Assembly (NCBI RefSeq): GCF_002943755.1
Contig: NZ_MQUB01000001.1
Coordinates: 1,352,501 to 1,416,500 of the forward strand
Direction of reading: 5' to 3'
Length of the DNA: 64,000 bases
From: Aureitalea marina
GTDB lineage: Bacteria; Bacteroidota; Bacteroidia; Flavobacteriales; Flavobacteriaceae
The translations under genes were made by a program, and so were the position numbers. Below are positions 1 through 64,000 of the stretch, piece after piece. A model generated the notes under the pieces. That model made no database searches, was not told where the DNA came from, and was given only the letters and a program-made list of their open reading frames with translations. The first letter of the stretch is position 1; the number at the start of each line of letters is the position of its first letter.

Positions 1-492
1 ATTCTGGAGAACCTACCCAGGGGTCTAATCGGGCTGTTATTGGCCGTGATCCTATCGGCAGCCATGTCTTCCACAGCTTCAGAGATCAATGCCTTGGCTT
101 CTACCACCACCATCGATCTGTACCGCCGAAACCGGCAAGGAAGAGACGACCAGCATTATGTTCGGATTTCCAAATGGTTTACCCTTCTATGGGGATTATT
201 AGCTATAGGGGTAGCCTGTGTTGCGAACCTCTTTGACAATCTGATCCAACTGGTGAACATCATTGGATCCATCTTCTACGGTAACGTGCTGGGAATCTTC
301 TTACTGGCCTTTTTCATTCGATACGTCGGCTCGAAAGCAGTGTTTATTGCGGCCATCATTACCCAACTTATTATCATTGGAATCTGGTATATCGATCTGA
401 TGCCTTATCTGTGGCTTAACTTGGTTGGATGTGCACTGGTGATGATCTTGGCCATACTCCTTCAAGCCATTTTCGGTAAAACCAAGGCATAA
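1..492 (+). CDS. Sodium:solute symporter (SSS family), C-terminal part
   Basis: The gene enters from the left edge, so only the last 163 codons are present, in frame from base 1. The segment MSSTASEINALASTTTIDLY is the conserved helix and loop of sodium/solute symporters. It is followed by about four hydrophobic helices (for example FTLLWGLLAIGVACVANLF and AVFIAAIITQLIIIGIWYI) and a short polar end. Such proteins use the sodium gradient to import sugars, amino acids or similar solutes across the inner membrane. The substrate cannot be told from this part. It ends convergently with the small minus-strand gene at 545-889. Confidence 0.85.
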   Translation: MLENLPRGLIGLLLAVILSAAMSSTASEINALASTTTIDLYRRNRQGRDDQHYVRISKWFTLLWGLLAIGVACVANLFDNLIQLVNIIGSIFYGNVLGIFLLAFFIRYVGSKAVFIAAIITQLIIIGIWYIDLMPYLWLNLVGCALVMILAILLQAIFGKTKA

Positions 493-494
493 AA

Positions 495-527
495 GAAGGG
501 GAGAGAATTCAGAATCCCCTCCCCTCG
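495..527. terminator. Possible hairpin between convergent genes
   Basis: An AGGGGAG/CTCCCCT inverted repeat (497-503 and 519-525) lies between the convergent stops at 492 and 545. It has no clear T-run on either strand, so its role as a terminator is uncertain. Confidence 0.3.
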
Positions 528-544
528 CAACGACTAAACGAAAC

Positions 545-889
545 TTAAAACCTAAATCCGGTCTTAATTTTGTAAGTATTCACCGCGCCGGCATCGGAAG
601 TCAACACAAAGGTGTAGGTTCCGTTTACCGAATTGGTAAAATCAAACTGTTGTCCAATACTATTGGCACTCCCCAGTTCACCTTCGTACATTTGCTGCCC
701 GTTGGGAGCGTAAATGACTAGGGTATAGTTGGATTCTTGAGTGTTCAGAACGGATAATTGTACCATTTGGCGATCTTCGGTAATGGTTACCTCTCCTTCT
801 TTAGAGGTGATCACGCGTTCGGTATTGGCGTTCATGGCCAATGTACAGGTAACGGCTAGGGCTACTAGAATTCTTTTAACTGTTTTCAT
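545..889 (-). CDS. Small secreted protein with a T9SS-tail-like beta fold
   Basis: This 114-residue protein has a signal peptide (MKTVKRILVALAVTCTLAMNA, roughly residues 1-20). The remainder is one beta-rich domain resembling the DUF3244 and T9SS C-terminal folds: YTLVIYAPNGQQMYEGELG, then GTYTFVLTSDAG and a final short strand ending in FRF. Nothing else is attached, so it is probably a free periplasmic or surface beta-sandwich protein. The function is unknown. It is a single gene, convergent with the symporter. Confidence 0.6.
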   Translation of the reverse strand: MKTVKRILVALAVTCTLAMNANTERVITSKEGEVTITEDRQMVQLSVLNTQESNYTLVIYAPNGQQMYEGELGSANSIGQQFDFTNSVNGTYTFVLTSDAGAVNTYKIKTGFRF

Positions 890-1066
890 AACGAATGTTT
901 TAAAGACTCAACAGTACAAAGATGCAACCAGCAACCCAGGGAAATTTCCATCTTTTTGTTCAATTTATGTACTATTTTAACCTAATTTGCCCACTTAATA
1001 CACCCTGATGTTAAAATAACACATATTATGGTTAAATTTGTACCGATGGGTTCGTACAATCGAACG

Positions 1067-1074
1067 TAATTTTG
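1067..1074 (+). promoter_or_regulatory. -7 box TAATTTTG just before the AraC gene
   Basis: TAATTTTG matches the Bacteroidota -7 consensus TAnnTTTG and lies only four bases before the GTG start at 1079. A second perfect match, TAAATTTG, lies at 1033-1040 and would give a normal leader of about 30 bases. The sequence does not decide between them. Confidence 0.4.
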
Positions 1075-1078
1075 TCTT

Positions 1079-1954
1079 GTGAAGAAGAAAAAACAACCTG
1101 TGCTTGAGGCGATTACACCCTCCCAGGGTGGGTCGATCAAAGTAGAACGGTATTCGGATTCTTGTAATGACTCCGCTGCGGCCTGGCATTTCCACCCGGA
1201 AATGGAGATCGTCTACGTGGATGGTGGCGCGGGTAAAAGGCACATTGGAAATCACATTTCCTATTACCAGGACGGCGACCTGATCTTTATCGGAGCCAAT
1301 CTCCCCCATTTTGGCTTTACCGATCGATTAACGGGTAATAAAAGTGAAGTGGTCATACAGGCCCGGGAAGAACTCTTCGGCAATTCCCTGGAGACCATCC
1401 CTGAAATGGAACCCATCAATCGGTTATTCCGCAGAAGTCGTCAAGGGATCATATTTTACGGTGAGACCAAGAAGAAAGTAGGCGTCATGATAGATCGACT
1501 GCCGGAATTGCAGCCCTATGAGAGGCTTTTAGGATTTTTACAGATCCTGGGCGAATTGGCAGCCAGCAAGGAATACGAATTGTTAAACGTAGACCAGGTC
1601 ATCCTCGAGACCAAACCTCAGGATACCCAGCGCCTGGATGGTATCTATGCCCTTGTTCGGAAAGAATTCACCCGCCCCATTGCCCTGGCAGAGGTTGCGG
1701 ACCTGGTCAGTATGACCGAACAGGCATTTAGCCGATATTTCAAACAGAAAACAGGTAAGACCTTTACACAATTCGTCAACGAATATCGATTGGTACATGC
1801 CTGTAAATTACTGGCTGAAGAGAATATGAGTATTACGGACACGTGCTATGCCAGTGGTTTCAACAACTTCTCCCACTTCAACAAGAAATTCAAGGAATTC
1901 ACCGGTAAGAGCCCTTCTAAATATCGGAACGAACTTCACAAAGTAGTCCAATAA
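1079..1954 (+). CDS. AraC-family transcriptional regulator with N-terminal cupin
   Basis: This 291-residue protein has a cupin-like sensor domain (AWHFHPEMEIVYVDGG near residues 35-50, then DGDLIFIGANLPH) and an AraC/XylS double helix-turn-helix at residues about 185-285 (SMTEQAFSRYFKQKTGKTF, then CYASGFNNFSHFNKKFK and the closing TGKSPSKYR). Proteins of this layout bind a small ligand in the cupin and switch neighbouring carbohydrate or stress genes. The GTG start fits the basic first residues (MKKKKQP). The ligand and targets are not evident; the next gene is convergent, so no operon partner is visible. Confidence 0.88.
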   Translation: MKKKKQPVLEAITPSQGGSIKVERYSDSCNDSAAAWHFHPEMEIVYVDGGAGKRHIGNHISYYQDGDLIFIGANLPHFGFTDRLTGNKSEVVIQAREELFGNSLETIPEMEPINRLFRRSRQGIIFYGETKKKVGVMIDRLPELQPYERLLGFLQILGELAASKEYELLNVDQVILETKPQDTQRLDGIYALVRKEFTRPIALAEVADLVSMTEQAFSRYFKQKTGKTFTQFVNEYRLVHACKLLAEENMSITDTCYASGFNNFSHFNKKFKEFTGKSPSKYRNELHKVVQ

Positions 1955-1978
1955 AAAAGCCCGGATCACCGGGCTTAA
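1955..1978. terminator. Bidirectional hairpin terminator
   Basis: An 8-bp stem AAGCCCGG/CCGGGCTT (1957-1964 and 1969-1976) with loop ATCA lies between the stops of the AraC gene and the convergent DUF2911 gene. A-rich and T-rich flanks suit termination from either side. Confidence 0.7.
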
Positions 1979-1997
1979 TACGTATAAGAAAGATCGT

Positions 1998-2843
1998 TTA
2001 AAGAGCTCCCCACTCCTTAAGTGACTTGGTGTTCAGTGAAACGTAATCGTTGTTGCCCGCCTCCTGGGCCAAACGCAAGGAAGTTTGAGCCGCTTTGATA
2101 GCTCCATTCTTATCGCCGGATTTGGCATAGATGAGGGATTGCTGACGATGATACCAGAACGCTGGGCTTTCCCTCATTTCGATGGCCTTGTCTATCCACA
2201 TTTTAGCTTTTTCGATATCCTTGCCCGATTCCATATAATAAACAGCTGCCGCATAATAATCCGCCGAGGCAGGGCCGTTCATTACATTCTCAATACTGGC
2301 CATAACCGCATCGTCGGTCATAAATTTGATCGGTACAGCCACATAGGTACTCTCCCAAATGATTCCCATATTAGCGGAATCGCTCTTAAGATCGTCAAAA
2401 GTAATGGTAAAGGTCTCCACGTCCATGTTCATAGGAACAGTGCTTACCCGCACTCGTGCTGCTACCTTACTCTCATCCCATTCGGCTGGCGTCCCCCAAT
2501 TGTTGGCATCGGAGTAGAACATCACTTCCCAGCTACCGGCCTCAGGCTTAGAGTAGATAGCATAAGACCCAGCCTTTAATACACCGTCGGCGATCATCAC
2601 ATCATTGCTAAAGGTGATCTTCGTATTGGCATTAGCTCCTGTTCTCCATACTTGCCCATAAGGAACTAGGTCCCCAAAAATGGCACGACCCTTCATGGAT
2701 GGTCTTGAGTATTCCACAGTAACATCGGTCAATCCTACCTTTTGTTCGATCTTCTGAAAAGGCGAAGGTGCAGGAGTCTGTATCTGCCCATAAGTAGTAG
2801 AAATAAGCGCGGTCAGGGCAGCGAAAATGACGAATTTTTTCAT
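1998..2843 (-). CDS. DUF2911 domain protein with C-terminal TPR-like region
   Basis: The protein has 281 residues with a signal peptide (MKKFVIFAALTALISTTYGQ). The DUF2911 domain spans about residues 30-170 and shows the usual VTVEYSRPSMKGRAIFG, YGQVWRTGANANTKITF and AGSYAIYSKP segments. Residues about 185-280 are helical and TPR-like (WIDKAIEMRESPAFWYHRQQ, GAIKAAQTSLRLAQEAG). The family is common in Bacteroidota and is exported; its function is unknown. A near-match TAAATTCG about 30 bases upstream could be the -7 element. Confidence 0.85.
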   Translation of the reverse strand: MKKFVIFAALTALISTTYGQIQTPAPSPFQKIEQKVGLTDVTVEYSRPSMKGRAIFGDLVPYGQVWRTGANANTKITFSNDVMIADGVLKAGSYAIYSKPEAGSWEVMFYSDANNWGTPAEWDESKVAARVRVSTVPMNMDVETFTITFDDLKSDSANMGIIWESTYVAVPIKFMTDDAVMASIENVMNGPASADYYAAAVYYMESGKDIEKAKMWIDKAIEMRESPAFWYHRQQSLIYAKSGDKNGAIKAAQTSLRLAQEAGNNDYVSLNTKSLKEWGAL

Positions 2844-2937
2844 AAGAAGTTGGTTTATTTTTACGTTTCCACGAATTTACGACAAGCCATCGGGCAAATC
2901 GTTAACAAAAACTTAAAATAGGATTGGCAAACTATCC

Positions 2938-2945
2938 TACTTTTG
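2938..2945 (+). promoter_or_regulatory. -7 box TACTTTTG before the aquaporin gene
   Basis: TACTTTTG fits TAnnTTTG exactly and ends four bases before the ATG at 2950. Transcription would begin at or beside the start codon, so the message could be leaderless. No good -33 TTG is seen at the usual distance. Confidence 0.45.
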
Positions 2946-2949
2946 CAAC

Positions 2950-3618
2950 ATGAATTGGAAGGCATATACGGCAGAACTTATCGGAACTTTTGGACTGGTA
3001 TTTTGCGGGACCGGGGCAATGGTGATCGATGAGTTTACCGGGGGAACAGTGACCCATGTGGGTATTGCCCTGACCTTTGGCTTCATTGTAATGGGGATGA
3101 TCTATGCCTTCGGTGACATAAGTGGAGCCCACATCAATCCTGCTGTTACTATTGCCTTTGCCTATGCTAAGAAATTCCCCTGGAAGGAAGTTTTGCCTTA
3201 TAGTGTTGCCCAATGTACTGGAGCCCTTTTGGCAAGCGGCCTTTTATTTTGGCTCTTCCCGGATAGCTCTACCTTAGGAGCAACCTTACCCGGTCTTGGT
3301 GTATGGAAGGTCTTTGTGTTGGAAATACTGTTGACCTTTTTCTTGATGGTGGTTATCATCAATGTTTCTACAGGGGCTAAAGAAATCGGGGTAATTGCGG
3401 GCTTGGCCATCGGTGGGATGGTCCTATTAGAAGCCATGTTTGCGGGACCCGTAACAGGGGCTTCCATGAACCCGGCTCGCTCACTGGCACCTGCAATTTG
3501 GTCTGGGAACCTAACCGATCTCTGGATCTACATCGCAGCCCCAATTATTGGAGCTCTTTTGGCTGTGGCAAGTTGTCGTTTGGTCAAGTTTGATGGCTGC
3601 TGCGACGAAGCTTGTTAA
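2950..3618 (+). CDS. aqpZ: Aquaporin (MIP family), AqpZ-like
   Basis: This 222-residue protein carries both NPA boxes of the MIP fold: HINPAVTIAFAYA near residue 62 and SMNPARSLAPA near residue 175. Six hydrophobic helices surround them. Length and N-terminus (MNWKAYTAELIGTFGLVFCG) match bacterial AqpZ water channels, which supports the start codon used. It would let water cross the inner membrane; a glycerol facilitator is less likely because the loop insertions of GlpF are absent. The C-terminus ends in a cysteine-rich tail (DGCCDEAC), which is unusual and could bind metal or simply be variable. A single gene; the next promoter lies directly after it. Confidence 0.9.
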   Translation: MNWKAYTAELIGTFGLVFCGTGAMVIDEFTGGTVTHVGIALTFGFIVMGMIYAFGDISGAHINPAVTIAFAYAKKFPWKEVLPYSVAQCTGALLASGLLFWLFPDSSTLGATLPGLGVWKVFVLEILLTFFLMVVIINVSTGAKEIGVIAGLAIGGMVLLEAMFAGPVTGASMNPARSLAPAIWSGNLTDLWIYIAAPIIGALLAVASCRLVKFDGCCDEAC

Positions 3619-3632
3619 TTTTTGTTTAAGCT

Positions 3633-3665
3633 TTTGGTATTTTTATTAAACAAAAAGTATTTTTG
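3633..3665 (+). promoter_or_regulatory. Promoter of the SRPBCC-SDR-photolyase operon
   Basis: TTTG at 3633-3636, 21 bases, then TATTTTTG at 3658-3665: both elements of the Bacteroidota promoter at a usual spacing. The ATG at 3676 follows ten bases later, so the leader would be very short. Confidence 0.6.
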
Positions 3666-3675
3666 TGTCATAATC

Positions 3676-4143
3676 ATGAAGATATACCAAGTTCATACCA
3701 CACAAAGACTGCCCATAAACATGGACACGGCCTGGAATTTCCTGACAGATCCCAATAATTTAAAGACCATTACTCCAAATTATATGGGATTTGAGATCCT
3801 CAGTGGGGCAGACCGGGAAATGTATACGGGACAGTTGATCGAATACAATGTGACTCCGGTACTGGGAATTAAGACCAAATGGGTTACCGAGATCACTCAT
3901 GTTGCTCAGAAGGAATATTTTGTGGATGAACAGCTATACGGGCCCTATGCCCTGTGGCACCACAAGCATTTCATTAGACCTGTTGATGGCGGAGTCGAAA
4001 TGGAAGACCTCATCCACTACAAGATCCCCATGGGTTGGTTGGGACAGCTATTACACCCCATCCTGGTCAAGCCCAAACTGACACAGATCTTTGAGTACAG
4101 AAGAAAAAAACTAGCCGAGCTTTTCGGCGAATTACCAGCATAA
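3676..4143 (+). CDS. SRPBCC-family protein
   Basis: A START-like (SRPBCC) helix-grip protein of 155 residues: MKIYQVHTTQRLPINMDTAW, then FLTDPNNLKTITPNYMGFEI, and the pattern YGPYALWHHKHFIRPVDGGV near the centre. An upstream in-frame start at 3622 would add 18 residues overlapping the promoter, so the ATG at 3676 is chosen. Such proteins bind hydrophobic ligands. The stop overlaps the next ATG by one base and the third gene is a photolyase, so the gene probably belongs to a light or DNA-damage response unit. The ligand is unknown. Confidence 0.8.
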   Translation: MKIYQVHTTQRLPINMDTAWNFLTDPNNLKTITPNYMGFEILSGADREMYTGQLIEYNVTPVLGIKTKWVTEITHVAQKEYFVDEQLYGPYALWHHKHFIRPVDGGVEMEDLIHYKIPMGWLGQLLHPILVKPKLTQIFEYRRKKLAELFGELPA

Positions 4144-4838
4144 TGAAAAAGAATATTTTATTGATCGGCGGATCCTATGGCATTGGTCAGGGTATTGCCC
4201 AGCTCCTATCGAAAGAGAATCACGTAATTGTCGCATCCAGGACAGCAGATGGTGTTCCTCCCAATTGTCATCACTTGCCCTTCGATGCTACCCAGGATGA
4301 TGTCAGTGACCTGGATCTCCCGGAATCCATAGACGGTCTGGTTTATTGTCCGGGTTCTATAAATCTCAAGCCCTTTCGTGCCCTGAAACCAGACGCTTTT
4401 CGCCGGGACATGGAGATCAACTTAATCGGTTTGGTGAGTGTTGTTCAAGGCATTCTTCCTAGGATCAAGAAGGCAGAACGTTCCAGCCTCGTCTTTTTTA
4501 GTACCGTTGCCGTGGACCTGGGAATGCCATTTCACACTTCCGTAGCTGCTGCCAAGGGAGCTGTTGAAGGCTTTGCCAGGGCACTTGCGGCAGAACTGGC
4601 TCCATCAGTGCGAGTGAATGTGATCGCTCCTTCTTTGACGGATACACCCTTGGCCGGTAAACTTTTGGCTACGGACGAGAAAAAAGAAAAAATGGCTCAG
4701 CGCAATCCATTGAAACAGGTAGGACAGATAGAAGATCTGGCTTCCATGGCCCAGTTTCTGATCGAAGATACCGGCAAGTGGATCAGCGGACAAGTCTTTC
4801 ATGTAGATGGTGGGATGTCCAGTCTAAAAGTAGACTAA
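4143..4838 (+). CDS. Short-chain dehydrogenase/reductase-like protein lacking the catalytic Tyr
   Basis: A Rossmann protein of 231 residues with the nucleotide-binding motif GGSYGIG (residues 9-15), the CPGSIN segment in place of NNAG, and the C-terminal GQVFHVDGGMSS of the SDR family. Catalytic Ser is at residue 120 and Lys at 138, but the position of the active-site Tyr (YxxxK) is Val134 (SVAAAK). It may therefore bind NAD(P) without usual SDR catalysis, or use another acid. It overlaps the SRPBCC stop by one base and abuts the photolyase gene, so the three are translated from one message. Confidence 0.85.
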   Translation: MKKNILLIGGSYGIGQGIAQLLSKENHVIVASRTADGVPPNCHHLPFDATQDDVSDLDLPESIDGLVYCPGSINLKPFRALKPDAFRRDMEINLIGLVSVVQGILPRIKKAERSSLVFFSTVAVDLGMPFHTSVAAAKGAVEGFARALAAELAPSVRVNVIAPSLTDTPLAGKLLATDEKKEKMAQRNPLKQVGQIEDLASMAQFLIEDTGKWISGQVFHVDGGMSSLKVD

Positions 4839-6140
4839 TTGAGCATGGGGCAAGCGCTATTTTGGTTTCGACGTGATCTTCGATTAAACGACAATGTTGG
4901 CTTGTACCACGCCTTGAAGGGAGAATCGGCGGTCATCCCTATCTTTATTTTCGACCCCGATATCCTCGATGAGTTGGAACCACAAGATGCTCGTGTCACC
5001 TTCATCCACGAAAGGCTGGATCAACTCAGCAAGGAAATTGCAGCAAATGGAGGTCAACTCCAGGTCTTTTATGGAAAGGTGGAAGAGATCTTTCGGTCCA
5101 TTTTTCGTGAACATGCTATCCAGGCAATCTACTCCAATAAGGACTACGAACCTTATGCCAGGCAGCGTGACGCACAAATAGCGGCAATGGCGGCTTCCGG
5201 TGACATAGCCTTCCGGCAGTTCAAAGATCAGGTTGTCTTTGAAGAGGACGAGATCGTGAAAGCAGATGGTTCACCCTATGTGGTATATACGCCTTACAGA
5301 AAAAAATGGGAAGAACGATTTGCGGTTGACAAGCCTGTTGTCTTGGGGCAACCCAATACACAAAATTGGCAAAAAGGACTCAAACCAAAACAGGTTAGCC
5401 TGAAGGAGATGGGTTTTGTAACAGCGGATATCAGTGTACCAGATTTCAGGTTGACTTCAGACCTGATCGATCAATATGAAGATCAGCGAAATTTTCCGGC
5501 CAAGGACGATGCGACCAGCCGTTTGGGCCCTCATTTGCGGTTTGGAACAGTTAGCGTAAGAGAATTGGCCAATTTTAGTAATTCCCAACGCAATTCTGTT
5601 TTTCTGCATCAATTGATCTGGCGGGATTTCTTTATGCAGATCCTGTGGCATTTTCCGCATACAACTGAACGATCGTTCAAACCAGCTTACGATCGGATCA
5701 ACTGGAGGAACGATCCGGAGGAATTTGAACGATGGACAAAAGGAGAAACAGGCTATCCTATGGTCGACGCCGGAATGCGGCAATTGGTTCAGACCGGTTA
5801 TATGCACAATCGGGTACGGATGGTTGTTGCTAGTTTCTTGTGTAAGCACTTACTGATTGATTGGCGATGGGGAGAAGCCTTCTTTGCGAAGCATTTGCTG
5901 GACTTTGAACTGGCTGCCAATGTAGGTAACTGGCAATGGGCCGCAGGCAGTGGAGTCGACGCTGCCCCCTATTTCAGGGTCTTCAATCCGACTACTCAGT
6001 TCAAGAAATTCGACCCGGATACTACCTATGTATCGACCTGGGTTCCTCATTGGCAGGAACTTAACTATCCAAGACCTATGGTAGATCATAAAATGGCCAG
6101 GGAACGATGTTTGACAACTTACAAGGCAGCACTACAATAA
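4839..6140 (+). CDS. phrB: Deoxyribodipyrimidine photolyase / cryptochrome family
   Basis: The protein has 433 residues. The N-terminal antenna-binding alpha/beta domain starts with LFWFRRDLRLNDN; the C-terminal FAD-binding helical domain includes FLHQLIWRDFFMQIL, TGYPMVDAGMRQL, GYMHNRVRMVVASFL and NWQWAAGSGVDAAPYFRVFN, hallmarks of class I CPD photolyases and close cryptochromes. With blue light it would split pyrimidine dimers in DNA; a sensory role cannot be excluded. The TTG at 4839 directly follows the SDR stop; an in-frame ATG at 4845 is an equally likely start. It is the last gene of the operon. Confidence 0.88.
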   Translation: MSMGQALFWFRRDLRLNDNVGLYHALKGESAVIPIFIFDPDILDELEPQDARVTFIHERLDQLSKEIAANGGQLQVFYGKVEEIFRSIFREHAIQAIYSNKDYEPYARQRDAQIAAMAASGDIAFRQFKDQVVFEEDEIVKADGSPYVVYTPYRKKWEERFAVDKPVVLGQPNTQNWQKGLKPKQVSLKEMGFVTADISVPDFRLTSDLIDQYEDQRNFPAKDDATSRLGPHLRFGTVSVRELANFSNSQRNSVFLHQLIWRDFFMQILWHFPHTTERSFKPAYDRINWRNDPEEFERWTKGETGYPMVDAGMRQLVQTGYMHNRVRMVVASFLCKHLLIDWRWGEAFFAKHLLDFELAANVGNWQWAAGSGVDAAPYFRVFNPTTQFKKFDPDTTYVSTWVPHWQELNYPRPMVDHKMARERCLTTYKAALQ

Positions 6141-6241
6141 TTTGTACGAATATTCCGATTTATTGCATTTTATCGACTTTTTCTATAAGTTTAACGACCA
6201 AAACAAATGCATTTTGCCCCTAAGCCCCAAATACTTATGTT

Positions 6242-6478
6242 ATGGAAGATGCGAAAAATGTGTACAGTAATTCTGAGATCAAAGTAACCTACCACCCCGG
6301 GAAGTGTATACATTCGGGGAAATGCTACCAAGGACTTTCGGAAGTCTTTAGATCCTCCGTGATCCCTTGGGTCAAACTGGATGCGGCAGAAAGTGATCAC
6401 ATCATTGAGCAAATCCGTAAATGCCCATCCGGGGCGCTGCAATTTGAAAGACTGGGCTCTTTGAGCGAAGTAAAATAA
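6242..6478 (+). CDS. Small divergent 4Fe-4S protein (Fer4_19, YjdI-like)
   Basis: A 78-residue protein with KVTYHPGKCIHSGKCYQG followed by RKCPSGALQFER. This cysteine pattern (CxxxxxC...C with the CPSGAL signature) is that of the divergent mono-cluster Fer4_19 family, which includes E. coli YjdI. Only three cysteines of a usual set are seen, as in other members. The protein is probably a cytoplasmic electron carrier or sensor; its partner is unknown. It is followed after 18 bases by a membrane protein gene, perhaps in one transcript. Confidence 0.75.
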   Translation: MEDAKNVYSNSEIKVTYHPGKCIHSGKCYQGLSEVFRSSVIPWVKLDAAESDHIIEQIRKCPSGALQFERLGSLSEVK

Positions 6479-6496
6479 GTAGCAGATCAAACAACC

Positions 6497-7084
6497 ATGA
6501 GAAAAAAGACCCTCGTACTACTTTATATTTTCCTGATGTTAGGAGCCATTTTACTTGCCCAGGAAACTACTGAAACAGGGAACACTTTGGACGACCAATT
6601 CACCGATGTGATCGATAATTCCAATCGGTACCAAGATTACAAAGTGGTCAAGATCTATAAATTAAATGCGCTAAAGAAGAGCGTCATGGATTCTCTTGCG
6701 GCCATCGAAAAGGATCTCAATACAGCCCAGGATACCATAGCGGCTAAGGATAATACCATTGGCGGACTAAGTGCAAATCTCAAATCCACCCAGGACGAAT
6801 TGGCTGTATCTCGAGAAAAAGAGAATGGAATTTCCCTGTTCGGCATACTGCTTACCAAATCCACTTACAATACCATAATGTGGTCTTCAATTGGTCTGCT
6901 GCTATTGCTTCTTGTAGTGACTGTAGTTCGCTTCAGACAGAGCAATGCTGTTACCAGAGAATCAAAACTGAAACTAGCTGAGGTAGAGGAGGAATATGAA
7001 GATTATCGTCAGCGAACCCTGGACCGAGAACAACAACTCCGAAGAAAGCTACAGGACGAGATCAATAAGCAAAAGAAAAACTAA
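6497..7084 (+). CDS. Membrane protein with periplasmic and cytoplasmic coiled coils
   Basis: The protein has 195 residues: signal peptide (MRKKTLVLLYIFLMLGAILLAQ), a polar helical region with coiled-coil character (residues about 50-110), one transmembrane helix (IGLLLLLLVVTVVRF near 130-145), and a charged coiled-coil tail to the C-terminus (EVEEEYEDYRQRTLDREQQL). Homologues in Flavobacteria are, as far as I recall, sometimes labelled tRNA (guanine-N1)-methyltransferase; nothing in this sequence supports a methyltransferase (no SAM-binding fold or knot). Function unknown. Convergent with murA, six bases apart. Confidence 0.7.
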   Translation: MRKKTLVLLYIFLMLGAILLAQETTETGNTLDDQFTDVIDNSNRYQDYKVVKIYKLNALKKSVMDSLAAIEKDLNTAQDTIAAKDNTIGGLSANLKSTQDELAVSREKENGISLFGILLTKSTYNTIMWSSIGLLLLLLVVTVVRFRQSNAVTRESKLKLAEVEEEYEDYRQRTLDREQQLRRKLQDEINKQKKN

Positions 7085-7090
7085 TCTGCG

Positions 7091-8401
7091 CTAGTCGATT
7101 CGTTCGATCTTAGCTCCGATTGCCCTGAGGCGCTCATCGATACGCTCATATCCCCTGTCGATCTGCTCGATATTGTGAATAGCGGATGTCCCTTTAGCCG
7201 ACAAGGCTGCTATCAGCAAAGAAATACCTGCCCGGATATCCGGGGAAACCATGGTTGTAGCTTTTAGCTGAGAATGGAAATCGTGACCGATCACTGTTGC
7301 CCGATGCGGATCACAAAGGATGATCTTGGCTCCCATATCGATCAACTTGTCCACGAAGAACAGCCGGCTTTCGAACATCTTCTGATGGATCAACACACTT
7401 CCTCTGGCCTGTGTACAGACCACAAGAACGATACTTAAAAGATCTGGCGTAAAGCCAGGCCAAGGGGCGTCTGAAATGGTCAGAATAGAACCGTCCATAT
7501 CGCTCTGGATCTCATAAGATTCCATGCTAGGAATGAAGATGTCGTCTCCTCTCCGCTCCAATTGGATGCCCAATTTGCGAAAGGTATCCGGGATAAGGCC
7601 CAGATCGTCCCAACTCACATCCTTGATGGTGATGGAAGAACGCGTCATAGCCGCAAGACCGATCCAACTGCCGATCTCGATCATATCCGGTAATACCCGG
7701 TGATTACATCCACCCAGGCTTTCAACACCTTCTATGACCAGCAGATTTGATCCTATTCCAGAGATGTTGGCACCCATCCGATTCAGCATCTTGCAGAGTT
7801 GTTGCAGATAGGGCTCACAGGCTGCATTGTAGATGGTCGTAGTGCCTTTGGCCATGACCGCCGCCATAACGATATTAGCCGTTCCTGTTACCGATGCCTG
7901 ATCCAGCAGCATATAGGTGCCTCGCAAACCGTTAGGGGCCTCTACCCCATAAAAACGTTCCTCTCGGTTATATCGGAAATCCGCACCTAACTTGATAAAG
8001 CCCTCGAAGTGGGTGTCCAGTCTTCTACGACCGATCTTATCACCACCGGGCCGGGGAATATAGCCTTTGCCAAATCTTGCCAATAGCGGCCCTACGATCA
8101 TAATAGACCCCCTAAGCGAACTGCCTTCTTGTTTGAAAAGTTCAGATTCCAGGTAGTCCAGGTCCAGATCGTCAGATTGAAAACTGTATTTACCGGCTGC
8201 GAGCTTTTTCACCTTAACGCCGAGATTACCCAGTATGCCGATCAGTTTGTTCACATCCCGGATGTCCGGGATATTCTCGATGACCACTTCCTCTGGAGTC
8301 AGAAGAACGGCGCATAAAATTTGCAGGGCCTCGTTCTTGGCCCCTTGAGGACGAATATCTCCTTGTAGGCTATGCCCTCCTTCGATCTGAAATGTACCCA
8401 T
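7091..8401 (-). CDS. murA: UDP-N-acetylglucosamine 1-carboxyvinyltransferase (MurA), Asp active-site form
   Basis: A 436-residue EPT-family protein catalysing the first committed step of peptidoglycan synthesis: enolpyruvyl transfer from PEP to UDP-GlcNAc. N-terminal GGHSLQGDIRPQGAKNEAL includes the conserved KNEAL segment; RPGGDKIGRRRLDTHFEGF holds the active-site loop. The residue equal to E. coli Cys115 is Asp121 (codon at 8039-8041). Asp at this position is known in other bacteria to keep activity and give intrinsic fosfomycin resistance. It lies in a DUF493 - DUF4290 - murA order, read on the minus strand, with an eight-base gap from DUF4290. Confidence 0.95.
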   Translation of the reverse strand: MGTFQIEGGHSLQGDIRPQGAKNEALQILCAVLLTPEEVVIENIPDIRDVNKLIGILGNLGVKVKKLAAGKYSFQSDDLDLDYLESELFKQEGSSLRGSIMIVGPLLARFGKGYIPRPGGDKIGRRRLDTHFEGFIKLGADFRYNREERFYGVEAPNGLRGTYMLLDQASVTGTANIVMAAVMAKGTTTIYNAACEPYLQQLCKMLNRMGANISGIGSNLLVIEGVESLGGCNHRVLPDMIEIGSWIGLAAMTRSSITIKDVSWDDLGLIPDTFRKLGIQLERRGDDIFIPSMESYEIQSDMDGSILTISDAPWPGFTPDLLSIVLVVCTQARGSVLIHQKMFESRLFFVDKLIDMGAKIILCDPHRATVIGHDFHSQLKATTMVSPDIRAGISLLIAALSAKGTSAIHNIEQIDRGYERIDERLRAIGAKIERID

Positions 8402-8409
8402 GAAGTTGA

Positions 8410-9039
8410 CTAATGCCGTTTACGACCTCGACCTCCTTTAAAGCTCTTTTTCGTAAATCGCTTTTTGTGTTGCAGTAAATCTTTAGAAGTGGTTAGATCC
8501 TCCTTGCTTTCACGCATATCGATCTTCCCTTCTGAGAGTTCGAACAAGTGCTCGAATATCACGCTATCCTCAACCGTATCTTTGTTCCAATTCAGGAAAC
8601 TCTTTTTCATGTGGTTGGCTATGGTCAGAACCAGGCCATCCTTTTTATCTCCGTCTTCCCAAGAGTTGGCCACATCGATCATTCGCTTGATGTTATTGCC
8701 GTAAAAACGATATTTTGGGTGATTTTGTGGGTAATCCAATGGTTCCGGACGTTCGGCCAGTTCTTCCCTGGAAGGTTTTGGATACGGTGAATCCACATCC
8801 AGCTTAAAGTCTGAGATTATAAAGAGTTGATCCCAGAGCTTATGTTGAAAATCCGGCACATCCCGAAGATGGGGATTTAGGTTACCCATGACCGAAATGA
8901 TGCTTTTGGCACATTTATTACGGGCTTCTCTGTCTTCCATGGCCACACATTGATCAACCATCTTTTGCATATGGCGTCCGTACTCTGGAATGATCAAATG
9001 AGGACGTTCTGTATTGTATTCTAGATCATCTATCAACAT
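8410..9039 (-). CDS. DUF4290 domain protein
   Basis: A 209-residue cytoplasmic protein with the segments LEYNTERPHLIIPEYGRHMQ and FYGNNIKRMIDVANSWEDGD of the DUF4290 family. It ends in a basic Gly/Arg/Lys tail (FKGGRGRKRH) that may contact nucleic acid. In Bacteroidota it commonly sits beside murA, as here (start of murA eight bases after its stop). There is no signal peptide. Function unknown; the pairing with murA suggests only co-expression. Confidence 0.85.
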   Translation of the reverse strand: MLIDDLEYNTERPHLIIPEYGRHMQKMVDQCVAMEDREARNKCAKSIISVMGNLNPHLRDVPDFQHKLWDQLFIISDFKLDVDSPYPKPSREELAERPEPLDYPQNHPKYRFYGNNIKRMIDVANSWEDGDKKDGLVLTIANHMKKSFLNWNKDTVEDSVIFEHLFELSEGKIDMRESKEDLTTSKDLLQHKKRFTKKSFKGGRGRKRH

Positions 9040-9103
9040 CGTAAAAAATAAATCGGAGATAAGTTAGGGCAGCGAAGTTGCTACGCCCCGCAAAATAAGA
9101 AAT

Positions 9104-9397
9104 TTATAGGGAAATGACTCCTTCCACCTTAGAAACTTCCAGATATTTAGCGACAACGGCATCAGGGTTCTCCATGGTGACTTTAATAGAAACACTGGTG
9201 TAGGTCCCTTTGGCCGAATCCCTGGTGTTGATGGTTGCATCCAGGTCATCAAAAGCAGCTTTGATCTCGGCTATCTTTTCCTGACTGGATGGAACTATGA
9301 ATTTGAACATGTAAGGTGAAGGCCAATCCGTATCAGCCTCCAACTGCTCTTTCAGTCGTTTGTAAAACTCTTCTGATTGCTTTTCCTGTGGGGTCAT
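9104..9397 (-). CDS. DUF493 family protein (YbeD-like)
   Basis: A 97-residue alpha/beta protein. The central YMFKFIVPSSQEKIAEIK and the later GTYTSVSIKVTMENPDAVVA match the DUF493/YbeD ACT-like fold, which may bind a small regulatory ligand. First gene of the minus-strand run towards murA, 64 bases before DUF4290. A -7 box lies close upstream. Confidence 0.8.
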   Translation of the reverse strand: MTPQEKQSEEFYKRLKEQLEADTDWPSPYMFKFIVPSSQEKIAEIKAAFDDLDATINTRDSAKGTYTSVSIKVTMENPDAVVAKYLEVSKVEGVISL

Positions 9398-9418
9398 GGT
9401 ATCATTCTTGAAGCGTCA

Positions 9419-9426
9419 CAAAGATA
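9419..9426 (-). promoter_or_regulatory. -7 box TATCTTTG of the DUF493-DUF4290-murA operon
   Basis: Read on the minus strand, TATCTTTG is an exact TAnnTTTG match 21 bases before the DUF493 ATG. A -33 TTG at the normal distance is not clear. Confidence 0.45.
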
Positions 9427-9475
9427 GGGGTAATGGTTCAATATTATTTGCGAACTTTGTACAAAGTTCTCGAGT

Positions 9476-10009
9476 TTGCCCGAACGAATTGTGATCACCG
9501 GAGGACCCGGATCAGGGAAAACAAGCCTCATCAATGCACTAGGAGACAGCGGTTATTCCTTTCTTCCGGAAGTGTCCAGGGAGGTTACGGAAACGGCCCA
9601 AAGAGCGGGCATTGATCAACTCTTTCTCAAAGACCCCATTCAATTTAGTCAGGCCCTATTGGAGGCCAGAATAGAACAATTTCATTTAGGTCAGGACTGG
9701 AAATCCAACTATCTCTTCTACGACAGGGGAATACCGGATGTGATGGCATACCTGGATTATCTGGGCAGTCCCTATTCTCCGCATTTCAAGGAACTGAGCC
9801 AGAGTCACCGATATGATAGGATCTTGCTGTTACCGCCCTGGCCTGAAATCTACATCCAGGACCAACAACGGTATGAATCCTTTGATCAATCCCAGTCCAT
9901 CCATGATCACCTAGTTAAGGTATACAAGAAACTAGGATACCAAAGTGTTGAGATCCCCAGGGGCAGTGTGGACCAACGTGTCGAATTTGTCAAGGATCTC
10001 TTGTTATGA
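9476..10009 (+). CDS. P-loop ATPase/kinase, AAA_28 (NadR-kinase-like) family
   Basis: A 177-residue protein starting at TTG, with a Walker A motif ITGGPGSGKTS at residues 7-17, the catalytic-type LFYDRGIPDVMAYLDYLG segment near 83, and RILLLPPWPEIYIQDQQRYE. This pattern is the AAA_28 group, related to nucleotide and NadR-type kinases. The substrate is unknown. Its stop overlaps the recQ ATG in an ATGA, so the two genes are translationally coupled. Confidence 0.78.
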   Translation: MPERIVITGGPGSGKTSLINALGDSGYSFLPEVSREVTETAQRAGIDQLFLKDPIQFSQALLEARIEQFHLGQDWKSNYLFYDRGIPDVMAYLDYLGSPYSPHFKELSQSHRYDRILLLPPWPEIYIQDQQRYESFDQSQSIHDHLVKVYKKLGYQSVEIPRGSVDQRVEFVKDLLL

Positions 10010-11915
10010 TCAGGGAGGAGCAACTGTATACAACCCTGACTCAAACCTGGGGTCACAAGGAATTCAGGCCCGGTCAGTTGGAGATCATCAATACTGTTCT
10101 AGCCGAAGAACATACCCTTGCGCTAATGCCGACCGGAGGTGGTAAATCTCTTTGTTTTCAACTACCCGCCCTGCTCACTGAAGGGATCTGTTTGGTGATC
10201 TCTCCCCTTGTTGCCCTGATGAATGACCAGGTCAGGCAACTTCAGAACAGGGGGATCAAGGCCATTTCCCTGGCTGGCGGTATCAGACAAGACAGGCTGA
10301 CTGAACTACTGGATAATGCCCGTTATGGCAATTACAAATTCCTCTATCTGTCTCCCGAAAGACTCCGGCAGGAACAAGTTCAGCTGGCCATCAGGCAGAT
10401 GAATGTCAACTACCTGGTGGTGGACGAGGCTCATTGTATCTCCCAATGGGGCCACGACTTCAGGCCAGCTTATCTCGAAATTGGGCAGATCAGGGAATGG
10501 CACCCGGGTATTCCCGTGATCGCTTTGACCGCTACGGCCACAGAGCGAGTGATGGCAGATATCAAGGAGAAACTGGTCATCTCAGAAGCTCAAGTTTATC
10601 GAACTTCATTTAACCGACCAAATCTGTCCTACCAGGTCAAAAACGAAACGGTAAAGGAAGAAGAGCTCAAAGCGTACCTCAAACAAGCAAATGGAAATTC
10701 TATTATCTATTTGCGCAATCGAGGGAAGACCATTCAATTAGCCGAACGTTTGAATAGATTAGGATTCAGGTCTACCTATTACCATGGTGGTATGGACAAC
10801 AAGGATAAGGAAGCGAGCATGAGTTCCTGGATAAGTGGCGAAAACCCCATCATGGTGGCCACCAATGCCTTTGGAATGGGAATCGACCAAAGCAATGTGC
10901 GTTTGGTAGTCCACCTGCAGCTACCCGCTGACCTGGAGAGCTATTATCAGGAAGCTGGTCGCGCCGGTCGAGATGGTCATAATGCCATCGCTTTGATGCT
11001 GTTAAACGAAGAGGACAAGCAGATCGCTCGTACTCAATATGTTGAATCCATTCCCAAGTTCAAGGAGATCGTCAATATATATAAACGACTGAACAGCTAT
11101 TTTCAGATCTCCTATGGTGAAGGAAGTTTTCTGGAATTCCCATTCAACTTTGCCCAGTTTTGTGCTGCCTATTCCCTGAAGCGGGGAAAACATATCAAGG
11201 ATTACAAATATTAGATCGCTGCGGGATCATTCGGCTGAGTCAGCAATTTGAAAAACAGCTACGTATTCAATTCCTCTTGTCCTCTGATCGTCTGTTGGAT
11301 TATTTCGAGAAGGACTTGGAAGCTTCAATGATCGGACAGTCCATACTCCGCATTTATGGGGGCATCCATGAACAAATGACGACCATCGACCTCCCTTTCC
11401 TAATGCGTAAGACCGGAGTTCATGAAGAGAAGATCCTCCAAATACTGGAGCGAATGGAGAGCCTTCAGTGCCTGCAAATGGAACTCAACAGGTCTGATGC
11501 TTCAGTAACTTATCTGTGCCCAAGAGAGGACGAACGAACTTTAAATCCCCACCGTAAACAAATTGAGAGACAGTATCAACTCAAAGAACAGCAATTGGAG
11601 CGAATGATCGAATTTGCCAATCAACACAACAGCTGCTTAAGTCAATACCTAATGTCTTATTTTGGAGATGAACAGGGCAAGCCTTGTGGAAAATGTTCCG
11701 TCTGTCTCGGTCGCATTGAAGATCGAGATAAGTACCCACCTTCGGATCTGATCACGGAGCTGAAGACACTTCTGAAAGATTCACCCCTGGACATCCACGG
11801 AATTCGAGAAAGACTTAATTTTGAGCCTCAACAAATACTGGACGTCCTGGATCACTTAACTGATCTGGGGCAACTATCACGTGATGAACAACAACGCTTT
11901 CAATTCAAGAAATGA
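10006..11915 (+). pseudogene. recQ: ATP-dependent DNA helicase RecQ, split by a -1 frameshift
   Basis: The first frame (10006-11214) encodes the helicase core: MPTGGGKSLCFQLPAL (Walker A), VVDEAHCISQWGHDFRP (DEAH) and EAGRAGRDG (motif VI). It runs out of frame at about 11185-11195 and stops at 11214. The -1 frame continues immediately with KTYQGLQILDRCGIIR, then the zinc segment CGKCSVCLGR, to a TGA at 11915. Joined, the protein is about 635 residues, a normal RecQ. One base appears missing at GGGGAAAA. That stretch also forms the heptamer G GGA AAA in the zero frame, a formal -1 slippage site. Overlaps the preceding gene by ATGA and the following fmt start. Confidence 0.85.
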
Positions 11916-12861
11916 CCAATAGACCCCGGATCGTATTTATGGGAACTCCTGAATTCGCAGTTGGAGTCCTGCAACGTTTGGTCGAAGACGGGCAACAGAT
12001 CGTAGGAGTGATCACGGCGGCAGATAAACCTGCCGGCCGAGGCCGAAAATTGCGGTCCTCTGCCGTGAAGCAGTACGCTTTAGAACAAGGCTTCCCAATA
12101 CTTCAGCCAACTAACCTTAAGGACGAGACGTTCCTCCAGGAACTAAAGAGCTGGAAGGCTGATCTACAGGTGGTGGTTGCCTTCCGCATGTTGCCGGAAA
12201 CAGTATGGAAATACCCGGAAATGGGAACATTCAACCTACATGCCTCCCTGCTGCCTCAATACCGAGGGGCCGCCCCGATCAATTGGGCCATTATTAATGG
12301 AGAAGAAGTCAGTGGAGTGACTACTTTCTTTATCGATGAGAAGATAGACACAGGTGCCATTATCGCCAGTGCGCAGATCAATTTAGACGAAGATGAGACC
12401 GCAGGTAGTTTACACGATAAACTCATGGAGTTAGGAGCAGATCTGGTGGTAAAGACCGTTGGCAGAATAGCAGCTGGTGATGCCATACCAAAACCTCAAC
12501 CTGAAATACCTGATATCAGGAAAGCCCCTAAACTGACCCCCGACAATACCAGGATCGACTGGCAAAAAGATCCAATGACAATAGATTCTCTTGTAAGAGG
12601 ATTATGTCCTTATCCCGCGGCTTGGTCCGAATTGGTTCAGGGAAATGATCGGTTAAAAGTGAAGATTTATCGAGGGCGATTTCAGCCAGAGGAACATCAG
12701 CTAAAAACCGGTCTTATTAGGCTAGAGAAAAAAGCCTTGGGGTAGCAGTGCAGAATGGATTCTATTGGCTGGAGGACTTGAAACTAGCCGGAAAACGCAG
12801 AATGGAAACCCAGGAGTTACTGAACGGATTCAGGCCAGAGCCAGATGCTAACTTTGAGTAA
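11912..12861 (+). pseudogene. fmt: Methionyl-tRNA formyltransferase (Fmt), frameshifted near the C-terminus
   Basis: The frame from ATG 11912 gives the formyltransferase domain (IVFMGTPEFAVGVLQ; FNLHASLLPQYRGAAPINWA with the catalytic Asn/His; FFIDEKIDTG) and most of the C-terminal domain, but ends at a TAG at 12743-12745 after KKALG. The -1 frame then reads VAVQNGFYWLEDLKLAGKRR and on to a TAA at 12859-12861, exactly the expected Fmt end. The restored length is about 316 residues, normal for Fmt, against 277 as it stands. One G seems missing from GGGG at 12739-12742. The enzyme formylates initiator Met-tRNA. The start overlaps the recQ stop. Confidence 0.87.
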
Positions 12862-13075
12862 TTTTTGGTCGATACGCTCCTTTTTTGATCATCGCCTGGA
12901 AATTGTTTTGTATCAAACTGAGTAGACCAATTCCAACCAGCTTGTGTATTAGGAAGTTGAACCAGCGTGAAGGCCCATAAATAGGGAATTCGCCCATTTT
13001 ACTACAAATTGACGCCACCTTTATTAACAAAGGGTTGAAGTTATCAACAAAACCTCTGGATTTCCGCGCTATTCC

Positions 13076-13105
13076 TTGCGTGGCTCGATTATCCGTATAA
13101 ATTTG
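13076..13105 (+). promoter_or_regulatory. Promoter of the HU gene
   Basis: TTG at 13076-13078, 19 bases, then TAAATTTG at 13098-13105, a full Bacteroidota promoter. It predicts a leader of about 40 bases before the HU start. The rest of the 12862-13149 gap holds no gene I can support. Confidence 0.65.
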
Positions 13106-13149
13106 TAGAGCAATTTATCGAAGTTTAACCAACATTTTAATTTTAAACT

Positions 13150-13422
13150 ATGAACAAATCAGATTTAATCGATGGTATGGCGGAAGACGCCGGGATAACC
13201 AAAGCGGCCGCAAAAAAAGCATTAGAGTCCTTCCTTGGTAATGTAGAAGGATCCCTGAAAAAAGGAAACAGAGTATCACTTGTCGGTTTCGGTTCTTGGT
13301 CAGTATCTAAGCGTGCTGCCCGCGAAGGAAGAAACCCTCAGACTGGTAAAACGATCAATATTGCTGCGAAGAACGTTGTTAAGTTCAAAGCAGGAGCAGA
13401 CCTTTCGAATAGCGTGAACTAA
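13150..13422 (+). CDS. HU family DNA-binding protein
   Basis: A 90-residue histone-like protein: MNKSDLIDGMAEDAGITKAA, GSLKKGNRVSLVGFGSWSV and the DNA-binding arm AAREGRNPQTGKTINI followed by KVVKFKAG-like sequence. This is a standard HU that bends and compacts DNA as a dimer. It has its own promoter and a strong terminator, so it is a single-gene unit, as expected for an abundant protein. Confidence 0.95.
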   Translation: MNKSDLIDGMAEDAGITKAAAKKALESFLGNVEGSLKKGNRVSLVGFGSWSVSKRAAREGRNPQTGKTINIAAKNVVKFKAGADLSNSVN

Positions 13423-13444
13423 TTGAAACTGTCATAAATTGTAC

Positions 13445-13471
13445 AACCCTGCCAGTTGGCAGGGTTTTTTT
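13445..13471 (+). terminator. Intrinsic terminator after HU
   Basis: A 9-bp stem ACCCTGCC/GGCAGGGT with AA/TT extension, loop AGTT, followed by seven T. This is the clearest factor-independent terminator in the window. Confidence 0.85.
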
Positions 13472-13536
13472 GTTTCCAGAGTACAGAATTGTTAATTCCA
13501 AAATTAATACTTAGATTTAATACAAATCCTCGCCTT

Positions 13537-14097
13537 ATGATCTCGCTAAAACCAGAAAAGGGAGTTCTTCTGGTAGCCGAACCATCGATCATCGGAGATG
13601 TGTCGTTCAATCGGTCCGTTGTCCTTTTGGCCGAACACAACGAGACTGGCTCTGTGGGATTCATCTTGAATAAACCCCTGGAATACAAACTGAGTGACTT
13701 CATCCCTGAGGTGACCTCTGCCCTGACCGTATATAACGGTGGGCCGGTAGAACAGGACAATCTTTACTTTATCCACCGCGTACCGGAACTGATCCCTGAC
13801 AGTATCGAGATCGCCCAAGGCATTTATTGGGGAGGAGATTTCAACACCATCCTGGAGTTGCTTCAGGATAACAAACTAGTCGAGGACCAGATTCAATTCT
13901 TTCTGGGATACTCCGGTTGGGCCAGTGAGCAGTTGGACGAAGAATTGGAAGTCCAAAGTTGGGTGGTTGTCCGAAACCAGGACAAGGATCACATCATCGG
14001 CAAGTGCCAGAATGATTTTTGGAAGAAGAAGATGATCGAATTTGGCGGAGATTACCTTATCTGGTCAAACGCGCCAGAAAATCCCAATTATAACTAA
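13537..14097 (+). CDS. YqgE/AlgH family protein
   Basis: A 186-residue protein; ATG 13537 is preferred to an upstream frame start inside the HU terminator. KGVLLVAEPSIIGDVSFNRS, HNETGSVGFILNKPL and FLGYSGWASEQLDEELE are the conserved blocks of the YqgE (DUF179) family. These are cytoplasmic proteins of unsettled function, sometimes described as regulators (AlgH). The end overlaps the convergent aminotransferase stop by four bases. Confidence 0.88.
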   Translation: MISLKPEKGVLLVAEPSIIGDVSFNRSVVLLAEHNETGSVGFILNKPLEYKLSDFIPEVTSALTVYNGGPVEQDNLYFIHRVPELIPDSIEIAQGIYWGGDFNTILELLQDNKLVEDQIQFFLGYSGWASEQLDEELEVQSWVVVRNQDKDHIIGKCQNDFWKKKMIEFGGDYLIWSNAPENPNYN

Positions 14098-14939
14098 CCC
14101 AAACGCGCACGTGTATTGAGTTTGGCCAGGAATTCTCTTGCCACCTTATTCTCGTATTGCTTCTTTCTGTATTTACTAACCGGTTGGATTCCGACCCGGG
14201 TATTGGTAATGAACATTTCGTCGGCCTGCTGTAGCTCAAAAGGCGATACAGTTTCTTCTTCCAATACATAGTCGGGCAGTTGACCAATAATATCAACAAT
14301 CTGTTTACGGATTATTCCCTTTAGACATCCATCCAGTAAAGGAGGTGTCTTGATCTTGTAACCCTTTACCAGAAATACGTTCCCGTTCAGGGCCTCGGTG
14401 ACCATCTTATTTTCATTGAGCAACACGCAATTCTGGTAGTCATTCTCTTTAGCGTATATGCTACCCAAAACCGATATCAATCGATTGTTCGACTTTAGGG
14501 TAGAAAGCAGACCGGACAGCACATAGTGATCTTTGAAAAGTTCGATCTCGTAAGCTGCTTCGTCCAGGGTATAAAATGGCTGATCGATACCTTCTGCATG
14601 TATCAGGTACTCCACTTCTAGTGATTCCGGAGTGTATTTACCTCCAGGCTTTCTCCAGACCAAAATTTTAACCATATGAGCCGCCGCCTTTCCGCTTTCG
14701 GCTACCACTTGCTGGATTTGCTGCTCCAAGGATTCTGGTGTAAAATTCATCGGAATTTCCATCCGAAGAATCCTCATGCTGGACATGAGCCTGAAATAGT
14801 GGTCCTCCCAGAAGAGAACCTTCCCCGCGGACACTCTAATTGTTTCAAAAACACCATCCCCATAGTTCATGGCGCGGTTAAGCGGATGCGCTGCTGCAGA
14901 GCTGTCCTCTACCAATTGTCCATTGAGATTCATCATCAT
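14094..14939 (-). CDS. Class IV aminotransferase / aminodeoxychorismate lyase-like
   Basis: A 281-residue fold-type IV PLP protein: NRAMNYGDGVFETIRVSAGK at the N-terminus, FWEDHYFRLMSSMRIL, a lysine-bearing KVLVWRKPGGKYTP-like strand, and LKSNNRLISVLGSIYAKEN with the ALNGNVFLVKG segment. The family includes branched-chain and D-amino acid aminotransferases and PabC, which makes 4-aminobenzoate for folate. The short length and sequence favour a PabC-like role, but this cannot be fixed from sequence reading. Directly downstream of the START-like gene on the same strand. Confidence 0.8.
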   Translation of the reverse strand: MMMNLNGQLVEDSSAAAHPLNRAMNYGDGVFETIRVSAGKVLFWEDHYFRLMSSMRILRMEIPMNFTPESLEQQIQQVVAESGKAAAHMVKILVWRKPGGKYTPESLEVEYLIHAEGIDQPFYTLDEAAYEIELFKDHYVLSGLLSTLKSNNRLISVLGSIYAKENDYQNCVLLNENKMVTEALNGNVFLVKGYKIKTPPLLDGCLKGIIRKQIVDIIGQLPDYVLEEETVSPFELQQADEMFITNTRVGIQPVSKYRKKQYENKVAREFLAKLNTRARLG

Positions 14940-14970
14940 AAAAGCCCTCCGATTAGAGGGCTCAAATTTA
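14938..14970 (-). terminator. Hairpin plus -7 box between the START-like and aminotransferase genes
   Basis: On the minus strand an AGCCCTC/GAGGGCT hairpin (loop of six) is followed by TTTT that runs into the ATG of the aminotransferase. A perfect -7 box TAAATTTG (14970-14963) stands immediately before it. The site can end the START-like transcript and may also begin or attenuate the next one. Confidence 0.5.
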
Positions 14971-14993
14971 CGGCTTTCTCGGGTATCCTTAGA

Positions 14994-15380
14994 TCAGGTT
15001 GAACCCAAAATATGTTTAAGATTGGAGATCATATTCTCCCAAAGCATTTTACCTTCATCCAATTCGTCTTCCTCTGCAAAATCGGTGACCATCAAGGAAA
15101 CGTCCTTAGTGATCTCATCTACTTGTATCCGGAGTTCGAAATAGAAATCAGTATCCTCATCGGCCTCCCAACGGAATTTGATCCGTTCGTTACTCTTCTT
15201 GCCAAGTAATTTGGCACGTTCTTCACTTCCTTCCCAAATAAAGGTAAAGTACTCTCCCCTCGAATTGACATTATCGGCATACCATTCGCTCATACCGCTT
15301 GGTGTAGAAATGTATTGATAAAGAAGAGAGGGAGAGGCATGGATGGGGAATTCCATCTCGTATTTGATCTTCTCGTCCAT
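14994..15380 (-). CDS. START-like (SRPBCC) domain protein
   Basis: A 128-residue protein of the helix-grip fold: KYEMEFPIHASPSLLYQYIS, GMSEWYADNVNSRGEYFTFI and FRWEADEDTDFYFELRIQVD. It is acidic, has no signal peptide and belongs to a group found throughout Flavobacteria and annotated START-like. It probably binds a hydrophobic ligand in the cytoplasm; the function is unknown. It precedes the aminotransferase on the same strand with a hairpin between them. Confidence 0.8.
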   Translation of the reverse strand: MDEKIKYEMEFPIHASPSLLYQYISTPSGMSEWYADNVNSRGEYFTFIWEGSEERAKLLGKKSNERIKFRWEADEDTDFYFELRIQVDEITKDVSLMVTDFAEEDELDEGKMLWENMISNLKHILGST

Positions 15381-15517
15381 AGGCTGTAGTTAGTTCGAGC
15401 CCAATATAGATTTTTTTTTAGTATTTGAAAACCAAAACAAGCGGGTAGTAACAAATAAACAAGAAACCAGTTGGTTCATTCAAGAAATAAGACTGTAATT
15501 AAGTCGAAAATAGGAGG

Positions 15518-16543
15518 CTACTGACGAAAAACTCGAAACTCAGCTCGCCGATACACACGCTGACTTTCCTCGGTGCAATTGTTGTTTTGATCCTTGCAAG
15601 GTAAACTGGCCGGATCTATACCTTTGGCCTCGCCCTGAATCCTGTTTCGGTCTACACCACGTTGCACCAGGTACTCAATGGTTCGCTCTAACCGATTATT
15701 TGCCAACCAGAGATTATAGGCCTCTTCTCCAGTTGAATCCGTGTAAGAATCGACTTCAAGGCGTAACTCGGGCTCAGAGAGCATCTTGAGCACCAATTCG
15801 TCCAACTTAACCTCTTCACCGCGCCCAAAGAAGGAAGAATTACGATCAAAATAAACTGACGAAACCAGTAATGGTAAGTCGGCCTGGGGTTCCACTTCCT
15901 CAGGCTCCTCGACAACCAGAGGGGTCACAACGACCGGTTCCGGAATCTCCTTGGGCGCCGGTTCTAAAATCGACTCCGGTTCAGACTCTGGTTCCGGTTT
16001 CGGTTTAGTTTTCAGACCCCATACCAGACCTACGCTGTGAACATAATGATTCCTGAGGGCCGACGTTCTATTCATGGCAAACTTAGCCATGGTCTGAATA
16101 TTAAAGCCTACCTGATCTGATATCCAAAAGCGGAAGCCGGTGGCTCCATTCATGGAACCCTTGTCAATTAGCCCTTTTAAACTATAAATACCAGTTCCTG
16201 CGGAGAAATACCATTCTACATCGTCATTATTCCACAAATACTGATCGATGTAAAAATTAAGCATCGCATCGATACCGATGTAGAATCGACGACTTTGGTC
16301 CGCTTCTAAGTCTACTTCGTTTGACGTACCACTCAGGGATACACTCAAAGATTTATTGAACCTGCCTTCCGCGCTGAACAAGAAAGGGTTCTTGTAATTC
16401 AGGTCACTAAATGATGGGAAAGTACCAAGACCGATATCGTCTATGGCATTTGTACCAGCAGTAAGGGTAACAAAGCGATATTGCTGTGCAGTTGTAGTTG
16501 CGATACAACCTAAGATACCCAATATCATAATGGTGAGGCGCAT
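15518..16543 (-). CDS. OmpA-family outer membrane protein (paralog 1)
   Basis: A 341-residue protein: signal peptide to about residue 19 (ending TTAQ), an N-terminal beta region of about 160 residues (outer-membrane-type domain), a proline/glutamate-rich linker (KPKPEPESEPESILEPAP), and an OmpA-like peptidoglycan-binding domain from SVYFDRNSSFF with EVDSYTDSTGEEAYN and NRLERTIEYLVQRGVD. It should link the outer membrane to peptidoglycan. The next gene upstream is a clear paralog with the same architecture. Confidence 0.88.
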   Translation of the reverse strand: MRLTIMILGILGCIATTTAQQYRFVTLTAGTNAIDDIGLGTFPSFSDLNYKNPFLFSAEGRFNKSLSVSLSGTSNEVDLEADQSRRFYIGIDAMLNFYIDQYLWNNDDVEWYFSAGTGIYSLKGLIDKGSMNGATGFRFWISDQVGFNIQTMAKFAMNRTSALRNHYVHSVGLVWGLKTKPKPEPESEPESILEPAPKEIPEPVVVTPLVVEEPEEVEPQADLPLLVSSVYFDRNSSFFGRGEEVKLDELVLKMLSEPELRLEVDSYTDSTGEEAYNLWLANNRLERTIEYLVQRGVDRNRIQGEAKGIDPASLPCKDQNNNCTEESQRVYRRAEFRVFRQ

Positions 16544-16560
16544 GATGATCTATTTGAAAG

Positions 16561-16580
16561 AAAGTATGGCTGCATACTTT
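16561..16580. promoter_or_regulatory. Inverted repeat upstream of OmpA paralog 1
   Basis: AAAGTATG/CATACTTT, perfect 8-bp arms with a 4-base centre, lies 18 bases before the minus-strand ATG at 16543. It is well placed to be an operator or a leader hairpin. The rest of 16544-16757 holds no gene. Confidence 0.4.
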
Positions 16581-16757
16581 GGACATCGAAAGTATTACAT
16601 TTTCTCACGTCCAATGCAGAAATCGACCAAATCTTCGATAAACGGCCTAAATATTTCGACAACAAGAAGTTAGCTCGACTATAATTGTAGGAAAATTTGC
16701 AGTATAGATGGAATCAATCCTTGGCGGAACGAACTTAATTCAACCTCTTACAGTATG

Positions 16758-17828
16758 TTATTGCTCAAATAATAAGAACTGTACTCGCCTATACTGACGC
16801 TGACTTTCTACCGAACAAGGTGAAGGTACATCCAGGCATTCAACACTTTCCGGATCAATACCTACAGAAATTCCTTCGATCCTGGACGCATCGATCCCTG
16901 CCGCTAACAGGTAGTCCGTCACTCGCTTCAGACGTCTATCTGCCAGCCATTGATTGTAGACGGCATCTCCACTGGCATCGGTGTAAGCCTCAGCTTTAAC
17001 CCTGTATGCTCGATTAGCTTGCAGGGCAACTAATACACGATCTAGTTTCAGGGCCTCCTGTTTGTTATAATAGGAAGAGTTGCGGTCAAAATAAATAGAC
17101 TCGAATTCCCTCGGTTTATTTTGGACTTCTTCTGGTTCCGGCTCAGGTACTACTGCAACTACCTCCTCTTGGGGTGGTTCTTCTGGAGTCAGGTCGACAA
17201 TGGCTTTTTTACGCTCAGATGAAACAGCATCCTCTTCCAATATCTCCTGACTCTCCAGATAGGCATTTCGTTTTGGAGTTCTCGCTTTAGAGCCCCATAC
17301 CACACCGAAGTTGTATTGGTAGAAATTATTGATCAACGGATCTTCTGAGAAACCAAAATTGGTTACTCCTTGAAAGCTAAACGCTATCCGTTCCGAAACC
17401 CAATAGCGAAAAATGGTATTAAACCCAAAAGTGCTTCTGGATTTCAATCGCTGTGGCTTGTATAAGCCAATTCCGGCACCTATTGACCATTCAAAATCTT
17501 CATTGTTAAAAATATACTGATCAAAATACCATTGACCACTGACCTGCCCACCGATCAGGAAAGGTTGTGTCCCGTCCTTGAGTTCAGGTTCATTTGTGTA
17601 TAGACTGGCGTTAATAGCGAAAGCCTCTGTAAAACGGCCTTCGAAAATAAAGAAGAACGGATTCTTGAAATCCAGATCACTCAGGGTTGGTAGCTGCGAG
17701 CCATCGTTATTCTCCATTACGCTTAGTCCGCCCGTCATGGTAATATTTCGGAAAGACTGCCCCTGGAGAATTCCAATCGGCAACAACAATAATAGCAATA
17801 GCCCCAATTGCTTGCTTATCGTCTGCAT
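16758..17828 (-). CDS. OmpA-family outer membrane protein (paralog 2)
   Basis: A 356-residue paralog of the preceding protein: signal peptide (ending LLPIGILQGQ), the shared LSDLDFKNPFFFIFEGRFTE segment, a membrane-type beta domain, a glutamate-rich linker (EEPPQEEVVAVVPEPEPEE), and an OmpA domain starting at SIYFDRNSSYYNKQ with AEAYTDASGDAVYN. Both copies keep the unusual C-terminal cysteine pair (VECLDVPSPCSVES here), which may form a disulfide. Tandem duplication of one gene is the simplest origin. Confidence 0.88.
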   Translation of the reverse strand: MQTISKQLGLLLLLLLPIGILQGQSFRNITMTGGLSVMENNDGSQLPTLSDLDFKNPFFFIFEGRFTEAFAINASLYTNEPELKDGTQPFLIGGQVSGQWYFDQYIFNNEDFEWSIGAGIGLYKPQRLKSRSTFGFNTIFRYWVSERIAFSFQGVTNFGFSEDPLINNFYQYNFGVVWGSKARTPKRNAYLESQEILEEDAVSSERKKAIVDLTPEEPPQEEVVAVVPEPEPEEVQNKPREFESIYFDRNSSYYNKQEALKLDRVLVALQANRAYRVKAEAYTDASGDAVYNQWLADRRLKRVTDYLLAAGIDASRIEGISVGIDPESVECLDVPSPCSVESQRQYRRVQFLLFEQ

Positions 17829-17880
17829 CGATTAAGGGGTGGTTTGTAGTTGACTTTGATTAAATAATCATCCTAAATTA

Positions 17881-17901
17881 TGAAATGTGACACACATTTC
17901 A
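17881..17901. promoter_or_regulatory. Palindrome upstream of OmpA paralog 2
   Basis: TGAAATGTG/CACATTTCA, perfect 9-bp arms around ACA, lies 52 bases before the ATG at 17828. It is a good candidate binding site for a dimeric regulator. The remaining 17902-18078 stretch is AT-rich and holds no gene. Confidence 0.45.
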
Positions 17902-18078
17902 CCTCAAATATGGCAATAAATATAATAACCCACCCACGGCATTGCTTTTTTTAGTCGGGTTCAGAGCAATTTTAAATGGCCATTATTCAGTAGATAAAAG
18001 GTAAACGTATTGTCAGTCAACTCAATAGACAACTAATCGGGGCTCACTGTAGCTTGACCAAAAAAAAATGCCTTAGCA

Positions 18079-18109
18079 TTGCCCTCACTCTAAATACTTC
18101 TTATCTTTG
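18079..18109 (+). promoter_or_regulatory. Promoter of tRNA-Met
   Basis: TTG at 18079-18081, 20 bases, then TATCTTTG at 18102-18109. Both elements fit the Bacteroidota consensus, and the tRNA begins 20 bases later. Confidence 0.65.
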
Positions 18110-18129
18110 CGCCCGCTCAGGCACATTAT

Positions 18130-18203
18130 GGCGAGGTAGCTCAGCAGGTTAGAGCGTCGGATTCATAACCCGGAGGTCGGGAGTTCAAGTCTCCCTCTCG
18201 CTA
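18130..18203 (+). tRNA. tRNA-Met (anticodon CAT)
   Basis: A 74-base cloverleaf: acceptor GGCGAGG pairing with TCTCGCT, TA, D-stem GCTC/GAGC, anticodon loop TTCATAA, T-stem GGGAG/CTCCC with loop TTCAAGT, and discriminator A. The closing pair of the anticodon stem is A-C. There is no immediate CCA (the genome reads CACCA). It lacks the three G-C pairs of initiator tRNA, so it is an elongator Met tRNA, or less likely a CAT tRNA modified to read Ile. Confidence 0.92.
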
Positions 18204-18206
18204 CAC

Positions 18207-18242
18207 CAAAAGCCCACACCGAGAAGGTGCTGGGCTTTTTTC
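18207..18242 (+). terminator. Terminator after tRNA-Met
   Basis: AAAAGCCCA-CACC pairs with GGTG-C-TGGGCTTTT around GAGAA, ending in a run of six T. A second nested hairpin follows at 18243-18281 (TTTACCCAC/GTGGGTAAA outside AAAAAC/GTTTTT). Confidence 0.8.
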
Positions 18243-18284
18243 TTTACCCACGTCAAAAACTCGTTTTTGTAAGTGGGTAAAGGA

Positions 18285-18969
18285 AAAAGAACAAAACAAC
18301 GCGCAGCGTTGTGGGCTTTGGGATGTAGGCGACGCCCACTCAAGACTCGCGGTCGACCTTAGGGAGACCGCAATTCTCCACTCCGATTCATCCAACAGGG
18401 AAAGGAAAAAGCACATGACAGCGCAAAGCGCTGTGGGCTTTTGGAGTGTAGGCGACTCCCTTTTTAGACTCGCAGCTGACCAGAGGGAAGCTGCAATTCT
18501 CCCTTTTCAAAAATGCTACGAAAAAAGAACATGACAGCGCAAAGCGCTGTGGGCTTTTGGAGTGTAGGCGACTCCCCTTTTAGACTCGCAGCTGACCAGA
18601 GGGAAGCTGCAATTCTCCCTTTTCAAAAATGCTACGAAAAAAGAACATGACAGCGCAAAGCGCTGTGGGCTTTTGGAGTGTAGGCGACTCCCCTTTTAGA
18701 CTCGCAGCTGACCAGAGGGAAGCTGCAATTCTCCCTTTTCAAAAATGCTACGAAAAAAGCACATGACAGCGCAAAGCGTTGTGGGCTTTTGGAGTGTAGG
18801 CGACTCCCCCTCAAGACTCACGAGCGAACAGAGTGAGCGAGTAATTCTCCCTTTTCAAAAATGTCACGATAAAAGCACATAACAGCGCGAAGCGCTGTGG
18901 GCTTTTGGATGTAGGCGACGCCCACTCAAGACTCTCGAGCGAACAGAGTGAGCGAGTAATTCTCCCTAC
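18285..18969 (+). repeat. Six tandem copies of a 116-bp structured repeat
   Basis: Copies begin near 18291, 18413, 18529, 18645, 18761 and 18877. Spacing is 122 for the first interval and exactly 116 for the other four. Copies 2-4 are almost identical; copies 1, 5 and 6 diverge. Each copy holds three hairpins: ACAGCGC/GCGCTGT, then GGAGT/ACTCC around GTAGGCG (GTGGGC/GCCCAC in copies 1 and 6), then a 6-bp stem with an 11-base loop (GCGGTC/GACCGC in copy 1, GCAGCT/AGCTGC in copies 2-4). No open reading frame is credible. Each unit begins like the tRNA terminator (GTGGGCTTTT) and ends ATTCTCCC...GCTAC, as the tRNA 3' half does. Confidence 0.9.
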
Positions 18970-18970
18970 G

Positions 18971-19088
18971 TTCAAACATAAAACCATAATCAGTGATTTG
19001 GAGACCAGGAAACTCTCTCACTTACTCGTACGTGAAAAGAGTTTTTGTGTCTACAACCGGTGCAAAGTACCTTGGTTTTATGTTTGAA
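18971..19088. repeat. 118-bp nested inverted repeat
   Basis: Perfect 16-bp ends TTCAAACATAAAACCA (18971-18986) and its complement (19073-19088) enclose nested pairs AGAC/GTCT, AAACTC/GAGTTT and TCAC/GTGA. The whole segment could fold as one long hairpin. It directly follows the tandem array. No target-site duplication is evident. Confidence 0.65.
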
Positions 19089-19106
19089 TCAATCCATAGA
19101 ACAATC

Positions 19107-19129
19107 ACAGTTGAACGAAGTGAAACTGT
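19107..19129. repeat. Isolated hairpin with the array's loop motif
   Basis: ACAGTT/AACTGT encloses GAACGAAGTGA. The loop matches that of array copies 5 and 6 (GAACAGAGTGA) while the stem bases differ, so it belongs to the same structural class. Confidence 0.55.
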
Positions 19130-19411
19130 AAGTTAGAGATTGAGCAGACCTAAGATAGTCAATCCGAACATTTAGACAAGAAACCCATTTTGACTCAAAA
19201 TGTTATTAGGAGAAGTCATTTATGAAGCTACCAACTTCTCCTTATCATACCATTCATCGAAAAGTTATTGCTTCCCTTATCCCCTGTTCTGGTTAGATTG
19301 GAAACCTCCAGACTGCCATTCATCGAAGAAATTGGTGGGAAACCCAAGGAGATTTAACAGTGAAAAAAATGGAACTGAGCTCGTATTTTGTAAATTGTAA
19401 GAAATTACTGA

Positions 19412-19655
19412 TTACCCCATCGCGATGGCCGGTATCACTGGCTAAAAGAATATGCTTATCCCCATGAGCAATACGAATTGTTGCTAGAATTTAGACCTCA
19501 GTATCAACGTAAAAAAGGGTGAAATGGCCGATTTACTACAGCATCTACCAGAAAAACTGCCCAGAGTTCAAAGCCGGGTGGAACATCGTCAAACAAAAGA
19601 TTTCCATGATTGGTTCTATCGGTTCCTCAAGGAACGTCTGAAGGAGAAATTCTGA
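19412..19655 (+). pseudogene. Fragment of an unrecognised protein gene, frameshifted
   Basis: From 19412 one frame reads DGRYHWLKEYAYPHEQYELL and on to QRKKG before a TGA at 19520-19522. The neighbouring frame carries on with EMADLLQHLPEKLPRVQSRV and a charged end (FLKERLKEKF) to a TGA at 19655. The join is a run of six A at 19511-19516, one more than an open frame needs. No start codon is found and the bases before (19130-19411) hold no readable gene, so this looks like the 3' remnant of a lost gene. I do not recognise the family. Confidence 0.35.
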
Positions 19656-19665
19656 TCTTTAGGTT

Positions 19666-21039
19666 CTACCGAACGTTAGAGACGGCGTCTATGAGTTGGG
19701 TCAGATCCAATTGTTTCTGATCGCCTGTACGCATATCCTTTAAGGTAAACGTACTGCTATCAATCTCCGTAGATCCAGCCATGACAACATATGGGATATT
19801 CATCTTGTTAGCATAACCCATTTGCTTTTTCATTTTGGCAGCATCCGGATAGAGTTCGCAACTGAGCCCACCTTGTCTGATCTTGGCAATAGCCTTAGTT
19901 GCATAAAGCGCTTCATCCGGGCCAAAGTTGATAAAAAGCACACGGACAGATTCCGATAATTGTTCCGGGAAGAGCTCCAATTCTTCCAGGACCAGATAGA
20001 TTCTGTCTAAACCAAAACTTATCCCTACTCCGCTCACGCCTTTAAGGCCAAAGATACCGGTCAGGTCGTCATAGCGACCTCCCCCACCAATGCTTCCCAT
20101 TTTCACGGAATCTGGTGCGGCCACCTCCATGATAGCTCCAGTATAGTAGTTGAGACCCCTAGCAAGGGTGAGTTCGATCTCCAGATTGGCCGTACGCAAT
20201 CCCAACTGGGTTATGGTGGTAATTAAAAAACGAAGCTCTCCTATGCCCTCTTGTCCGATCTCGGAATCGGCCAAAAGTCCTTCCAGGGAACCTAATTTGT
20301 CTACAGCGGAGCCACTTAGGTCAAACAAGGGTTGGAGTTTATTGATGGCCCCATCGGCTATCCCTTGTCCTCGCATCTCTTCGATGACCTTGTCCTGTCC
20401 GATCTTATCCAACTTGTCCAGAGCAACGGTAAATGGGATCAATTTGTCCTCTGCACCGATCATTTCGGCAAGACCGCTAAGAATCTTTCTGTTATTTAGC
20501 TTGATGGTAGTCCCTTCCAATCCCAGATTAGTGAATACCTCGTCATATAACTGGATCAGTTCTACCTCCTGCCACAAGGAATCTGACCCGACCACATCGG
20601 CATCGCACTGCACAAATTCCCGGAATCTTCCCTTCTGTGGCCTGTCCGCGCGCCAGACGGGTTGGATCTGGTATCGTTTAAACGGCAAGGTGATCTCATT
20701 TTGGTGTTGAACAACATAACGGGCAAAAGGAACCGTAAGATCATACTTTAGCGCCTTGTCGCTGATACTACCGGCTACAGCTTTGCTGTCTCTCTGGGCA
20801 AGTTGCTCGCTATCCGCTTTGGATAAAAAATCCCCACTGTTCAGGACCTTGAAGATGAGTCTATCCCCCTCCTCTCCGTATTTTCCCATCAGGGTTTGAG
20901 AATTCTCCATGGCCGGTGTGGCAATAGGTTTAAAACCAAATCGCTGAAAAGCAGACTCTATTACGCCTTGCATATAATTACGCCTGGCCATCTCGGATGG
21001 GGAAAAATCTCTGGTTCCTTTGGGTATGGAGGGTTTCAA
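19666..21039 (-). CDS. hisS: Histidyl-tRNA synthetase
   Basis: A class II aminoacyl-tRNA synthetase of 457 residues from TTG 21039: KPSIPKGTRDFSPSEMARR (motif 1 region), QPVWRADRPQKGRFREFVQC (motif 2), LARGLNYYTGAIMEV (histidine A loop), GGGGRYDDLTG, and GVGISFGLDRIYLVLEE (motif 3). The open frame extends to a TTG at 21084, but that codon lies inside a -7-like GATATTTG, so a start at 21039 is preferred. It charges tRNA-His. Confidence 0.93.
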   Translation of the reverse strand: MKPSIPKGTRDFSPSEMARRNYMQGVIESAFQRFGFKPIATPAMENSQTLMGKYGEEGDRLIFKVLNSGDFLSKADSEQLAQRDSKAVAGSISDKALKYDLTVPFARYVVQHQNEITLPFKRYQIQPVWRADRPQKGRFREFVQCDADVVGSDSLWQEVELIQLYDEVFTNLGLEGTTIKLNNRKILSGLAEMIGAEDKLIPFTVALDKLDKIGQDKVIEEMRGQGIADGAINKLQPLFDLSGSAVDKLGSLEGLLADSEIGQEGIGELRFLITTITQLGLRTANLEIELTLARGLNYYTGAIMEVAAPDSVKMGSIGGGGRYDDLTGIFGLKGVSGVGISFGLDRIYLVLEELELFPEQLSESVRVLFINFGPDEALYATKAIAKIRQGGLSCELYPDAAKMKKQMGYANKMNIPYVVMAGSTEIDSSTFTLKDMRTGDQKQLDLTQLIDAVSNVR

Positions 21040-21138
21040 TATGTTGTTCTTTGAGGGTAAGGCTCCTATTTTCGAGCTAGGCAAATATCTGAATAATTGC
21101 CGACATCTTTGGTGTATTAATCAGAGTTAGAGAATGGA

Positions 21139-21627
21139 TTATTCACCGCTCAAAGCAGACAAAATCAATCTGATCTGACCCAAGTGATAGATATCGTGAT
21201 GCAAGACCCCCTGAAGCAACTCGGCGTAGGTCAAGTCTTTTTTGAAATCAGGATCTTGATACGTCCTTTCAAGGAAAGAATCATCCCGTTGTGACAGTTG
21301 TCCCAGATAGTCCTTCAAAACAGATGCGTATCTCAATCTGATAGCATTCCAACCCTCCACTTTTAACTGAGTGTTCGTTTTCCAATTATCCGGATCATTA
21401 TCTCCTGCTTCAAATTGTCCATGGGCGATCTTGTCCAAGGCTTGTTTACGCCAAAACGTCAAATGATCCACTAATTGGGCAATGGATGGTGCTCCTTGTA
21501 TTGGCTTGGAAAAGGAAACTTCCTCGTTTATTTGTAACCAGGTGGCATGAAAACTTCTTCCCATCCATGGTTGGCCGTTGTGTAAGGAATGATATTGTGC
21601 TATCAGCTCATCGATCTTACTGCTCAT
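21139..21627 (-). CDS. DinB superfamily protein
   Basis: A 162-residue four-helix protein with the metal-site histidines of the DinB/YfiT group: VDHLTFWRKQALDKI near residue 60 and LLQGVLHHDIYHLGQIRLIL near residue 140. Members bind a divalent metal and many are thiol transferases or damage-induced; the substrate here is unknown. It lies 54 bases upstream of hisS on the same strand and may share its transcript. Confidence 0.8.
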   Translation of the reverse strand: MSSKIDELIAQYHSLHNGQPWMGRSFHATWLQINEEVSFSKPIQGAPSIAQLVDHLTFWRKQALDKIAHGQFEAGDNDPDNWKTNTQLKVEGWNAIRLRYASVLKDYLGQLSQRDDSFLERTYQDPDFKKDLTYAELLQGVLHHDIYHLGQIRLILSALSGE

Positions 21628-21779
21628 AAGTTGGTCGTTTTAATGGTTTTTCAAGTTAGAATAAAGTCTTGTAATTACGCTACAGATTTGACAAAGGCCG
21701 GATGATCATGAAAAAGTAGACCAATTGTGTAACTTTAACTTGAATTAATAGTCTAACTTCCCAACTACAGAACAGTTCT

Positions 21780-23021
21780 ATGTTTGGCCTTTTTCGCGAA
21801 AACGTCCGTATAGCCCTCGATTCTATTCGAAGTCAGTTACTTCGGACCATTCTGACCATTGTGATCATGGGAATTGGAATTTGGGCCCTGGTCGGAATCC
21901 TCTCGGCCGTGAAAGCGCTGGAAAACACTATTTCCAGCGACTTTGCCTCCATGGGGGCAAATACCTTCAATATTCAACGTTACGATTTCAATGTGCAAAG
22001 AGGGGGTTCCGGAGAACGGGAAAAGATCAACCCGGTCATTTCTTATGATAACATCAGGGAATTCCAGGAGCGATACGAATTTCCTTATGCCAGAACTTCG
22101 GTGTCCTTCCGCGGTACCAGTCGGGCAGAGATCAAATACGAGAGCGAGAAGACCGACCCTGACATCCAAGTCTATGGGGTCAATGAGCATTATATTGAAA
22201 ACACCGGTTCGGAGGTAACTCGAGGAAGGGAAATCAATTTGTTCGATGTACAGAACAATAATAAGGTATGTGTTCTGGGTTCAGATTTTGAAAGCGGGCT
22301 GTTTGAAGGAGCTAACCCTGTAGGCAAGACCATTAGTATCCGTGGGGTAAAATTCAAGGTGATCGGAATCTTGAAATCCAAGGGCTCAACCTTTGGAAAT
22401 AACCAAGATCTAAAGGTTTTAATCCCGATCCAGGTAGCAAGGAGCTTATTTACACAACCCAATATCAACTACACCATTTCCATCAAGGTAGATGATAAAG
22501 AAATGATGGCAGGTGCCCAGGATGATGCCATTGTCACTTTCCGGAATGTCCGAAAATTAAGTCCCGTAGAGGAAAACAATTTTGGATTGGAGCGCAGCGA
22601 CGACCTGATCAACCGGATTGGCAGCATTACCGAATATCTGGAATGGGCCGCCTGGATCATTAGCATTATCACCATTTTGGGATCTTCCATTGCCCTAATG
22701 AATATTATGTTGGTCTCAGTAACCGAGCGGACTCGGGAAATTGGGGTAAGAAAAGCTTTGGGAGCCAAGCGCTCGACCATTTCTACACAGTTCTTTATTG
22801 AAACAATAGTGATCGGTCAGTTTGGAAGTATACTGGGGATTATTCTAGGAGTAGCAACAGGGATCATCTTTGCATCCATATTCAGCTTTAAATTCTCCTT
22901 ACCGATTGGAGCCATGATTTGGGCTACCATTATCACCTTCCTTGTGGCTATCATAGCCGGCTCATATCCAGCGCGGAAAGCAGCAAAGCTAGACCCTATC
23001 GAGAGTCTTCGATACGAATAA
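21780..23021 (+). CDS. ABC transporter permease, MacB/FtsX type
   Basis: A 413-residue protein: cytoplasmic start FRENVRIALDSIRSQLLRTI, a first membrane helix (TILTIVIMGIGIWALVGIL), a large periplasmic MacB_PCD domain (residues about 45-270), then three helices with the FtsX signature (MLVSVTERTREIGVRKALGA) and the end SYPARKAAKLDPIESLRYE. Such permeases work mechanically with a separate ATPase to export peptides, lipoproteins or antibiotics; no ATPase gene is adjacent, so its partner is encoded elsewhere. Confidence 0.9.
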   Translation: MFGLFRENVRIALDSIRSQLLRTILTIVIMGIGIWALVGILSAVKALENTISSDFASMGANTFNIQRYDFNVQRGGSGEREKINPVISYDNIREFQERYEFPYARTSVSFRGTSRAEIKYESEKTDPDIQVYGVNEHYIENTGSEVTRGREINLFDVQNNNKVCVLGSDFESGLFEGANPVGKTISIRGVKFKVIGILKSKGSTFGNNQDLKVLIPIQVARSLFTQPNINYTISIKVDDKEMMAGAQDDAIVTFRNVRKLSPVEENNFGLERSDDLINRIGSITEYLEWAAWIISIITILGSSIALMNIMLVSVTERTREIGVRKALGAKRSTISTQFFIETIVIGQFGSILGIILGVATGIIFASIFSFKFSLPIGAMIWATIITFLVAIIAGSYPARKAAKLDPIESLRYE

Positions 23022-23489
23022 TTATAGTATTCCCTTTAGCTGTTTGTATAGTTCTCCTGAGGTGAGAACAGCTCCTTTTTGGATAAGATCAAAGACATCG
23101 GCATGCGGGTCCTCACCGTAGGTCTTAGTCGACCTGTAAACCTGCACCTCCTCTTTGCCCAGATTTTGACCCAACCAGTCAAGTCCAGTACTGGTTGTTA
23201 GATCTACCGACGGATTAGTTACTCTAATCGCGATCAAGTGGATTTCACTGGTGTCCAGTTCAAATAAGAACAATTGTCCATTGGAACGATGTTCCAGAAA
23301 TTTGGCGGCCTTCAGCACCCCTTCCCATACCAGGTCAGAAAAAACGTCCAGTTCCTGCTCGGCCACTTCGGGCTTGTCCCGCTTAATGGCTTCCCACTCC
23401 TGGGCAGTGATGGACTGAGCAGCCAGGAACCGACTGAACTCCATATGCAGTTCTTCCAATTGTTCTTTAGTGAGACGGGTGTATTTCAT
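23022..23489 (-). CDS. Conserved Bacteroidota protein of unknown function (DUF6495-like)
   Basis: A 155-residue cytoplasmic protein without signal peptide: MKYTRLTKEQLEELHMEFSR, ITAQEWEAIKRDKPEVAEQE, VWEGVLKAAKFLEHR and DWLGQNLGKEEVQVYRSTK. I associate it with the DUF6495 family, which lies near rplI in Flavobacteria, but this is from memory. It follows the ribosomal protein operon on the same strand behind a terminator and is convergent with the permease gene (stops abut). Confidence 0.6.
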   Translation of the reverse strand: MKYTRLTKEQLEELHMEFSRFLAAQSITAQEWEAIKRDKPEVAEQELDVFSDLVWEGVLKAAKFLEHRSNGQLFLFELDTSEIHLIAIRVTNPSVDLTTSTGLDWLGQNLGKEEVQVYRSTKTYGEDPHADVFDLIQKGAVLTSGELYKQLKGIL

Positions 23490-23494
23490 GGTGT

Positions 23495-23525
23495 ATAAAA
23501 AACCCGGCGATTAAGCCAGGGTTTC
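23495..23525 (-). terminator. Terminator of the rpsF-rpsR-rplI operon
   Basis: On the minus strand the stem AAACCCTGGC/GCCGGGTTT with loop TTAATC is followed by TTTTTTAT. It lies after the rplI stop and just before the DUF6495-like start. Confidence 0.75.
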
Positions 23526-23545
23526 CTTCTTTCTAATTAAAAATC

Positions 23546-24001
23546 CTATTTCTTGGCTTCCGCAACTACGTCAAATGACCATGCTGCGATAACATCCCGA
23601 TGAAATCGGATTTTTGCTTCATAGGTGCCCAGTCGTTTGATGGATCCACCTGCAATGCTAATAAATTTCTTATCGATGCTCATACCAGCTTTCTCCAGGG
23701 CATCCGCAACATCCATATTGGTTACCGAACCAAAAAGCTTGTCACCCTCACCTACTTTGGCTGCGATCTTTACTTCGATCCCGGCCAATTGCTCGGCTTG
23801 AGCTTTAGCATCGTTAATGATCTTCTCTTCTTTATGAGCCCTTTGCTTCAGGGTCTCTGCAAGTACCTTTTTAGCAGAAGGGGTTGCCAAAACGGCAAAT
23901 CCTTGAGGGATCAGGTAGTTGCGTCCATATCCACTCTTCACTTTTACCAGGTCGTCGGCAAAGCCAAGATTCTCTACGTCTTTCTTTAATATTAGTTCCA
24001 T
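23546..24001 (-). CDS. rplI: 50S ribosomal protein L9
   Basis: A 151-residue protein with the L9 N-terminal signature MELILKKDVENLGFADDLVKVKSG-type start (first part shown only), GRNYLIPQGFAVLATP, a long central helix (KVLAETLKQRAHKEEK) and a C-terminal domain (KIAAKVGEGDKLFGSVTNMD). Length is normal. Last gene of the S6-S18-L9 operon, 12 bases after rpsR. Confidence 0.95.
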   Translation of the reverse strand: MELILKKDVENLGFADDLVKVKSGYGRNYLIPQGFAVLATPSAKKVLAETLKQRAHKEEKIINDAKAQAEQLAGIEVKIAAKVGEGDKLFGSVTNMDVADALEKAGMSIDKKFISIAGGSIKRLGTYEAKIRFHRDVIAAWSFDVVAEAKK

Positions 24002-24013
24002 GATCCTAGCTGC

Positions 24014-24310
24014 TTATTTGTACAAATCGGTTACGTATGGCATCAGGGCCAGGTGACGGGCACGCTTCACAGCCACGGCTACCTTACGCTGATACTTCAA
24101 AGAGGTACCAGTTAGACGACGAGGAAGTAGTTTTCCTTGTTCGTTTACGAACTTAGACAGGAAATCGGCATCCTTGTAGTCGATGTATTTGATTCCGGAC
24201 TTCTTAAAACGACAGTATTTCTTCGCTTTAGCAGTCTCAATGTTCAACGGGGTTAGATAACGAATATCCCCGTCTTTCTTTCCTTTAGCTTGTTGTTCAA
24301 TTGAGGCCAT
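24014..24310 (-). CDS. rpsR: 30S ribosomal protein S18
   Basis: A 98-residue protein: [60 protein letters not shown] and [15 protein letters not shown] are the standard S18 blocks. It binds 16S rRNA with S6. Located three bases after the rpsF stop, so the two are co-translated. Confidence 0.96.
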
Positions 24311-24313
24311 GTC

Positions 24314-24652
24314 TTAAGCGTTTTGTTTGTTACGTTTTCTTCTCTTCTCTGCCCATTCGATGGCATACTTGTCTAACTTGACAGTCAGATAACGCATCAC
24401 GCGCTCGTCACGACGGAAGGTCAGTTCCAGTCGGTTAATGGCATCACCTTCCACGGTGTACTCGAAAAGGTGGTAGAAACCACTCTTTTTGTTTTGGATG
24501 GGATAAGCAAGCTTTTTCAGCCCCCAATCCTCCTTGGAAATCATCTTGGCTCCACGAGTGACCAACAGGTCCTCGAACTTCTTAACTGTTTCCTTTATCT
24601 GCTCATCAGATAAAACGGGATTCAAGATGAAAACAGTTTCATAATGATTCAT
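24314..24652 (-). CDS. rpsF: 30S ribosomal protein S6
   Basis: A 112-residue protein with the S6 ferredoxin-like fold: [39 protein letters not shown] and [19 protein letters not shown]. First gene of rpsF-rpsR-rplI. The promoter lies at 24703-24733 and leaves a leader of about 45 bases, which in this operon could hold an S6-S18 control site; no clear structure was recognised by eye. Confidence 0.95.
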
Positions 24653-24702
24653 AAAATTTGAACTTTTTGTTATACAAAATCACGGTCCTCACCGCGAGCG
24701 TG

Positions 24703-24733
24703 CAAAAATACTATAATAATCACGAATATCAAA
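24703..24733 (-). promoter_or_regulatory. Promoter of rpsF-rpsR-rplI
   Basis: On the minus strand: TTTG (24733-24730), 19 bases, then TATTTTTG (24710-24703). Both elements are perfect for Bacteroidota sigma-A promoters. Confidence 0.7.
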
Positions 24734-24808
24734 CTAAGTTCAGGCCTTATTTTATTCCTACAAAAATTATCTATATACCTCATTTTTACCGACAAAAGTT
24801 AAAAAAAG

Positions 24809-24839
24809 TTGTAGTTCATCGATTTTTTAGTTAATATTG
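24809..24839 (+). promoter_or_regulatory. Promoter of the LytTR regulator
   Basis: TTG at 24809-24811, 20 bases, then TAATATTG at 24832-24839 (one mismatch to TAnnTTTG). Because this box covers the first possible TTG start (24837), the true start must lie downstream. Confidence 0.5.
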
Positions 24840-24863
24840 TTACCCTATATAAAGAAGTACAGC

Positions 24864-25577
24864 TTGGAGAAACCTATACTCAAATGTGCTATTGTAGATG
24901 ATTCTACTTTGCAGCGTCTCTCTATAGTAAAGCTGATCGAAAATCATCCCTCGCTCGACCTGGTGGCGGAATACAACAATGCCATCGAAGCCAAATTGGG
25001 GTTGGCGAACAATGAGATCGATCTTGTCTTTCTCGATATTGAGATGCCCATCCTATCTGGTTTTGACCTGTTGGATGATCTGACCCATAAACCACAGATC
25101 ATCTTTGTAACAGGCAAGACCAAGTATGCCTTTAAAGCATTTGACTACGATGCAGTGGATTATCTGCGAAAGCCAATTTCCAAGGAACGTTTCCTGAATG
25201 CCGTACACAAGGCGATCACCAATTACAAACTGAAGCACGACGATGGTTTTGACGATGAAGACTTCATCTTTGTCAAAAGCAATCTGAAAAAGCGGAAGGT
25301 ATTCCTGAATGAGCTCTTGTATATAGAAGCCCTGGGAGACTATGTAAAGTTGGTTACCGAACACGACTCTCTGGTTGTCCTTTCCACCATGAAAGCCTTT
25401 GAAGCCCTGCTCCCATCGGATCGCTTCCTTCGTATTCATAAGTCCTACATTGTAAACCTGGACAAGGTACAACGCTACAACTCCAAGGTGATCGAACTGG
25501 AAACCACTCAACTACCCCTAAGCCGCAATCGCAAGGCCGACCTGGTCGAGGCACTGGCCTCCTCCATGAGGAATTAA
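24864..25577 (+). CDS. LytTR-family response regulator
   Basis: The protein has 237 residues from TTG 24864 (MEKPILKCAIVDD). The receiver domain has the acidic pair in IVDD and the phospho-acceptor Asp in LVFLDIEMPILSGFDLL, with FVTGKTKYAFKAFDYDAVDY including the conserved Thr and Lys region. A LytTR DNA-binding domain covers residues about 140-235 (FLNELLYIEALGDYVKLV; FLRIHKSYIVNLDKVQRYN). The frame is open to a TTG at 24837, but this overlaps the promoter. No histidine kinase is adjacent. The end overlaps priA convergently by four bases. Confidence 0.9.
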   Translation: MEKPILKCAIVDDSTLQRLSIVKLIENHPSLDLVAEYNNAIEAKLGLANNEIDLVFLDIEMPILSGFDLLDDLTHKPQIIFVTGKTKYAFKAFDYDAVDYLRKPISKERFLNAVHKAITNYKLKHDDGFDDEDFIFVKSNLKKRKVFLNELLYIEALGDYVKLVTEHDSLVVLSTMKAFEALLPSDRFLRIHKSYIVNLDKVQRYNSKVIELETTQLPLSRNRKADLVEALASSMRN

Positions 25578-28027
25578 TACGGATCTACATCCATCACTAT
25601 CCTGACCGTGCTGAATTCCTTCAGCCCTTTAAATCTATTCTCTGCCCTGTAAATCGTCTCTTTGATAGCATAGGCAGAAAGATCCCTATCAAATTTGATG
25701 AGTATATGGGTGAGATACTGATTACGGATTCGTCCGATCACTGGCACCTCCGGGCCTAAAATCTCTACCTGGAGTGCGTGCCTGAGCAAAGTCGCGAACC
25801 ATCGTGAGGCTTGTTGCATCTTTTGACGATTTCGATCTTTGAAGGTCAATCTGATCACCCGATAGAACGGAGGATATTTGAATTGTCTCCGTTCTTCGGT
25901 CTCCTGGCTATACATAGCCGGATAGTCGTACTGGGTAACCTGCTGTAAGATGGTGTGATAAGGATTGAAGGCCTGGATCAAAACCAACCCCTGCTCGGAT
26001 TGCCGCCCGGAACGCCCACCTACCTGCACCAAAAGCTGGAAGCAACGTTCGTGAGCTCTGAAATCTGGAAAGCTCAAAAGATTATCCGCATTCATGACCC
26101 CAACCAACTTGACACCTGCAAAATCTAATCCCTTGGCCAACATTTGAGTCCCGACCAAAATATCGATCTCCCGGTCTTCAAACTGGTTGATCAGCCGGCT
26201 ATGAGCTTTTTTACCTCGAGTGGTGTCTTGATCCATCCTCGCCACACGATAATCCGGGAACAACTCCTTGACCTCCGCCTCAACCTGTTGGGTACCCAAC
26301 CCCTTGGCATCCAGGGTCGCCGACCCACAGGCGGGACACTCCACCGGTACGGGCATGGAATAACCACAATAATGACAGCGCAATTGCTGCTGGTACTCGT
26401 GATAACTCAAACTCACATCACAGTTAGGACACTCGGAGACCACTCCGCAGGTGGAACAGGACAATACCGGAGAATACCCCCTTCGATTCTGGAACAAGAT
26501 CACTTGAGAACCAGACTCCAGGCTCTCGCTCATTTGTTCAATAAGACGTTCGCTAAAATGACCGGTCATTCGCTTCTTCCGATAGCCTTCCCGGATATCG
26601 ATCAACTCCATTTGGGGCATCAACATCTTATTGTAGCGATAAGGCATCTTGACCAGTCCGTAATTACCCTTATCAGCCAGATAACTGGACTCCAGCGATG
26701 GTGTTGCCGAACCCATTACCACCCTGGCTCCATGGTGTTGGGCCAAAACTAAGGCAGAGTCTCTGCCATGATATCGCGGTGCCGGATTGTGTTGCTTAAA
26801 AGATGGCTCGTGTTCTTCATCTATAACCACCAATCCTAGGTTCTGAAATGGCAAGAAGATGGCTGATCTCGCACCAATTATAAGACGGGCCTTTTGTTTC
26901 TTCGCCGCCACGTTATGCCAAACCTCTGCCCTTTCCTGCAGATTGTATCTGGAATGATAGACACCGAGAAATTCACCAAAAAAGGCTTGCAGGCGCTGGA
27001 TCAATTGAGTGGTCAAGGCGATCTCTGGCACCAGGTAGAGCACTTGATTTCCCGCCTCCAACTGCCTGGCGATCAGATGAATATACAAGGCTGTTTTTCC
27101 ACTACCCGTTACACCGTGCAATAGAACCGGTAATTCTTGCCCGTGATAATCCTCAATCTCCTCCAGAGCAGTCAACTGATGAGACGAAAGCTGAGGCAGG
27201 TTGGCGACTGAGCCCGGATAAAAATCCAATCGGTCCATCTGTTTTACATATTGCTCCATCAAGCCTTTGTCCAAGAGTGCTTTGATCACCCCCGGGCTGA
27301 CTTCGCTGGCTTTCTGCAAATCCACCTGGCTGATGTCTTCTGTATTTGGATCTGCCGTTAGCAGATACATCTTCATCAGTGCAAGGCGCTGCGCATGTGC
27401 CCGGCTCATTTGCTCCAGTACCTCATTTAAAGCTGATTCCTGATGTAGATCCGCCCGTAGACGTATAAAGGTCTTTAAGCGAGGTTTGTAACGTTCCTGC
27501 ACCTCTTCATGAATCAAAATACAGTCCTTCTCCAACAGCCCTTGCAGGACCTTGACCACAGAATGCCGATCCAGGATGGAGCGTATATCGTTTATATGAA
27601 GGGTTTGTTGATGGCCTAGAGCCTCAACCACCTGGAACTCGTCGTCATCCAGAATTGATTCGTCAATCAGCTCAGTTTCTTTTAAGCGCACCATGGTCTC
27701 ACTTTCCAAAAGAAATAAGGACGGCAATGCTGCCCGCACCACCTCACCCAGCGTACACAGATAATAAGAGGCCATCCACTGCCAGTGTTTCAACTGATGT
27801 GAGTTGATCAGGGGTGCTTCATCAAGGATGTGATCAATAGATTTGGTTGGATAGCCAGGTTCTTGTGCAGTAGCGGACCTGAAGACTATAGCCGTATATA
27901 CCTTGGACCGGCCAAACGGAACAGCCACTCGCATCCCGGGCTTCAGGAAGAGGGCCTCGTCCTTATTGACCGAATAAGTGAAGGCCTGACGGATCGGGAT
28001 AGGAAGGATGACGTCAATGTAGTACAC
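25574..28027 (-). CDS. priA: Primosomal protein N' (PriA helicase)
   Basis: An 817-residue superfamily 2 helicase: Walker A LLHGVTGSGKTALYIHL near residue 310, DEEH box in VVIDEEHEPSFKQ, and eight zinc-binding cysteines (CSTCGVVSECPNCDVSL, then CHYCGYSMPVPVECPACG). The C-terminal helicase motif DILVGTQMLAKGLDF and HERCFQLLVQVGGRSGR also fit. It restarts stalled replication forks by loading DnaB. Length is normal for Bacteroidota. Confidence 0.95.
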   Translation of the reverse strand: MYYIDVILPIPIRQAFTYSVNKDEALFLKPGMRVAVPFGRSKVYTAIVFRSATAQEPGYPTKSIDHILDEAPLINSHQLKHWQWMASYYLCTLGEVVRAALPSLFLLESETMVRLKETELIDESILDDDEFQVVEALGHQQTLHINDIRSILDRHSVVKVLQGLLEKDCILIHEEVQERYKPRLKTFIRLRADLHQESALNEVLEQMSRAHAQRLALMKMYLLTADPNTEDISQVDLQKASEVSPGVIKALLDKGLMEQYVKQMDRLDFYPGSVANLPQLSSHQLTALEEIEDYHGQELPVLLHGVTGSGKTALYIHLIARQLEAGNQVLYLVPEIALTTQLIQRLQAFFGEFLGVYHSRYNLQERAEVWHNVAAKKQKARLIIGARSAIFLPFQNLGLVVIDEEHEPSFKQHNPAPRYHGRDSALVLAQHHGARVVMGSATPSLESSYLADKGNYGLVKMPYRYNKMLMPQMELIDIREGYRKKRMTGHFSERLIEQMSESLESGSQVILFQNRRGYSPVLSCSTCGVVSECPNCDVSLSYHEYQQQLRCHYCGYSMPVPVECPACGSATLDAKGLGTQQVEAEVKELFPDYRVARMDQDTTRGKKAHSRLINQFEDREIDILVGTQMLAKGLDFAGVKLVGVMNADNLLSFPDFRAHERCFQLLVQVGGRSGRQSEQGLVLIQAFNPYHTILQQVTQYDYPAMYSQETEERRQFKYPPFYRVIRLTFKDRNRQKMQQASRWFATLLRHALQVEILGPEVPVIGRIRNQYLTHILIKFDRDLSAYAIKETIYRAENRFKGLKEFSTVRIVMDVDPY

Positions 28028-28037
28028 TGTGCTAAAT

Positions 28038-28069
28038 TAAAAAAGGCTGTCTGAGAAACAGACAGCCCT
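28038..28069 (-). terminator. Terminator between DUF2147 and priA
   Basis: A perfect 9-bp stem GGCTGTCTG/CAGACAGCC with loop of five (28045-28067). On the minus strand it is followed by TTTTTTAATT, so it ends the transcript coming from the DUF2147 gene. Confidence 0.8.
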
Positions 28070-28090
28070 TGATGTAGTTTATAAACAAAA

Positions 28091-28516
28091 TTACTTGACC
28101 CGATGCCAGTATTGCGTTCGTCCTAATGCGGAGAATCCAATATAACCCCTGACTTTTAGGCGATCCGTATCTTCTAGCGCGATATAGCACTTATACAGCT
28201 TGCCGCTTTCAGGGTCCAGTATCTTCCCTCCATTGTATTCATCGCCATCGGCTTCTAGCCCCTTGATGATAACTAAACCGACAACAGGTTGATCCTTATC
28301 TGCCCCAGAACACTGCTCGCAGACAGCTTCTGCTTTGCTCGGATCAAGCAGCTGGACGATCTTTCCGTAAACCAGCCCTTCATCCTCATATATTTCAACG
28401 ATAGAGCGGGCCTCCCCCGAATTATCGTCGATGGTCTTCCATTGCCCGACCACCTCCTGAGACCAGCTAGTCGCGTAGAGAAGGACAGACAAACTCAGTA
28501 AAACGATCTTTTTCAT
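28091..28516 (-). CDS. DUF2147 domain protein, exported
   Basis: A 141-residue protein: signal peptide (MKKIVLLSLSVLLYATSWSQ), then VVGQWKTIDDNSGEARSIVE, IYEDEGLVYGKIVQLLDP and the CEQCSGADKDQPVVGLVIIK segment, closing with LKVRGYIGFSALGRTQYWHR. These are the blocks of DUF2147, a lipocalin-like periplasmic family of unknown function. It follows the chalcone-isomerase-like gene by 10 bases on the same strand. Confidence 0.88.
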   Translation of the reverse strand: MKKIVLLSLSVLLYATSWSQEVVGQWKTIDDNSGEARSIVEIYEDEGLVYGKIVQLLDPSKAEAVCEQCSGADKDQPVVGLVIIKGLEADGDEYNGGKILDPESGKLYKCYIALEDTDRLKVRGYIGFSALGRTQYWHRVK

Positions 28517-28526
28517 AGCAATTGAA

Positions 28527-29093
28527 TTAATCTTTACCGAGCATTCCTTTCTTCAATTTCTTGTCTGCCGGGTCATCTCCTAACCAGATTCCAAACAAGG
28601 CTTTTTTAAAGTTCATACCGGCAATTACACCCAACTCCTTGCCATCCTTATAAGCTACAACACCTTTTCCTGTCTGGTAAGTGATGTCGAAGACGTTGTT
28701 CTCCACGATCTCATCGCTGAAGAAACTGATGAATTCCTTGATCTCGGTATCTAAGGAAGAAGTGTTTCCATTCATGGACGCATTGAAGCCATCATTTACC
28801 GCTTCCTGCATGGCTTCACTAGAAACAAAACCTGAAGTGATATGCAGTTTGATTGCCATGTTCTGGTCTGCGTTAATGATGTCTTCGGCCTTTGATGAAG
28901 GACTAGCCAGGTATAGCCCCCCTGAATAAAGCTTGAGAACCATGGCTTTCTTCCGAATACCTGCCCCATTCAGGGCTAGTTCCTGCCCTCCAAAATTGAC
29001 ACTATTGGGCAAGGTAACACTTCCAACTTCGGTCTGGGCCGTTAGGGGAAGAGAGGCAGAGATCATGAATAAAAGAATTAATAATTTTTTCAT
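28527..29093 (-). CDS. Chalcone-isomerase-like exported protein
   Basis: The protein has 188 residues with signal peptide (to TAQ near residue 20). VGSVTLPNSVNFGGQELALN, GAGIRKKAMVLKLYSGGLYL, and the end FKKALFGIWLGDDPADKKLK match the bacterial chalcone isomerase-like family. In bacteria these are thought to bind fatty acids or other lipids rather than make flavonoids. Probably co-transcribed with DUF2147. Confidence 0.85.
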   Translation of the reverse strand: MKKLLILLFMISASLPLTAQTEVGSVTLPNSVNFGGQELALNGAGIRKKAMVLKLYSGGLYLASPSSKAEDIINADQNMAIKLHITSGFVSSEAMQEAVNDGFNASMNGNTSSLDTEIKEFISFFSDEIVENNVFDITYQTGKGVVAYKDGKELGVIAGMNFKKALFGIWLGDDPADKKLKKGMLGKD

Positions 29094-29123
29094 AACGGTT
29101 TGAATTAGTTTAAATTACGTGGA

Positions 29124-30047
29124 TTATGTTAAGTTTCGCTTTAATTTCCTAAGAACTGCATTCAGCTCGAAACCGAGCAAAAGCAGATTGGAATTGATCC
29201 AAATATATAACAACATGATTAAAAGTGCACCTATAGAACCATACAACTCATTGTATCGCGAAAAATTGTTGATATACACCCCAAAAAGGTAAGTTGTTAA
29301 GAGGATCAATAGGGTGGTTGTTAGCGCTCCGACTGAAAAAAAGGAGGACTTGACTCCCGTCCTTACTCCGAAATAGTACAATGTTGCAACGATCACATAG
29401 ATCACGACAACAAAAATGAAATACTGCAGTATACCGATCCATCTGAGCTCGTCGGCTGCAGTTGCATCCCCTTTCAACCGATTGATCAAGTATTCCCCAA
29501 AGATCTCAATTCCCACCGTAAAGAGCAATAACAGTGCCAGCATAATAGCAACCCCAAGGGAAATAAAAAACTGCCTGAAAAACCCTCGGTTGATCTCCAC
29601 GTGATAGGAATACTCGAAGGCACTGAAGATATTGTACACTCCGTTTGCAGCCAGGATCATGGTCAGCGCAAATGTAACAGACAATAACTCGCTGCGGGGG
29701 TTGAGGGCGATGTCTTCAATGACCGGAAGAAAGAACTCCTGGGTCTGAGGAGGCAGTACAGTCTCCAGCAGATCCAGAAACTTCTGCTGAAAATTATCGA
29801 TAATGCGGATGTAGGGAATCAGGTTGAGTATGAAAAGTAAGAACGGAAAGAGCGCCATAAAGAAACTGTAGGCAATTCCACTCGCACGGAACGAAAAGGT
29901 CCCTTCAACTATACCGACCACATAGGTCTCTATCAGATCATAGATGGAATAATCACCATAACCGGGTAATTTAACCCGTTTCAAACCTTTGACTATCCAT
30001 CTAAGAATGGGGATTCGATCCAGAAAAGATTCGATCTTCTGGCTCAT
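29124..30047 (-). CDS. YihY/virulence factor BrkB family membrane protein
   Basis: The protein has 307 residues from ATG 30047 with about six membrane helices. GTFSFRASGIAYSFFMALFP, the ILAANGVYNIFSAFEYSYHV region and GSIGALLIMLLYIWINSNLL are typical of the YihY/BrkB family, inner-membrane proteins without a settled function (sometimes mislabelled RNase BN). The frame runs upstream to 30182 inside nadC; the ATGA overlap with the nadC stop (30047-30044) marks the real start. Confidence 0.9.
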   Translation of the reverse strand: MSQKIESFLDRIPILRWIVKGLKRVKLPGYGDYSIYDLIETYVVGIVEGTFSFRASGIAYSFFMALFPFLLFILNLIPYIRIIDNFQQKFLDLLETVLPPQTQEFFLPVIEDIALNPRSELLSVTFALTMILAANGVYNIFSAFEYSYHVEINRGFFRQFFISLGVAIMLALLLLFTVGIEIFGEYLINRLKGDATAADELRWIGILQYFIFVVVIYVIVATLYYFGVRTGVKSSFFSVGALTTTLLILLTTYLFGVYINNFSRYNELYGSIGALLIMLLYIWINSNLLLLGFELNAVLRKLKRNLT

Positions 30048-30904
30048 TCCATGGCCTTTAAACTGAGATCCATATTGTAAACCGAATGAGTCAGAGCCCC
30101 ACTGGAAATATAGTCTACGCCACATTCGGCATAAGCTCGTGCAGTTTGAAGGGTGATTCCACCACTGGATTCCGTCTGACAATGATCACCGATAAGGGCT
30201 ACGGCTTCTCTGGTCTGTTGGAAATCAAAGTTGTCAATGAGTATGCGGTGAACCCCTTGATGTTTTAGTATCTCCCTGATCTCTTCCATATTCCTCGCTT
30301 CGACGATAATCTTGAGATTCATCTTCTGGTCTTTCAGGTACTGCCTCGTCTTTTCGATGGCCGGACCCACCCCTCCGCAAAAATCGATATGGTTGTCCTT
30401 CAGCATGATCATATCGTAAAGGGCAAACCGATGATTAACCCCACCTCCTATCTTGACTGCCCATTTTTCCAATGCCCGGAATCCTGGTGTTGTTTTCCGC
30501 GTATCCAGGATCTGGGTACCCGTTCCTTCCAACAGATCTACATACTTCCTGGTCTTGGTAGCGATGGCACTCATGCGCTGCATGGCATTGAGAACCAGAC
30601 GTTCAGCTTTTAATATCGATTGAGAAAGACCAGAAACATAAAACACCTCATCTCCAAATTTGACGGCTTCACCATCCTGGATTTTAATATCCATTTTTAG
30701 CCAGGGATCTACATAATCAAAGACCTGTCGGGCAAACTCGACTCCGGCGATGATTCCCTCGTCCTTGACCAATAAACGGGCTTTGCCTTTGGCTTCCTCA
30801 GGTATACAGGCCAGGGAAGAATGATCCCCTCCTCCCACATCTTCTCGGATGGCGTTGGCGATGATCAGGTCTATCTCTTCCCTAAATTGTTTCTTGGAGA
30901 TCAT
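30044..30904 (-). CDS. nadC: Nicotinate-nucleotide pyrophosphorylase (carboxylating)
   Basis: A 286-residue type II phosphoribosyltransferase: IREDVGGGDHSSLACIPEE, AERLVLNAMQRMSAIATKTR, ILDTRKTTPGFRALEKWAVK and GGGVNHRFALYDMIMLKDNH. It converts quinolinate and PRPP to nicotinate mononucleotide in NAD synthesis. Ends coupled to the YihY gene by ATGA. nadA and nadB are not in the window. Confidence 0.95.
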   Translation of the reverse strand: MISKKQFREEIDLIIANAIREDVGGGDHSSLACIPEEAKGKARLLVKDEGIIAGVEFARQVFDYVDPWLKMDIKIQDGEAVKFGDEVFYVSGLSQSILKAERLVLNAMQRMSAIATKTRKYVDLLEGTGTQILDTRKTTPGFRALEKWAVKIGGGVNHRFALYDMIMLKDNHIDFCGGVGPAIEKTRQYLKDQKMNLKIIVEARNMEEIREILKHQGVHRILIDNFDFQQTREAVALIGDHCQTESSGGITLQTARAYAECGVDYISSGALTHSVYNMDLSLKAME

Positions 30905-31007
30905 TTGGAAATGTAATTTCGGCTAATTTAGCGGAAATTCGAAACTCCTCCGATGGAGTTGTTGAGTTTATATCGAGTACGTCCACCAAGCAAGACCCAA
31001 ACAACAG

Positions 31008-31481
31008 TTGAAGATTTCTTTGATCGCCATAGGTAAAACGGATAAATCCGAACTAAACACACTGATCGACCAGTATCGGAACCGTTTGAAGCATTATGTG
31101 AATTTTGAACTACTTGTGATACCTGACATCAAGAACGTAAAGAATTTGTCCCGGGCTCAGCAAAAACAACAAGAGGGTCAACTCATATTAGGACAATTGA
31201 AGTCCGGTGATCGGGTTATCCTTTTAGATGAGAAAGGAAAACAGCTGGATTCTGTTGGTTTTAGTCAATTTCTGCAAAAACAAATGAACAGCGGTATTAA
31301 GCGTCTGGTCTTTGTGATTGGAGGCCCCTACGGTTATAGTGAAGATGTTTACCAAGCCGCTCATTCTAAGTTATCCTTGTCTGCCATGACCTTTTCCCAT
31401 CAAATGGTCCGATTGTTCTTTACCGAGCAATTATATCGTGCATTCACTATCTTGAAGAACGAACCCTATCATCACCGTTAA
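31008..31481 (+). CDS. rlmH: 23S rRNA pseudouridine1915 N3-methyltransferase
   Basis: A 157-residue SPOUT protein from a TTG start (MKISLIAIGKTDKSEL). LDEKGKQLDSVGFSQFLQ, VFVIGGPYGYSEDVY and the C-terminal knot LSAMTFSHQMVRLFFTEQLY with YRAFTILKNEPYHH are diagnostic of RlmH, which methylates helix 69 of 23S rRNA. Length matches the family. The next gene begins two bases after its stop. Confidence 0.95.
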   Translation: MKISLIAIGKTDKSELNTLIDQYRNRLKHYVNFELLVIPDIKNVKNLSRAQQKQQEGQLILGQLKSGDRVILLDEKGKQLDSVGFSQFLQKQMNSGIKRLVFVIGGPYGYSEDVYQAAHSKLSLSAMTFSHQMVRLFFTEQLYRAFTILKNEPYHHR

Positions 31482-31483
31482 CC

Positions 31484-32590
31484 ATGAAAAAGAACCTACT
31501 TCTATTAATGCTAATTATCGGGTCTCAAACTATCACATTTGGTCAATCAAAGGAGGAGAAACCTTTGCAGGTGGCCATTATCGGCTTGACCCACACTCAT
31601 GTACACTGGATCCTTGGAAGAGAAGATTTGGGTGACATTGAGATCGTGGGAATAGTAGAGCCAAACACTGATCTGGCGGGGCGTTATATGACCCAATACA
31701 GCATGCCTATGGAGATGATCTACCGGGACATGGAAGCTTTGATGGAGGCGCAATCGCCCGAGGCCGTCTTTGCATTTGGAAGCATCTTTGATCATTTGAG
31801 TGTAGTGGAGTTCTTTGCCCCAAGAGGGATACACGTTATGGTAGAAAAGCCTTTGGCCGTAAGTATGGCGCATGCCCGCAGAATAGTGGAACTGGCAGAA
31901 AAGCACCAGATTCAAGTTTTTACCAATTATGAAACCACCTGGTACCCGACCAATCACAAAGCCAAGGAACTGCTGGACAACGAACAACTTGGTACACTGC
32001 GAAAGGTGGTGGTGCATGATGGGCATCAGGGCCCAGTGGAGATTGGAGTGAACCAGGAATTCCTAGACTGGCTTACCGATCCTATCCTAAATGGAGGGGG
32101 AGCTGTTACTGATTTTGGGTGTTATGGAGCCAATCTTTTGACATGGCTGGTGGACGGCAAGAAACCTTCTACCGTTTGGGCCATGACCCAAACCAACAAA
32201 CCGGACATCTATCCGAAAGTCGATGACGAAGCTACGATCGTCTTGGGATACGATGGCATGCAAGGAGTAATACAGGCTTCCTGGAACTGGACCTTTTCCC
32301 GCAAGGATATGGAGGTTTATGGAACGGAAGGTTATGTGATAGCCGACAACCGAAATGATCTGCGCACACGTTTACAGGAGAATCTGCCAGCTTCCAAAGA
32401 AACCTTAGCAGAATTGGTCTATCCATACAATGATCCGTTTGCTCTTTTCGCCGCACAGATCAAAGGGGATGTGACCCCAGTTCCATATGAACTTTCGTCC
32501 TTGGAGAATAATATGATCGTGGTAGAAATACTGGATGCCGCCAAGGAGAGTGCGGCGAGCGGCACAGCAGTCACTTTGGATCCCGAATAA
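31484..32590 (+). CDS. Exported Gfo/Idh/MocA-family oxidoreductase
   Basis: The protein has 368 residues with a signal peptide (to FGQ near residue 21), then a Rossmann domain starting VAIIGLTHTHVHWILGRED and the catalytic-type HVMVEKPLAVSMAHARRIVE. The usual GxGxxG is GLTHTHV here, a variant seen in some members. The C-terminal domain includes NGGGAVTDFGCYGANLLTWL. Such periplasmic members often act in sugar or glycan breakdown with tightly bound NAD(P); substrate unknown. It follows rlmH by two bases. Confidence 0.85.
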   Translation: MKKNLLLLMLIIGSQTITFGQSKEEKPLQVAIIGLTHTHVHWILGREDLGDIEIVGIVEPNTDLAGRYMTQYSMPMEMIYRDMEALMEAQSPEAVFAFGSIFDHLSVVEFFAPRGIHVMVEKPLAVSMAHARRIVELAEKHQIQVFTNYETTWYPTNHKAKELLDNEQLGTLRKVVVHDGHQGPVEIGVNQEFLDWLTDPILNGGGAVTDFGCYGANLLTWLVDGKKPSTVWAMTQTNKPDIYPKVDDEATIVLGYDGMQGVIQASWNWTFSRKDMEVYGTEGYVIADNRNDLRTRLQENLPASKETLAELVYPYNDPFALFAAQIKGDVTPVPYELSSLENNMIVVEILDAAKESAASGTAVTLDPE

Positions 32591-32596
32591 GCTTGC

Positions 32597-34249
32597 TTAG
32601 CGAACCATCAGCTTGATGGTCTTAACTGTTCGGCCGTCGTTCACCTCTAGTAAATACATACCAGAGTTCAGTCCATGTGGAATCCTGACCATTCCGGGAT
32701 TTGCCAAAATGGTCTTATTCATCAGTAGTTTTCCACTTAAATCCAAAATTCGAATATTCACATTTGGACCGGCCACCTGTCCCAACTGGAGTTCGATTGG
32801 ACCCCTGATCGGATTTTGAGCCAGGACAATCTTAGGAACTTTTAGATCTGCCTGTCCTAAGGTGGTCTCGAGGATCTCCTCTAAGGCGAAGGCCGCGCTT
32901 TCCTCAGTAACCGTAACGTGATCCTCATTGGAATCCGGAATGTAGAAATTGACAAATGGTGAATTGTGAATCCCTCCAATATCCGGGCTGGCATACCAAT
33001 TGGGCTCGTTCTCAATGGCCAAAGCACTGATGGTAGGAATAAAGCAGAATAAATCCTGATCCAAGGCTTCAATGAAATCGATAATAACCTGGTTTCCCTG
33101 TCCATCGCCCAAGGCACTTGAAATCATAGAAGTACCTCCCGGAGCCGCATCGACCCCATCCGTTTCGCTTGAGGATTCGGAATCGGCCGAAAAATCGATT
33201 AAAGGAACCCCGATCAAAAACCCTTCGAAGAAGGTGACCTCATTAGTTTGGGATGCTGGAGGCGTAAATCGTAAAGTTACGTCTGCTGTTATTGAGCCCC
33301 CCAGGTCTAATTCAGTGCTCACCACCTGCATTCCTGATGTCCCGGTAGAAGTTCCGTTGCCGCTTCCATTGATCATAGCTACGTTTCGGACATTCTGGGG
33401 GAATCCCAAGGCGTCCAGCTCAGATTGGAAGGCATCGCGGAAATCCGGGGCACCTCCAGGTAAAAGCTTGTCCGGGTCCTGATCCGTGTCCGAGCCATCG
33501 GCCAGATGACCCAGGTAATGATCCACCAACATCTCCTTAGCGGCCGCGGAATTCAGCACATTCTCGACTACAGCAACAGCCGTTTCGTCTCCAAATTCAC
33601 GGGCCAGGAAATTGATCAAGTATTGTAAACTAACTGGGATATTGGCGCCGCGGTGAGGAGAATCGAAACTGATGAACAACCTGGTCTGATGCTCCATATC
33701 ATTCTGCTCCATGTAGGACAGGGCGTACTGTGCGATCAAGCCTCCCATACTTGGCCCCAGGACAACCAACTCCTCGTCTCCTTCTTTTTGCTGGTTCAGA
33801 AATTCGATCAACTCGATCAGGACAAAGGCATTGCGCTGAATAAAATCGGCTCCTCCATCGATCTGAACTCCCCCTGTACTGTAGACTGGAGCATTCAGTA
33901 TCACAATATCATACCCTTCTTCCCTGACTACATCAGCAAGGTTTTCTCCACCAAACTCCAGGCGGTTGTACAAACCTGTAATATCCCTCGAATCTCCAGG
34001 ATCAAATCCGTCTAGCACAATAATTGGGTTATCTAGGATGCCGTCTACCACGTCCAAGAAAATCTCGTATTCCCCTTGCCCAAAAAAGGCCTCCTCTTCG
34101 TCATATCCCTGGAAGGGTATACTCGCAGTTATCGAAGTGCTCCCACCTCGGTTCACGATTGATCTCTCACTTGATTTGGGAATGAAATAACTCTGGGCAG
34201 AGAGCGATGATACAAAGATTATAAACAGGAAGAGGGTCAAATTCTTCAT
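32597..34249 (-). CDS. T9SS-sorted lipase-like alpha/beta hydrolase
   Basis: A 550-residue secreted protein: signal peptide (to SLSAQ, residue 19), an alpha/beta hydrolase region with the nucleophile elbow VVLGPSMGGLIAQYALS (Ser in GPSMGG, near residue 168) and RLFISFDSPHRGANIPVSLQ, characteristic of lipases and PGAP1-like esterases. The C-terminus is a T9SS type A sorting domain (NVNIRILDLSGKLLMNKTIL, GMYLLEVNDGRTVKTIKLMV). It is likely delivered to the cell surface; the substrate is unknown. Confidence 0.82.
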   Translation of the reverse strand: MKNLTLFLFIIFVSSLSAQSYFIPKSSERSIVNRGGSTSITASIPFQGYDEEEAFFGQGEYEIFLDVVDGILDNPIIVLDGFDPGDSRDITGLYNRLEFGGENLADVVREEGYDIVILNAPVYSTGGVQIDGGADFIQRNAFVLIELIEFLNQQKEGDEELVVLGPSMGGLIAQYALSYMEQNDMEHQTRLFISFDSPHRGANIPVSLQYLINFLAREFGDETAVAVVENVLNSAAAKEMLVDHYLGHLADGSDTDQDPDKLLPGGAPDFRDAFQSELDALGFPQNVRNVAMINGSGNGTSTGTSGMQVVSTELDLGGSITADVTLRFTPPASQTNEVTFFEGFLIGVPLIDFSADSESSSETDGVDAAPGGTSMISSALGDGQGNQVIIDFIEALDQDLFCFIPTISALAIENEPNWYASPDIGGIHNSPFVNFYIPDSNEDHVTVTEESAAFALEEILETTLGQADLKVPKIVLAQNPIRGPIELQLGQVAGPNVNIRILDLSGKLLMNKTILANPGMVRIPHGLNSGMYLLEVNDGRTVKTIKLMVR

Positions 34250-34324
34250 TGTAGATTGGATTATTTAGTTGAAAATGAATTGTCCTTCAAGATCGAAAAA
34301 AAGCGAGGCAATCAAAAGAACTGA

Positions 34325-34687
34325 TCAAGATTTCCGCTTACAGGCCTTCGCAAAGGGGTTGAATACCAGGCAGGCATCCAGCCAATAGGTCAGGTCTTTT
34401 TCCGAATCATATCTATCCGGAAGCACGAATACAAAGCCTTTTAACGGCCGGCCTGTAAAATCCATAGGCATACATCCCGGTCTTTGCAAGGCTTTTGAGT
34501 AGGCCTCATCACCGATTCGTGCCATGAGCAGATCGGTCTCTTTCTTCTTATTGTTCATCAGGCCACAGCACATCTTGTCCTCCACCATAAAGCAAAGTCA
34601 ACCGAACATTTTTTTTTCGTAAAAATTGGTCTGTTTTTCCTGGAAATAGCGGCGAATGCGTTCCGCCATGTATTGGTCAAAGGCCAT
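34325..34687 (-). pseudogene. TfoX N-terminal domain protein with in-frame TGA
   Basis: The TfoX/Sxy N-terminal fold is read as MAFDQYMAERIRRYFQEK..., then KKMFG-stop-LCFMVEDKMCCG. The conserved pattern at this spot is GGLCF, so the TGA at 34598-34600 stands where a Gly codon (GGA) is expected: a one-base change. From ATG 34687 the protein would be 120 residues; the longest open part begins at 34588 and lacks the first helix and strand. The start overlaps the preceding stop as TGATG, which supports ATG 34687 as the original start. Function of such single-domain proteins is not settled. Confidence 0.72.
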
Positions 34688-35460
34688 CAGCCCTTGTCTT
34701 TTCTGCGATTCAAAACCCGGTATTCATCATAACATTCTGAAATAGCGTCCAGGATCTGAAGGTCACTGGCCGAACGAATAAAATCTGCAGAGTAACTGCA
34801 GTTATTGAGGATCTCATCGATATCTATGCGTTCTAATTGCAGCACCGCCATCAAGGTCTCCCGATCGTATTTGGTCGACAACAAGTTGCGTATCTCATCG
34901 TCTTCCTTCATCTGCCTCAGTTTCTTCATCTGCTTGGGCCTCTTCCCAAAGATGTTGTAGAGGAAATCGGCAGGATTAAAGACAGCGCTCAGTACTTTGT
35001 TCACCGCAGAAGGAGATTTATTACCCCCTTCGTAACCAGTTCCCAATCCAGCAATACGGTAACGATAGTTGTCGTAGATCGGTATGGTCTTGGCATCAAC
35101 TTCCACATAACCCGTCAGCTGAACAGGCTTAACAACCACCTCTTCCAAGGCAATACCCAACTCGGTCATTTTGACCTTGATATCACCGTATTTTAACCAG
35201 TCATTCGTTACCCGAACTCGAATCGATTTAAATCCAAGATATGAGAAGTAGAGGGTATCGTTTACAGCTGCCTTAACGTTAAACTCCCCGGATTTATTAG
35301 TGGTCGTACCGATAACCTGGTTCAGGTTAACGATGTTCACATTCTCCAAAGGAAGGTCATTGGCATCGTTCAGTACCTTACCACTAATGATCTGGCTTTC
35401 CTGGGACCAGGCCAAGCCGGATATAAGAAGGAACAGAAGTAGGTATACCGCTTTTCTCAT
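34687..35460 (-). CDS. CarboxypepD_reg-like domain protein, exported
   Basis: A 257-residue protein: signal peptide (to LAWSQ, residue 19), a carboxypeptidase-regulatory-like beta-sandwich (IISGKVLNDANDLPLENVNI, TTTNKSGEFNVKAAVNDTLY, FSYLGFKSIRVRV) as in the front of SusC-type receptors, and a helical C-terminal part rich in charge (KRPKQMKKLRQMKEDDEIR). No TonB barrel follows. Likely periplasmic; function unknown. Translationally coupled to the TfoX-like gene (TGATG). Confidence 0.83.
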   Translation of the reverse strand: MRKAVYLLLFLLISGLAWSQESQIISGKVLNDANDLPLENVNIVNLNQVIGTTTNKSGEFNVKAAVNDTLYFSYLGFKSIRVRVTNDWLKYGDIKVKMTELGIALEEVVVKPVQLTGYVEVDAKTIPIYDNYRYRIAGLGTGYEGGNKSPSAVNKVLSAVFNPADFLYNIFGKRPKQMKKLRQMKEDDEIRNLLSTKYDRETLMAVLQLERIDIDEILNNCSYSADFIRSASDLQILDAISECYDEYRVLNRRKDKG

Positions 35461-35533
35461 AGCAAATCTTGTCAGTAAAACTAAGCATTTAGACGCGATA
35501 AACCTCTAAAAGTTTCGTTAAGTCGCTATGCCG

Positions 35534-37294
35534 CTATCCCCTACGTCTCCTTTTTCCTCCGGTACCTTGATTTCTGGGAGGTTTGGAACTGCGATCAAAG
35601 GATCTTCCACCAGATCTCGGCTTGCCCGATTTCTGCTTAAATTTCCGGCCCTGGGAGGTTCCTCCAAAGTCCTTACCATCTCTTCGCTTTCCGCCACCTT
35701 TCTTTCTTCCATCTTTGCTTACCTCCACAAAGACACGACGGCCGTTCATTTTAAAATCTTGGAAAGTCTCCAGTACCTTATCTAGGAATTTTTCATCTAC
35801 ACTGAAAAATGAGAAACTATTCATGACATCCACTTTGAAGATGTCGTCCTTGCCCAATTGCAGCATATCGCGTAGGAAGTCTTTCAACTCCATCCAATTG
35901 AACTGGTCCTTGGCTCCAAGATTGATAAAGAAACGGACACTTTTCTCCGCTTTTACCGGTCTGTCTGCGCCTGCAGTATTGAGGTCTTTTGCTCCCTTGT
36001 AGTAGTTGTAGAAACGACCGAACTCCACTGAAAAGAACTTCTTGACCAGGTCCTCTCTGCTAAATTCGTCCAGAACTTCGGTAATATTGGGTAAATAAGG
36101 GTCAATATCCGGATTGATGGGTGTATCCTTGACCGTATTGGCGAGGTGAAATAGTTGGATCTCACAGATCTCCATTCCACTGGGCACGTCCTTCTGAATA
36201 AAGGACTTCCCAATGATCTTTTCGATGGCCTGGATCTTGCGAAGATCAGATTTGACCACTATAGCCATGGATACCCCCGATTTACCTGCTCGTCCGGTAC
36301 GGCCAGATCGGTGAGTATAGGTCTCTACCTCATCAGGCAATTGGTAGTTGATCACATGGGTGATATCGTCCACGTCTATTCCCCTGGCAGCAACATCAGT
36401 AGCAACCAGCATCTGGATCTGACGTGTGCGGAACGATTTCATAACCAGATCACGCTGGTTCTGGCTGAGATCACCGTGCAAGGCTGCCGCATTATAACCA
36501 TCCTCGATCAATTTTTCGGCAACTTTTTGGGTATCGCGTTTGGTACGGCAGAATACCACGGAAAAGATTGACGGGTTAGCATCAGCCAAACGTTTGAGAG
36601 CCAAATAGCGGTCTCGAGCATTGACCAGGTAGTATTCGTGGGTCACATTCTCGGCTCCCACATTCTTTCGTCCCACCGTGATCTCGGCGGGATTATGCAT
36701 GAATTTACGGGCAATGACCGCAACTTCTTTGGGCATAGTTGCGCTGAATAGCCAGGTGCTCTTATCCTCGGGTGTATGAGATAGAATATCGGTTATATCC
36801 TCATAGAATCCCATATTGAGCATCTCATCGGCTTCGTCCAATACACAATACTGTATCCTGGAAATGTCTACTGCTCCCCTTCCGATCAGGTCTTTCATCC
36901 TACCCGGTGTAGCCACAATGATCTGGGCTCCTTTCTTGATGGCCCTGATTTGCTCATTAACACTGGCGCCGCCATAAACGGCCACTACATTCAGACCCTG
37001 AACATGTTTTCCGTAATTGTGCATCTCCTGGGTGATCTGAAGACAAAGCTCCCGGGTTGGCGATAAGATCAGCCCCTGAGTTACCCGGCTTTCTGCCTGA
37101 ATCAGTTGGAGCATGGGAAAACCGAATGCCGCGGTTTTACCGGTTCCGGTCTGTGCGAGGGCAACTAGATCCGTATTATCCTGAAGGAGAATCGGAATAG
37201 CCTGTTGTTGTACATCGGATGGGGTCTCGAAACCAAGATCGTTAATGGCATCAAGAAAGGGCTGGTCCAGCCCCAGTTGTTCAAAAGTATTCAT
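35534..37294 (-). CDS. DEAD-box RNA helicase with DbpA-type C-terminal domain
   Basis: The protein has 586 residues from ATG 37294 (MNTFEQLGLDQPFLDAIND). Motifs: Q motif GFETPSDVQQQAIP, Walker A ALAQTGTGKTAAFG, PTRELCLQ, DEAD box VLDEADEMLNMGF, SAT in LFSATMPKEV, and HRSGRTGRAGKSG. A DbpA-like RNA-binding domain (FFINLGAKDQFNWMELKDF) and a basic Gly/Arg-rich tail (residues about 530-586) follow. It probably remodels rRNA or works in cold adaptation. The frame extends upstream to 37378, but the start at the FEQLGL motif is conventional. Confidence 0.9.
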   Translation of the reverse strand: MNTFEQLGLDQPFLDAINDLGFETPSDVQQQAIPILLQDNTDLVALAQTGTGKTAAFGFPMLQLIQAESRVTQGLILSPTRELCLQITQEMHNYGKHVQGLNVVAVYGGASVNEQIRAIKKGAQIIVATPGRMKDLIGRGAVDISRIQYCVLDEADEMLNMGFYEDITDILSHTPEDKSTWLFSATMPKEVAVIARKFMHNPAEITVGRKNVGAENVTHEYYLVNARDRYLALKRLADANPSIFSVVFCRTKRDTQKVAEKLIEDGYNAAALHGDLSQNQRDLVMKSFRTRQIQMLVATDVAARGIDVDDITHVINYQLPDEVETYTHRSGRTGRAGKSGVSMAIVVKSDLRKIQAIEKIIGKSFIQKDVPSGMEICEIQLFHLANTVKDTPINPDIDPYLPNITEVLDEFSREDLVKKFFSVEFGRFYNYYKGAKDLNTAGADRPVKAEKSVRFFINLGAKDQFNWMELKDFLRDMLQLGKDDIFKVDVMNSFSFFSVDEKFLDKVLETFQDFKMNGRRVFVEVSKDGRKKGGGKRRDGKDFGGTSQGRKFKQKSGKPRSGGRSFDRSSKPPRNQGTGGKRRRRG

Positions 37295-37453
37295 ATGTCC
37301 TGTTTGTTGTGTCTCTGGGAAGCTAACGACAAAACAAACCTGGCTTCTACTTGGACACTGGTTCCTTAAAGGGCGCAAAGATAGGGGATTTTTTAGGAGT
37401 GAAGGGTGAGGCTAAACTCCAAGTGCCAGATTAAAAGACCCAAAATCGAGCAG

Positions 37454-37527
37454 CTCACTGCTCACCGCTCACTGTTCATTGCCCACAGAATAATTCAAAT
37501 AACGATTAACGAATCACGAATAACCAA
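37454..37527 (+). repeat. Degenerate 7-bp tandem repeats
   Basis: CTCACTG CTCACCG CTCACTG TTCATTG from 37454, then after about 20 bases ACGATTA ACGAATC ACGAATA. Both are runs of a 7-bp unit. They lie in the gene-free stretch 37295-37800, which otherwise shows only the GC-rich repeat at 37531 and AT-rich sequence. Confidence 0.5.
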
Positions 37528-37530
37528 ATA

Positions 37531-37573
37531 TACCTTGGGGGCCCCTATTCCCCTTCCTGGGATCAATCTATCC
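37531..37573 (+). repeat. Dispersed GC-rich intergenic repeat, copy A
   Basis: TACCTTGGGGGCCCCTATTC, followed by CCCTTCCTGGGATCAATCTA. Closely related copies lie at 39963-40010 and 43203-43243, all between genes. Confidence 0.7.
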
Positions 37574-37800
37574 TAAAAAATAATTCGCTACAAATAATAA
37601 TAAAGACCGTGTTGATGGTTCGTGAATGTGGATATGACCATTCAAGAATTACAAGTTGTTAGTCGGATACATTTCCCTCAGTCAATTGAAGAGTGAGCTA
37701 CTTCAAGTAGAGTCCTGTAACTCTTTATCAGTTGGATTAAGTTATCTATCTTTAAGTCAGTCCCTATTTCAGGAACTTGCGAATTAAATTCTCCCTAAAA

Positions 37801-39021
37801 ATGCCTATCACCAAAACAGCCCTTTTTCTCCTACGAATTACTATTATAATGGCAGTGGTATTGATTACGAGTTGTACCACAGATCAAGATACCGTTGATA
37901 GTTATTTTGGGTTTGACATCCCTAAAGAAACACTGGATCGTTACCTGGAAGATCAAATGGATTCTCTGAATATTCCGGGTATGGCAATCGCCTTTATCAA
38001 TGACGGGAAGGTAGTCCACCATCGAACATTGGGTTACGCCAATTTGCAAGATCAGATTCCAGTGACCGAAACGACGATTTTTGAAGCAGCATCTCTATCC
38101 AAGCCGGTGTTTGCTTTCTTAGTGATGAAATACGTGGAGGAAGGCAAATTGGACCTGGATATTCCACTCTACACCTACCTTCCCTATCCGGACATCGCTT
38201 ACGATGATCGTTACCAGAAGATCACTGCCCGAATGGCCTTAAGCCATAGAACGGGCTTCCCAAATTGGAGAGAGGACACCCCAGACGATCGGCTGATCAT
38301 ACAATTCGAACCCGGTACGGACTATTTCTATTCTGGTGAGGGTTATCAATACCTGGCCAAGGTAATCAATGAGATCGAAGGATTTGACTGGGAGGGGCTG
38401 GAATCGGATTTCCAAGCCAAAATTGCGGTACCAATGGGTGTGGACCACAGCGTCTTTATACAAGATGATTATAGCAAAAGGCATAAAGCGGAGCCCTATG
38501 ACGAAGAGGGAAAATGGGTAGGTCCAGGTCGCAATCCGGATAGTCTCAGGCAATATCAATTTTGGGCACCAGCATCATTACATTCTGAGGCCCTGGATTT
38601 TTCCAAATGGATGATTGGCCTTATGGAGCGTAAGGTTTTAAAAGAAGAAAGTTATCAGGAACTATTCAAGCCACATTCCTATGTTGACGAATTCAATGGA
38701 ATCAAGGTTGACTATACCTTGGGTTTTTTTAAGCCCCAATTACCGTTGACCAATCTCTACATGCATGGGGGCAATAACTTTGGCTTCACCTCCTCTTTTG
38801 CAGTAGATCCCAACAAAAAATGGGGGTTTGTTCTGTTTACAAATTCGGAATATGGTGAAGACCTGGGCAACGAATTAACTCTGTACATGCTGACCGGTCC
38901 GGATCTTACCAAGGTTTATGTTCTATTGGCGTTGGTAGCCATCAGTGTTATCCTAATTTTGGTCCTTTTGATAAGGTGGTTATTGAAGCAACGGAAAAAA
39001 ATTAGAGCGTCAACTAAATAA
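37801..39021 (+). CDS. Serine hydrolase, class C beta-lactamase-like lipoprotein
   Basis: The protein has 406 residues from ATG 37801. The signal ends in a lipobox-like LITSC, so it is a lipoprotein. Motifs of the family: SLSK (SxxK nucleophile) in TIFEAASLSKPVFAF, YSG at the Tyr motif (YFYSGEGYQYL) and HGG in YMHGGNNFGF. A C-terminal membrane helix (VLLALVAISVILILVLLI) and a basic end are added. Members cleave peptides or esters in cell-wall or secondary metabolism; true beta-lactamase activity is not implied. The frame also runs back to a TTG at 37777. Confidence 0.85.
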   Translation: MPITKTALFLLRITIIMAVVLITSCTTDQDTVDSYFGFDIPKETLDRYLEDQMDSLNIPGMAIAFINDGKVVHHRTLGYANLQDQIPVTETTIFEAASLSKPVFAFLVMKYVEEGKLDLDIPLYTYLPYPDIAYDDRYQKITARMALSHRTGFPNWREDTPDDRLIIQFEPGTDYFYSGEGYQYLAKVINEIEGFDWEGLESDFQAKIAVPMGVDHSVFIQDDYSKRHKAEPYDEEGKWVGPGRNPDSLRQYQFWAPASLHSEALDFSKWMIGLMERKVLKEESYQELFKPHSYVDEFNGIKVDYTLGFFKPQLPLTNLYMHGGNNFGFTSSFAVDPNKKWGFVLFTNSEYGEDLGNELTLYMLTGPDLTKVYVLLALVAISVILILVLLIRWLLKQRKKIRASTK

Positions 39022-39045
39022 TCTTAATGTCTACCTTCTGAAATA

Positions 39046-39927
39046 ATGATCATGATTAAAAAAATCCTCACAGCCGTTCTCACCATTTCGGTGCTCGGTA
39101 TCGGGCTTATAGCCTTTTACAGCATGTATGTACGTAGGATCAAGCTATCTGATGTAAACCCTCCCATTGAGAAAACCAGGGAAGCCCAGGCGCTGTCCGC
39201 TTTTTTTGGATTGGATGCACTACCCGCCCAAAGCCTGTTACTCTACTGGCGAGGTCCGGGGAAAAACGGTATGCCATTGGTTCTTTCTCAGGAGGTAGAC
39301 CCTTCCACTTTGGACAACACCGACTTTGAGGTGACCACCCAGAATGGTGTAACATTCAGTGTTGAATTCGTAACCCTAAAACCTGCCAACGAAGAATTCG
39401 AGCTTAGGACTATTCTCTTCATTGGTGAATACGGCGCTTACCCTGATAATCCGCCTGTGCGCGTAACCATAGTAGGTGACTTGATGAGTCGCTCTGGTCA
39501 AAACTACAAGGGCCAAAGCCTACCCGTAATTCCTTTACCCGACGGCCCCACCATTAGTTATGCCGAGCATTTTATTATCGACGATGATTATCCCTATGTA
39601 AAAAGTGGTGCCGGTTGCGACTGTCCTAAAGAAGAGACCGAACAAGTTGTACGAACGGTTTGGGCAGGTGGCGTGAGAGCGGCAAATGGAAAGGAATTAG
39701 GAGACAACGAATTAAATTCCTTTCAAATCACATTGGTAAGAGGAAAAGACACCACTCAGGTTCATCCTTTCAAATTGGCTGATCTTGGAGATGGCGACAA
39801 TAATATCGATCTATGTTTAAAAGAAAAAGGAACTCCTGTTTTGGTGGAGGCCGAGGCAGGTATTGCGATAGATCCGAGAAATGACCTCAACCCGAAAACT
39901 AAAAAAGAGGTGGTCAGCAGGTGGTAA
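39046..39927 (+). CDS. Hypothetical membrane-anchored protein
   Basis: A 293-residue protein not recognised as a known family. It has one N-terminal membrane helix (ILTAVLTISVLGIGLIAFY), then an extracytoplasmic domain of mixed beta character with a central cysteine pair (SGAGCDCPKEE) and one further cysteine (DLCLKEKG). It follows the serine hydrolase by 24 bases and may be co-transcribed. An ATG two codons later (39052) is an equal start candidate. Confidence 0.65.
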   Translation: MIMIKKILTAVLTISVLGIGLIAFYSMYVRRIKLSDVNPPIEKTREAQALSAFFGLDALPAQSLLLYWRGPGKNGMPLVLSQEVDPSTLDNTDFEVTTQNGVTFSVEFVTLKPANEEFELRTILFIGEYGAYPDNPPVRVTIVGDLMSRSGQNYKGQSLPVIPLPDGPTISYAEHFIIDDDYPYVKSGAGCDCPKEETEQVVRTVWAGGVRAANGKELGDNELNSFQITLVRGKDTTQVHPFKLADLGDGDNNIDLCLKEKGTPVLVEAEAGIAIDPRNDLNPKTKKEVVSRW

Positions 39928-39962
39928 ATTGGCACTTTTGAAGACCGATCATTTTTGAAATT

Positions 39963-40010
39963 CACTTTGGGGGCCCCCAAGCCCCGTCCGGGGGCAATCT
40001 AGCCCTTTTA
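39963..40010 (+). repeat. Dispersed GC-rich intergenic repeat, copy B
   Basis: CACTTTGGGGGCCCCCAAGC then CCCGTCCGGGGGCAATCTAG. The core GGGGGCCCCC is a perfect palindrome here. It lies between the hypothetical gene and rdgB; the rest of 39928-40123 holds nothing I can support. Confidence 0.65.
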
Positions 40011-40123
40011 ATTACAATAGATAAAGTGAAATCCAAGCTCTTGTCATCATACTTGAATTTAGAACCGGAATTCAAGAATATTCGATCGAAATCCTGATGA
40101 AATTGCTGATTAGGGGATTGAAT

Positions 40124-40699
40124 CTACAAACTTCTTAGGTATTCGAGTAATGCCCTGACCGCCTTTCCCCTATGACCGATATCCGCCTTTTCATCAGCCG
40201 TCATTTCTGCAAAGGTCTCCGATCTTCCATCGGGGAGAAAGACCGGATCGTAGCCAAATCCCTTTTCTCCTCTAGGTGTTTCAGTAATAATACCTTCACA
40301 AATCCCTGTAAAAAACTCCGTATGGTCTGGCAAGGCCAACGCAATGACCGTCTTGAAATGTGCCGACCGATCCTCTTTATCAGCTAGCTCTTTCAAGAGT
40401 TTACGAGTATTGTCCAGTGCATTTTTTTGAGGCCCGGCATATCGAGCACTGTAAACCCCGGGAGCCCCACCTAGCTCATCGACCAGCAGACCTGTATCGT
40501 CAGCAAAGCAAGGAAGTTTGTAATGATCTCTTACATAGGCGGCCTTGAGTTCGGCATTTCCCTCAATGGTATCTGAAGTTTCCGGAATTTCCTCATGACA
40601 ACCGATATCTGTCAACCCCAAAAGATCTATACCTGAGGGCATAATAGACCTTACCTCTTGCAATTTATTTGGATTGTGAGTAGCAAATACCAGTTGCAT
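40124..40699 (-). CDS. rdgB: XTP/dITP diphosphatase (RdgB/HAM1)
   Basis: A 191-residue protein: MQLVFATHNPNKLQEVRSI, the substrate segment CFADDTGLLVDELGGAPGVYSAR-type block near residue 70 and PRGEKGFGYDPVFLPDG near residue 145. It removes deaminated purine triphosphates (ITP, XTP) from the pool. The start overlaps the VOC gene stop by one base. Confidence 0.95.
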   Translation of the reverse strand: MQLVFATHNPNKLQEVRSIMPSGIDLLGLTDIGCHEEIPETSDTIEGNAELKAAYVRDHYKLPCFADDTGLLVDELGGAPGVYSARYAGPQKNALDNTRKLLKELADKEDRSAHFKTVIALALPDHTEFFTGICEGIITETPRGEKGFGYDPVFLPDGRSETFAEMTADEKADIGHRGKAVRALLEYLRSL

Positions 40700-41073
40700 C
40701 AGTTGTTGGAATGAAGTGCGATTCGATTACCTTCTGTATCCTCCATGAGTCCCATAAAACCATGTTCCGGAGAGATCCTTGTCTTTTGCTGTAAAACCTT
40801 GCCGCCGGCAGCTTCGACCCGTGATAATTCATGTGCTAAATCTTGGCAAGACAAATAGATCAGAGTCCCCTGGTAACTGGGTGTGTATTGCTCATGCTGT
40901 ATCAGCGAACCAGTGGCTCCAGGCTTACTTACATCGCCCGGAAAGAATCCCATCTTGGTCCCATCCAGATCAACCATTTGAATATTGATCTCAAATACCT
41001 TGTCGTAAAACGACTTGGCCCTCTCAATATTGGAAACTGGTATTTCGAACCAGTTTATAGGATTACCTTCCAT
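40699..41073 (-). CDS. VOC (glyoxalase-fold) family protein
   Basis: A 124-residue single-domain protein: NWFEIPVSNIERAKSFYDKV at the start and GGKVLQQKTRISPEHGFMGL with DTEGNRIALHS at the end, standard for vicinal oxygen chelate proteins. Metal ligands are plausible but the reaction is unknown. Sits between the SRPBCC gene (nine bases) and rdgB (one-base overlap) in one minus-strand run. Confidence 0.85.
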   Translation of the reverse strand: MEGNPINWFEIPVSNIERAKSFYDKVFEINIQMVDLDGTKMGFFPGDVSKPGATGSLIQHEQYTPSYQGTLIYLSCQDLAHELSRVEAAGGKVLQQKTRISPEHGFMGLMEDTEGNRIALHSNN

Positions 41074-41082
41074 TAGATCCTA

Positions 41083-41607
41083 TTAATTGCTTTCTAAAAT
41101 GCTTTTCAATTCTGCCAAGCCTTCATTGAAGTCCTTGCCTACCGCCTTATCCATATTCATGAAGAGCATAAAGATGTTTGCCGGTACTTTGTGCCTACCT
41201 GAAAAACCCCATTCCACCTTGGTGCCAGATCCTTCATCTGAGCACGTAATATATGCATCACTTTGCGACTCCCAAGGCTTAAGAAAAGTTAATTTGGTAC
41301 GCAGAGTCCGGCCATCAAGGATCTCTACGATCTCCTGCTGACCTGTTCCTACCTGCTTATTCCCTTCCCATTTGGAAACAAATCCTACGTCCCCGTCATT
41401 TCCAATGAATTCTTGTTTCATATTCGAATCTTTCTTTTTCCAAGGAGACCAATTATCCTGATTCTTGACATACCGGATGTAAGGGAAAACCTCACTCCTG
41501 GCCTTGTTGATGGTAATACTGCGACTAACATTGTAATTCTTAGGGGCAGCGATCGCCAAAATAACGACTATGGCGACTATGGCGCCAAGGATGTACAAAA
41601 AGATCAT
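41083..41607 (-). CDS. SRPBCC-family protein, membrane-anchored
   Basis: The protein has 174 residues. An N-terminal hydrophobic helix (MIFLYILGAIVAIVVILAIA) precedes a helix-grip domain: NVSRSITINKARSEVFPYIR, VKNQDNWSPWKKKDSNMKQE and KVEWGFSGRHKVPANIFMLF. This is the polyketide-cyclase-like group often found beside VOC proteins, as here. The ligand is unknown. Confidence 0.83.
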   Translation of the reverse strand: MIFLYILGAIVAIVVILAIAAPKNYNVSRSITINKARSEVFPYIRYVKNQDNWSPWKKKDSNMKQEFIGNDGDVGFVSKWEGNKQVGTGQQEIVEILDGRTLRTKLTFLKPWESQSDAYITCSDEGSGTKVEWGFSGRHKVPANIFMLFMNMDKAVGKDFNEGLAELKSILESN

Positions 41608-41635
41608 TGCGTCTAGGTTTGGTTGTTAACGAAAG

Positions 41636-42304
41636 TTACGAATTTTTCGACTCCTCAAAGCGCTGGATGATCTGATCCACAGACTTGATCGATCGCCTCA
41701 TCCAGCTATCGATTAGTTGGAGTTGTTCTTCTTCAGCAAGTTTCCAAGGCAGATCGTGATCTCTTAATTGTTGACTGAGTTGATAAAGAATAATTGCCGC
41801 AGATACGGATACATTTAAACTTTCGGTAAAGCCATACATTGGGATCTTCAGGCACTCATCGCAACGATCCAAGACCTCTTGGCTAATTCCTTCTTTCTCC
41901 GTGCCAAAAATTAGGGCTATGGGTTGCTCCAACTTAAAATCCGAAAGATCCACGGACGATTGGTGAGGGCTGGTCGCCACTAGCTTGTATCCTTTGGACC
42001 TTAACTGATCCAAACAGGTATGAGTACTCTGATAACGGTGAAGATCGACCCACTTCTGGGCACCCATGGCGATCTCCCGATCCATTCTCTTCCCAAATCG
42101 CCGTTCTATCAAATGCAGGTCCTGAACCCCAAATACATCACAACTTCTCATGACTGCAGACGTATTGTGAGCCTGATAAAGATCCTCCATGACCACCGTT
42201 ATAAAACGGGTTCGCTCCGAGGCTTTTTGACGCAATAACGTCTGACGTCTCTCCGTAAGAAAAGACTGCAGGTGCTCAAAAAGTTCTATGTTCATCTCAG
42301 CCAA
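41636..42304 (-). CDS. TrmH-family (SPOUT) RNA methyltransferase
   Basis: A 222-residue knotted methyltransferase: RFITVVMEDLYQAHNTSAVM (motif 1 with the catalytic Arg region), IALIFGTEKEGISQEVLDRC (motif 2), and IPMYGFTESLNVSVSAAIIL (motif 3). Size and the N-terminal helices fit TrmH, which methylates G18 of tRNA, more than the larger RlmB. An ATG at 42295 (MNIELFEHL) is a second possible start. Confidence 0.88.
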   Translation of the reverse strand: MAEMNIELFEHLQSFLTERRQTLLRQKASERTRFITVVMEDLYQAHNTSAVMRSCDVFGVQDLHLIERRFGKRMDREIAMGAQKWVDLHRYQSTHTCLDQLRSKGYKLVATSPHQSSVDLSDFKLEQPIALIFGTEKEGISQEVLDRCDECLKIPMYGFTESLNVSVSAAIILYQLSQQLRDHDLPWKLAEEEQLQLIDSWMRRSIKSVDQIIQRFEESKNS

Positions 42305-42351
42305 ACTAAATTCAGGGTTGGGTTTAAACCAGAAAAATAGATAATTTCGAA

Positions 42352-43128
42352 CTCATACTCCGCTCACTGATTGCATTGGCCCTATTTCTTTTGAGTTCTG
42401 AACTGTTTTTTGGGTAGCAGGAAAAGATCATTTACCACAACCAACAGTTCTGGACCAGTCTGAACGTAACGGCTCGGACAACGGAAAGATGGGGTGCCAT
42501 TGCAGACGTTCACATAAGGCGAAACAATTTCCTTAAAACTTCAGACTTTTACTTTCTCCGCCTAGGCGCAGCATACTGGGCTTCCAATGAATTTACCCTT
42601 GCAGGAGGATACGCTCACCTGTGGAAATCCCAGACTATCGACGGAAATCGGGTTGGATATAGCGATGAAAATCGAATTTATCAACAAGTTTTGTGGAGGA
42701 AACGCGAAGGCAAGATCACTTTTTTGTCCAGGTTTCGCAATGAGCAACGCTGGCAAGAAGTGTTGGACGCCAATGGGGATGTAGATCGGATTAGGTTCTC
42801 CAACAGAATACGATTTTTAATGTCGCTTAGTTGGAGAGTATTTACGAATCCCAAAATGCCGGCATTGGTTCTGTCTGACGAAATTCTCTTCCATTTTGGC
42901 AAAGAGATCGTCTTTAATGCCATGGACCAGAACCGGACCTTCATTGGGATCAACCAACGACTATCAAAGGATCTCACTTTTGACCTGGGCTACATGCTGG
43001 TCTACCAACAGCGATATTCTGGTTTCGAATATGACATGAACCACACATTTCGTCTTTTCTTCTACTATTCTCCGGATTGGCGTAAAGAGAAAGACAGACC
43101 TCATTATAGCATTCCGGGAGATGAGTAA
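42352..43128 (+). pseudogene. DUF2490 outer-membrane-type protein with nonsense codon and no start
   Basis: One frame reads a signal-peptide-like stretch LILRSLIALALFLLSSELFF, then GG-stop (TAG 42415-42417), then QEKIIYHNQQFWTSLNVTAR, and stays open through FTLAGGYAHLWKS and LTFDLGYMLVYQQRYSGFEY to the end HTFRLFFYYSP. This is the DUF2490 beta-barrel pattern. There is no ATG, GTG or TTG start for the signal region, and none between the TAG and TTG 42691. The gene therefore looks disabled at its 5' end while its body is well kept, which suggests recent loss or a base error. Confidence 0.65.
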
Positions 43129-43166
43129 GTCGTGAGTCGTGAGTCGTGAGTCGTGAGTCGTGAGTC
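43127..43166 (+). repeat. GTGAGTC 7-bp tandem repeat
   Basis: Five perfect copies of GTGAGTC (43132-43166) plus a partial one, starting at the stop codon of the DUF2490 gene. On the other strand the unit is CTCACGA, akin to CTCACTG at 37454 and at 43358-43377. Confidence 0.85.
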
Positions 43167-43202
43167 GAAATTTAAGTACTTCGAATAACGAATCACCGTT
43201 TT

Positions 43203-43243
43203 TACCTTGGGGCCCCTATTCCCCTTCCAGGGTCCAATCTACA
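43203..43243 (+). repeat. Dispersed GC-rich intergenic repeat, copy C
   Basis: TACCTTGGGGCCCCTATTCC then CCTTCCAGGGTCCAATCTAC. It is nearly the same as copy A and, like it, is preceded by CGAATAACGAATCAC-type sequence. CTCACTGCTCATCGCTCACT follows at 43358-43377. No gene lies in 43129-43464. Confidence 0.7.
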
Positions 43244-43464
43244 GATTTCAACCATCGACGCCTAACAAATTAATTCAGGCTTTTGATGATTCATAAAAGC
43301 GATGCCATATTCTCTAAAATCTGGTCCGTAAGATCTCGTGATTAGCTCAAGTCGCAACTCACTGCTCATCGCTCACTAAATAAATCGAATTAAACTCTAA
43401 CTGCGAAAAATAGTACCTTGAGTGGCTTAAGCATCGGGCTTATGAAATATTAACAACACCAACC

Positions 43465-44892
43465 ATGAAAAAATTATTGCGCATCATTGGATTAGCCATC
43501 TTGGCCCTCATCGCAGTGGTATTGGTAAAAACCTTTACCATGAGTTCCAAACAAGTCCCGGCAGGAAGTGTGGAAACCGTGAACCTACCCAATGACATCT
43601 ACGAGAACTTAGCCGGAGCTATTCGTTACAAGACCATATCATTTAATGAGGAGACCGAACCAGATTCGACCGCTTTCTTTGGTTTGCATCGATACTTGGA
43701 GCAAACCTTTCCACTGACCCATTCAAGCCTCGAATTGGAAAAGATTAACGATTACAGTTTGCTCTATACCTGGCAGGGTTCTGATCCATCCAAAAAACCA
43801 ATTATTCTCATGTCCCATCAGGATGTCGTTCCTGTTGATGAACCAACCCTCAACGATTGGGAAGCAGGGCCATTTTCCGGTAAAATCACCGCAAATGACA
43901 TCATTGGCCGAGGGACTATGGACGATAAAGGAACCCTGGTCGCCGTGATGGAAGCCGTAGAGTTGATGTTGGAACAGTCGTTTCAGCCAAAACGCACTAT
44001 TTATCTGGCCTTTGGACACGATGAAGAGGTTGGAGGGCCCAATGGTGCGGCTGCTATAGCTAAACATCTCAAATCCAAGGGTGTTCAAGCAGCCATGACG
44101 TTAGATGAAGGGGGCTTTGTAGCCGAGGGTTTGGTTCCTGGTACCGAAAACCCGGTTGCCATGATAAACCTGGCCGAAAAAGGGTTTGCCTCCTTTAAGC
44201 TTATCGTCGAGACGAATGGCGGTCACAGTTCTGCTCCACCAGAGGAAAATACCATAGGCATGCTGGCCCAGGCTATTGTAGACCTTGAAGGAAATCAACG
44301 ACCCTATAAACTGGTCAAACCTATAGACTATCAACTCGAGTACCTAGGGCCTGAAATGCCTTTTATGCAACGGATGGCATTTGCCAATCCTTGGCTTTTT
44401 AAAAGTCTCATCCTCGAGGCGCTTAATGCCCACACCACCACCGCACCGACCATTGTAGATGGTGGCGTAAAGAATAATGTGATCCCTACTGTGGCCGAAG
44501 CAACCATAAACTTCAGGATATTACCGGGAGAGACTATTGCCACCGTACAGAAGCATATAGAGCAAACGGTATCAGATAAAATTAAGGTGGAGCCGGTTGG
44601 TTTCCTGACCAACCCATCTCCTGTTTCCAGTGTAGATTCTGAGAATTTCAAAATTCTGGAGCAAACTATCAGGGATATGTACCCTGACGGGATTGTAGTG
44701 CCTGGACTAGTAGGGGGTGGAACGGATGCTCGTTATTTCTATGAAATTTCAGATGATGTCTATCGCTTCTATCCGATCAAGCTTGCCCCGGATAGCATGG
44801 AACGATTTCACGGTATTGACGAGAAGATCAGCAAGGAAAACTACAAGGAAATTGTGGAGTTCGCCTATCACTTGATAAAGCGTTTTAATTGA
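43465..44892 (+). CDS. M20-family metallopeptidase (carboxypeptidase S-like)
   Basis: A 475-residue protein with one N-terminal membrane helix (IIGLAILALIAVVLVKTF) and an M20 domain: PIILMSHQDVVPVDEP (first metal His and Asp), IIGRGTMDDKGTLVAVMEAV (bridging Asp), YLAFGHDEEVGGPNGAAA (catalytic Glu), and VPGLVGGGTDARYFY with a late FHGIDEKIS His. It resembles yeast Gly-X carboxypeptidase and human PM20D1. It probably cleaves or forms N-acyl amino acids or dipeptides outside the membrane. Confidence 0.9.
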   Translation: MKKLLRIIGLAILALIAVVLVKTFTMSSKQVPAGSVETVNLPNDIYENLAGAIRYKTISFNEETEPDSTAFFGLHRYLEQTFPLTHSSLELEKINDYSLLYTWQGSDPSKKPIILMSHQDVVPVDEPTLNDWEAGPFSGKITANDIIGRGTMDDKGTLVAVMEAVELMLEQSFQPKRTIYLAFGHDEEVGGPNGAAAIAKHLKSKGVQAAMTLDEGGFVAEGLVPGTENPVAMINLAEKGFASFKLIVETNGGHSSAPPEENTIGMLAQAIVDLEGNQRPYKLVKPIDYQLEYLGPEMPFMQRMAFANPWLFKSLILEALNAHTTTAPTIVDGGVKNNVIPTVAEATINFRILPGETIATVQKHIEQTVSDKIKVEPVGFLTNPSPVSSVDSENFKILEQTIRDMYPDGIVVPGLVGGGTDARYFYEISDDVYRFYPIKLAPDSMERFHGIDEKISKENYKEIVEFAYHLIKRFN

Positions 44893-44922
44893 GATCAATT
44901 TAAAGAAACAACAAGGTGAATT

Positions 44923-45249
44923 ATGTCTAAGATCATCAGGACCTGGAAAGGATGGACTACCTTAGAGAATGCTCCAATTTACGAGGACATGCTGATCAAT
45001 GAGGTTTTTCCCGAAGTCAAGAAAAAAGGCGTACATGGCCTCGAAAAAGTGAATATTTCCACCATTGAGAAAGAGGATGAGGTGGAGTTTTTCTTAGTCC
45101 TTCAGTTTGATTCCCTGGAATCAGTTAGGGAGTTTGCAGGCCACAATTACAAGGAGGCCTACATTCCGGACAATGCCAAAAAAGTTTTATCCAGGTATGA
45201 TCAAACAGCACAACATTTCACACTTAAGAAAGAACTTATCCTGATTTAG
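44923..45249 (+). CDS. ABM-like (dimeric alpha+beta barrel) protein
   Basis: A 108-residue protein resembling antibiotic-biosynthesis-monooxygenase-like folds: IIRTWKGWTTLENAPIYEDM, VHGLEKVNISTIEKEDEVEF and a central EFFLVLQFDSLESVREFAG. No signal peptide or cofactor motif. The substrate is unknown, and many such proteins are not monooxygenases. It lies 30 bases after the peptidase gene and 16 before the sirtuin. Confidence 0.7.
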   Translation: MSKIIRTWKGWTTLENAPIYEDMLINEVFPEVKKKGVHGLEKVNISTIEKEDEVEFFLVLQFDSLESVREFAGHNYKEAYIPDNAKKVLSRYDQTAQHFTLKKELILI

Positions 45250-45265
45250 AGCTAATTTTACAGCT

Positions 45266-45952
45266 ATGAAGATAGTCGTACTCTCTGGTGCCGGTATGAG
45301 TGCAGAAAGTGGCCTAAAAACCTTTAGGGACAGCAATGGCCTTTGGGAAGGTCACGATGTGATGGAAGTGGCCTCACCTCAGGGGTTTGCCAGGAACCCG
45401 GATATGGTCCTGGATTTTTACAATGAACGGCGGCGTCAGTTGCTGCAAGTAGAGCCTAATTCTGGTCATTTTGCTTTGGCCGAACTGGAGCAAGACCACG
45501 AAGTCGAAATTGTGACCCAGAATGTGGACGACCTGCACGAAAGAGCTGGCAGTTCCAGGGTCACACATTTACATGGAGAATTGCTCAAAGTCCGCTCTAC
45601 CAGAGATCCAAGTATAGTTAAAGAATGGCGCAAGGATATTGTAATGGGAGATCTATGTCCGGTAGGCGCACAACTAAGACCGCATATCGTCTGGTTTGGT
45701 GAGGCTGTACCCCTGATGGATAAGGCCATCGATATCGTACAAAAGGCCGAGGTCATGCTGGTTGTCGGAACTTCCATGCAGGTATACCCAGCAGCCGGGC
45801 TGGTCGACCTTTCTCCCTACACCACTCCCGTTTATTTTATCGACCCCAACCCTGCCCTCGATTCCAGCAGTAGAATTACGGTTATTGCAAAGACAGCGAC
45901 CCATGGTATACCAGAGGCGATTAAACTGATCGGTCAAATCGATGCTCAATGA
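45266..45952 (+). CDS. cobB: NAD-dependent protein deacylase (sirtuin, CobB-like)
   Basis: A 228-residue sirtuin: VVLSGAGMSAESGLKTFRDS, TQNVDDLHERAGSSRVTHLH with catalytic His103, and GTSMQVYPAAGL. Tyr52 and Arg55 (DFYNERRRQ) are the YxxR pair that marks desuccinylase-type class III sirtuins. The four zinc cysteines of most sirtuins are nearly all absent: the loop reads VRSTRDPSIVKEW and MGDLCPVGAQLRP, with one Cys left. It would remove acyl groups from lysine using NAD. Overlaps the next gene by ATGA. Confidence 0.9.
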   Translation: MKIVVLSGAGMSAESGLKTFRDSNGLWEGHDVMEVASPQGFARNPDMVLDFYNERRRQLLQVEPNSGHFALAELEQDHEVEIVTQNVDDLHERAGSSRVTHLHGELLKVRSTRDPSIVKEWRKDIVMGDLCPVGAQLRPHIVWFGEAVPLMDKAIDIVQKAEVMLVVGTSMQVYPAAGLVDLSPYTTPVYFIDPNPALDSSSRITVIAKTATHGIPEAIKLIGQIDAQ

Positions 45953-46500
45953 CCTTAGCTGAAGTCCTGGATTACCGAACCGCTCATCGGGAAAACCGCA
46001 TGAAAGCCGCTCAATGGGTATTGGCCAATCCGGACTGTTTTGAAGACTTGCTCAATTACAGCCTTCAACATGGAGAAAAGATTGCCATCAAGGCAAGTTG
46101 GGTCTTGGAATTTGTCTTCCTGGAAAGGCCGGAATTGCTTTATCCCCAAATAGATACCTTTTGTTCTCAAATTGGCGGTGCTACCCGGGAATCTGCCATT
46201 CGGCCATTTGCTCATATCTCCGAGGTGCTCTGCGTCAATTACTACAAGAAATTCGATCCAAAACTGAGATCAGTACTCAATGACACCCACAAACAGCAAT
46301 TGGTAGAATGTTGTTTTGACTGGATGATCGGCGATCATAAGGTGGCTTGCCAGGCCAGGGCTATGCTATGTCTCTATTACCTGGGCAATGAGCAGGAATG
46401 GGTGCATCCGGAATTGGTACAGATTTTGAAAGAACGCATCCATCATGGCAGTGCCGGGTATAAGAACCGGGCACAGAAAATACTCGATAAACTCTCCTAG
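45949..46500 (+). CDS. HEAT-like helical repeat protein
   Basis: A 183-residue all-helical protein: AAQWVLANPDCFEDLLNYSL, KIAIKASWVLEFVFLERPEL and HKVACQARAMLCLYYLGNEQ have the two-helix rhythm of HEAT/ARM repeats. It is a cytoplasmic protein conserved in Flavobacteria near purB, and as I recall sometimes mislabelled adenylosuccinate lyase; it has none of that enzyme's motifs. Coupled to the sirtuin by ATGA and followed four bases later by an S41 peptidase. Confidence 0.7.
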   Translation: MTLAEVLDYRTAHRENRMKAAQWVLANPDCFEDLLNYSLQHGEKIAIKASWVLEFVFLERPELLYPQIDTFCSQIGGATRESAIRPFAHISEVLCVNYYKKFDPKLRSVLNDTHKQQLVECCFDWMIGDHKVACQARAMLCLYYLGNEQEWVHPELVQILKERIHHGSAGYKNRAQKILDKLS

Positions 46501-46504
46501 AAAG

Positions 46505-48019
46505 ATGAAAAGTCTATACACCCTTCTATTTCTCAGCCTAACAATAACATCGCTATTCTCCCAAGATGTGATTGATCCTCTCGCCGATAAAACCTTGTCT
46601 ACAAGCGAAATGAAGCAAGACCTGGATCTCTATGTGCAGTTGCTCACCGAGACCCATCCGGGACTATATCGCTATCAAAGCCAGGAAGAATTCCAGAAAC
46701 AGGTCGGGGAAATACAAATGCGGATACAAGAAGAGATCAGCTTCTATGATTTTTATCGGCAGTTACAAGAACTGAGTTTCGCCATCCGGTGTGCACACAC
46801 CCAATTATATCCCAAAGAGGATGTTCTAGGACATCTGCGGCGCAGCAGCAATGCCTTGCCTTTCTATGCCTATCCTACCGATGGTAAACTGTATGCCCTT
46901 TTCACCGGATTAGAGGGAGATGAGATATTACCGGGATACGAGATCCTGGGAATCAATGGAAGAACGGCCCAGGAGATCATAACAGAATTTGAGCGATTAA
47001 ACTATCGGGACGGAAAAGTACAATCAGGCTTGACCAAATACCTCCAGGGCGCATATTTCTGTATGACCTATTACTATCAGATCGACCAGGGCCCCACTTA
47101 TGACATTGAGCTTGATTTACCCGACGGAAGTAAAAAGAAGATCACTGTAAATGGTCAACCCTTCGGCCTGACCGAACGCAACCTGGCCGGCAATCCTGTA
47201 AACAAAGAAATACTGTTTTTTTACAACAAGTCAGACAAGAACTTCGACCTGGAAATATTAAAGGGTCTTCCGAATACCGCCAGGATCAGATTTTCTGGTT
47301 TTGCAGGTAGAAAAGTGAATTCCGAAGAACAAGCGGTGAAGAAAATGAGGCAATTCATGGACAAAAGCCTCAAGAAGATCAGGAAAGAGAAGATAGAGAA
47401 CCTGGTCATCGAATTAAGAGGAAATGGCGGTGGCTGGGACATCATGGGAGCAGAACTGATCTCCTACCTGATCCCGGTGGGCACTCAGGTTGACTATTAC
47501 CGAAAGCAAGTCGCCATTACTGCAGATTCTGAGTTTCTTCAATATTCGGACCTGGATCCCAATGATCTCGATTTGGTCGGCACCTACTTGATTGACCAGG
47601 GTGATGGAAGTTATATGGTTAACCCGGAAACCAATGCTACTTTGAGACCCATAACAGCTAAGCCCAACAGTTTTAAGGGTAACATCTATGTAATGACCGA
47701 TGAGCTAACGGCCTCCAGTGCTGCTGAGTTCGTGGCAGTTTTCAAATCGAATAAACTTGGTACTATCATCGGTCGTGAAGCCGGCGGTGCCTACCAGGGT
47801 GGCAACAGTGGCAGTTTTATAAACTTCACCTTACCCAATTCAGGTTTCTACAGTAGAACGCCACTACTCAGATACGAAATGGGAGTCGAACCCATTCAGG
47901 ACATGGAACGAGGTCCTTTACCAGATCACCCCACTTCCATCTCCCTGGAGAACTTGCTCACGGGGTCCAATCCGGAAGAAGAACTCCTGTATCAACTGAT
48001 CCGGGAAGGGCAGGATTGA
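46505..48019 (+). CDS. S41-family peptidase (tail-specific protease-like), exported
   Basis: The protein has 504 residues from ATG 46505, with signal peptide (MKSLYTLLFLSLTITSLFSQ). The N-terminal helical part (LTETHPGLYRYQSQEEFQKQ) is typical of one S41 subgroup; VIELRGNGGGWDIMGAEL and YVMTDELTASSAAEFVAVFK hold the catalytic region with the Ser in TASSAAEF. Periplasmic or surface peptidase of unknown target. The frame extends back into the previous gene to 46445, which is unlikely to be used. Confidence 0.88.
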   Translation: MKSLYTLLFLSLTITSLFSQDVIDPLADKTLSTSEMKQDLDLYVQLLTETHPGLYRYQSQEEFQKQVGEIQMRIQEEISFYDFYRQLQELSFAIRCAHTQLYPKEDVLGHLRRSSNALPFYAYPTDGKLYALFTGLEGDEILPGYEILGINGRTAQEIITEFERLNYRDGKVQSGLTKYLQGAYFCMTYYYQIDQGPTYDIELDLPDGSKKKITVNGQPFGLTERNLAGNPVNKEILFFYNKSDKNFDLEILKGLPNTARIRFSGFAGRKVNSEEQAVKKMRQFMDKSLKKIRKEKIENLVIELRGNGGGWDIMGAELISYLIPVGTQVDYYRKQVAITADSEFLQYSDLDPNDLDLVGTYLIDQGDGSYMVNPETNATLRPITAKPNSFKGNIYVMTDELTASSAAEFVAVFKSNKLGTIIGREAGGAYQGGNSGSFINFTLPNSGFYSRTPLLRYEMGVEPIQDMERGPLPDHPTSISLENLLTGSNPEEELLYQLIREGQD

Positions 48020-48076
48020 TTCGAGAAGATGGCTGTTGTGCAGCCAAACCGAGCTAGTTAATCCGGCCCAAAATCG

Positions 48077-48084
48077 TATCTTTG
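48077..48084 (+). promoter_or_regulatory. -7 box TATCTTTG before purB
   Basis: Exact TAnnTTTG match, 19 bases before the ATG at 48104. The -33 position has GTTA rather than TTG. Confidence 0.5.
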
Positions 48085-48103
48085 CACCTTTAAATCTGCA
48101 AGC

Positions 48104-49447
48104 ATGTCCGATTTTTCCCTTCAGGCAATTTCTCCCATAGATGGCCGCTACTCAAGACATACCCAGGCTTTGGTGCCTTACTTCTCCGAAGAGGCTCTGA
48201 TCAAGTACAGGGTACATGTGGAAATCGAATACTTCATCCAATTGATGGAAATTCCTTTGCCTCAATTGGCGGGCATTGACCGCAGTATAATCCCTGCCTT
48301 GCAGGACATACACTTGCAATTCTCAACGGAAGATGCAAGACGAATCAAAGAAATTGAAGGGGTTACCAATCATGACGTAAAAGCCGTCGAATACTTCATC
48401 AAGGAGGAGTTTGACAAACTGGGGCTCTCAGATTACAAAGAGTTTATTCACTTCGGACTAACCTCCCAGGACATCAATAATACAGCCATCCCCATGTCAC
48501 TTCGGGATGCCGTTCAGGAAGTCTATGTTCCTGCCTTGTTCGAAGTTATGGCCAAACTGAGAGAATTGGCCTTGGAATGGGACCAGGTATCCATGTTGGC
48601 ACGAACTCATGGTCAACCGGCCTCACCCACCCGTCTGGGAAAAGAGATACGCGTGTTCAATGTTCGACTGCAAGAGCAATTAGACATCTTGAATGAGACC
48701 AAGTACGCCGCCAAATTTGGAGGTGCAACCGGGAACTACAATGCTCATCAGGTGGCCTATCCGAATATCGATTGGAAAGCATTCGGAACCTCCTTTGTCC
48801 AGCAGAAACTCGGTCTCTATCACTCCTTCCCCACTACCCAGATCGAGCATTACGACCATATGGCGGGATTATTCGATTGCCTGAAACGTATTAACAACAT
48901 ATTGATCGACCTGGACCGGGATATCTGGACCTATGTCTCCATGGATTACTTCAAGCAGAAGATCAAAAAAGGAGAGGTTGGTTCCAGTGCGATGCCACAC
49001 AAAGTGAACCCGATCGACTTTGAGAACTCAGAAGGAAACTTAGGGATCGCCAATGCCATGTTCGAGCACCTGGCTGCCAAACTGCCTATAAGCCGTTTGC
49101 AGCGTGATCTGACGGATAGTACTGTGCTTCGAAACATAGGTGTTCCTGTTGGGCATAGCCTGATCGCCATGACTTCAACCCTAAAAGGACTGAATAAACT
49201 ATTACTGAATGAAGAGAAGTTCCAGGCAGACCTGGAAAAGAACTGGGCGGTAGTGGCCGAGGCCATACAGACGATACTTCGCAGGGAGAATTATCCCAAC
49301 CCGTATGAAGCTTTAAAAGGACTCACCCGCACTAATCAGGCCATCACAGAGCAAACCATCGGTGAATTCATCAATACGCTCGAGGTCAGTGACGGTGTAA
49401 AGGAAGAACTGAGACAGATCACCCCCTGGAACTATACCGGAATCTGA
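48104..49447 (+). CDS. purB: Adenylosuccinate lyase
   Basis: A 447-residue fumarase/aspartase-superfamily enzyme: LQAISPIDGRYSRHTQALVP, LTSQDINNTAIPMSLRDAVQ, MLARTHGQPASPTRLGKEIR (catalytic His), and the signature VGSSAMPHKVNPIDFENSEG. It cleaves SAICAR and adenylosuccinate in purine synthesis. Length is typical of the E. coli-like type. It has its own promoter and terminator. Confidence 0.96.
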   Translation: MSDFSLQAISPIDGRYSRHTQALVPYFSEEALIKYRVHVEIEYFIQLMEIPLPQLAGIDRSIIPALQDIHLQFSTEDARRIKEIEGVTNHDVKAVEYFIKEEFDKLGLSDYKEFIHFGLTSQDINNTAIPMSLRDAVQEVYVPALFEVMAKLRELALEWDQVSMLARTHGQPASPTRLGKEIRVFNVRLQEQLDILNETKYAAKFGGATGNYNAHQVAYPNIDWKAFGTSFVQQKLGLYHSFPTTQIEHYDHMAGLFDCLKRINNILIDLDRDIWTYVSMDYFKQKIKKGEVGSSAMPHKVNPIDFENSEGNLGIANAMFEHLAAKLPISRLQRDLTDSTVLRNIGVPVGHSLIAMTSTLKGLNKLLLNEEKFQADLEKNWAVVAEAIQTILRRENYPNPYEALKGLTRTNQAITEQTIGEFINTLEVSDGVKEELRQITPWNYTGI

Positions 49448-49470
49448 TCTTCCAGTAACTGGAAACAACA

Positions 49471-49498
49471 AAAAACCCACCTTCTCGGTGGGTTTTCT
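49471..49498. terminator. Bidirectional terminator between purB and DUF4252 genes
   Basis: Stem AAAACCCACC/GGTGGGTTTT (49472-49481, 49487-49496) around TTCTC, with A and T runs on both sides, between convergent transcripts. Confidence 0.8.
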
Positions 49499-49523
49499 GT
49501 TTTGAATGATGAATATAAAGAAA

Positions 49524-50072
49524 CTACATACTCTGAAAAATCTCTCCGATCCCGTTGAATTGCGATATGTCCAGATCTCCGCTCTCAACAGAGTTCATAA
49601 GGCGCATCATCTTGGCGGGTTCCATCTTATCCCCGGTAATTCTGAATAAGGCAAAACCTCGTTCATCATCACTGGCAAAGATCACGATCTCATCTATGGC
49701 ATCTTCCTCACCTAAATACTTCAAGGAAGCTCCAGACTTGTTGGATCCCATCTTCATCAGGGTCTTGTATTTCTCCTGTCCGATGATCTCCTTGACGATG
49801 GCCTTTTCGCTATCGTAATCAGCTACATTCTCTCCCTTATTGGGGTAGGCCACCACATTGACTTTCTCGATCGTATTCATGATCTCCTGCTGCTCGTCTG
49901 TCAGCACCTGATTCTCGGATTTCAGCAGACTGGCTGCCAAATCCACCTTCAGGAAGCGGTCATCGTCCTGCTTGTCTACATAGTAGCGCTGCAGAGACTT
50001 ACCATCGCTGCAACTCACCAAGGTGAGTGCAGCGAGGATCAAAATGGTTATGTATTTAACGACCGTGGCCAT
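49524..50072 (-). CDS. DUF4252 lipoprotein
   Basis: The protein has 182 residues. The signal ends in a lipobox (LTLVSCSDG, Cys near 21). YYVDKQDDDRFLKVDLAASL, KAIVKEIIGQEKYKTLMKMG and EIVIFASDDERGFALFRITG fit the DUF4252 family of Bacteroidota. Function unknown; such genes are usually found with an ECF sigma factor, as here. Its start overlaps the stop of the preceding DUF4252 gene by one base. Confidence 0.82.
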   Translation of the reverse strand: MATVVKYITILILAALTLVSCSDGKSLQRYYVDKQDDDRFLKVDLAASLLKSENQVLTDEQQEIMNTIEKVNVVAYPNKGENVADYDSEKAIVKEIIGQEKYKTLMKMGSNKSGASLKYLGEEDAIDEIVIFASDDERGFALFRITGDKMEPAKMMRLMNSVESGDLDISQFNGIGEIFQSM

Positions 50073-50629
50073 TATCCTTTATTCTTATCGTCGATATTCT
50101 TCAGCTCTTCGCTTCCGGGAACATTCAGGTCCTTGGTCAGCTTGGAAACCTGCTTCAGATCGATATTTCCGGTGATGCTCATAATGATGGTGCCATCTCC
50201 TTTAATGGTATCGTCCATTTGGATGTCTTCCCCTTCCATGAACATCAACAGCTCGCTAACGTAGTTCTCACTGGCTCCTTCGCGGGAGTAGAACTTGATG
50301 TTCTTGCCTTCGTCCTTCACACGCATCAGCTCGGACAACTTGCTGTTCTTATTCACATATGCGGTTACATCGGCTTTCATCTGGGCAGAAACTTCCGGGT
50401 TGTCTGTGATAAAGATCTTGATGTTGTCCAGGTTATCTACTAGGTTCATGTATTCCTTCACCTCAGGGTCGTCACTATCAACATCGATCTGGGCCAACAA
50501 CTTGAACATGTTCTTGGTCACGATGATGGAGGTGACATCGTTCACATCCTCGAACTTATCGAAGACACCCTGAGCCATCACCAAACAAGGTGTAATTAAA
50601 AGTGCTATTAAAACGGTTAACTTTTTCAT
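50072..50629 (-). CDS. DUF4252 protein, exported
   Basis: The protein has 185 residues with signal peptide (MKKLTVLIALLITPCLVMAQ) and no lipobox. FDKFEDVNDVTSIIVTKNMF, VDNLDNIKIFITDNPEVSAQ and KFYSREGASENYVSELLMFM, then GDGTIIMSITGNIDLKQVSK, place it in DUF4252, paralogous to the next gene. One of the two is soluble or envelope-bound and the other a lipoprotein, so they may work as a pair. Confidence 0.82.
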   Translation of the reverse strand: MKKLTVLIALLITPCLVMAQGVFDKFEDVNDVTSIIVTKNMFKLLAQIDVDSDDPEVKEYMNLVDNLDNIKIFITDNPEVSAQMKADVTAYVNKNSKLSELMRVKDEGKNIKFYSREGASENYVSELLMFMEGEDIQMDDTIKGDGTIIMSITGNIDLKQVSKLTKDLNVPGSEELKNIDDKNKG

Positions 50630-50658
50630 TGTAGTTGTAATTAATTATTAATGATTAT

Positions 50659-51174
50659 TTATTTCAAAACTTTATTCGTTGCACTGCTGAATTCGTTCAG
50701 TCGAGCTAGATGGGCTTGTCCCTTTTCAAATTCACCCAGGTGAGTCAGGGGTGCCTGCACCCGATCGATCTCGCCGAGGTAGGCTATAGACTCTGTCCCC
50801 TTATTCATGCTTTGAGAAAGTAAGATCAGACTGGAGCGGGCTTGCTCGTAGGCTGCCAAAGCTTCCTGCTCTTCTGCAGTTAGCCCATTGGCTCCACCCA
50901 GCATGAAGGAGGCGATCCCTAATCCCACAACCAGTGTAGCTGCTATTCCGTACCACCAGTTTCTGTTTGACCGAGTGATCTGAGGCAATTCAAGCTCCTG
51001 TTGCGATTGCTCAGTACGAGCTTGCTCAAACCCTTGGAACATGGGCACATATGCTGCCAGAGATGGATCTACGTCCTTTCCGGTGAAATAGCTACTCAGT
51101 TGCTGTTCTTCCTGCAAGCTGGTCTGCCCTTCGAAATACTTGTCCAATAAGGTTTCTATCTTAACTAACTCCAT
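50659..51174 (-). CDS. Membrane-anchored partner of the ECF sigma factor (putative anti-sigma)
   Basis: The protein has 171 residues. A cytoplasmic N-terminal part (KIETLLDKYFEGQTSLQEEQ, the short helical start seen in many Bacteroidota anti-sigma-like proteins), one membrane helix (WWYGIAATLVVGLGIASFML, near 75-95) and a helical extracytoplasmic tail. The coding region overlaps the end of the sigma factor gene by 14 bases, the classic arrangement of a sigma/anti-sigma pair. No zinc-finger (ZAS) cysteines are seen, so the role is inferred from context. Confidence 0.65.
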   Translation of the reverse strand: MELVKIETLLDKYFEGQTSLQEEQQLSSYFTGKDVDPSLAAYVPMFQGFEQARTEQSQQELELPQITRSNRNWWYGIAATLVVGLGIASFMLGGANGLTAEEQEALAAYEQARSSLILLSQSMNKGTESIAYLGEIDRVQAPLTHLGEFEKGQAHLARLNEFSSATNKVLK

Positions 51175-51667
51175 AGTTGTAATTTTTAATCAATTGTTCC
51201 CTCACGGCCTTTCTGGCTCGTGACAGGTTTACTCGGATGGCCGTTTCGTTCATATCCAACATTTCGGCGATCTCTGCAAACTCAAACTGCTCTACATCCC
51301 GTAATTGCAGTATCATTTTTTGCTGAGGTGGTAAGGTCTCCATGATCTTAAAAACCAGGCTGACACCGTCGTTGGCTTCCACCTGTCGCTCCATATTCTC
51401 CCTATTCTGATAGTTACTGTGAACGATCTTCAGGTTGGAGGCTTGCTTGGACTTCAATCTGTCCAGGCAATAATTCTTGGTCATGGTCATCGCAAAGGCC
51501 TCTACATTCTTGTATTTACCCATGGTTTCCCTTCCCTTCCACAATTTCAAATAAACTTCCTGAACGGCATCCTCTGCTTCCTCAGATGAGACGAGTAATC
51601 TCTTGGCCAAACGGTATAACTTATCCTTAAAGGGTAAGACGATAGCTATAAATTCTTCTTGTCTCAT
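51161..51667 (-). CDS. ECF RNA polymerase sigma factor
   Basis: A 168-residue sigma-70 protein: region 2 LLVSSEEAEDAVQEVYLKLW with FAMTMTKNYCLDRLKSKQAS, and region 4 LPPQQKMILQLRDVEQFEFA then MNETAIRVNLSRARKAVREQ. Only regions 2 and 4 are present, as in ECF sigmas. It probably switches on this locus (membrane partner and two DUF4252 genes), in answer to an envelope signal. Divergent from the S41 peptidase gene. Confidence 0.92.
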   Translation of the reverse strand: MRQEEFIAIVLPFKDKLYRLAKRLLVSSEEAEDAVQEVYLKLWKGRETMGKYKNVEAFAMTMTKNYCLDRLKSKQASNLKIVHSNYQNRENMERQVEANDGVSLVFKIMETLPPQQKMILQLRDVEQFEFAEIAEMLDMNETAIRVNLSRARKAVREQLIKNYNYGVS

Positions 51668-51803
51668 TTGGTTTGGTCAGCGTGGCTAATTGCCCGTTCT
51701 GTCCTTACGACGAACCACTTTATCTTTTGTTACAATAATATTTTAAATTCGCAATAAAGTTCCTCGGATGACAGTTTAGAAGGGGGACTGCGACTCATCT
51801 GTT

Positions 51804-53216
51804 ATGACAAAACCTAAACTGCTTCTTCTGCTCTTCCTGGTCAGTCTGATCAGCACTTCCTGCTTTGACGACCTGGATGACAATCCACGTGAAGCTTCTA
51901 CTCTGGATATTCAGAACTTTATTTGGAGGGGGCTTAATTTCTTTTACCTCTATAAAGATACCAATCCCAACCTGGCGAATAACGCTTTCGCTTCCCAAGG
52001 CGAATTGGATGCGTTCTTGAGCGAATTCGAAACGCCAGAAGAACTATTTGGCAATCTGAAGTTCACGGACGATCGTTTCAGTATACTGGTAGACGATTAT
52101 ATCGAATTGGAGAACAGCCTGGGTGGGATCACCCTGAATAACGGAATGGAATTTGGCTTGATACTTTACCCGGATGAAAGTGGTGATGTATTTGGCTATG
52201 TCCGTTATGTACTGCCCAATTCCGATGCTGCTGTCAAAGGTGTAGTGCGAGGTATGATCTTCAATACAGTCAATGGGGTTCAGATTGATGATCAGAACTT
52301 TAATCAGTTATTCACTCCAGAATCCTATACCATCGGTTTGGCCACCTTCGACGGGGAAAATGTCGAACCCACTGGCGAAAGTATCGAACTGATCAAATCC
52401 GTAATTGCAGAGAATCCCATCTTTATCAGCAAGACCTTCGACATAGCCGGGCGGAAGATCGGTTATTTGATGTACAATGGTTTCACCAACGAATACGACA
52501 GCGAGCTAAACGCGGTATTCGCACAATTTGCCGGTGAAGGCATTACGGATCTGGTCCTGGATCTGCGATACAATAGTGGCGGTTCTGTTCGTACGGCACG
52601 ATACTTATCCAGCATGATAACAGGACAATTTACCGGACAGGTGATCTATCAGGAGGAGTGGAATGCTGACCGGCAGGAGGAATATGCTGAAAACGGCCTG
52701 TTCGTCAATAGTTTTATTAACGGAGGGGAGTCAATCAATAGTCTGAACCTGGACCAGGTTTACGTACTGGCCACCCGAAGAACAGCTTCATCCAGTGAAT
52801 TGGTCATCAATGGACTTACTCCATATATCGATGTGGTGCAGATCGGAGAAAATACTACCGGTAAATACCAGGCATCTTTCTTGCTATACGACGCACCAGC
52901 GCCGAACTTCAGCAGAAGCCAGGCCAATCCTGACCACACCTATGCCATGCTACCCCTGGTGTTCAAACTGGTTAATGCAGACGGATTCACGGACTTTGAT
53001 GATGGTTTGATCCCGGACATTAATTTCCCAGAGGACTACACCAATCTTGGTATTCTGGGACAAGAGGATGAACCCCTGCTGGCCAGGGCTATAGAGGAGA
53101 TAACCGGGGTTCCGGCTCCTGGCGACAGAAGAGTCGTTCGATCGTTGGAGACTATCTCAGAAAGCAAATCATCCAGCCCTGCCTATCAGGTGATGTGGGA
53201 CCTTCCAAGGCAATAA
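51804..53216 (+). CDS. S41-family peptidase, lipoprotein
   Basis: The protein has 470 residues. The signal ends in a lipobox (STSCFDD, Cys near 20). An N-terminal domain (TLDIQNFIWRGLNFFYLYKD) and a PDZ-like part (YVRYVLPNSDAAVKGVVRGM) precede the catalytic part: LVLDLRYNSGGSVRTARYLS and VYVLATRRTASSSELVINGL with the Ser in TASSSE. This is the group common in Bacteroidota as outer-membrane or periplasmic lipoproteins; the target is unknown. Confidence 0.9.
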   Translation: MTKPKLLLLLFLVSLISTSCFDDLDDNPREASTLDIQNFIWRGLNFFYLYKDTNPNLANNAFASQGELDAFLSEFETPEELFGNLKFTDDRFSILVDDYIELENSLGGITLNNGMEFGLILYPDESGDVFGYVRYVLPNSDAAVKGVVRGMIFNTVNGVQIDDQNFNQLFTPESYTIGLATFDGENVEPTGESIELIKSVIAENPIFISKTFDIAGRKIGYLMYNGFTNEYDSELNAVFAQFAGEGITDLVLDLRYNSGGSVRTARYLSSMITGQFTGQVIYQEEWNADRQEEYAENGLFVNSFINGGESINSLNLDQVYVLATRRTASSSELVINGLTPYIDVVQIGENTTGKYQASFLLYDAPAPNFSRSQANPDHTYAMLPLVFKLVNADGFTDFDDGLIPDINFPEDYTNLGILGQEDEPLLARAIEEITGVPAPGDRRVVRSLETISESKSSSPAYQVMWDLPRQ

Positions 53217-53246
53217 AAAAAGCCCGATACAAAGTACCGGGCTTGT
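53214..53246 (+). terminator. Terminator between S41 peptidase and TonB receptor genes
   Basis: AAGCCCG-A-TAC pairs with GTA-C-CGGGCTT around AAA (one A-C mismatch), flanked by seven A on the left and TTGTT on the right. It stands between convergent genes. Confidence 0.65.
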
Positions 53247-53252
53247 TCAACC

Positions 53253-55180
53253 TCACAGGTCAAGACCAAAACCGAACCTGATATTTCTACCCGGAGTTTG
53301 GAAACGGTAAATTTCCTCATATTCAGTATCGGTAAGGTTAGTTAGCCCGGCAAAGAGCCTGAATTGTTCGCAAACGCGATAATTTACTCCCAGATCCAAA
53401 AGATTGAAGGAATCCAGGGTAACTATTTCGGAGGCAAAGGTCTCTGGATTGAAGAAGGAATCATCCCTCTCCCCTACGTATTGATAACTTAAACTCAGAT
53501 CCAACTTTTCAATAGGCATCCAGCTCAATCTGGCATTGGCCTTGTGCTCAGGGATCCTCAGTGCAAAACGCTCGTCCGCATCCGTATAGGTATAGTTGGC
53601 CGTCACTCTCCATTTTTGACCAAAGTTCTTGCTGGCTTCAACCTCTACTCCGCTGCTGCTAAATTCATCAGCGATATTCTGGTATTGGAAAATGAACAGA
53701 TCGGGATCGACGGTTACAAAATCGACAAACTGTTTATCCTTGCGGTCAAAATAGACCGCACTGAATCTCCAGTTTCCAGCCACCTGATATTCCAAGCCCC
53801 CTTCGATGGTTTGATTCTCTTCCGGCTGCAACTCGGTGTTCCCATAGAGCGGATCATAAAGCTGAAATAAGGAGGGGTAATGTATGCTGTGCTGTAGGAC
53901 GCTAAAATCCGCATCACTCCGGATCCCAGATCAAATCGGTAAGAAGGATTGACCTGATACACCCAATTTTGACCGTAATCGCTGTGATTGTTCATCCGCA
54001 CACCTGCATTGACGTTCAATCCAAAATCTGAGATATAGGTCAGGTTTAAATAAGGGTCTATGATATCGAAACGAGCCAAGTCGTCACTCACAGTTTCTTC
54101 CAGATCCGTTCCTCCAAAAAGAACACTGAATCCGCTAAATCGACTCCAGTTCGCATTAACTCCGACAAGAACGGTTAGAGACTGATGTACAGGATAACTG
54201 AAATAGGTGTCGAAGGTGCTGGAAGTTGACTCGAAGCGTGTTGGGAAGCCCGAATCTGTCTCCCGCTCTAACCAAGAATGACTATCATTCAATACCCAGG
54301 CCCCTTTGCCAAATTGCCAATTCAGATTACCTCCTGTACGCACCTGATCGGAGATCGTCCGATTATCGGCATCCACATAACTGAACTCATCGAAGTCCGC
54401 TTTAAACCGATCCTTGCTCACAAATCGGCTGATCTTGGGCCCGTTCTTAAACTGATATCCCAACTCCAAACGGGTGTTATATCGGTTAAAGATATCGGCC
54501 TCAAAAGCAGGCTCACCCTCCGGGGCCGCGACAGCAGATATCCCATCGGTAAAACGATGGTCCAACCGGATGTCATAGGAAAACCCACTACTGGTTCCAC
54601 CAATTTGGGCCGAGTTGACGATCTCTGCCGGCCCATATCCGCCTTCTTCTGTCGATCTGTTCGATGCCAAGGTAGAAGCGAATTGCCCGGAAATAGGGTC
54701 CTCTCCTACCTTTTTGGTAGTAATGCTGATCACAGCGGTTGCTGCTCCAGAACCGTACAAAACACTGGAGGCCCCTTTAATGATCTCAATTTGCTCTACG
54801 CTACTCGCCGGTATCAGCCTCAGGTCAAAATCGTTCGAAATAGAGGAAGGATCGTTCAGTTGGACACCATCTAGCATAATAACCACCTGTCTGTTCCGAC
54901 CACCACGAACATAATACCCCAGGTTTTGACCGGCATTGGAGCGTGCCCCATTGATCTCTATCCCCGCGACCTGATTGAGCACCTGCGCCAGGCTGTTTCC
55001 GGCTTGGGTAGATAGTTCCTCTTCTGAGATAATGGTTGTTACTCGTCCGCTATCCTGACGATCAAGATTGTTTTTAGATTCTATAAAAACAGAATCCAGT
55101 TGTTGAAGTTGGTTAATACTTTGAGACCAACCCAATTGAGCCACCACTAAGCAGGCAGCTGTCCATAATAAAGATTTCAT
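53253..55180 (-). pseudogene. TonB-dependent cobalamin receptor (BtuB-like), frameshifted
   Basis: The upstream frame gives signal peptide (to GWSQ), plug domain (IISEEELSTQAGNSLAQVLN; YYVRGGRNRQVVIMLDGVQL; EIIKGASSVLYGSGAATAVI) and much of the barrel up to YITPPYFSFMIRS. Near 53870 the frame must shift by -1 to go on with LFQLYDPLYGNTELQPEENQ and the barrel end (RNIRFGFGLDL). As it stands the protein stops at 53714, without the last strands. One T seems missing at CCTCCTTA. Restored length is about 640 residues, normal for BtuB. The cobalamin riboswitch upstream supports B12 as the ligand. Confidence 0.83.
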
Positions 55181-55206
55181 GATTGTGCGTTAATACGGAA
55201 GAAAAG

Positions 55207-55227
55207 GCAGAATTATCCCGCTTCTGC
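55207..55227 (-). promoter_or_regulatory. Possible expression-platform hairpin of the riboswitch
   Basis: On the minus strand GCAGAA/TTCTGC with a 9-base loop is followed by CTTTTCTT, 27 bases before the receptor ATG. It could be the terminator arm that responds to the aptamer. A further GGTCA/TGACC palindrome lies between it and the aptamer. Confidence 0.4.
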
Positions 55228-55296
55228 TCTGGTAAGACCAGGAAGGTCACTTGACCCATCCCAGGCACGCCAACTTTTATCCCGAAAGTTAAACAT

Positions 55297-55462
55297 GGTT
55301 GCGAAACGGGCAGGTCTCCTGGCTTACCTTTTGTCCTCCTTCCCATCCCTAAATTGGACAGTGGATGCAGTGGACGATCCGCCTCAGACGGAAGGCTTAC
55401 AGTTGCGGGAACAGCTCCGGACTTTAACCGGATTCCCTTTTAAGACAACCAACAAATAGGCT
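55297..55462 (-). ncRNA. Cobalamin (AdoCbl) riboswitch
   Basis: Read on the minus strand: GGGAATCCGGTTAAAGTCCG, GAGCTGTTCCCGCAACTGTA, then the B12-box-like region and the end AGCCAGGAGACCTGCC. These are the conserved blocks of the cobalamin riboswitch. It lies 117 bases upstream of the TonB receptor start, on the same strand. Binding of adenosylcobalamin would lower receptor expression. Ends are approximate. The opposite-strand btuFCD genes begin just past its 5' end and are not downstream of it. Confidence 0.93.
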
Positions 55463-55523
55463 GCCACCAGTTTGCGGGACGAAATTAACCATTTTGTTCA
55501 ACTCAACGACCGGGAAAAAGGAC

Positions 55524-55531
55524 TATTTTTG
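55524..55531 (+). promoter_or_regulatory. -7 box TATTTTTG of btuFCD
   Basis: Exact TAnnTTTG match ending three bases before the ATG at 55535, so a transcript from it would have almost no leader. It stands about 60 bases past the 5' end of the divergent riboswitch. Confidence 0.45.
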
Positions 55532-55534
55532 GTC

Positions 55535-56671
55535 ATGCGCACGTTTTTACTGCTTAGTGTTTGTTGCTTATTTATAAGTAGCTGTCGTCAAACACCAGAA
55601 GACCAATCGGCTATCAACTCGGTAACGGAGACCGAATTGAAATTTGCCGAGTCCTTTTCCATCAACTCAAAAGAGGGATATACTGAAGTCACCATTAACC
55701 GACCTTGGCCCGGCGCCGAGGATGAGTTTCGCTATGCATTGGTCTCTGATCCATCTATTCTTGGGAACTTAGAAGGTTACGATGCCATTGTTCAAGTCCC
55801 TTTAAAAAACCTCGTGGTCACTTCTACGACACATATACCTTCCCTGGAAATGCTGGAGAGTGAGACCCAGTTACTCGGTTTTCCCAACCTGGATTATATC
55901 TCATCGGAAAAGACCAGAGCCTTGATCGATCAGGGAAAAATTACCGAATTGGGGATGAATGACGATCTAAATACAGAGGTGCTGATCGAGATTTCACCAG
56001 AAGTTTTGATCACTTTTGCTGTCAGTGGAGGCAATAAAGCGGTAGAAACCGTAGAGCGGGCTGGCATACCTGTGTTGTACAATGCGGACTGGACCGAGGT
56101 CCATCCTCTGGGTAAGGCCGAATGGATCAAATTCTTTGGATTGCTGCTGGGTAAATCGGAACAGGCCAATGCGCTATTCGATCAAATCGAGAAGGATTAT
56201 TTGGAAGCTAAACAGTTGGCTTCTAAAGCAGCCGATCAACCAACGGTGTTAAGCGGAGCAATGTATAAGGATGTCTGGTACTTACCGGCGGGAGAAAGTT
56301 GGGCCGCCAGCTTTATAGCAGATGCTCACGGCACCTATCTTTGGGGAGACTCTGAAGGTAGCGGATCGCTCTCATTAAACCTGGAGAGCGTGCTCGAAAA
56401 AGGCCAGAGCGCCCAATTTTGGATCGGACCAGGTCAGTATATTGCAAGAACTCAATTAGCCGAAGCGCATAACGTATACACTCAATTTCAGGCTTTCGCA
56501 GAGGGTAATATCTATACATTTACCCAGAAAAAGGGACCAACAGGGGGAGTGATCTATTACGAATTAGCACCAAACAGGCCGGATCTGGTCCTAAAAGACA
56601 TGATTCATATCCTCCACCCGGAGCTAATGCCAGAGCACGAGCTGTATTTCTTTAGTCCATTGGATCCATGA
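55535..56671 (+). CDS. btuF: Cobalamin ABC transporter substrate-binding lipoprotein (BtuF-like)
   Basis: The protein has 378 residues from ATG 55535 (MRTFLLLSVCCLFISSCRQ, lipobox LFISSC). It is a helical-backbone metal-receptor (TroA-like/BtuF) fold: NRPWPGAEDEFRYALVSDP, FPNLDYISSEKTRALIDQGK, and VERAGIPVLYNADWTEVHPL with the GKAEWIKFFGLLLGK of the linking helix. The frame upstream to 55472 overlaps the promoter region and is not used. With btuC and btuD it imports B12 delivered by the divergent receptor; an iron-chelate ligand is less likely given the riboswitch. Overlaps btuC by ATGA. Confidence 0.85.
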   Translation: MRTFLLLSVCCLFISSCRQTPEDQSAINSVTETELKFAESFSINSKEGYTEVTINRPWPGAEDEFRYALVSDPSILGNLEGYDAIVQVPLKNLVVTSTTHIPSLEMLESETQLLGFPNLDYISSEKTRALIDQGKITELGMNDDLNTEVLIEISPEVLITFAVSGGNKAVETVERAGIPVLYNADWTEVHPLGKAEWIKFFGLLLGKSEQANALFDQIEKDYLEAKQLASKAADQPTVLSGAMYKDVWYLPAGESWAASFIADAHGTYLWGDSEGSGSLSLNLESVLEKGQSAQFWIGPGQYIARTQLAEAHNVYTQFQAFAEGNIYTFTQKKGPTGGVIYYELAPNRPDLVLKDMIHILHPELMPEHELYFFSPLDP

Positions 56672-57699
56672 TTTCTGACGGAACAAACAGGCGTTCGACT
56701 GTCCTACTTATCCTGGGTTTGCTCTTGTGCTTCCTGGCGAATATTTCTGCTGGGTCTGTTCATGTTCCTTTGGAAGATGTTTGGCAAGGATTGATTGGAG
56801 GAGAGACCAGTCGGCCCGCATACCGTTTCATCATCCTGGAATACCGACTCCCAAAAGCTATCACTGCCGTTTTAACCGGTTCTGGTCTGGCGGTATCCGG
56901 TCTCTTGATGCAAACCTTATTCAGAAACCCATTGGCCGGACCTTTTGTACTCGGACTGAGCAGTGGAGCTAGTTTGGGAGTGGCCATACTCATTTTAGGT
57001 GCTGGAACCTTTGGAGGTTGGTTGGGAGGTCTGCTGCTATCCAACTGGAGCCTGGTACTCGCTTCTGCATTAGGCAGTTTCCTGGTATTGATGGCGGTGC
57101 TTGCCGTTACCCTTCGAGTAAAGGACACCATGGCCATACTGATTATCGGGCTCATGTTTGGAAGCGTGACCGCCTCAGTGGTCGGGGTATTATCCTACTT
57201 CAGTCCGGCAGAACAATTGCAGCAGTATGTATTCTGGTCCTTTGGCAGCCTTGGTAATCTCTCCTGGCAGGCACTTGGAGTACTCACGCTGTGCTGGTTA
57301 TTTGGAATGATTCTGGCCATCGGACGGATCAAATCTCTCAATTCATTGTTATTGGGTACACGTTACGCTCAAAGCATGGGCTTAAGAGTTAGACGAACCA
57401 CGCTCCTGTTGATTGTAGCGACCAGCTTACTAGCAGGAGGAATAACCGCCTTTGCAGGACCAATCGCCTTTGTAGGGCTTGCGGTTCCCCATCTCACTCG
57501 CCAACTGGTTCCATCTGCCGATCACCGCCTGTTATTGCCGGCCGTTGTCTTATTTGGAGCTGCATTGATGTTGATCTGTGATACCATAGCTCAATTGCCC
57601 GGGAGCGAATTTACCTTACCTATTAATGCGATCACTTCCCTGGTTGGAGCACCGGTAGTGATCTGGTTATTGGTCCGGAAACGTAAACTGATGTTCTGA
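56668..57699 (+). CDS. btuC: Cobalamin ABC transporter permease (FecCD family, BtuC-like)
   Basis: A 343-residue permease with about ten helices: YRLPKAITAVLTGSGLAVSG, LMQTLFRNPLAGPFVLGLSS (the conserved RNPLA motif), AGPIAFVGLAVPHLTRQLV and RLLLPAVVLFGAALMLICDT. This is the FecCD/BtuC family. It forms a dimer with BtuD. Start overlaps btuF (ATGA), stop overlaps the btuD start (TGATG). Confidence 0.93.
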   Translation: MISDGTNRRSTVLLILGLLLCFLANISAGSVHVPLEDVWQGLIGGETSRPAYRFIILEYRLPKAITAVLTGSGLAVSGLLMQTLFRNPLAGPFVLGLSSGASLGVAILILGAGTFGGWLGGLLLSNWSLVLASALGSFLVLMAVLAVTLRVKDTMAILIIGLMFGSVTASVVGVLSYFSPAEQLQQYVFWSFGSLGNLSWQALGVLTLCWLFGMILAIGRIKSLNSLLLGTRYAQSMGLRVRRTTLLLIVATSLLAGGITAFAGPIAFVGLAVPHLTRQLVPSADHRLLLPAVVLFGAALMLICDTIAQLPGSEFTLPINAITSLVGAPVVIWLLVRKRKLMF

Positions 57700-58490
57700 T
57701 GAATGCTAATCAGCAAATACTAATAGAAGCTCGGAATCTTCAGATCGGCTATCGCGGTAGAAAAGGTCAAAAGCAGATCGGCGGTAAGATCGACCTAAGC
57801 ATTCAAAGAGGAGAGCTTATCGGGCTTATCGGACCGAATGGTATAGGTAAATCTACCCTGATAAGGACGCTGATCGGAGTACAACCTAGTTTGGGAGGTG
57901 TCCTAACCCTTAAAGGTCGTCCTATGGAGGAGTTAAGTTTACCTCAGTTGGCCTTAGAGTTGAGTGTCGTCTTAACTGATGCTCCGGCAACACGGAATCT
58001 TCGTGTAAAAGAGATGGTCAGTCTGGGGAGACAACCCTATACCAATTGGCTGGGTAAACTGAGTGCTCACGACGTTTCAGTCGTCACGGAGGCTCTTACC
58101 AATACCGAGACCCTGGATCTGGCCGATAAACGCTGTGATCAGATCAGCGATGGTCAGTTTCAACGGGTTTCCATAGCCAGAACCTTGGCCCAGGATACCG
58201 ACCTGATCGTTTTGGACGAACCAACCACTCATCTGGACTTGTACCACAGGGCCTATGTCTTTAAGCTCTTGCGCAAGTTATGCAGGGAACAGAAAAAGGC
58301 GATTCTATTCTCTACTCACGAGATCGAAATGGCCCTTTCCAATAGCGATAAGATACTGCTGATGTCTGCGCATGGCTGTCACTTCGGCACTCCTTCCGAC
58401 CTTATTAACCAAGGTTATCTGGACCAACTTTTTGAAGGAGAAGGGATTGGATTTGATGTGGATTCCCGTCGTTTTACGTTTGACAAATAA
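57699..58490 (+). CDS. btuD: Cobalamin ABC transporter ATP-binding protein (BtuD-like)
   Basis: A 263-residue ABC ATPase: Walker A LIGPNGIGKSTLIRTL near residue 45, signature ISDGQFQRVSIARTLA (ISDGQ in place of LSGGQ), and Walker B DLIVLDEPTTHLDLYHR. The C-terminal segment SNSDKILLMSAHGCHFGTPS matches the FecE/BtuD group. It powers the BtuC permease. Confidence 0.92.
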   Translation: MNANQQILIEARNLQIGYRGRKGQKQIGGKIDLSIQRGELIGLIGPNGIGKSTLIRTLIGVQPSLGGVLTLKGRPMEELSLPQLALELSVVLTDAPATRNLRVKEMVSLGRQPYTNWLGKLSAHDVSVVTEALTNTETLDLADKRCDQISDGQFQRVSIARTLAQDTDLIVLDEPTTHLDLYHRAYVFKLLRKLCREQKKAILFSTHEIEMALSNSDKILLMSAHGCHFGTPSDLINQGYLDQLFEGEGIGFDVDSRRFTFDK

Positions 58491-58515
58491 GTATCTTTAA
58501 GCAAAGTTTCTTTAT

Positions 58516-59844
58516 ATGAGTGAGACCTTCCTTTTCTTGCTATTGGCTGCCATTTGTTTACTGATCGGCGCCTTTATCGGCAATCGGTTCGCCCGGCTAA
58601 AATTCCAGTCGGAAACCGGTCGGCTGCAGTCCAGGCTGGAACAGCATAAGGATCAGGAAGAGAAGCTGGCGGAACAACTGGCTCGGACAGAAGACGACTT
58701 GGAGAAGGTCAAACTGCACCGAGAGGATATCAACGAGATGCTGATTCGCCAACAGGAAGAGAATCGTTATCTACTGGCTAAACAGGAAGAGGCTCAAAAA
58801 GAGCTGGAAAAGATGCAGGAAAAGCTCAATAAAGAGTTTGAGCTAATGGCCAATCGCATCCTGGAGAGCAAATCGGAGAAATTCACCAAGCAGAATAAGG
58901 AACAACTGGACCAGGTGCTGAAACCCTTACAGCAAAAGATCGAACATTTTGAAAAGCGGGTCGAAGCCAGTGATAAGGAAAGTATTGGACGGCATAGTGA
59001 ACTACGAGAACAGATCAAGAACCTGACCACCCTGAATCAGCAAATGAGCAAGGATGCAGACAACCTGACCCGTGCCCTTAAAGGGGACAGTAAAATGCAA
59101 GGGAATTGGGGCGAACTCATCCTAACTCGCGTACTGGAAAAGTCCGGTCTGGAAAAAGACCGGGAATACAGCCTGCAAGACAGCCATACGGGTGAGGACG
59201 GACAGCGGTTGCAGACGGATGTGCTGATCCACTTACCGGATGGTAAAAAGATGATCGTAGATAGTAAAGTATCTCTTGTAGCTTTTGAACGTTTCGTAGC
59301 AACGGAAGACGAGGCCGAGAAAAAGCGCTATCTCAAGGAACACATTCAGTCCATTAAACGTCATGTGGACCAACTTAGTGAAAAGAAATACCACTACCTG
59401 ATGGATGAAAGCCCGGATACGGTCTTCATGTTCATTCCCATAGAACCAGCCTTTGCCTTGGCTTCTGCACAGGAACCGGGCTTGTACGAAGAAGCTTTTG
59501 ATAAGCAAGTGATCATCGTGACTCCTGCAACCTTATTAGCGGCATTGCGATTGGTGGACAACCTCTGGCAGAACGACCGTCAGAAGCAAAACGCCCTGGA
59601 GATCGCTAAACAGGCGGGTGCATTATATGACTCCTTTACAAATCTCACTGATGAGCTGATCAAAGTAGGTAAGCAGATCGGTACGGTTCAGGGTACTTAT
59701 GAGACTGCCATGAAGAAGTTGACTGGACGCGGTAATTTGATCACCCGGGTAGAGCGATTGAAGAAATTAGGGGCCAAAGCGAGTAAACAGATCGATCAGA
59801 AATTGATCCAACGTGCTAACGAAGAAGAAGAAACGGCAGAGTAA
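58516..59844 (+). CDS. rmuC: DNA recombination protein RmuC
   Basis: The protein has 442 residues: N-terminal membrane helix (FLFLLLAAICLLIGAFIGN), a long coiled coil (residues about 30-190, for example EDDLEKVKLHREDINEMLIR), then the RmuC domain: GNWGELILTRVLEKSGLEKD, DVLIHLPDGKKMIVDSKVSL and DTVFMFIPIEPAFALASAQE. RmuC resembles restriction-type endonucleases and limits inversion between short repeats. It is a single gene; its stop abuts the convergent T9SS gene. Confidence 0.94.
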   Translation: MSETFLFLLLAAICLLIGAFIGNRFARLKFQSETGRLQSRLEQHKDQEEKLAEQLARTEDDLEKVKLHREDINEMLIRQQEENRYLLAKQEEAQKELEKMQEKLNKEFELMANRILESKSEKFTKQNKEQLDQVLKPLQQKIEHFEKRVEASDKESIGRHSELREQIKNLTTLNQQMSKDADNLTRALKGDSKMQGNWGELILTRVLEKSGLEKDREYSLQDSHTGEDGQRLQTDVLIHLPDGKKMIVDSKVSLVAFERFVATEDEAEKKRYLKEHIQSIKRHVDQLSEKKYHYLMDESPDTVFMFIPIEPAFALASAQEPGLYEEAFDKQVIIVTPATLLAALRLVDNLWQNDRQKQNALEIAKQAGALYDSFTNLTDELIKVGKQIGTVQGTYETAMKKLTGRGNLITRVERLKKLGAKASKQIDQKLIQRANEEEETAE

Positions 59845-60198
59845 TTAGCGCCTGACTAGTTTAACGGTCATCCTCCTATTCCCAGATTGTACTTCCAGCA
59901 TATAGATGCCACTACTTAGATCTGAAGTATCTAACTCCAATTGTTTTAGCTGGCTACTACCTTCCCTAACTTGGGCTCCCAGGATATTGTAAATCCGGTA
60001 GGAATCAATAGATAGATTGGATGAGATCATCACTTTATCCGAAAACGGGTTGGGGTATACCTTTATCTGTAGGTTATCGGACTGATCCAGAACAGTTATT
60101 AGCTCACTTTTAGATACAGCAGTACTTGACTGAACCCCAGAATAAACGAGGCAGCTCAGTAGAAGGGCAAAACTAAAAATGGGTAATCTTCTGACCAT
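59845..60198 (-). CDS. Small T9SS protein: signal peptide plus type A sorting domain
   Basis: A 117-residue protein: signal peptide (to VQSS near residue 25), a short linker, then KVYPNPFSDKVMISSNLSID with YRIYNILGAQVREGSSQLKQ and GIYMLEVQSGNRRMTVKLVR, a full type A T9SS sorting domain. There is no passenger domain. It is either a remnant of a larger protein, a substrate with a tiny passenger, or a free domain that competes at the secretion machine. Confidence 0.82.
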   Translation of the reverse strand: MVRRLPIFSFALLLSCLVYSGVQSSTAVSKSELITVLDQSDNLQIKVYPNPFSDKVMISSNLSIDSYRIYNILGAQVREGSSQLKQLELDTSDLSSGIYMLEVQSGNRRMTVKLVRR

Positions 60199-60448
60199 TA
60201 TTAGGTAATTAACACAATAAAGATAATAAAAATATCGTTTAAATGCATTTTTTATCGATTAACGACATGTAGTATATTACTTAAAAGACGAGTTATCCTA
60301 CAGAATGTGACACTTCATTCGGTAATATTTGAGTCTATTTGGTAGGATATTACGCACTTAATCGAGTTTATCGCCTACCTCATCGTTTTTATTTGTAGGA
60401 ATTTTCTTCCTATCATTTATTTGCCTCCAGAACCTCAAATTCTACGTA

Positions 60449-60679
60449 ATGAAGAATCTAGTAATAGCGTTGGGGATACTACTAGTTATCCCCTCTAGTT
60501 TTTCTCAAGTGGGAATCAACGCAACAGACCCACAAAGAACAATAGATGTAAATGGTATGCTACGGGTTAGGGACCTAGTCCTGACCACGAATTACGAAAA
60601 AAACAACAATAGTGGATCGTTCGAACTATTCTACAATGGTACCCTGCAGTGTTGGGGGGTGATTAATAACACCAAGTAA
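60449..60679 (+). CDS. Miniature member of the tandem VGINTT/LDVNG secreted family
   Basis: A 76-residue protein: signal peptide (MKNLVIALGILLVIPSSFS), head motif QVGINATDPQRTIDVNGMLR and VRDL, then directly GSFELFYNGTLQCWGVINN. This end matches the very end of the 62476 paralog (GSMEFVYDSLAGRWYLIS), so the central ~130 residues of the family are missing in frame. It is either a truncated relic or a functional short form. First gene of a five-member array on the plus strand; the gap 60199-60448 before it is AT-rich and holds no other gene. Confidence 0.65.
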   Translation: MKNLVIALGILLVIPSSFSQVGINATDPQRTIDVNGMLRVRDLVLTTNYEKNNNSGSFELFYNGTLQCWGVINNTK

Positions 60680-60833
60680 CAACCGCAAAACCAAGGAGAT
60701 AATCGGGTCGTCGGAAGTTGACCTCATACAATTCTTACCGACGACTACCGATTATCGAGTTCTTAAGATTGGTCCACGACACATATTACTTTAATCATAA
60801 AATTTAAATTTTTTGCACAAAAGCAGTTAGGAG

Positions 60834-61466
60834 ATGAAAAAGATTACACTATTAGCCGCTATCGGTCTCTATTCATTTTGTCTTACCGCCCAAGTAGGTA
60901 TAAATACGACAAACCCTCAAAGAACCCTCGATGTCAATGGGAAAATAATGATACAAGATCTTGGCCGCTCCAGTACCGGTGAGACCGGGGTTAAAATGTT
61001 GCTCACAGAATCTGATGGAACCGTTCTGGGAGCTGATCTACCAGATGAATTCAGTCTGACAGACGGTGGTGAATTGAAAGTCAGTCTTGGTTCAGCAACG
61101 ACAGAGAAAATTGTCCTTAGCGCAGAGACATTTGACACCAAAAACAACTGGGACCTGGACCTGGATGGCGACAATACTGATGTAACAATGATTATCATCC
61201 GTAAGGCATCCGGTGGAGGAGAACTCAAGATCCGAGGCATACAGGGAGGTACAGATGGACGCAGGATACAAATAATAAATGATTCTGGCTACAACATCAA
61301 GTTTGAAGAAGACAAAGCGGAAGCAGATCCTGGCAATAGAATCTATATCTATACGGATGATGACAAAATGGACGATTATGGGGCTTGTGTCTTGGTGTAT
61401 TCGACCGCTATTTCCGATTCAGGAGGTCATTGGAACCTGATCCAACTGGATGAGAATAAAGACTAA
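60834..61466 (+). CDS. Tandem secreted family member 2
   Basis: The protein has 210 residues: signal peptide (MKKITLLAAIGLYSFCLTA), head motif QVGINTTNPQRTLDVNGKIM, a middle part DGGELKVSLGSATTEKIVLS with an aspartate-rich DLDLDGDNTDV, and the tail IRGIQGGTDGRRIQIINDSG then VLVYSTAISDSGGHWNLIQL. The head is like the VGIxTT...LDVxG start of many Bacteroidota surface and fibre proteins, and the tail GGTDGR...W like a beta domain in those proteins. No T9SS tail or S74 peptidase is present. Function unknown. ATG follows a conserved AGCAGTTrGGA. Confidence 0.72.
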   Translation: MKKITLLAAIGLYSFCLTAQVGINTTNPQRTLDVNGKIMIQDLGRSSTGETGVKMLLTESDGTVLGADLPDEFSLTDGGELKVSLGSATTEKIVLSAETFDTKNNWDLDLDGDNTDVTMIIIRKASGGGELKIRGIQGGTDGRRIQIINDSGYNIKFEEDKAEADPGNRIYIYTDDDKMDDYGACVLVYSTAISDSGGHWNLIQLDENKD

Positions 61467-61610
61467 TTGAGATCTTCCTTTATACGCAGGTCTTAGAAAA
61501 ACATGGTAACAGAATTCAGTGATTTCTTTCACTATGTAACCGTTAATCGTATTTATCCGCTCTTTAACCAAACCATTTAGTTATTTCATAACCAATTGCA
61601 TAATTTTGAG

Positions 61611-61618
61611 TCAATAAG
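61611..61618 (+). promoter_or_regulatory. -7 box TAATTTTG of tandem family member 3
   Basis: Exact TAnnTTTG match, ten bases before the ATG at 61629. The intervening AAGCAGTTGGGAC is kept before members 2, 3 and 4. Confidence 0.4.
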
Positions 61619-61628
61619 CAGTTGGGAC

Positions 61629-62252
61629 ATGAAAAATCTTTTGATTATCCCCATTTTAGGTCTCTGCACGTTTAATCTTATTGCCCAGGTAGGGATTAAT
61701 ACCACAAACCCACAGAGAACCCTAGATGTCAATGGGAAAATAATGATACAAGATCTTGGCCGCTCCAGCACGGGAGAGACCGGGGTTAAAATGTTGCTCA
61801 CAGAATCTGATGGAACCGTTCTGGGAGCTGATCTACCAGATGAATTCAGTCTGACAGACGGTGGTGAATTGAAAGTCAGTCTGGGTTCAGCAACGACGGA
61901 GAAAATTGTCCTTAGTGCAGAGACATTTGACACTAAAAACAACTGGGACCTGGACTTGGATGGCCACAATAGTGATGTTACCGTTTTTATCATCCGCAAG
62001 GCGTCTGGAGGTGAACTCAAGATCCGGGGCATACAGGGAGGTACTGAAGGTCGACGGATTAGGCTCATAAATGATTCCGACGCCAAAATAAAATTCGAAG
62101 AGGATAAAGCCGAGGCGACCGATGGGAATAAGCTCTACATTTATTCTTCGGAAACAGAAATGAACAGATACGGTTCTTGCTTGCTCATATATTCTACCGC
62201 GATCTCCACCTCCGGCCATTGGAATATAGTACAAATGGAATCTACAGATTAA
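61629..62252 (+). CDS. Tandem secreted family member 3
   Basis: The protein has 207 residues from ATG 61629, with signal peptide (to NLIA) and head QVGINTTNPQRTLDVNGKIM. It is nearly the same as member 2 up to the middle: a 107-base block is identical in both genes (60981-61087 and 61776-61882). The tail differs more (IRGIQGGTEGRRIRLINDSD; LLIYSTAISTSGHWNIVQME). Frame extends to 61596 but the first residues there match no other member. Recent duplication or gene conversion between members 2 and 3 is evident. Confidence 0.72.
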   Translation: MKNLLIIPILGLCTFNLIAQVGINTTNPQRTLDVNGKIMIQDLGRSSTGETGVKMLLTESDGTVLGADLPDEFSLTDGGELKVSLGSATTEKIVLSAETFDTKNNWDLDLDGHNSDVTVFIIRKASGGELKIRGIQGGTEGRRIRLINDSDAKIKFEEDKAEATDGNKLYIYSSETEMNRYGSCLLIYSTAISTSGHWNIVQMESTD

Positions 62253-62475
62253 ATAGATCTGCACCCTGTAGCCATTTTTAGATTTGCAAGTTGTATTCCT
62301 TTTATTATTGGGACCAAATCTTCTCCAACAAAACAGGGATGGTAAAAAGTAGTTACTTTTCCTACAAACCGCGGTATGTTTTCGTCTTTTTTTACACTTT
62401 AACGGATAAGTTATAACTCAAGAGATAATTCCCTTAAATTGCTATAAATAAAGCAGTTGGGAAATGAAATAATTT

Positions 62476-63087
62476 ATGCTTTTGGCCGTAATCGGCCTCC
62501 TCTCGCTGGGTGGTACCGCCCAAGTAGGAATTAACACTACAGATCCTCAAAGAGACCTTGATGTGAATGGTAAATTAATGGTAAGAGACCTTCGCAGGAC
62601 CAGCTCAGGTTTGACAGGTGTAAAAGCCCTTTTTACCGAAGCCGACGGTACCGTGGTAGGCGCCGAATTACCTTCTGAGATCAATATTACAGATGGGGGC
62701 GGGCTTGAGATAAATGTGAACTCAGGCGGAGCCAAGATGTATCCCATTGGGCGCGTAACCGTGTCAACCCCCAATGCTGCTAATGACACTTTTGATGACT
62801 TTGATCTCGAATTGGGCTCTACTAATGAAGATGCCGTGGTGTTTATACTGGATGGTGCTACACGCAATTTCTCCATTACGGGTATTGACGGAGGTACAGA
62901 CGGTAGGCACATTATTATTGTGAATACGACAAGTCATCAAATGAACATAAGTAACCAAGACGGTGATTCGCAGGCGGCTAACCGCATAATCGTTCTGGGT
63001 GATGATAGAACCACACAAGAGGGATCGATGGAGTTTGTTTATGATAGTCTCGCCGGTCGCTGGTATCTTATAAGTGTGGAGAATTAG
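62476..63087 (+). CDS. Tandem secreted family member 4, original start cut by a stop codon
   Basis: The family-type start is ATG 62464 (behind AAGCAGTTGGGAA), but codon 3 is TAA (62470-62472) where the family has a Lys codon; one base change from AAA. Translation can begin again at ATG 62476, giving 203 residues: MLLAVIGLLSLGGTAQVGIN, which keeps the hydrophobic core of the signal peptide but loses its positive start. Head, middle (SINITDGGGLEINVNS-like) and tail (GIDGGTDGRHIIIVNTTSHQ; MEFVYDSLAGRWYLIS) are intact. Export may be weaker. Confidence 0.65.
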   Translation: MLLAVIGLLSLGGTAQVGINTTDPQRDLDVNGKLMVRDLRRTSSGLTGVKALFTEADGTVVGAELPSEINITDGGGLEINVNSGGAKMYPIGRVTVSTPNAANDTFDDFDLELGSTNEDAVVFILDGATRNFSITGIDGGTDGRHIIIVNTTSHQMNISNQDGDSQAANRIIVLGDDRTTQEGSMEFVYDSLAGRWYLISVEN

Positions 63088-63293
63088 GACCTTACTTCTT
63101 TCCTGTTCCATCTTTTACCAAAAATCTTTACAGTGAGAAGTCTTCTCATCTAAGCTGAATTGCAATTCGTCTACACTTAATTACTCTTTAGCGACAATTG
63201 AGCACCCCCGTTCTTGTCCATCTTAATTTTGTACTGTATCTAAAAGTAGAGTCATTTCTGCTCGAGAGAGCTGAAAAAGAAAGCAGGAACAGC

Positions 63294-63965
63294 ATGAAAA
63301 AAATCAACTTAATAAGCTTGTCGCTAATAATGAGTTCCTTTACTGCACTAGCTCAAGTCGGAATTAATACGACTGACCCTCAAAGGACACTTGATGTCAA
63401 TGGTAAACTTCGTGTAAGAGATCTGGATCCAACCGGAGCCGGTTTTTCCGGAGGACGCTTTCTATACCAAGAAGCCGACGGAACAGTAGTTGGAGTTGGT
63501 GGTGGTAGCGATATCAGTATTGATAGCGGTGGAGACATTAATATCACCAATAGCGGAGGCGGCGGAAGCACCACATTCGTTGTGAGAGCAATCGATCTTG
63601 GTGGTGTGAGCGGCGATGTAGACGATTTGGATCTCGACCTAGATGGAGCAAATGCAGATGTGAATATGTTTATCCTACAAAATTCCAGTAATGATATAGA
63701 TCTAACGGGAATTCAAGGAGGTACAGAAGGTAGGCACATCATTATATTGAACGATACCGATGACGATATTGATATCGAGTTCAATGACAACGGTTCGAGT
63801 TTAGGAAATCGAATACTCCGATTTATAGAGCACGATAAACTACGAAAAAATAACAGTTCCGGCAGAACCCGGGATGGACAAGGATCGGTCTCGCTGGTAT
63901 ACACAACTGAGGTAACGGGTTCAGGCCGTTGGATCGCTTACCAAATGGATCGCGGAGACGACTAG
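63294..63965 (+). CDS. Tandem secreted family member 5
   Basis: The protein has 223 residues from ATG 63294: signal peptide (MKKINLISLSLIMSSFTALA), head QVGINTTDPQRTLDVNGKLR and VRDLDPTGAGFSGGRFLYQE, a glycine- and aspartate-rich middle (GGGSDISIDSGGDINITNSG; GDVDDLDLDLDGANADV), and the tail TGIQGGTEGRHIIILNDTDD then VSLVYTTEVTGSGRWIAYQM. The acidic repeats may bind calcium. The frame upstream to 63198 has no match in the family. The array may continue past the right edge. Confidence 0.7.
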   Translation: MKKINLISLSLIMSSFTALAQVGINTTDPQRTLDVNGKLRVRDLDPTGAGFSGGRFLYQEADGTVVGVGGGSDISIDSGGDINITNSGGGGSTTFVVRAIDLGGVSGDVDDLDLDLDGANADVNMFILQNSSNDIDLTGIQGGTEGRHIIILNDTDDDIDIEFNDNGSSLGNRILRFIEHDKLRKNNSSGRTRDGQGSVSLVYTTEVTGSGRWIAYQMDRGDD

Positions 63966-64000
63966 TCGCTTAAAAATATATTGCCTAATACAGCAACGAA

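What the first reader, a model, noticed from the sequence alone, without database searches (positions are those of the whole stretch)
60449..63965. Tandem array of five small secreted paralogs with fibre-like head and tail motifs
Five consecutive genes share signal peptide, QVGIN[TA]T[DN]PQR[TD][LI]DVNG head and, in four, a GGT[DE]GR..W tail. The head resembles the LDV start common in Bacteroidota surface and phage fibre proteins, but these proteins are only about 200 residues and lack T9SS tails, S74 chaperones or coiled coils. The middle of the proteins varies most. Such an array, next to a T9SS-tail-only protein, could be a set of variable surface or released proteins (adhesion, matrix, or competition).
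Basis: partly seen in the sequence, partly recalled or inferred. Interest (0 to 1): 0.68.

Follow-up and report, generated by a model that had tools for sequence, protein, structure and literature searches.

The report
Array of mini phage-fibre-like secreted adhesins
Five side-by-side genes in a Flavobacteriaceae bacterium encode small, probably exported proteins that look like cut-down phage tail fibres (a shared head known from three-stranded fibres plus an exchangeable binding tip), one set of a common but little-described kind of probable surface-binding protein.

Summary
The array is real: five genes at 60449-63965, four head+tip proteins (203-223 aa) and one 76-aa copy lacking most of the tip. 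It ends at the window edge (carB follows); a sixth copy lies elsewhere in the genome.

The QVGINTTxPxxxLDVNG head matches the capping-loop motif of trimeric fibres: a 25-head profile finds Bdellovibrio MAT (mosaic adhesive trimer) protein Bd2133 in the PDB at E 5e-9; reversed heads find nothing. The tip is a confidently predicted beta-sandwich resembling phage fibre/spike domains.

The head is mosaic: 159 tails of short head proteins fall into 20 groups (8 of them single proteins), among them C-type-lectin-like and BclA_C-like tails, with 30 tandem arrays. Among 30 genomes checked beside carB, copy number is 0, 1, 2 or 5. Copies 2 and 3 share a near-identical head+middle (conversion-like tract), while signal peptides and tips diverged.

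Best reading: exported 'mini-MATs', single-node trimeric binding proteins with swappable tips. Shown: anatomy, head match, tip fold, mosaicism, copy variation. Inferred: trimerisation, location outside the cell, ligand. Not MAT members (no ~130-aa N-domain, no long stalk). My paper searches found no description. New variant of a known kind.

The parts
60449..60679 (+). Copy 1, 76 aa: signal peptide + head, then only a remnant resembling the last tip strands
   Evidence: remnant matches tip profile positions 87-115 at E 0.085, not significant alone
60834..61466 (+). Copy 2, 210 aa: signal peptide + head + linker + tip
61629..62252 (+). Copy 3, 207 aa: signal peptide + head + linker + tip
   Evidence: ATG 61629 aligns with its paralogs
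62476..63087 (+). Copy 4, 203 aa: head + linker + tip; signal peptide without charged n-region
   Evidence: structure predicted
62464..62475 (+). ATG AAA TAA TTT: start codon aligned with paralog starts, closed by a stop at codon 3, upstream of copy 4
   Evidence: in-frame stops also reported by searches
63294..63965 (+). Copy 5, 223 aa: signal peptide + head + linker + tip
60503..60646 (+). Head-profile region of copy 1
60888..61031 (+). Head of copy 2 (VGINTTNPQRTLDVNG)
61683..61826 (+). Head of copy 3
62518..62661 (+). Head of copy 4
63351..63494 (+). Head of copy 5
61089..61460 (+). Tip domain of copy 2
61884..62249 (+). Tip domain of copy 3
62740..63084 (+). Tip domain of copy 4, predicted beta-sandwich, pLDDT mostly above 90
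63567..63959 (+). Tip domain of copy 5
60916..61155 (+). Conversion-like tract in copy 2 (partner in copy 3): 230/240 identical

Best explanation
The array encodes single-node, trimeric, fibre-like binding proteins ('mini-MATs'). Each is exported by Sec; signal peptidase I would cut before the conserved Q (the Bacteroidota Q-rule). The mature protein starts directly with the capping-loop motif VGINTTxPxxxLDVNG, which in solved fibres sits at the edge of an intertwined trimeric beta-helix, so three chains are expected to pair through the head and short linker and to display three C-terminal beta-sandwich tips. The tip binds a surface epitope, most likely a glycan. Tandem copies give one cell several tips on one head; recombination between copies can homogenise head and linker while tips diverge. 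Shown: anatomy, head match to solved trimeric fibres, tip fold (predicted), mosaic tails on one head, copy-number variation at one locus, conversion-like tract. Inferred: signal-peptide cleavage, trimerisation of these proteins, passage beyond the periplasm, ligand and biological role (adhesion or recognition).
For: Head profile A4 (25 heads) against PDB sequences: 8ond Bd2133 E 5.4e-9, 8ojn E 1.8e-6, then 7dc3 MyRF 0.035 and 8ol4 0.054; a profile of 12 exactly reversed heads: 0 matches up to E 10. The MAT paper names Bd2133 as a MAT, describes the capping-loop motif and reports finding MyRF with it (passages, PMC10769870); that 8ojn and 8ol4 are MATs too is my inference from their molecule name and entry series. 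Tip: AlphaFold2, 96 residues of copy 4 at pLDDT >=90; structural matches 6o38 Z 8.2, Pa223 capsid spike 7.9, Solidus gp83 depolymerase 7.9, TSP4 of CBA120 6.1, T4 gp10 5.1; Foldseek PDB, 8 chains at E <=0.001, all 6o38, Pa223 or TSP4; viral models, best E 1.5e-10; tblastn of copy 4 to 'tail fiber protein' of 4 similar phage records, 37% identity over residues 119-199, E 9e-7. Mosaic: 160 short head proteins, 159 tails in 20 groups, 30 tandem arrays; one tail is Lectin_C, E 4.5e-6; below the Pfam cut-off BclA_C E 5.6e-8 and Gp10_C E 0.0031. Solved MATs use TNF/C1q-like and C-type-lectin tips (section 14 read). Copy number 0/1/2/5 beside carB. Tract: 230/240 identical.
Against: No trimer could be modelled; the head region is predicted with low confidence as a monomer (10-residue means 43-60). 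There is no beta-helix stalk, S74 chaperone or N-terminal anchor domain, so the head might be only a folding cap. No export signal beyond the signal peptide, so the proteins could stay in the periplasm. The tip profile finds no PDB sequence below E 0.32, and the C-terminal 80 residues of copy 2 find no phage record up to E 1. Z about 8 or less can be a common arrangement (note); the best-ranked solved match (6o38; recalled as the CpaA protease complex) and StcE (4dny) are not phage proteins. Six of ten tail representatives have no Pfam hit. No genetics or proteomics.
Confidence: 0.55

Rival explanations
1. Receptor decoys: secreted phage-fibre-like tips coat the cell or its neighbours and block the sites that phages bind, so the array is an anti-phage device.
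For: Tip is a phage fibre/spike-type domain. Flavobacterium columnare phages carry small signal-peptide + head genes near the end of their genomes. Copy number varies between relatives.
Against: No PADLOC model matched the three copies scanned. Flanking genes are rmuC and carB, not defence or phage genes. Several subfamilies recur in fixed neighbourhoods. The phage proteins read share the head, not this tip.
Confidence: 0.12
2. Extracellular matrix or cell-envelope structural subunits: trimers that pack or cross-link polysaccharide, without specific recognition.
For: Small exported proteins; several conserved paralog groups at recurring loci; a BclA_C-like tail in one relative (BclA as a spore-surface fibre protein is recalled).
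Against: A lectin-like tail in one group and fibre-tip folds point to binding; tips differ strongly between copies of one array (27-69% identity).
Confidence: 0.18
3. Degenerating fragments of old phage or surface fibres without function.
For: Copy 1 lacks most of its tip, copy 4 lost its aligned start, the two 2-kb steps over the array have GC 0.40 and 0.43 against 0.42-0.50 elsewhere in the window.
Against: Open frames kept in four copies; in the 2/3 pair dN is below dS throughout: 0 against 0.16 in the tract, 0.22 against 3.0 (saturated) in the tip, 0.40 against 0.92 in the signal peptide; head+tip relatives in at least 25 of 397 genomes.
Confidence: 0.08
4. Toxins or competition factors released to neighbours.
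For: Exported, tandem, differing C-termini; two chance-level Pfam hits of copy 4 carry effector or protease names (Avr2 E 0.079, StcE_b-sandwich E 0.33, both under cut-off), and the tip fold also resembles StcE (Z 5.2).
Against: No toxin family above cut-off in Pfam, NCBIfam or PADLOC, and only families of unknown function or 'tail protein' in PHROGs; no further gene fits between the copies for immunity.
Confidence: 0.04

Closest known systems
Bdellovibrio mosaic adhesive trimer (MAT) fibres, NS74 type (Bd2133, 8ond)
   Same: Signal peptide; capping-loop motif; C-terminal beta-rich or lectin-like tips exchanged on a common N-terminal part; several paralogs per genome
   Different: MATs are typically ~1,000 aa with a ~130-aa N-terminal domain and a long stalk; here the whole mature protein is about 190-205 aa, has one motif, no N-domain and no stalk, and genes are tandem
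Phage tail fibre / spike modules (Pa223 capsid spike 9ny6, Solidus gp83 24qj, TSP4 of CBA120, T4 gp10; Pfam Phage_depo_C weakly in 2 of 21 members)
   Same: Tip fold; one 37% identical stretch in phage tail fibre proteins
   Different: Chromosomal, with signal peptides, no virion genes next to them
Myelin regulatory factor (7dc3)
   Same: One copy of the same capping-loop motif, weak match (E 0.035)
   Different: Animal transcription factor with S74-type chaperone (from the MAT paper and recall); no tip
PHROG 9563 / 13535 (phage proteins of unknown function)
   Same: Signal peptide + head, matched by 20 and 18 of 21 members
   Different: Only about the first 40-50 residues of the window copies match

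Membership tests
MAT (mosaic adhesive trimer) family | Capping-loop motif of trimeric beta-helix | tested here: met
   Head profile to 8ond E 5.4e-9, 8ojn 1.8e-6; reversed control 0 matches
MAT (mosaic adhesive trimer) family | Conserved ~130-aa beta-rich domain right after the signal peptide | tested here: not met
   Mature proteins begin with QVGINTT; no room for the domain (definition from passages)
MAT (mosaic adhesive trimer) family | Long beta-prism/beta-helix stalk | tested here: not met
   One motif and about 60 residues of linker before the tip
MAT (mosaic adhesive trimer) family | Exchangeable C-terminal binding tips | tested here: met
   20 tail groups on the head, one of them Lectin_C; binding itself not tested
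MAT (mosaic adhesive trimer) family | Trimeric assembly | not testable with these tools
   Only single-chain prediction available
Phage tail fibre | Encoded among virion genes | tested here: not met
   Flanked by rmuC and carB
Phage tail fibre | Fibre/spike-type beta-sandwich | tested here: met
   by predicted fold and one weak sequence match
Type IX secretion cargo | C-terminal sorting domain | tested here: not met
   Por_Secre_tail found in the neighbour 59848-60198, none in copies 1-5
S74 fibre proteins | C-terminal S74 chaperone | tested here: not met
   No hit in the copies; the genome's one match is in another protein
Q-rule Sec/SPI substrates of Bacteroidota | Q directly after the signal peptide | tested here: met
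   Q invariant in alignments; rule from abstract of PMC5837995; cleavage itself not tested

The most novel reading that the evidence does not exclude
Flavobacteriaceae (and some of their phages) use an undescribed modular system: one minimal trimer-forming head fitted with a dozen or more exchangeable tips, kept in tandem arrays that grow, shrink and recombine, giving each lineage its own set of secreted receptor-like binders, used for recognition or as decoys against phages, with the phage-type-tip subset also sharing an RNA-level signal (C-runs) at the translation start.
Probability: 0.3. Interest if true: 0.8.

Novelty: new variant of a known kind. Interest (0 to 1): 0.56.

Why it matters
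Small proteins with this head are common in the flavobacterial loci looked at, and neither the head nor this tip has a Pfam or NCBIfam family in my searches. Linking the head to solved trimeric fibres gives these proteins a testable structure and function, suggests that MAT-like tip swapping is not a speciality of predators (the MAT paper itself hints at other bacteria), and offers small (about 20 kDa) candidates for soluble trimeric binders that could be expressed and screened on glycan arrays.

Tried and rejected
Prophage remnant: rejected on flanking genes (rmuC, carB) and signal peptides. Defence system: PADLOC no hit for the three copies scanned. T9SS cargo: no CTD. Simple recent tandem amplification: rejected in part; in a 52-row tree (copy 1 left out, no tip) the four full-length copies need two changes against the other labelled rows, copies 2/3 group with the genome's distant copy and a G381 protein (100/99), copy 5 with G113/G315 (89/83, not starred); the tree has 11 open forks and is rooted at the midpoint.

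Tip by sequence against the PDB: nothing below E 0.32. Promoter/terminator scans: at or below chance, so no operon statement is made. Weak Pfam hits (KH_1, Avr2, StcE_b-sandwich and others) treated as chance. A second tail class (27 proteins) was folded (mean pLDDT 60); its matches include discoidin II and Helix agglutinins (recalled as H-type-lectin folds) and phage tailspikes, but at Z 5.0 or less with unrelated folds tied and weak viral matches: inconclusive. Chains not listed in a fold search are not excluded. A scan of viral contigs with the five-row full-length alignment gave 1 relative of 29 pattern matches, matched over query residues 8-39 only. Paper searches for the motif letters found 0 papers; other paper searches (listings seen) showed no description of this family; the library lacks most subscription papers, so absence in print is limited to those searches.
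Full report
What is there. The window holds five same-strand genes at 60449-63965. Copies 2-5 are 203-223 aa: signal peptide, QVGINTTxPQRxLDVNG head, a linker of about 60 residues, and a C-terminal domain with GGT[DE]GR, a late Y and a final W. Copy 1 (76 aa) keeps signal peptide and head and then only a stretch resembling the last tip strands (tip profile positions 87-115, E 0.085), as an internal deletion would leave. Copy 4's start codon aligned with its paralogs is followed by a stop at codon 3; the next ATG gives a signal peptide with no charged residue at its start. In the 20 upstream codons printed for 46 head+tip genes, a few others have an ATG closed by a stop, but farther off (for example L131, L145, L162), and one other gene (L138) also lacks a charged residue in its first 15. 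The array stops at the window edge; carB follows in the opposite direction. It has one more head+tip gene near 412 kb of the same contig, several proteins with weaker heads, and one S74 protein.

Known families. Pfam and NCBIfam have no family above cut-off for copies 1-5; among the 21 full-length relatives aligned in A3, NCBIfam found none at E 0.01 and Pfam only scattered weak hits (two members to Phage_depo_C, best E 0.011). PHROGs 9563 and 13535, of unknown function, match 20 and 18 of 21 members, in the window copies over the first 40-50 residues.

The head. A profile of the whole family found Bdellovibrio Bd2133 in the PDB at E 0.0013; a profile of 25 heads raised this to 5.4e-9, with 8ojn at 1.8e-6, MyRF 7dc3 at 0.035 and 8ol4 at 0.054. 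The other four rows up to E 10 are a solute-binding protein (0.05), TonB (0.62), MyRF 5yhu (0.71) and a fatty acid-binding protein (0.79). Twelve exactly reversed heads match nothing up to E 10. The MAT paper (PMC10769870; passages and section 14 seen) describes a capping-loop motif at the edge of the trimeric beta-helix and reports MyRF as a PDB match to it. The consensus string as printed in the held text has one position fewer between G and P than these proteins have, so I rely on the profile match, not on the string.

The tip. With the 21-row alignment, AlphaFold2 gives 96 residues at pLDDT 90 or more, all beta, in the last 110 or so residues of copy 4; the head and linker are low (10-residue means 43-60), which a trimeric head folded as a single chain might also give. 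VIA-align ranks 6o38 (Z 8.2, 96 residues, 2.8 A), Pa223 capsid spike (7.9), residues 609-700 of the Solidus gp83 depolymerase (7.9), Klebsiella phage KP1 baseplate (6.5), TSP4 (6.1), StcE (5.2), T4 gp10 (5.1), then a gap to 3.5. Foldseek against viral models gave 82 matches at E 0.001 or better; of the 50 rows shown, most are tailed-phage proteins, many uncharacterized, the named ones mainly tail, fibre, minor tail or collagen-like proteins, and a few are giant-virus proteins. tblastn of copy 4 to phages: 4 similar records, 'tail fiber protein', 37% over residues 119-199; the C-terminal 80 residues of copy 2 found none.

Relatives. In 397 genomes of the family (own included), 155 have some match to the A3 profile at E 1e-5, many of them to the head alone, and at least 25 have a nearly full-length one (profile positions 7 or lower to 196 or higher; listing, which is cut, counted; only the best 8 candidates of each genome were scored). 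Head+tip genes fall into several old subfamilies, some in recurring neighbourhoods (an AlaDh_PNT_N gene and a hybrid histidine kinase; beside an RNA polymerase Rpb1-type gene).

Same locus, different number. Two relatives have head+tip genes in the same RmuC-carB setting: one copy in G388 and two in G255 (gene names by Pfam). In the 30 genomes with the best CarB matches, 3 have the genes within 1.5 kb of the carB match (window 5 in all, G255 2, G388 1) and 27 have none, including G221 of the same genus as G388. The T9SS-tail-only gene at 59848-60198 follows rmuC, as a plastocyanin-like (Copper-bind) protein with such a tail does in G255; in G388 that gene stands a few genes further on. Similarity is 29% and confined to the tail, so that it is a truncated ortholog rests on position.

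Mosaic. Among ORFs in the loci used, 160 unique short proteins carry the head near the N-terminus, 53 of them with this tip; 159 tails (one too short) form 20 groups by single linkage at E 1e-3, 12 with two or more members and 8 single; 30 tandem arrays of 2-6 genes hold 83 of the 160. Loci were picked by head or tip, so this is not a census. Ten proteins from nine groups in Pfam: one Lectin_C above its cut-off, BclA_C E 5.6e-8 and Gp10_C E 0.0031 below theirs, DUF4397 weak, six without a hit, among them a second member of the BclA_C group. One locus has three genes with this tip behind a diverged head and another linker (L162).

Recombination. Between copies 2 and 3, 230 of 240 bases (60916-61155) are identical; 62 of 90 just before; 26, 21 and 28 of 30 in the next three blocks, then 137 of 221 (sums of the blocks). 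By codons: dN 0, dS 0.16 in codons 30-105; dN 0.40, dS 0.92 in the signal peptide; dN 0.22, dS 3.0 (saturated) in codons 111-210. Head and linker were thus homogenised while the ends stayed apart. This fits gene conversion or unequal crossing-over and gives no sign of positive selection on the tip in this pair; other pairs were not tested.

How it probably works. I commit to exported trimeric mini-fibres that bind a surface epitope through the tip, probability about 0.55; steps shown and inferred are marked in the best explanation. They are not MAT members, since the N-domain and the stalk are lacking, but they probably work like the tip end of a MAT.

Side observation. Head+tip genes have a run of four or more C near the start codon in 28 of 52 cases, against 12 of 145 other signal-peptide ORFs of the same loci and 17 of 113 head genes with other tails (the last not significant against the 145, p 0.11); runs of G: 2 of 52, 2 of 145, 4 of 113 (Fisher 5e-11 for the first, relatedness not corrected). 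Positions vary from -42 to +41, which argues for an RNA signal. In the window only copies 1 and 3 have it.

Noticed in passing
52 head+tip genes in fetched loci; window copy 1 (+41) and copy 3 (+20): Runs of four or more C within 45 bases of the start codon in 28 of 52 head+tip genes against 12 of 145 other signal-peptide ORFs of the same loci; positions vary, so perhaps a small-RNA or RNA-binding-protein site.
   Followed up: partly
L164 12068-12325, L165 8626-9069, L220 496-939 (Flavobacterium columnare phages FCV-1, FCOV-S2, V156): Phages carry a signal peptide + head gene near the genome end: 147 aa in FCOV-S2, a gene of the same length under the same match in V156 (not read), while FCV-1 has an 85-aa fusion with the end of the last gene. 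PMC5524643 (passages) reports extra DNA at the genome end in later, broader-host-range phages; whether this gene matters is unknown.
   Followed up: partly
62464-62475: ATG-AAA-TAA-TTT before copy 4: a stop at codon 3 of the start aligned with the paralogs; not seen at the aligned start of the other 45 head+tip genes printed.
   Followed up: partly
59848-60198: T9SS-tail-only protein lies where relatives have a plastocyanin-like protein with a T9SS tail; perhaps a truncated remnant.
   Followed up: partly
53714-55180: TonB-receptor ORF (488 aa, minus strand) with only a Plug domain hit, beside an ABC transporter; short for a receptor, possibly frameshifted at its C-terminal end (by reading only).
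   Followed up: partly
L078, L085, L088, L089, L094, L141: Recurrent head-protein triplets (two triplets in L094) with one shared tail class; weak structural resemblance to lectin and phage tailspike entries.
   Followed up: partly
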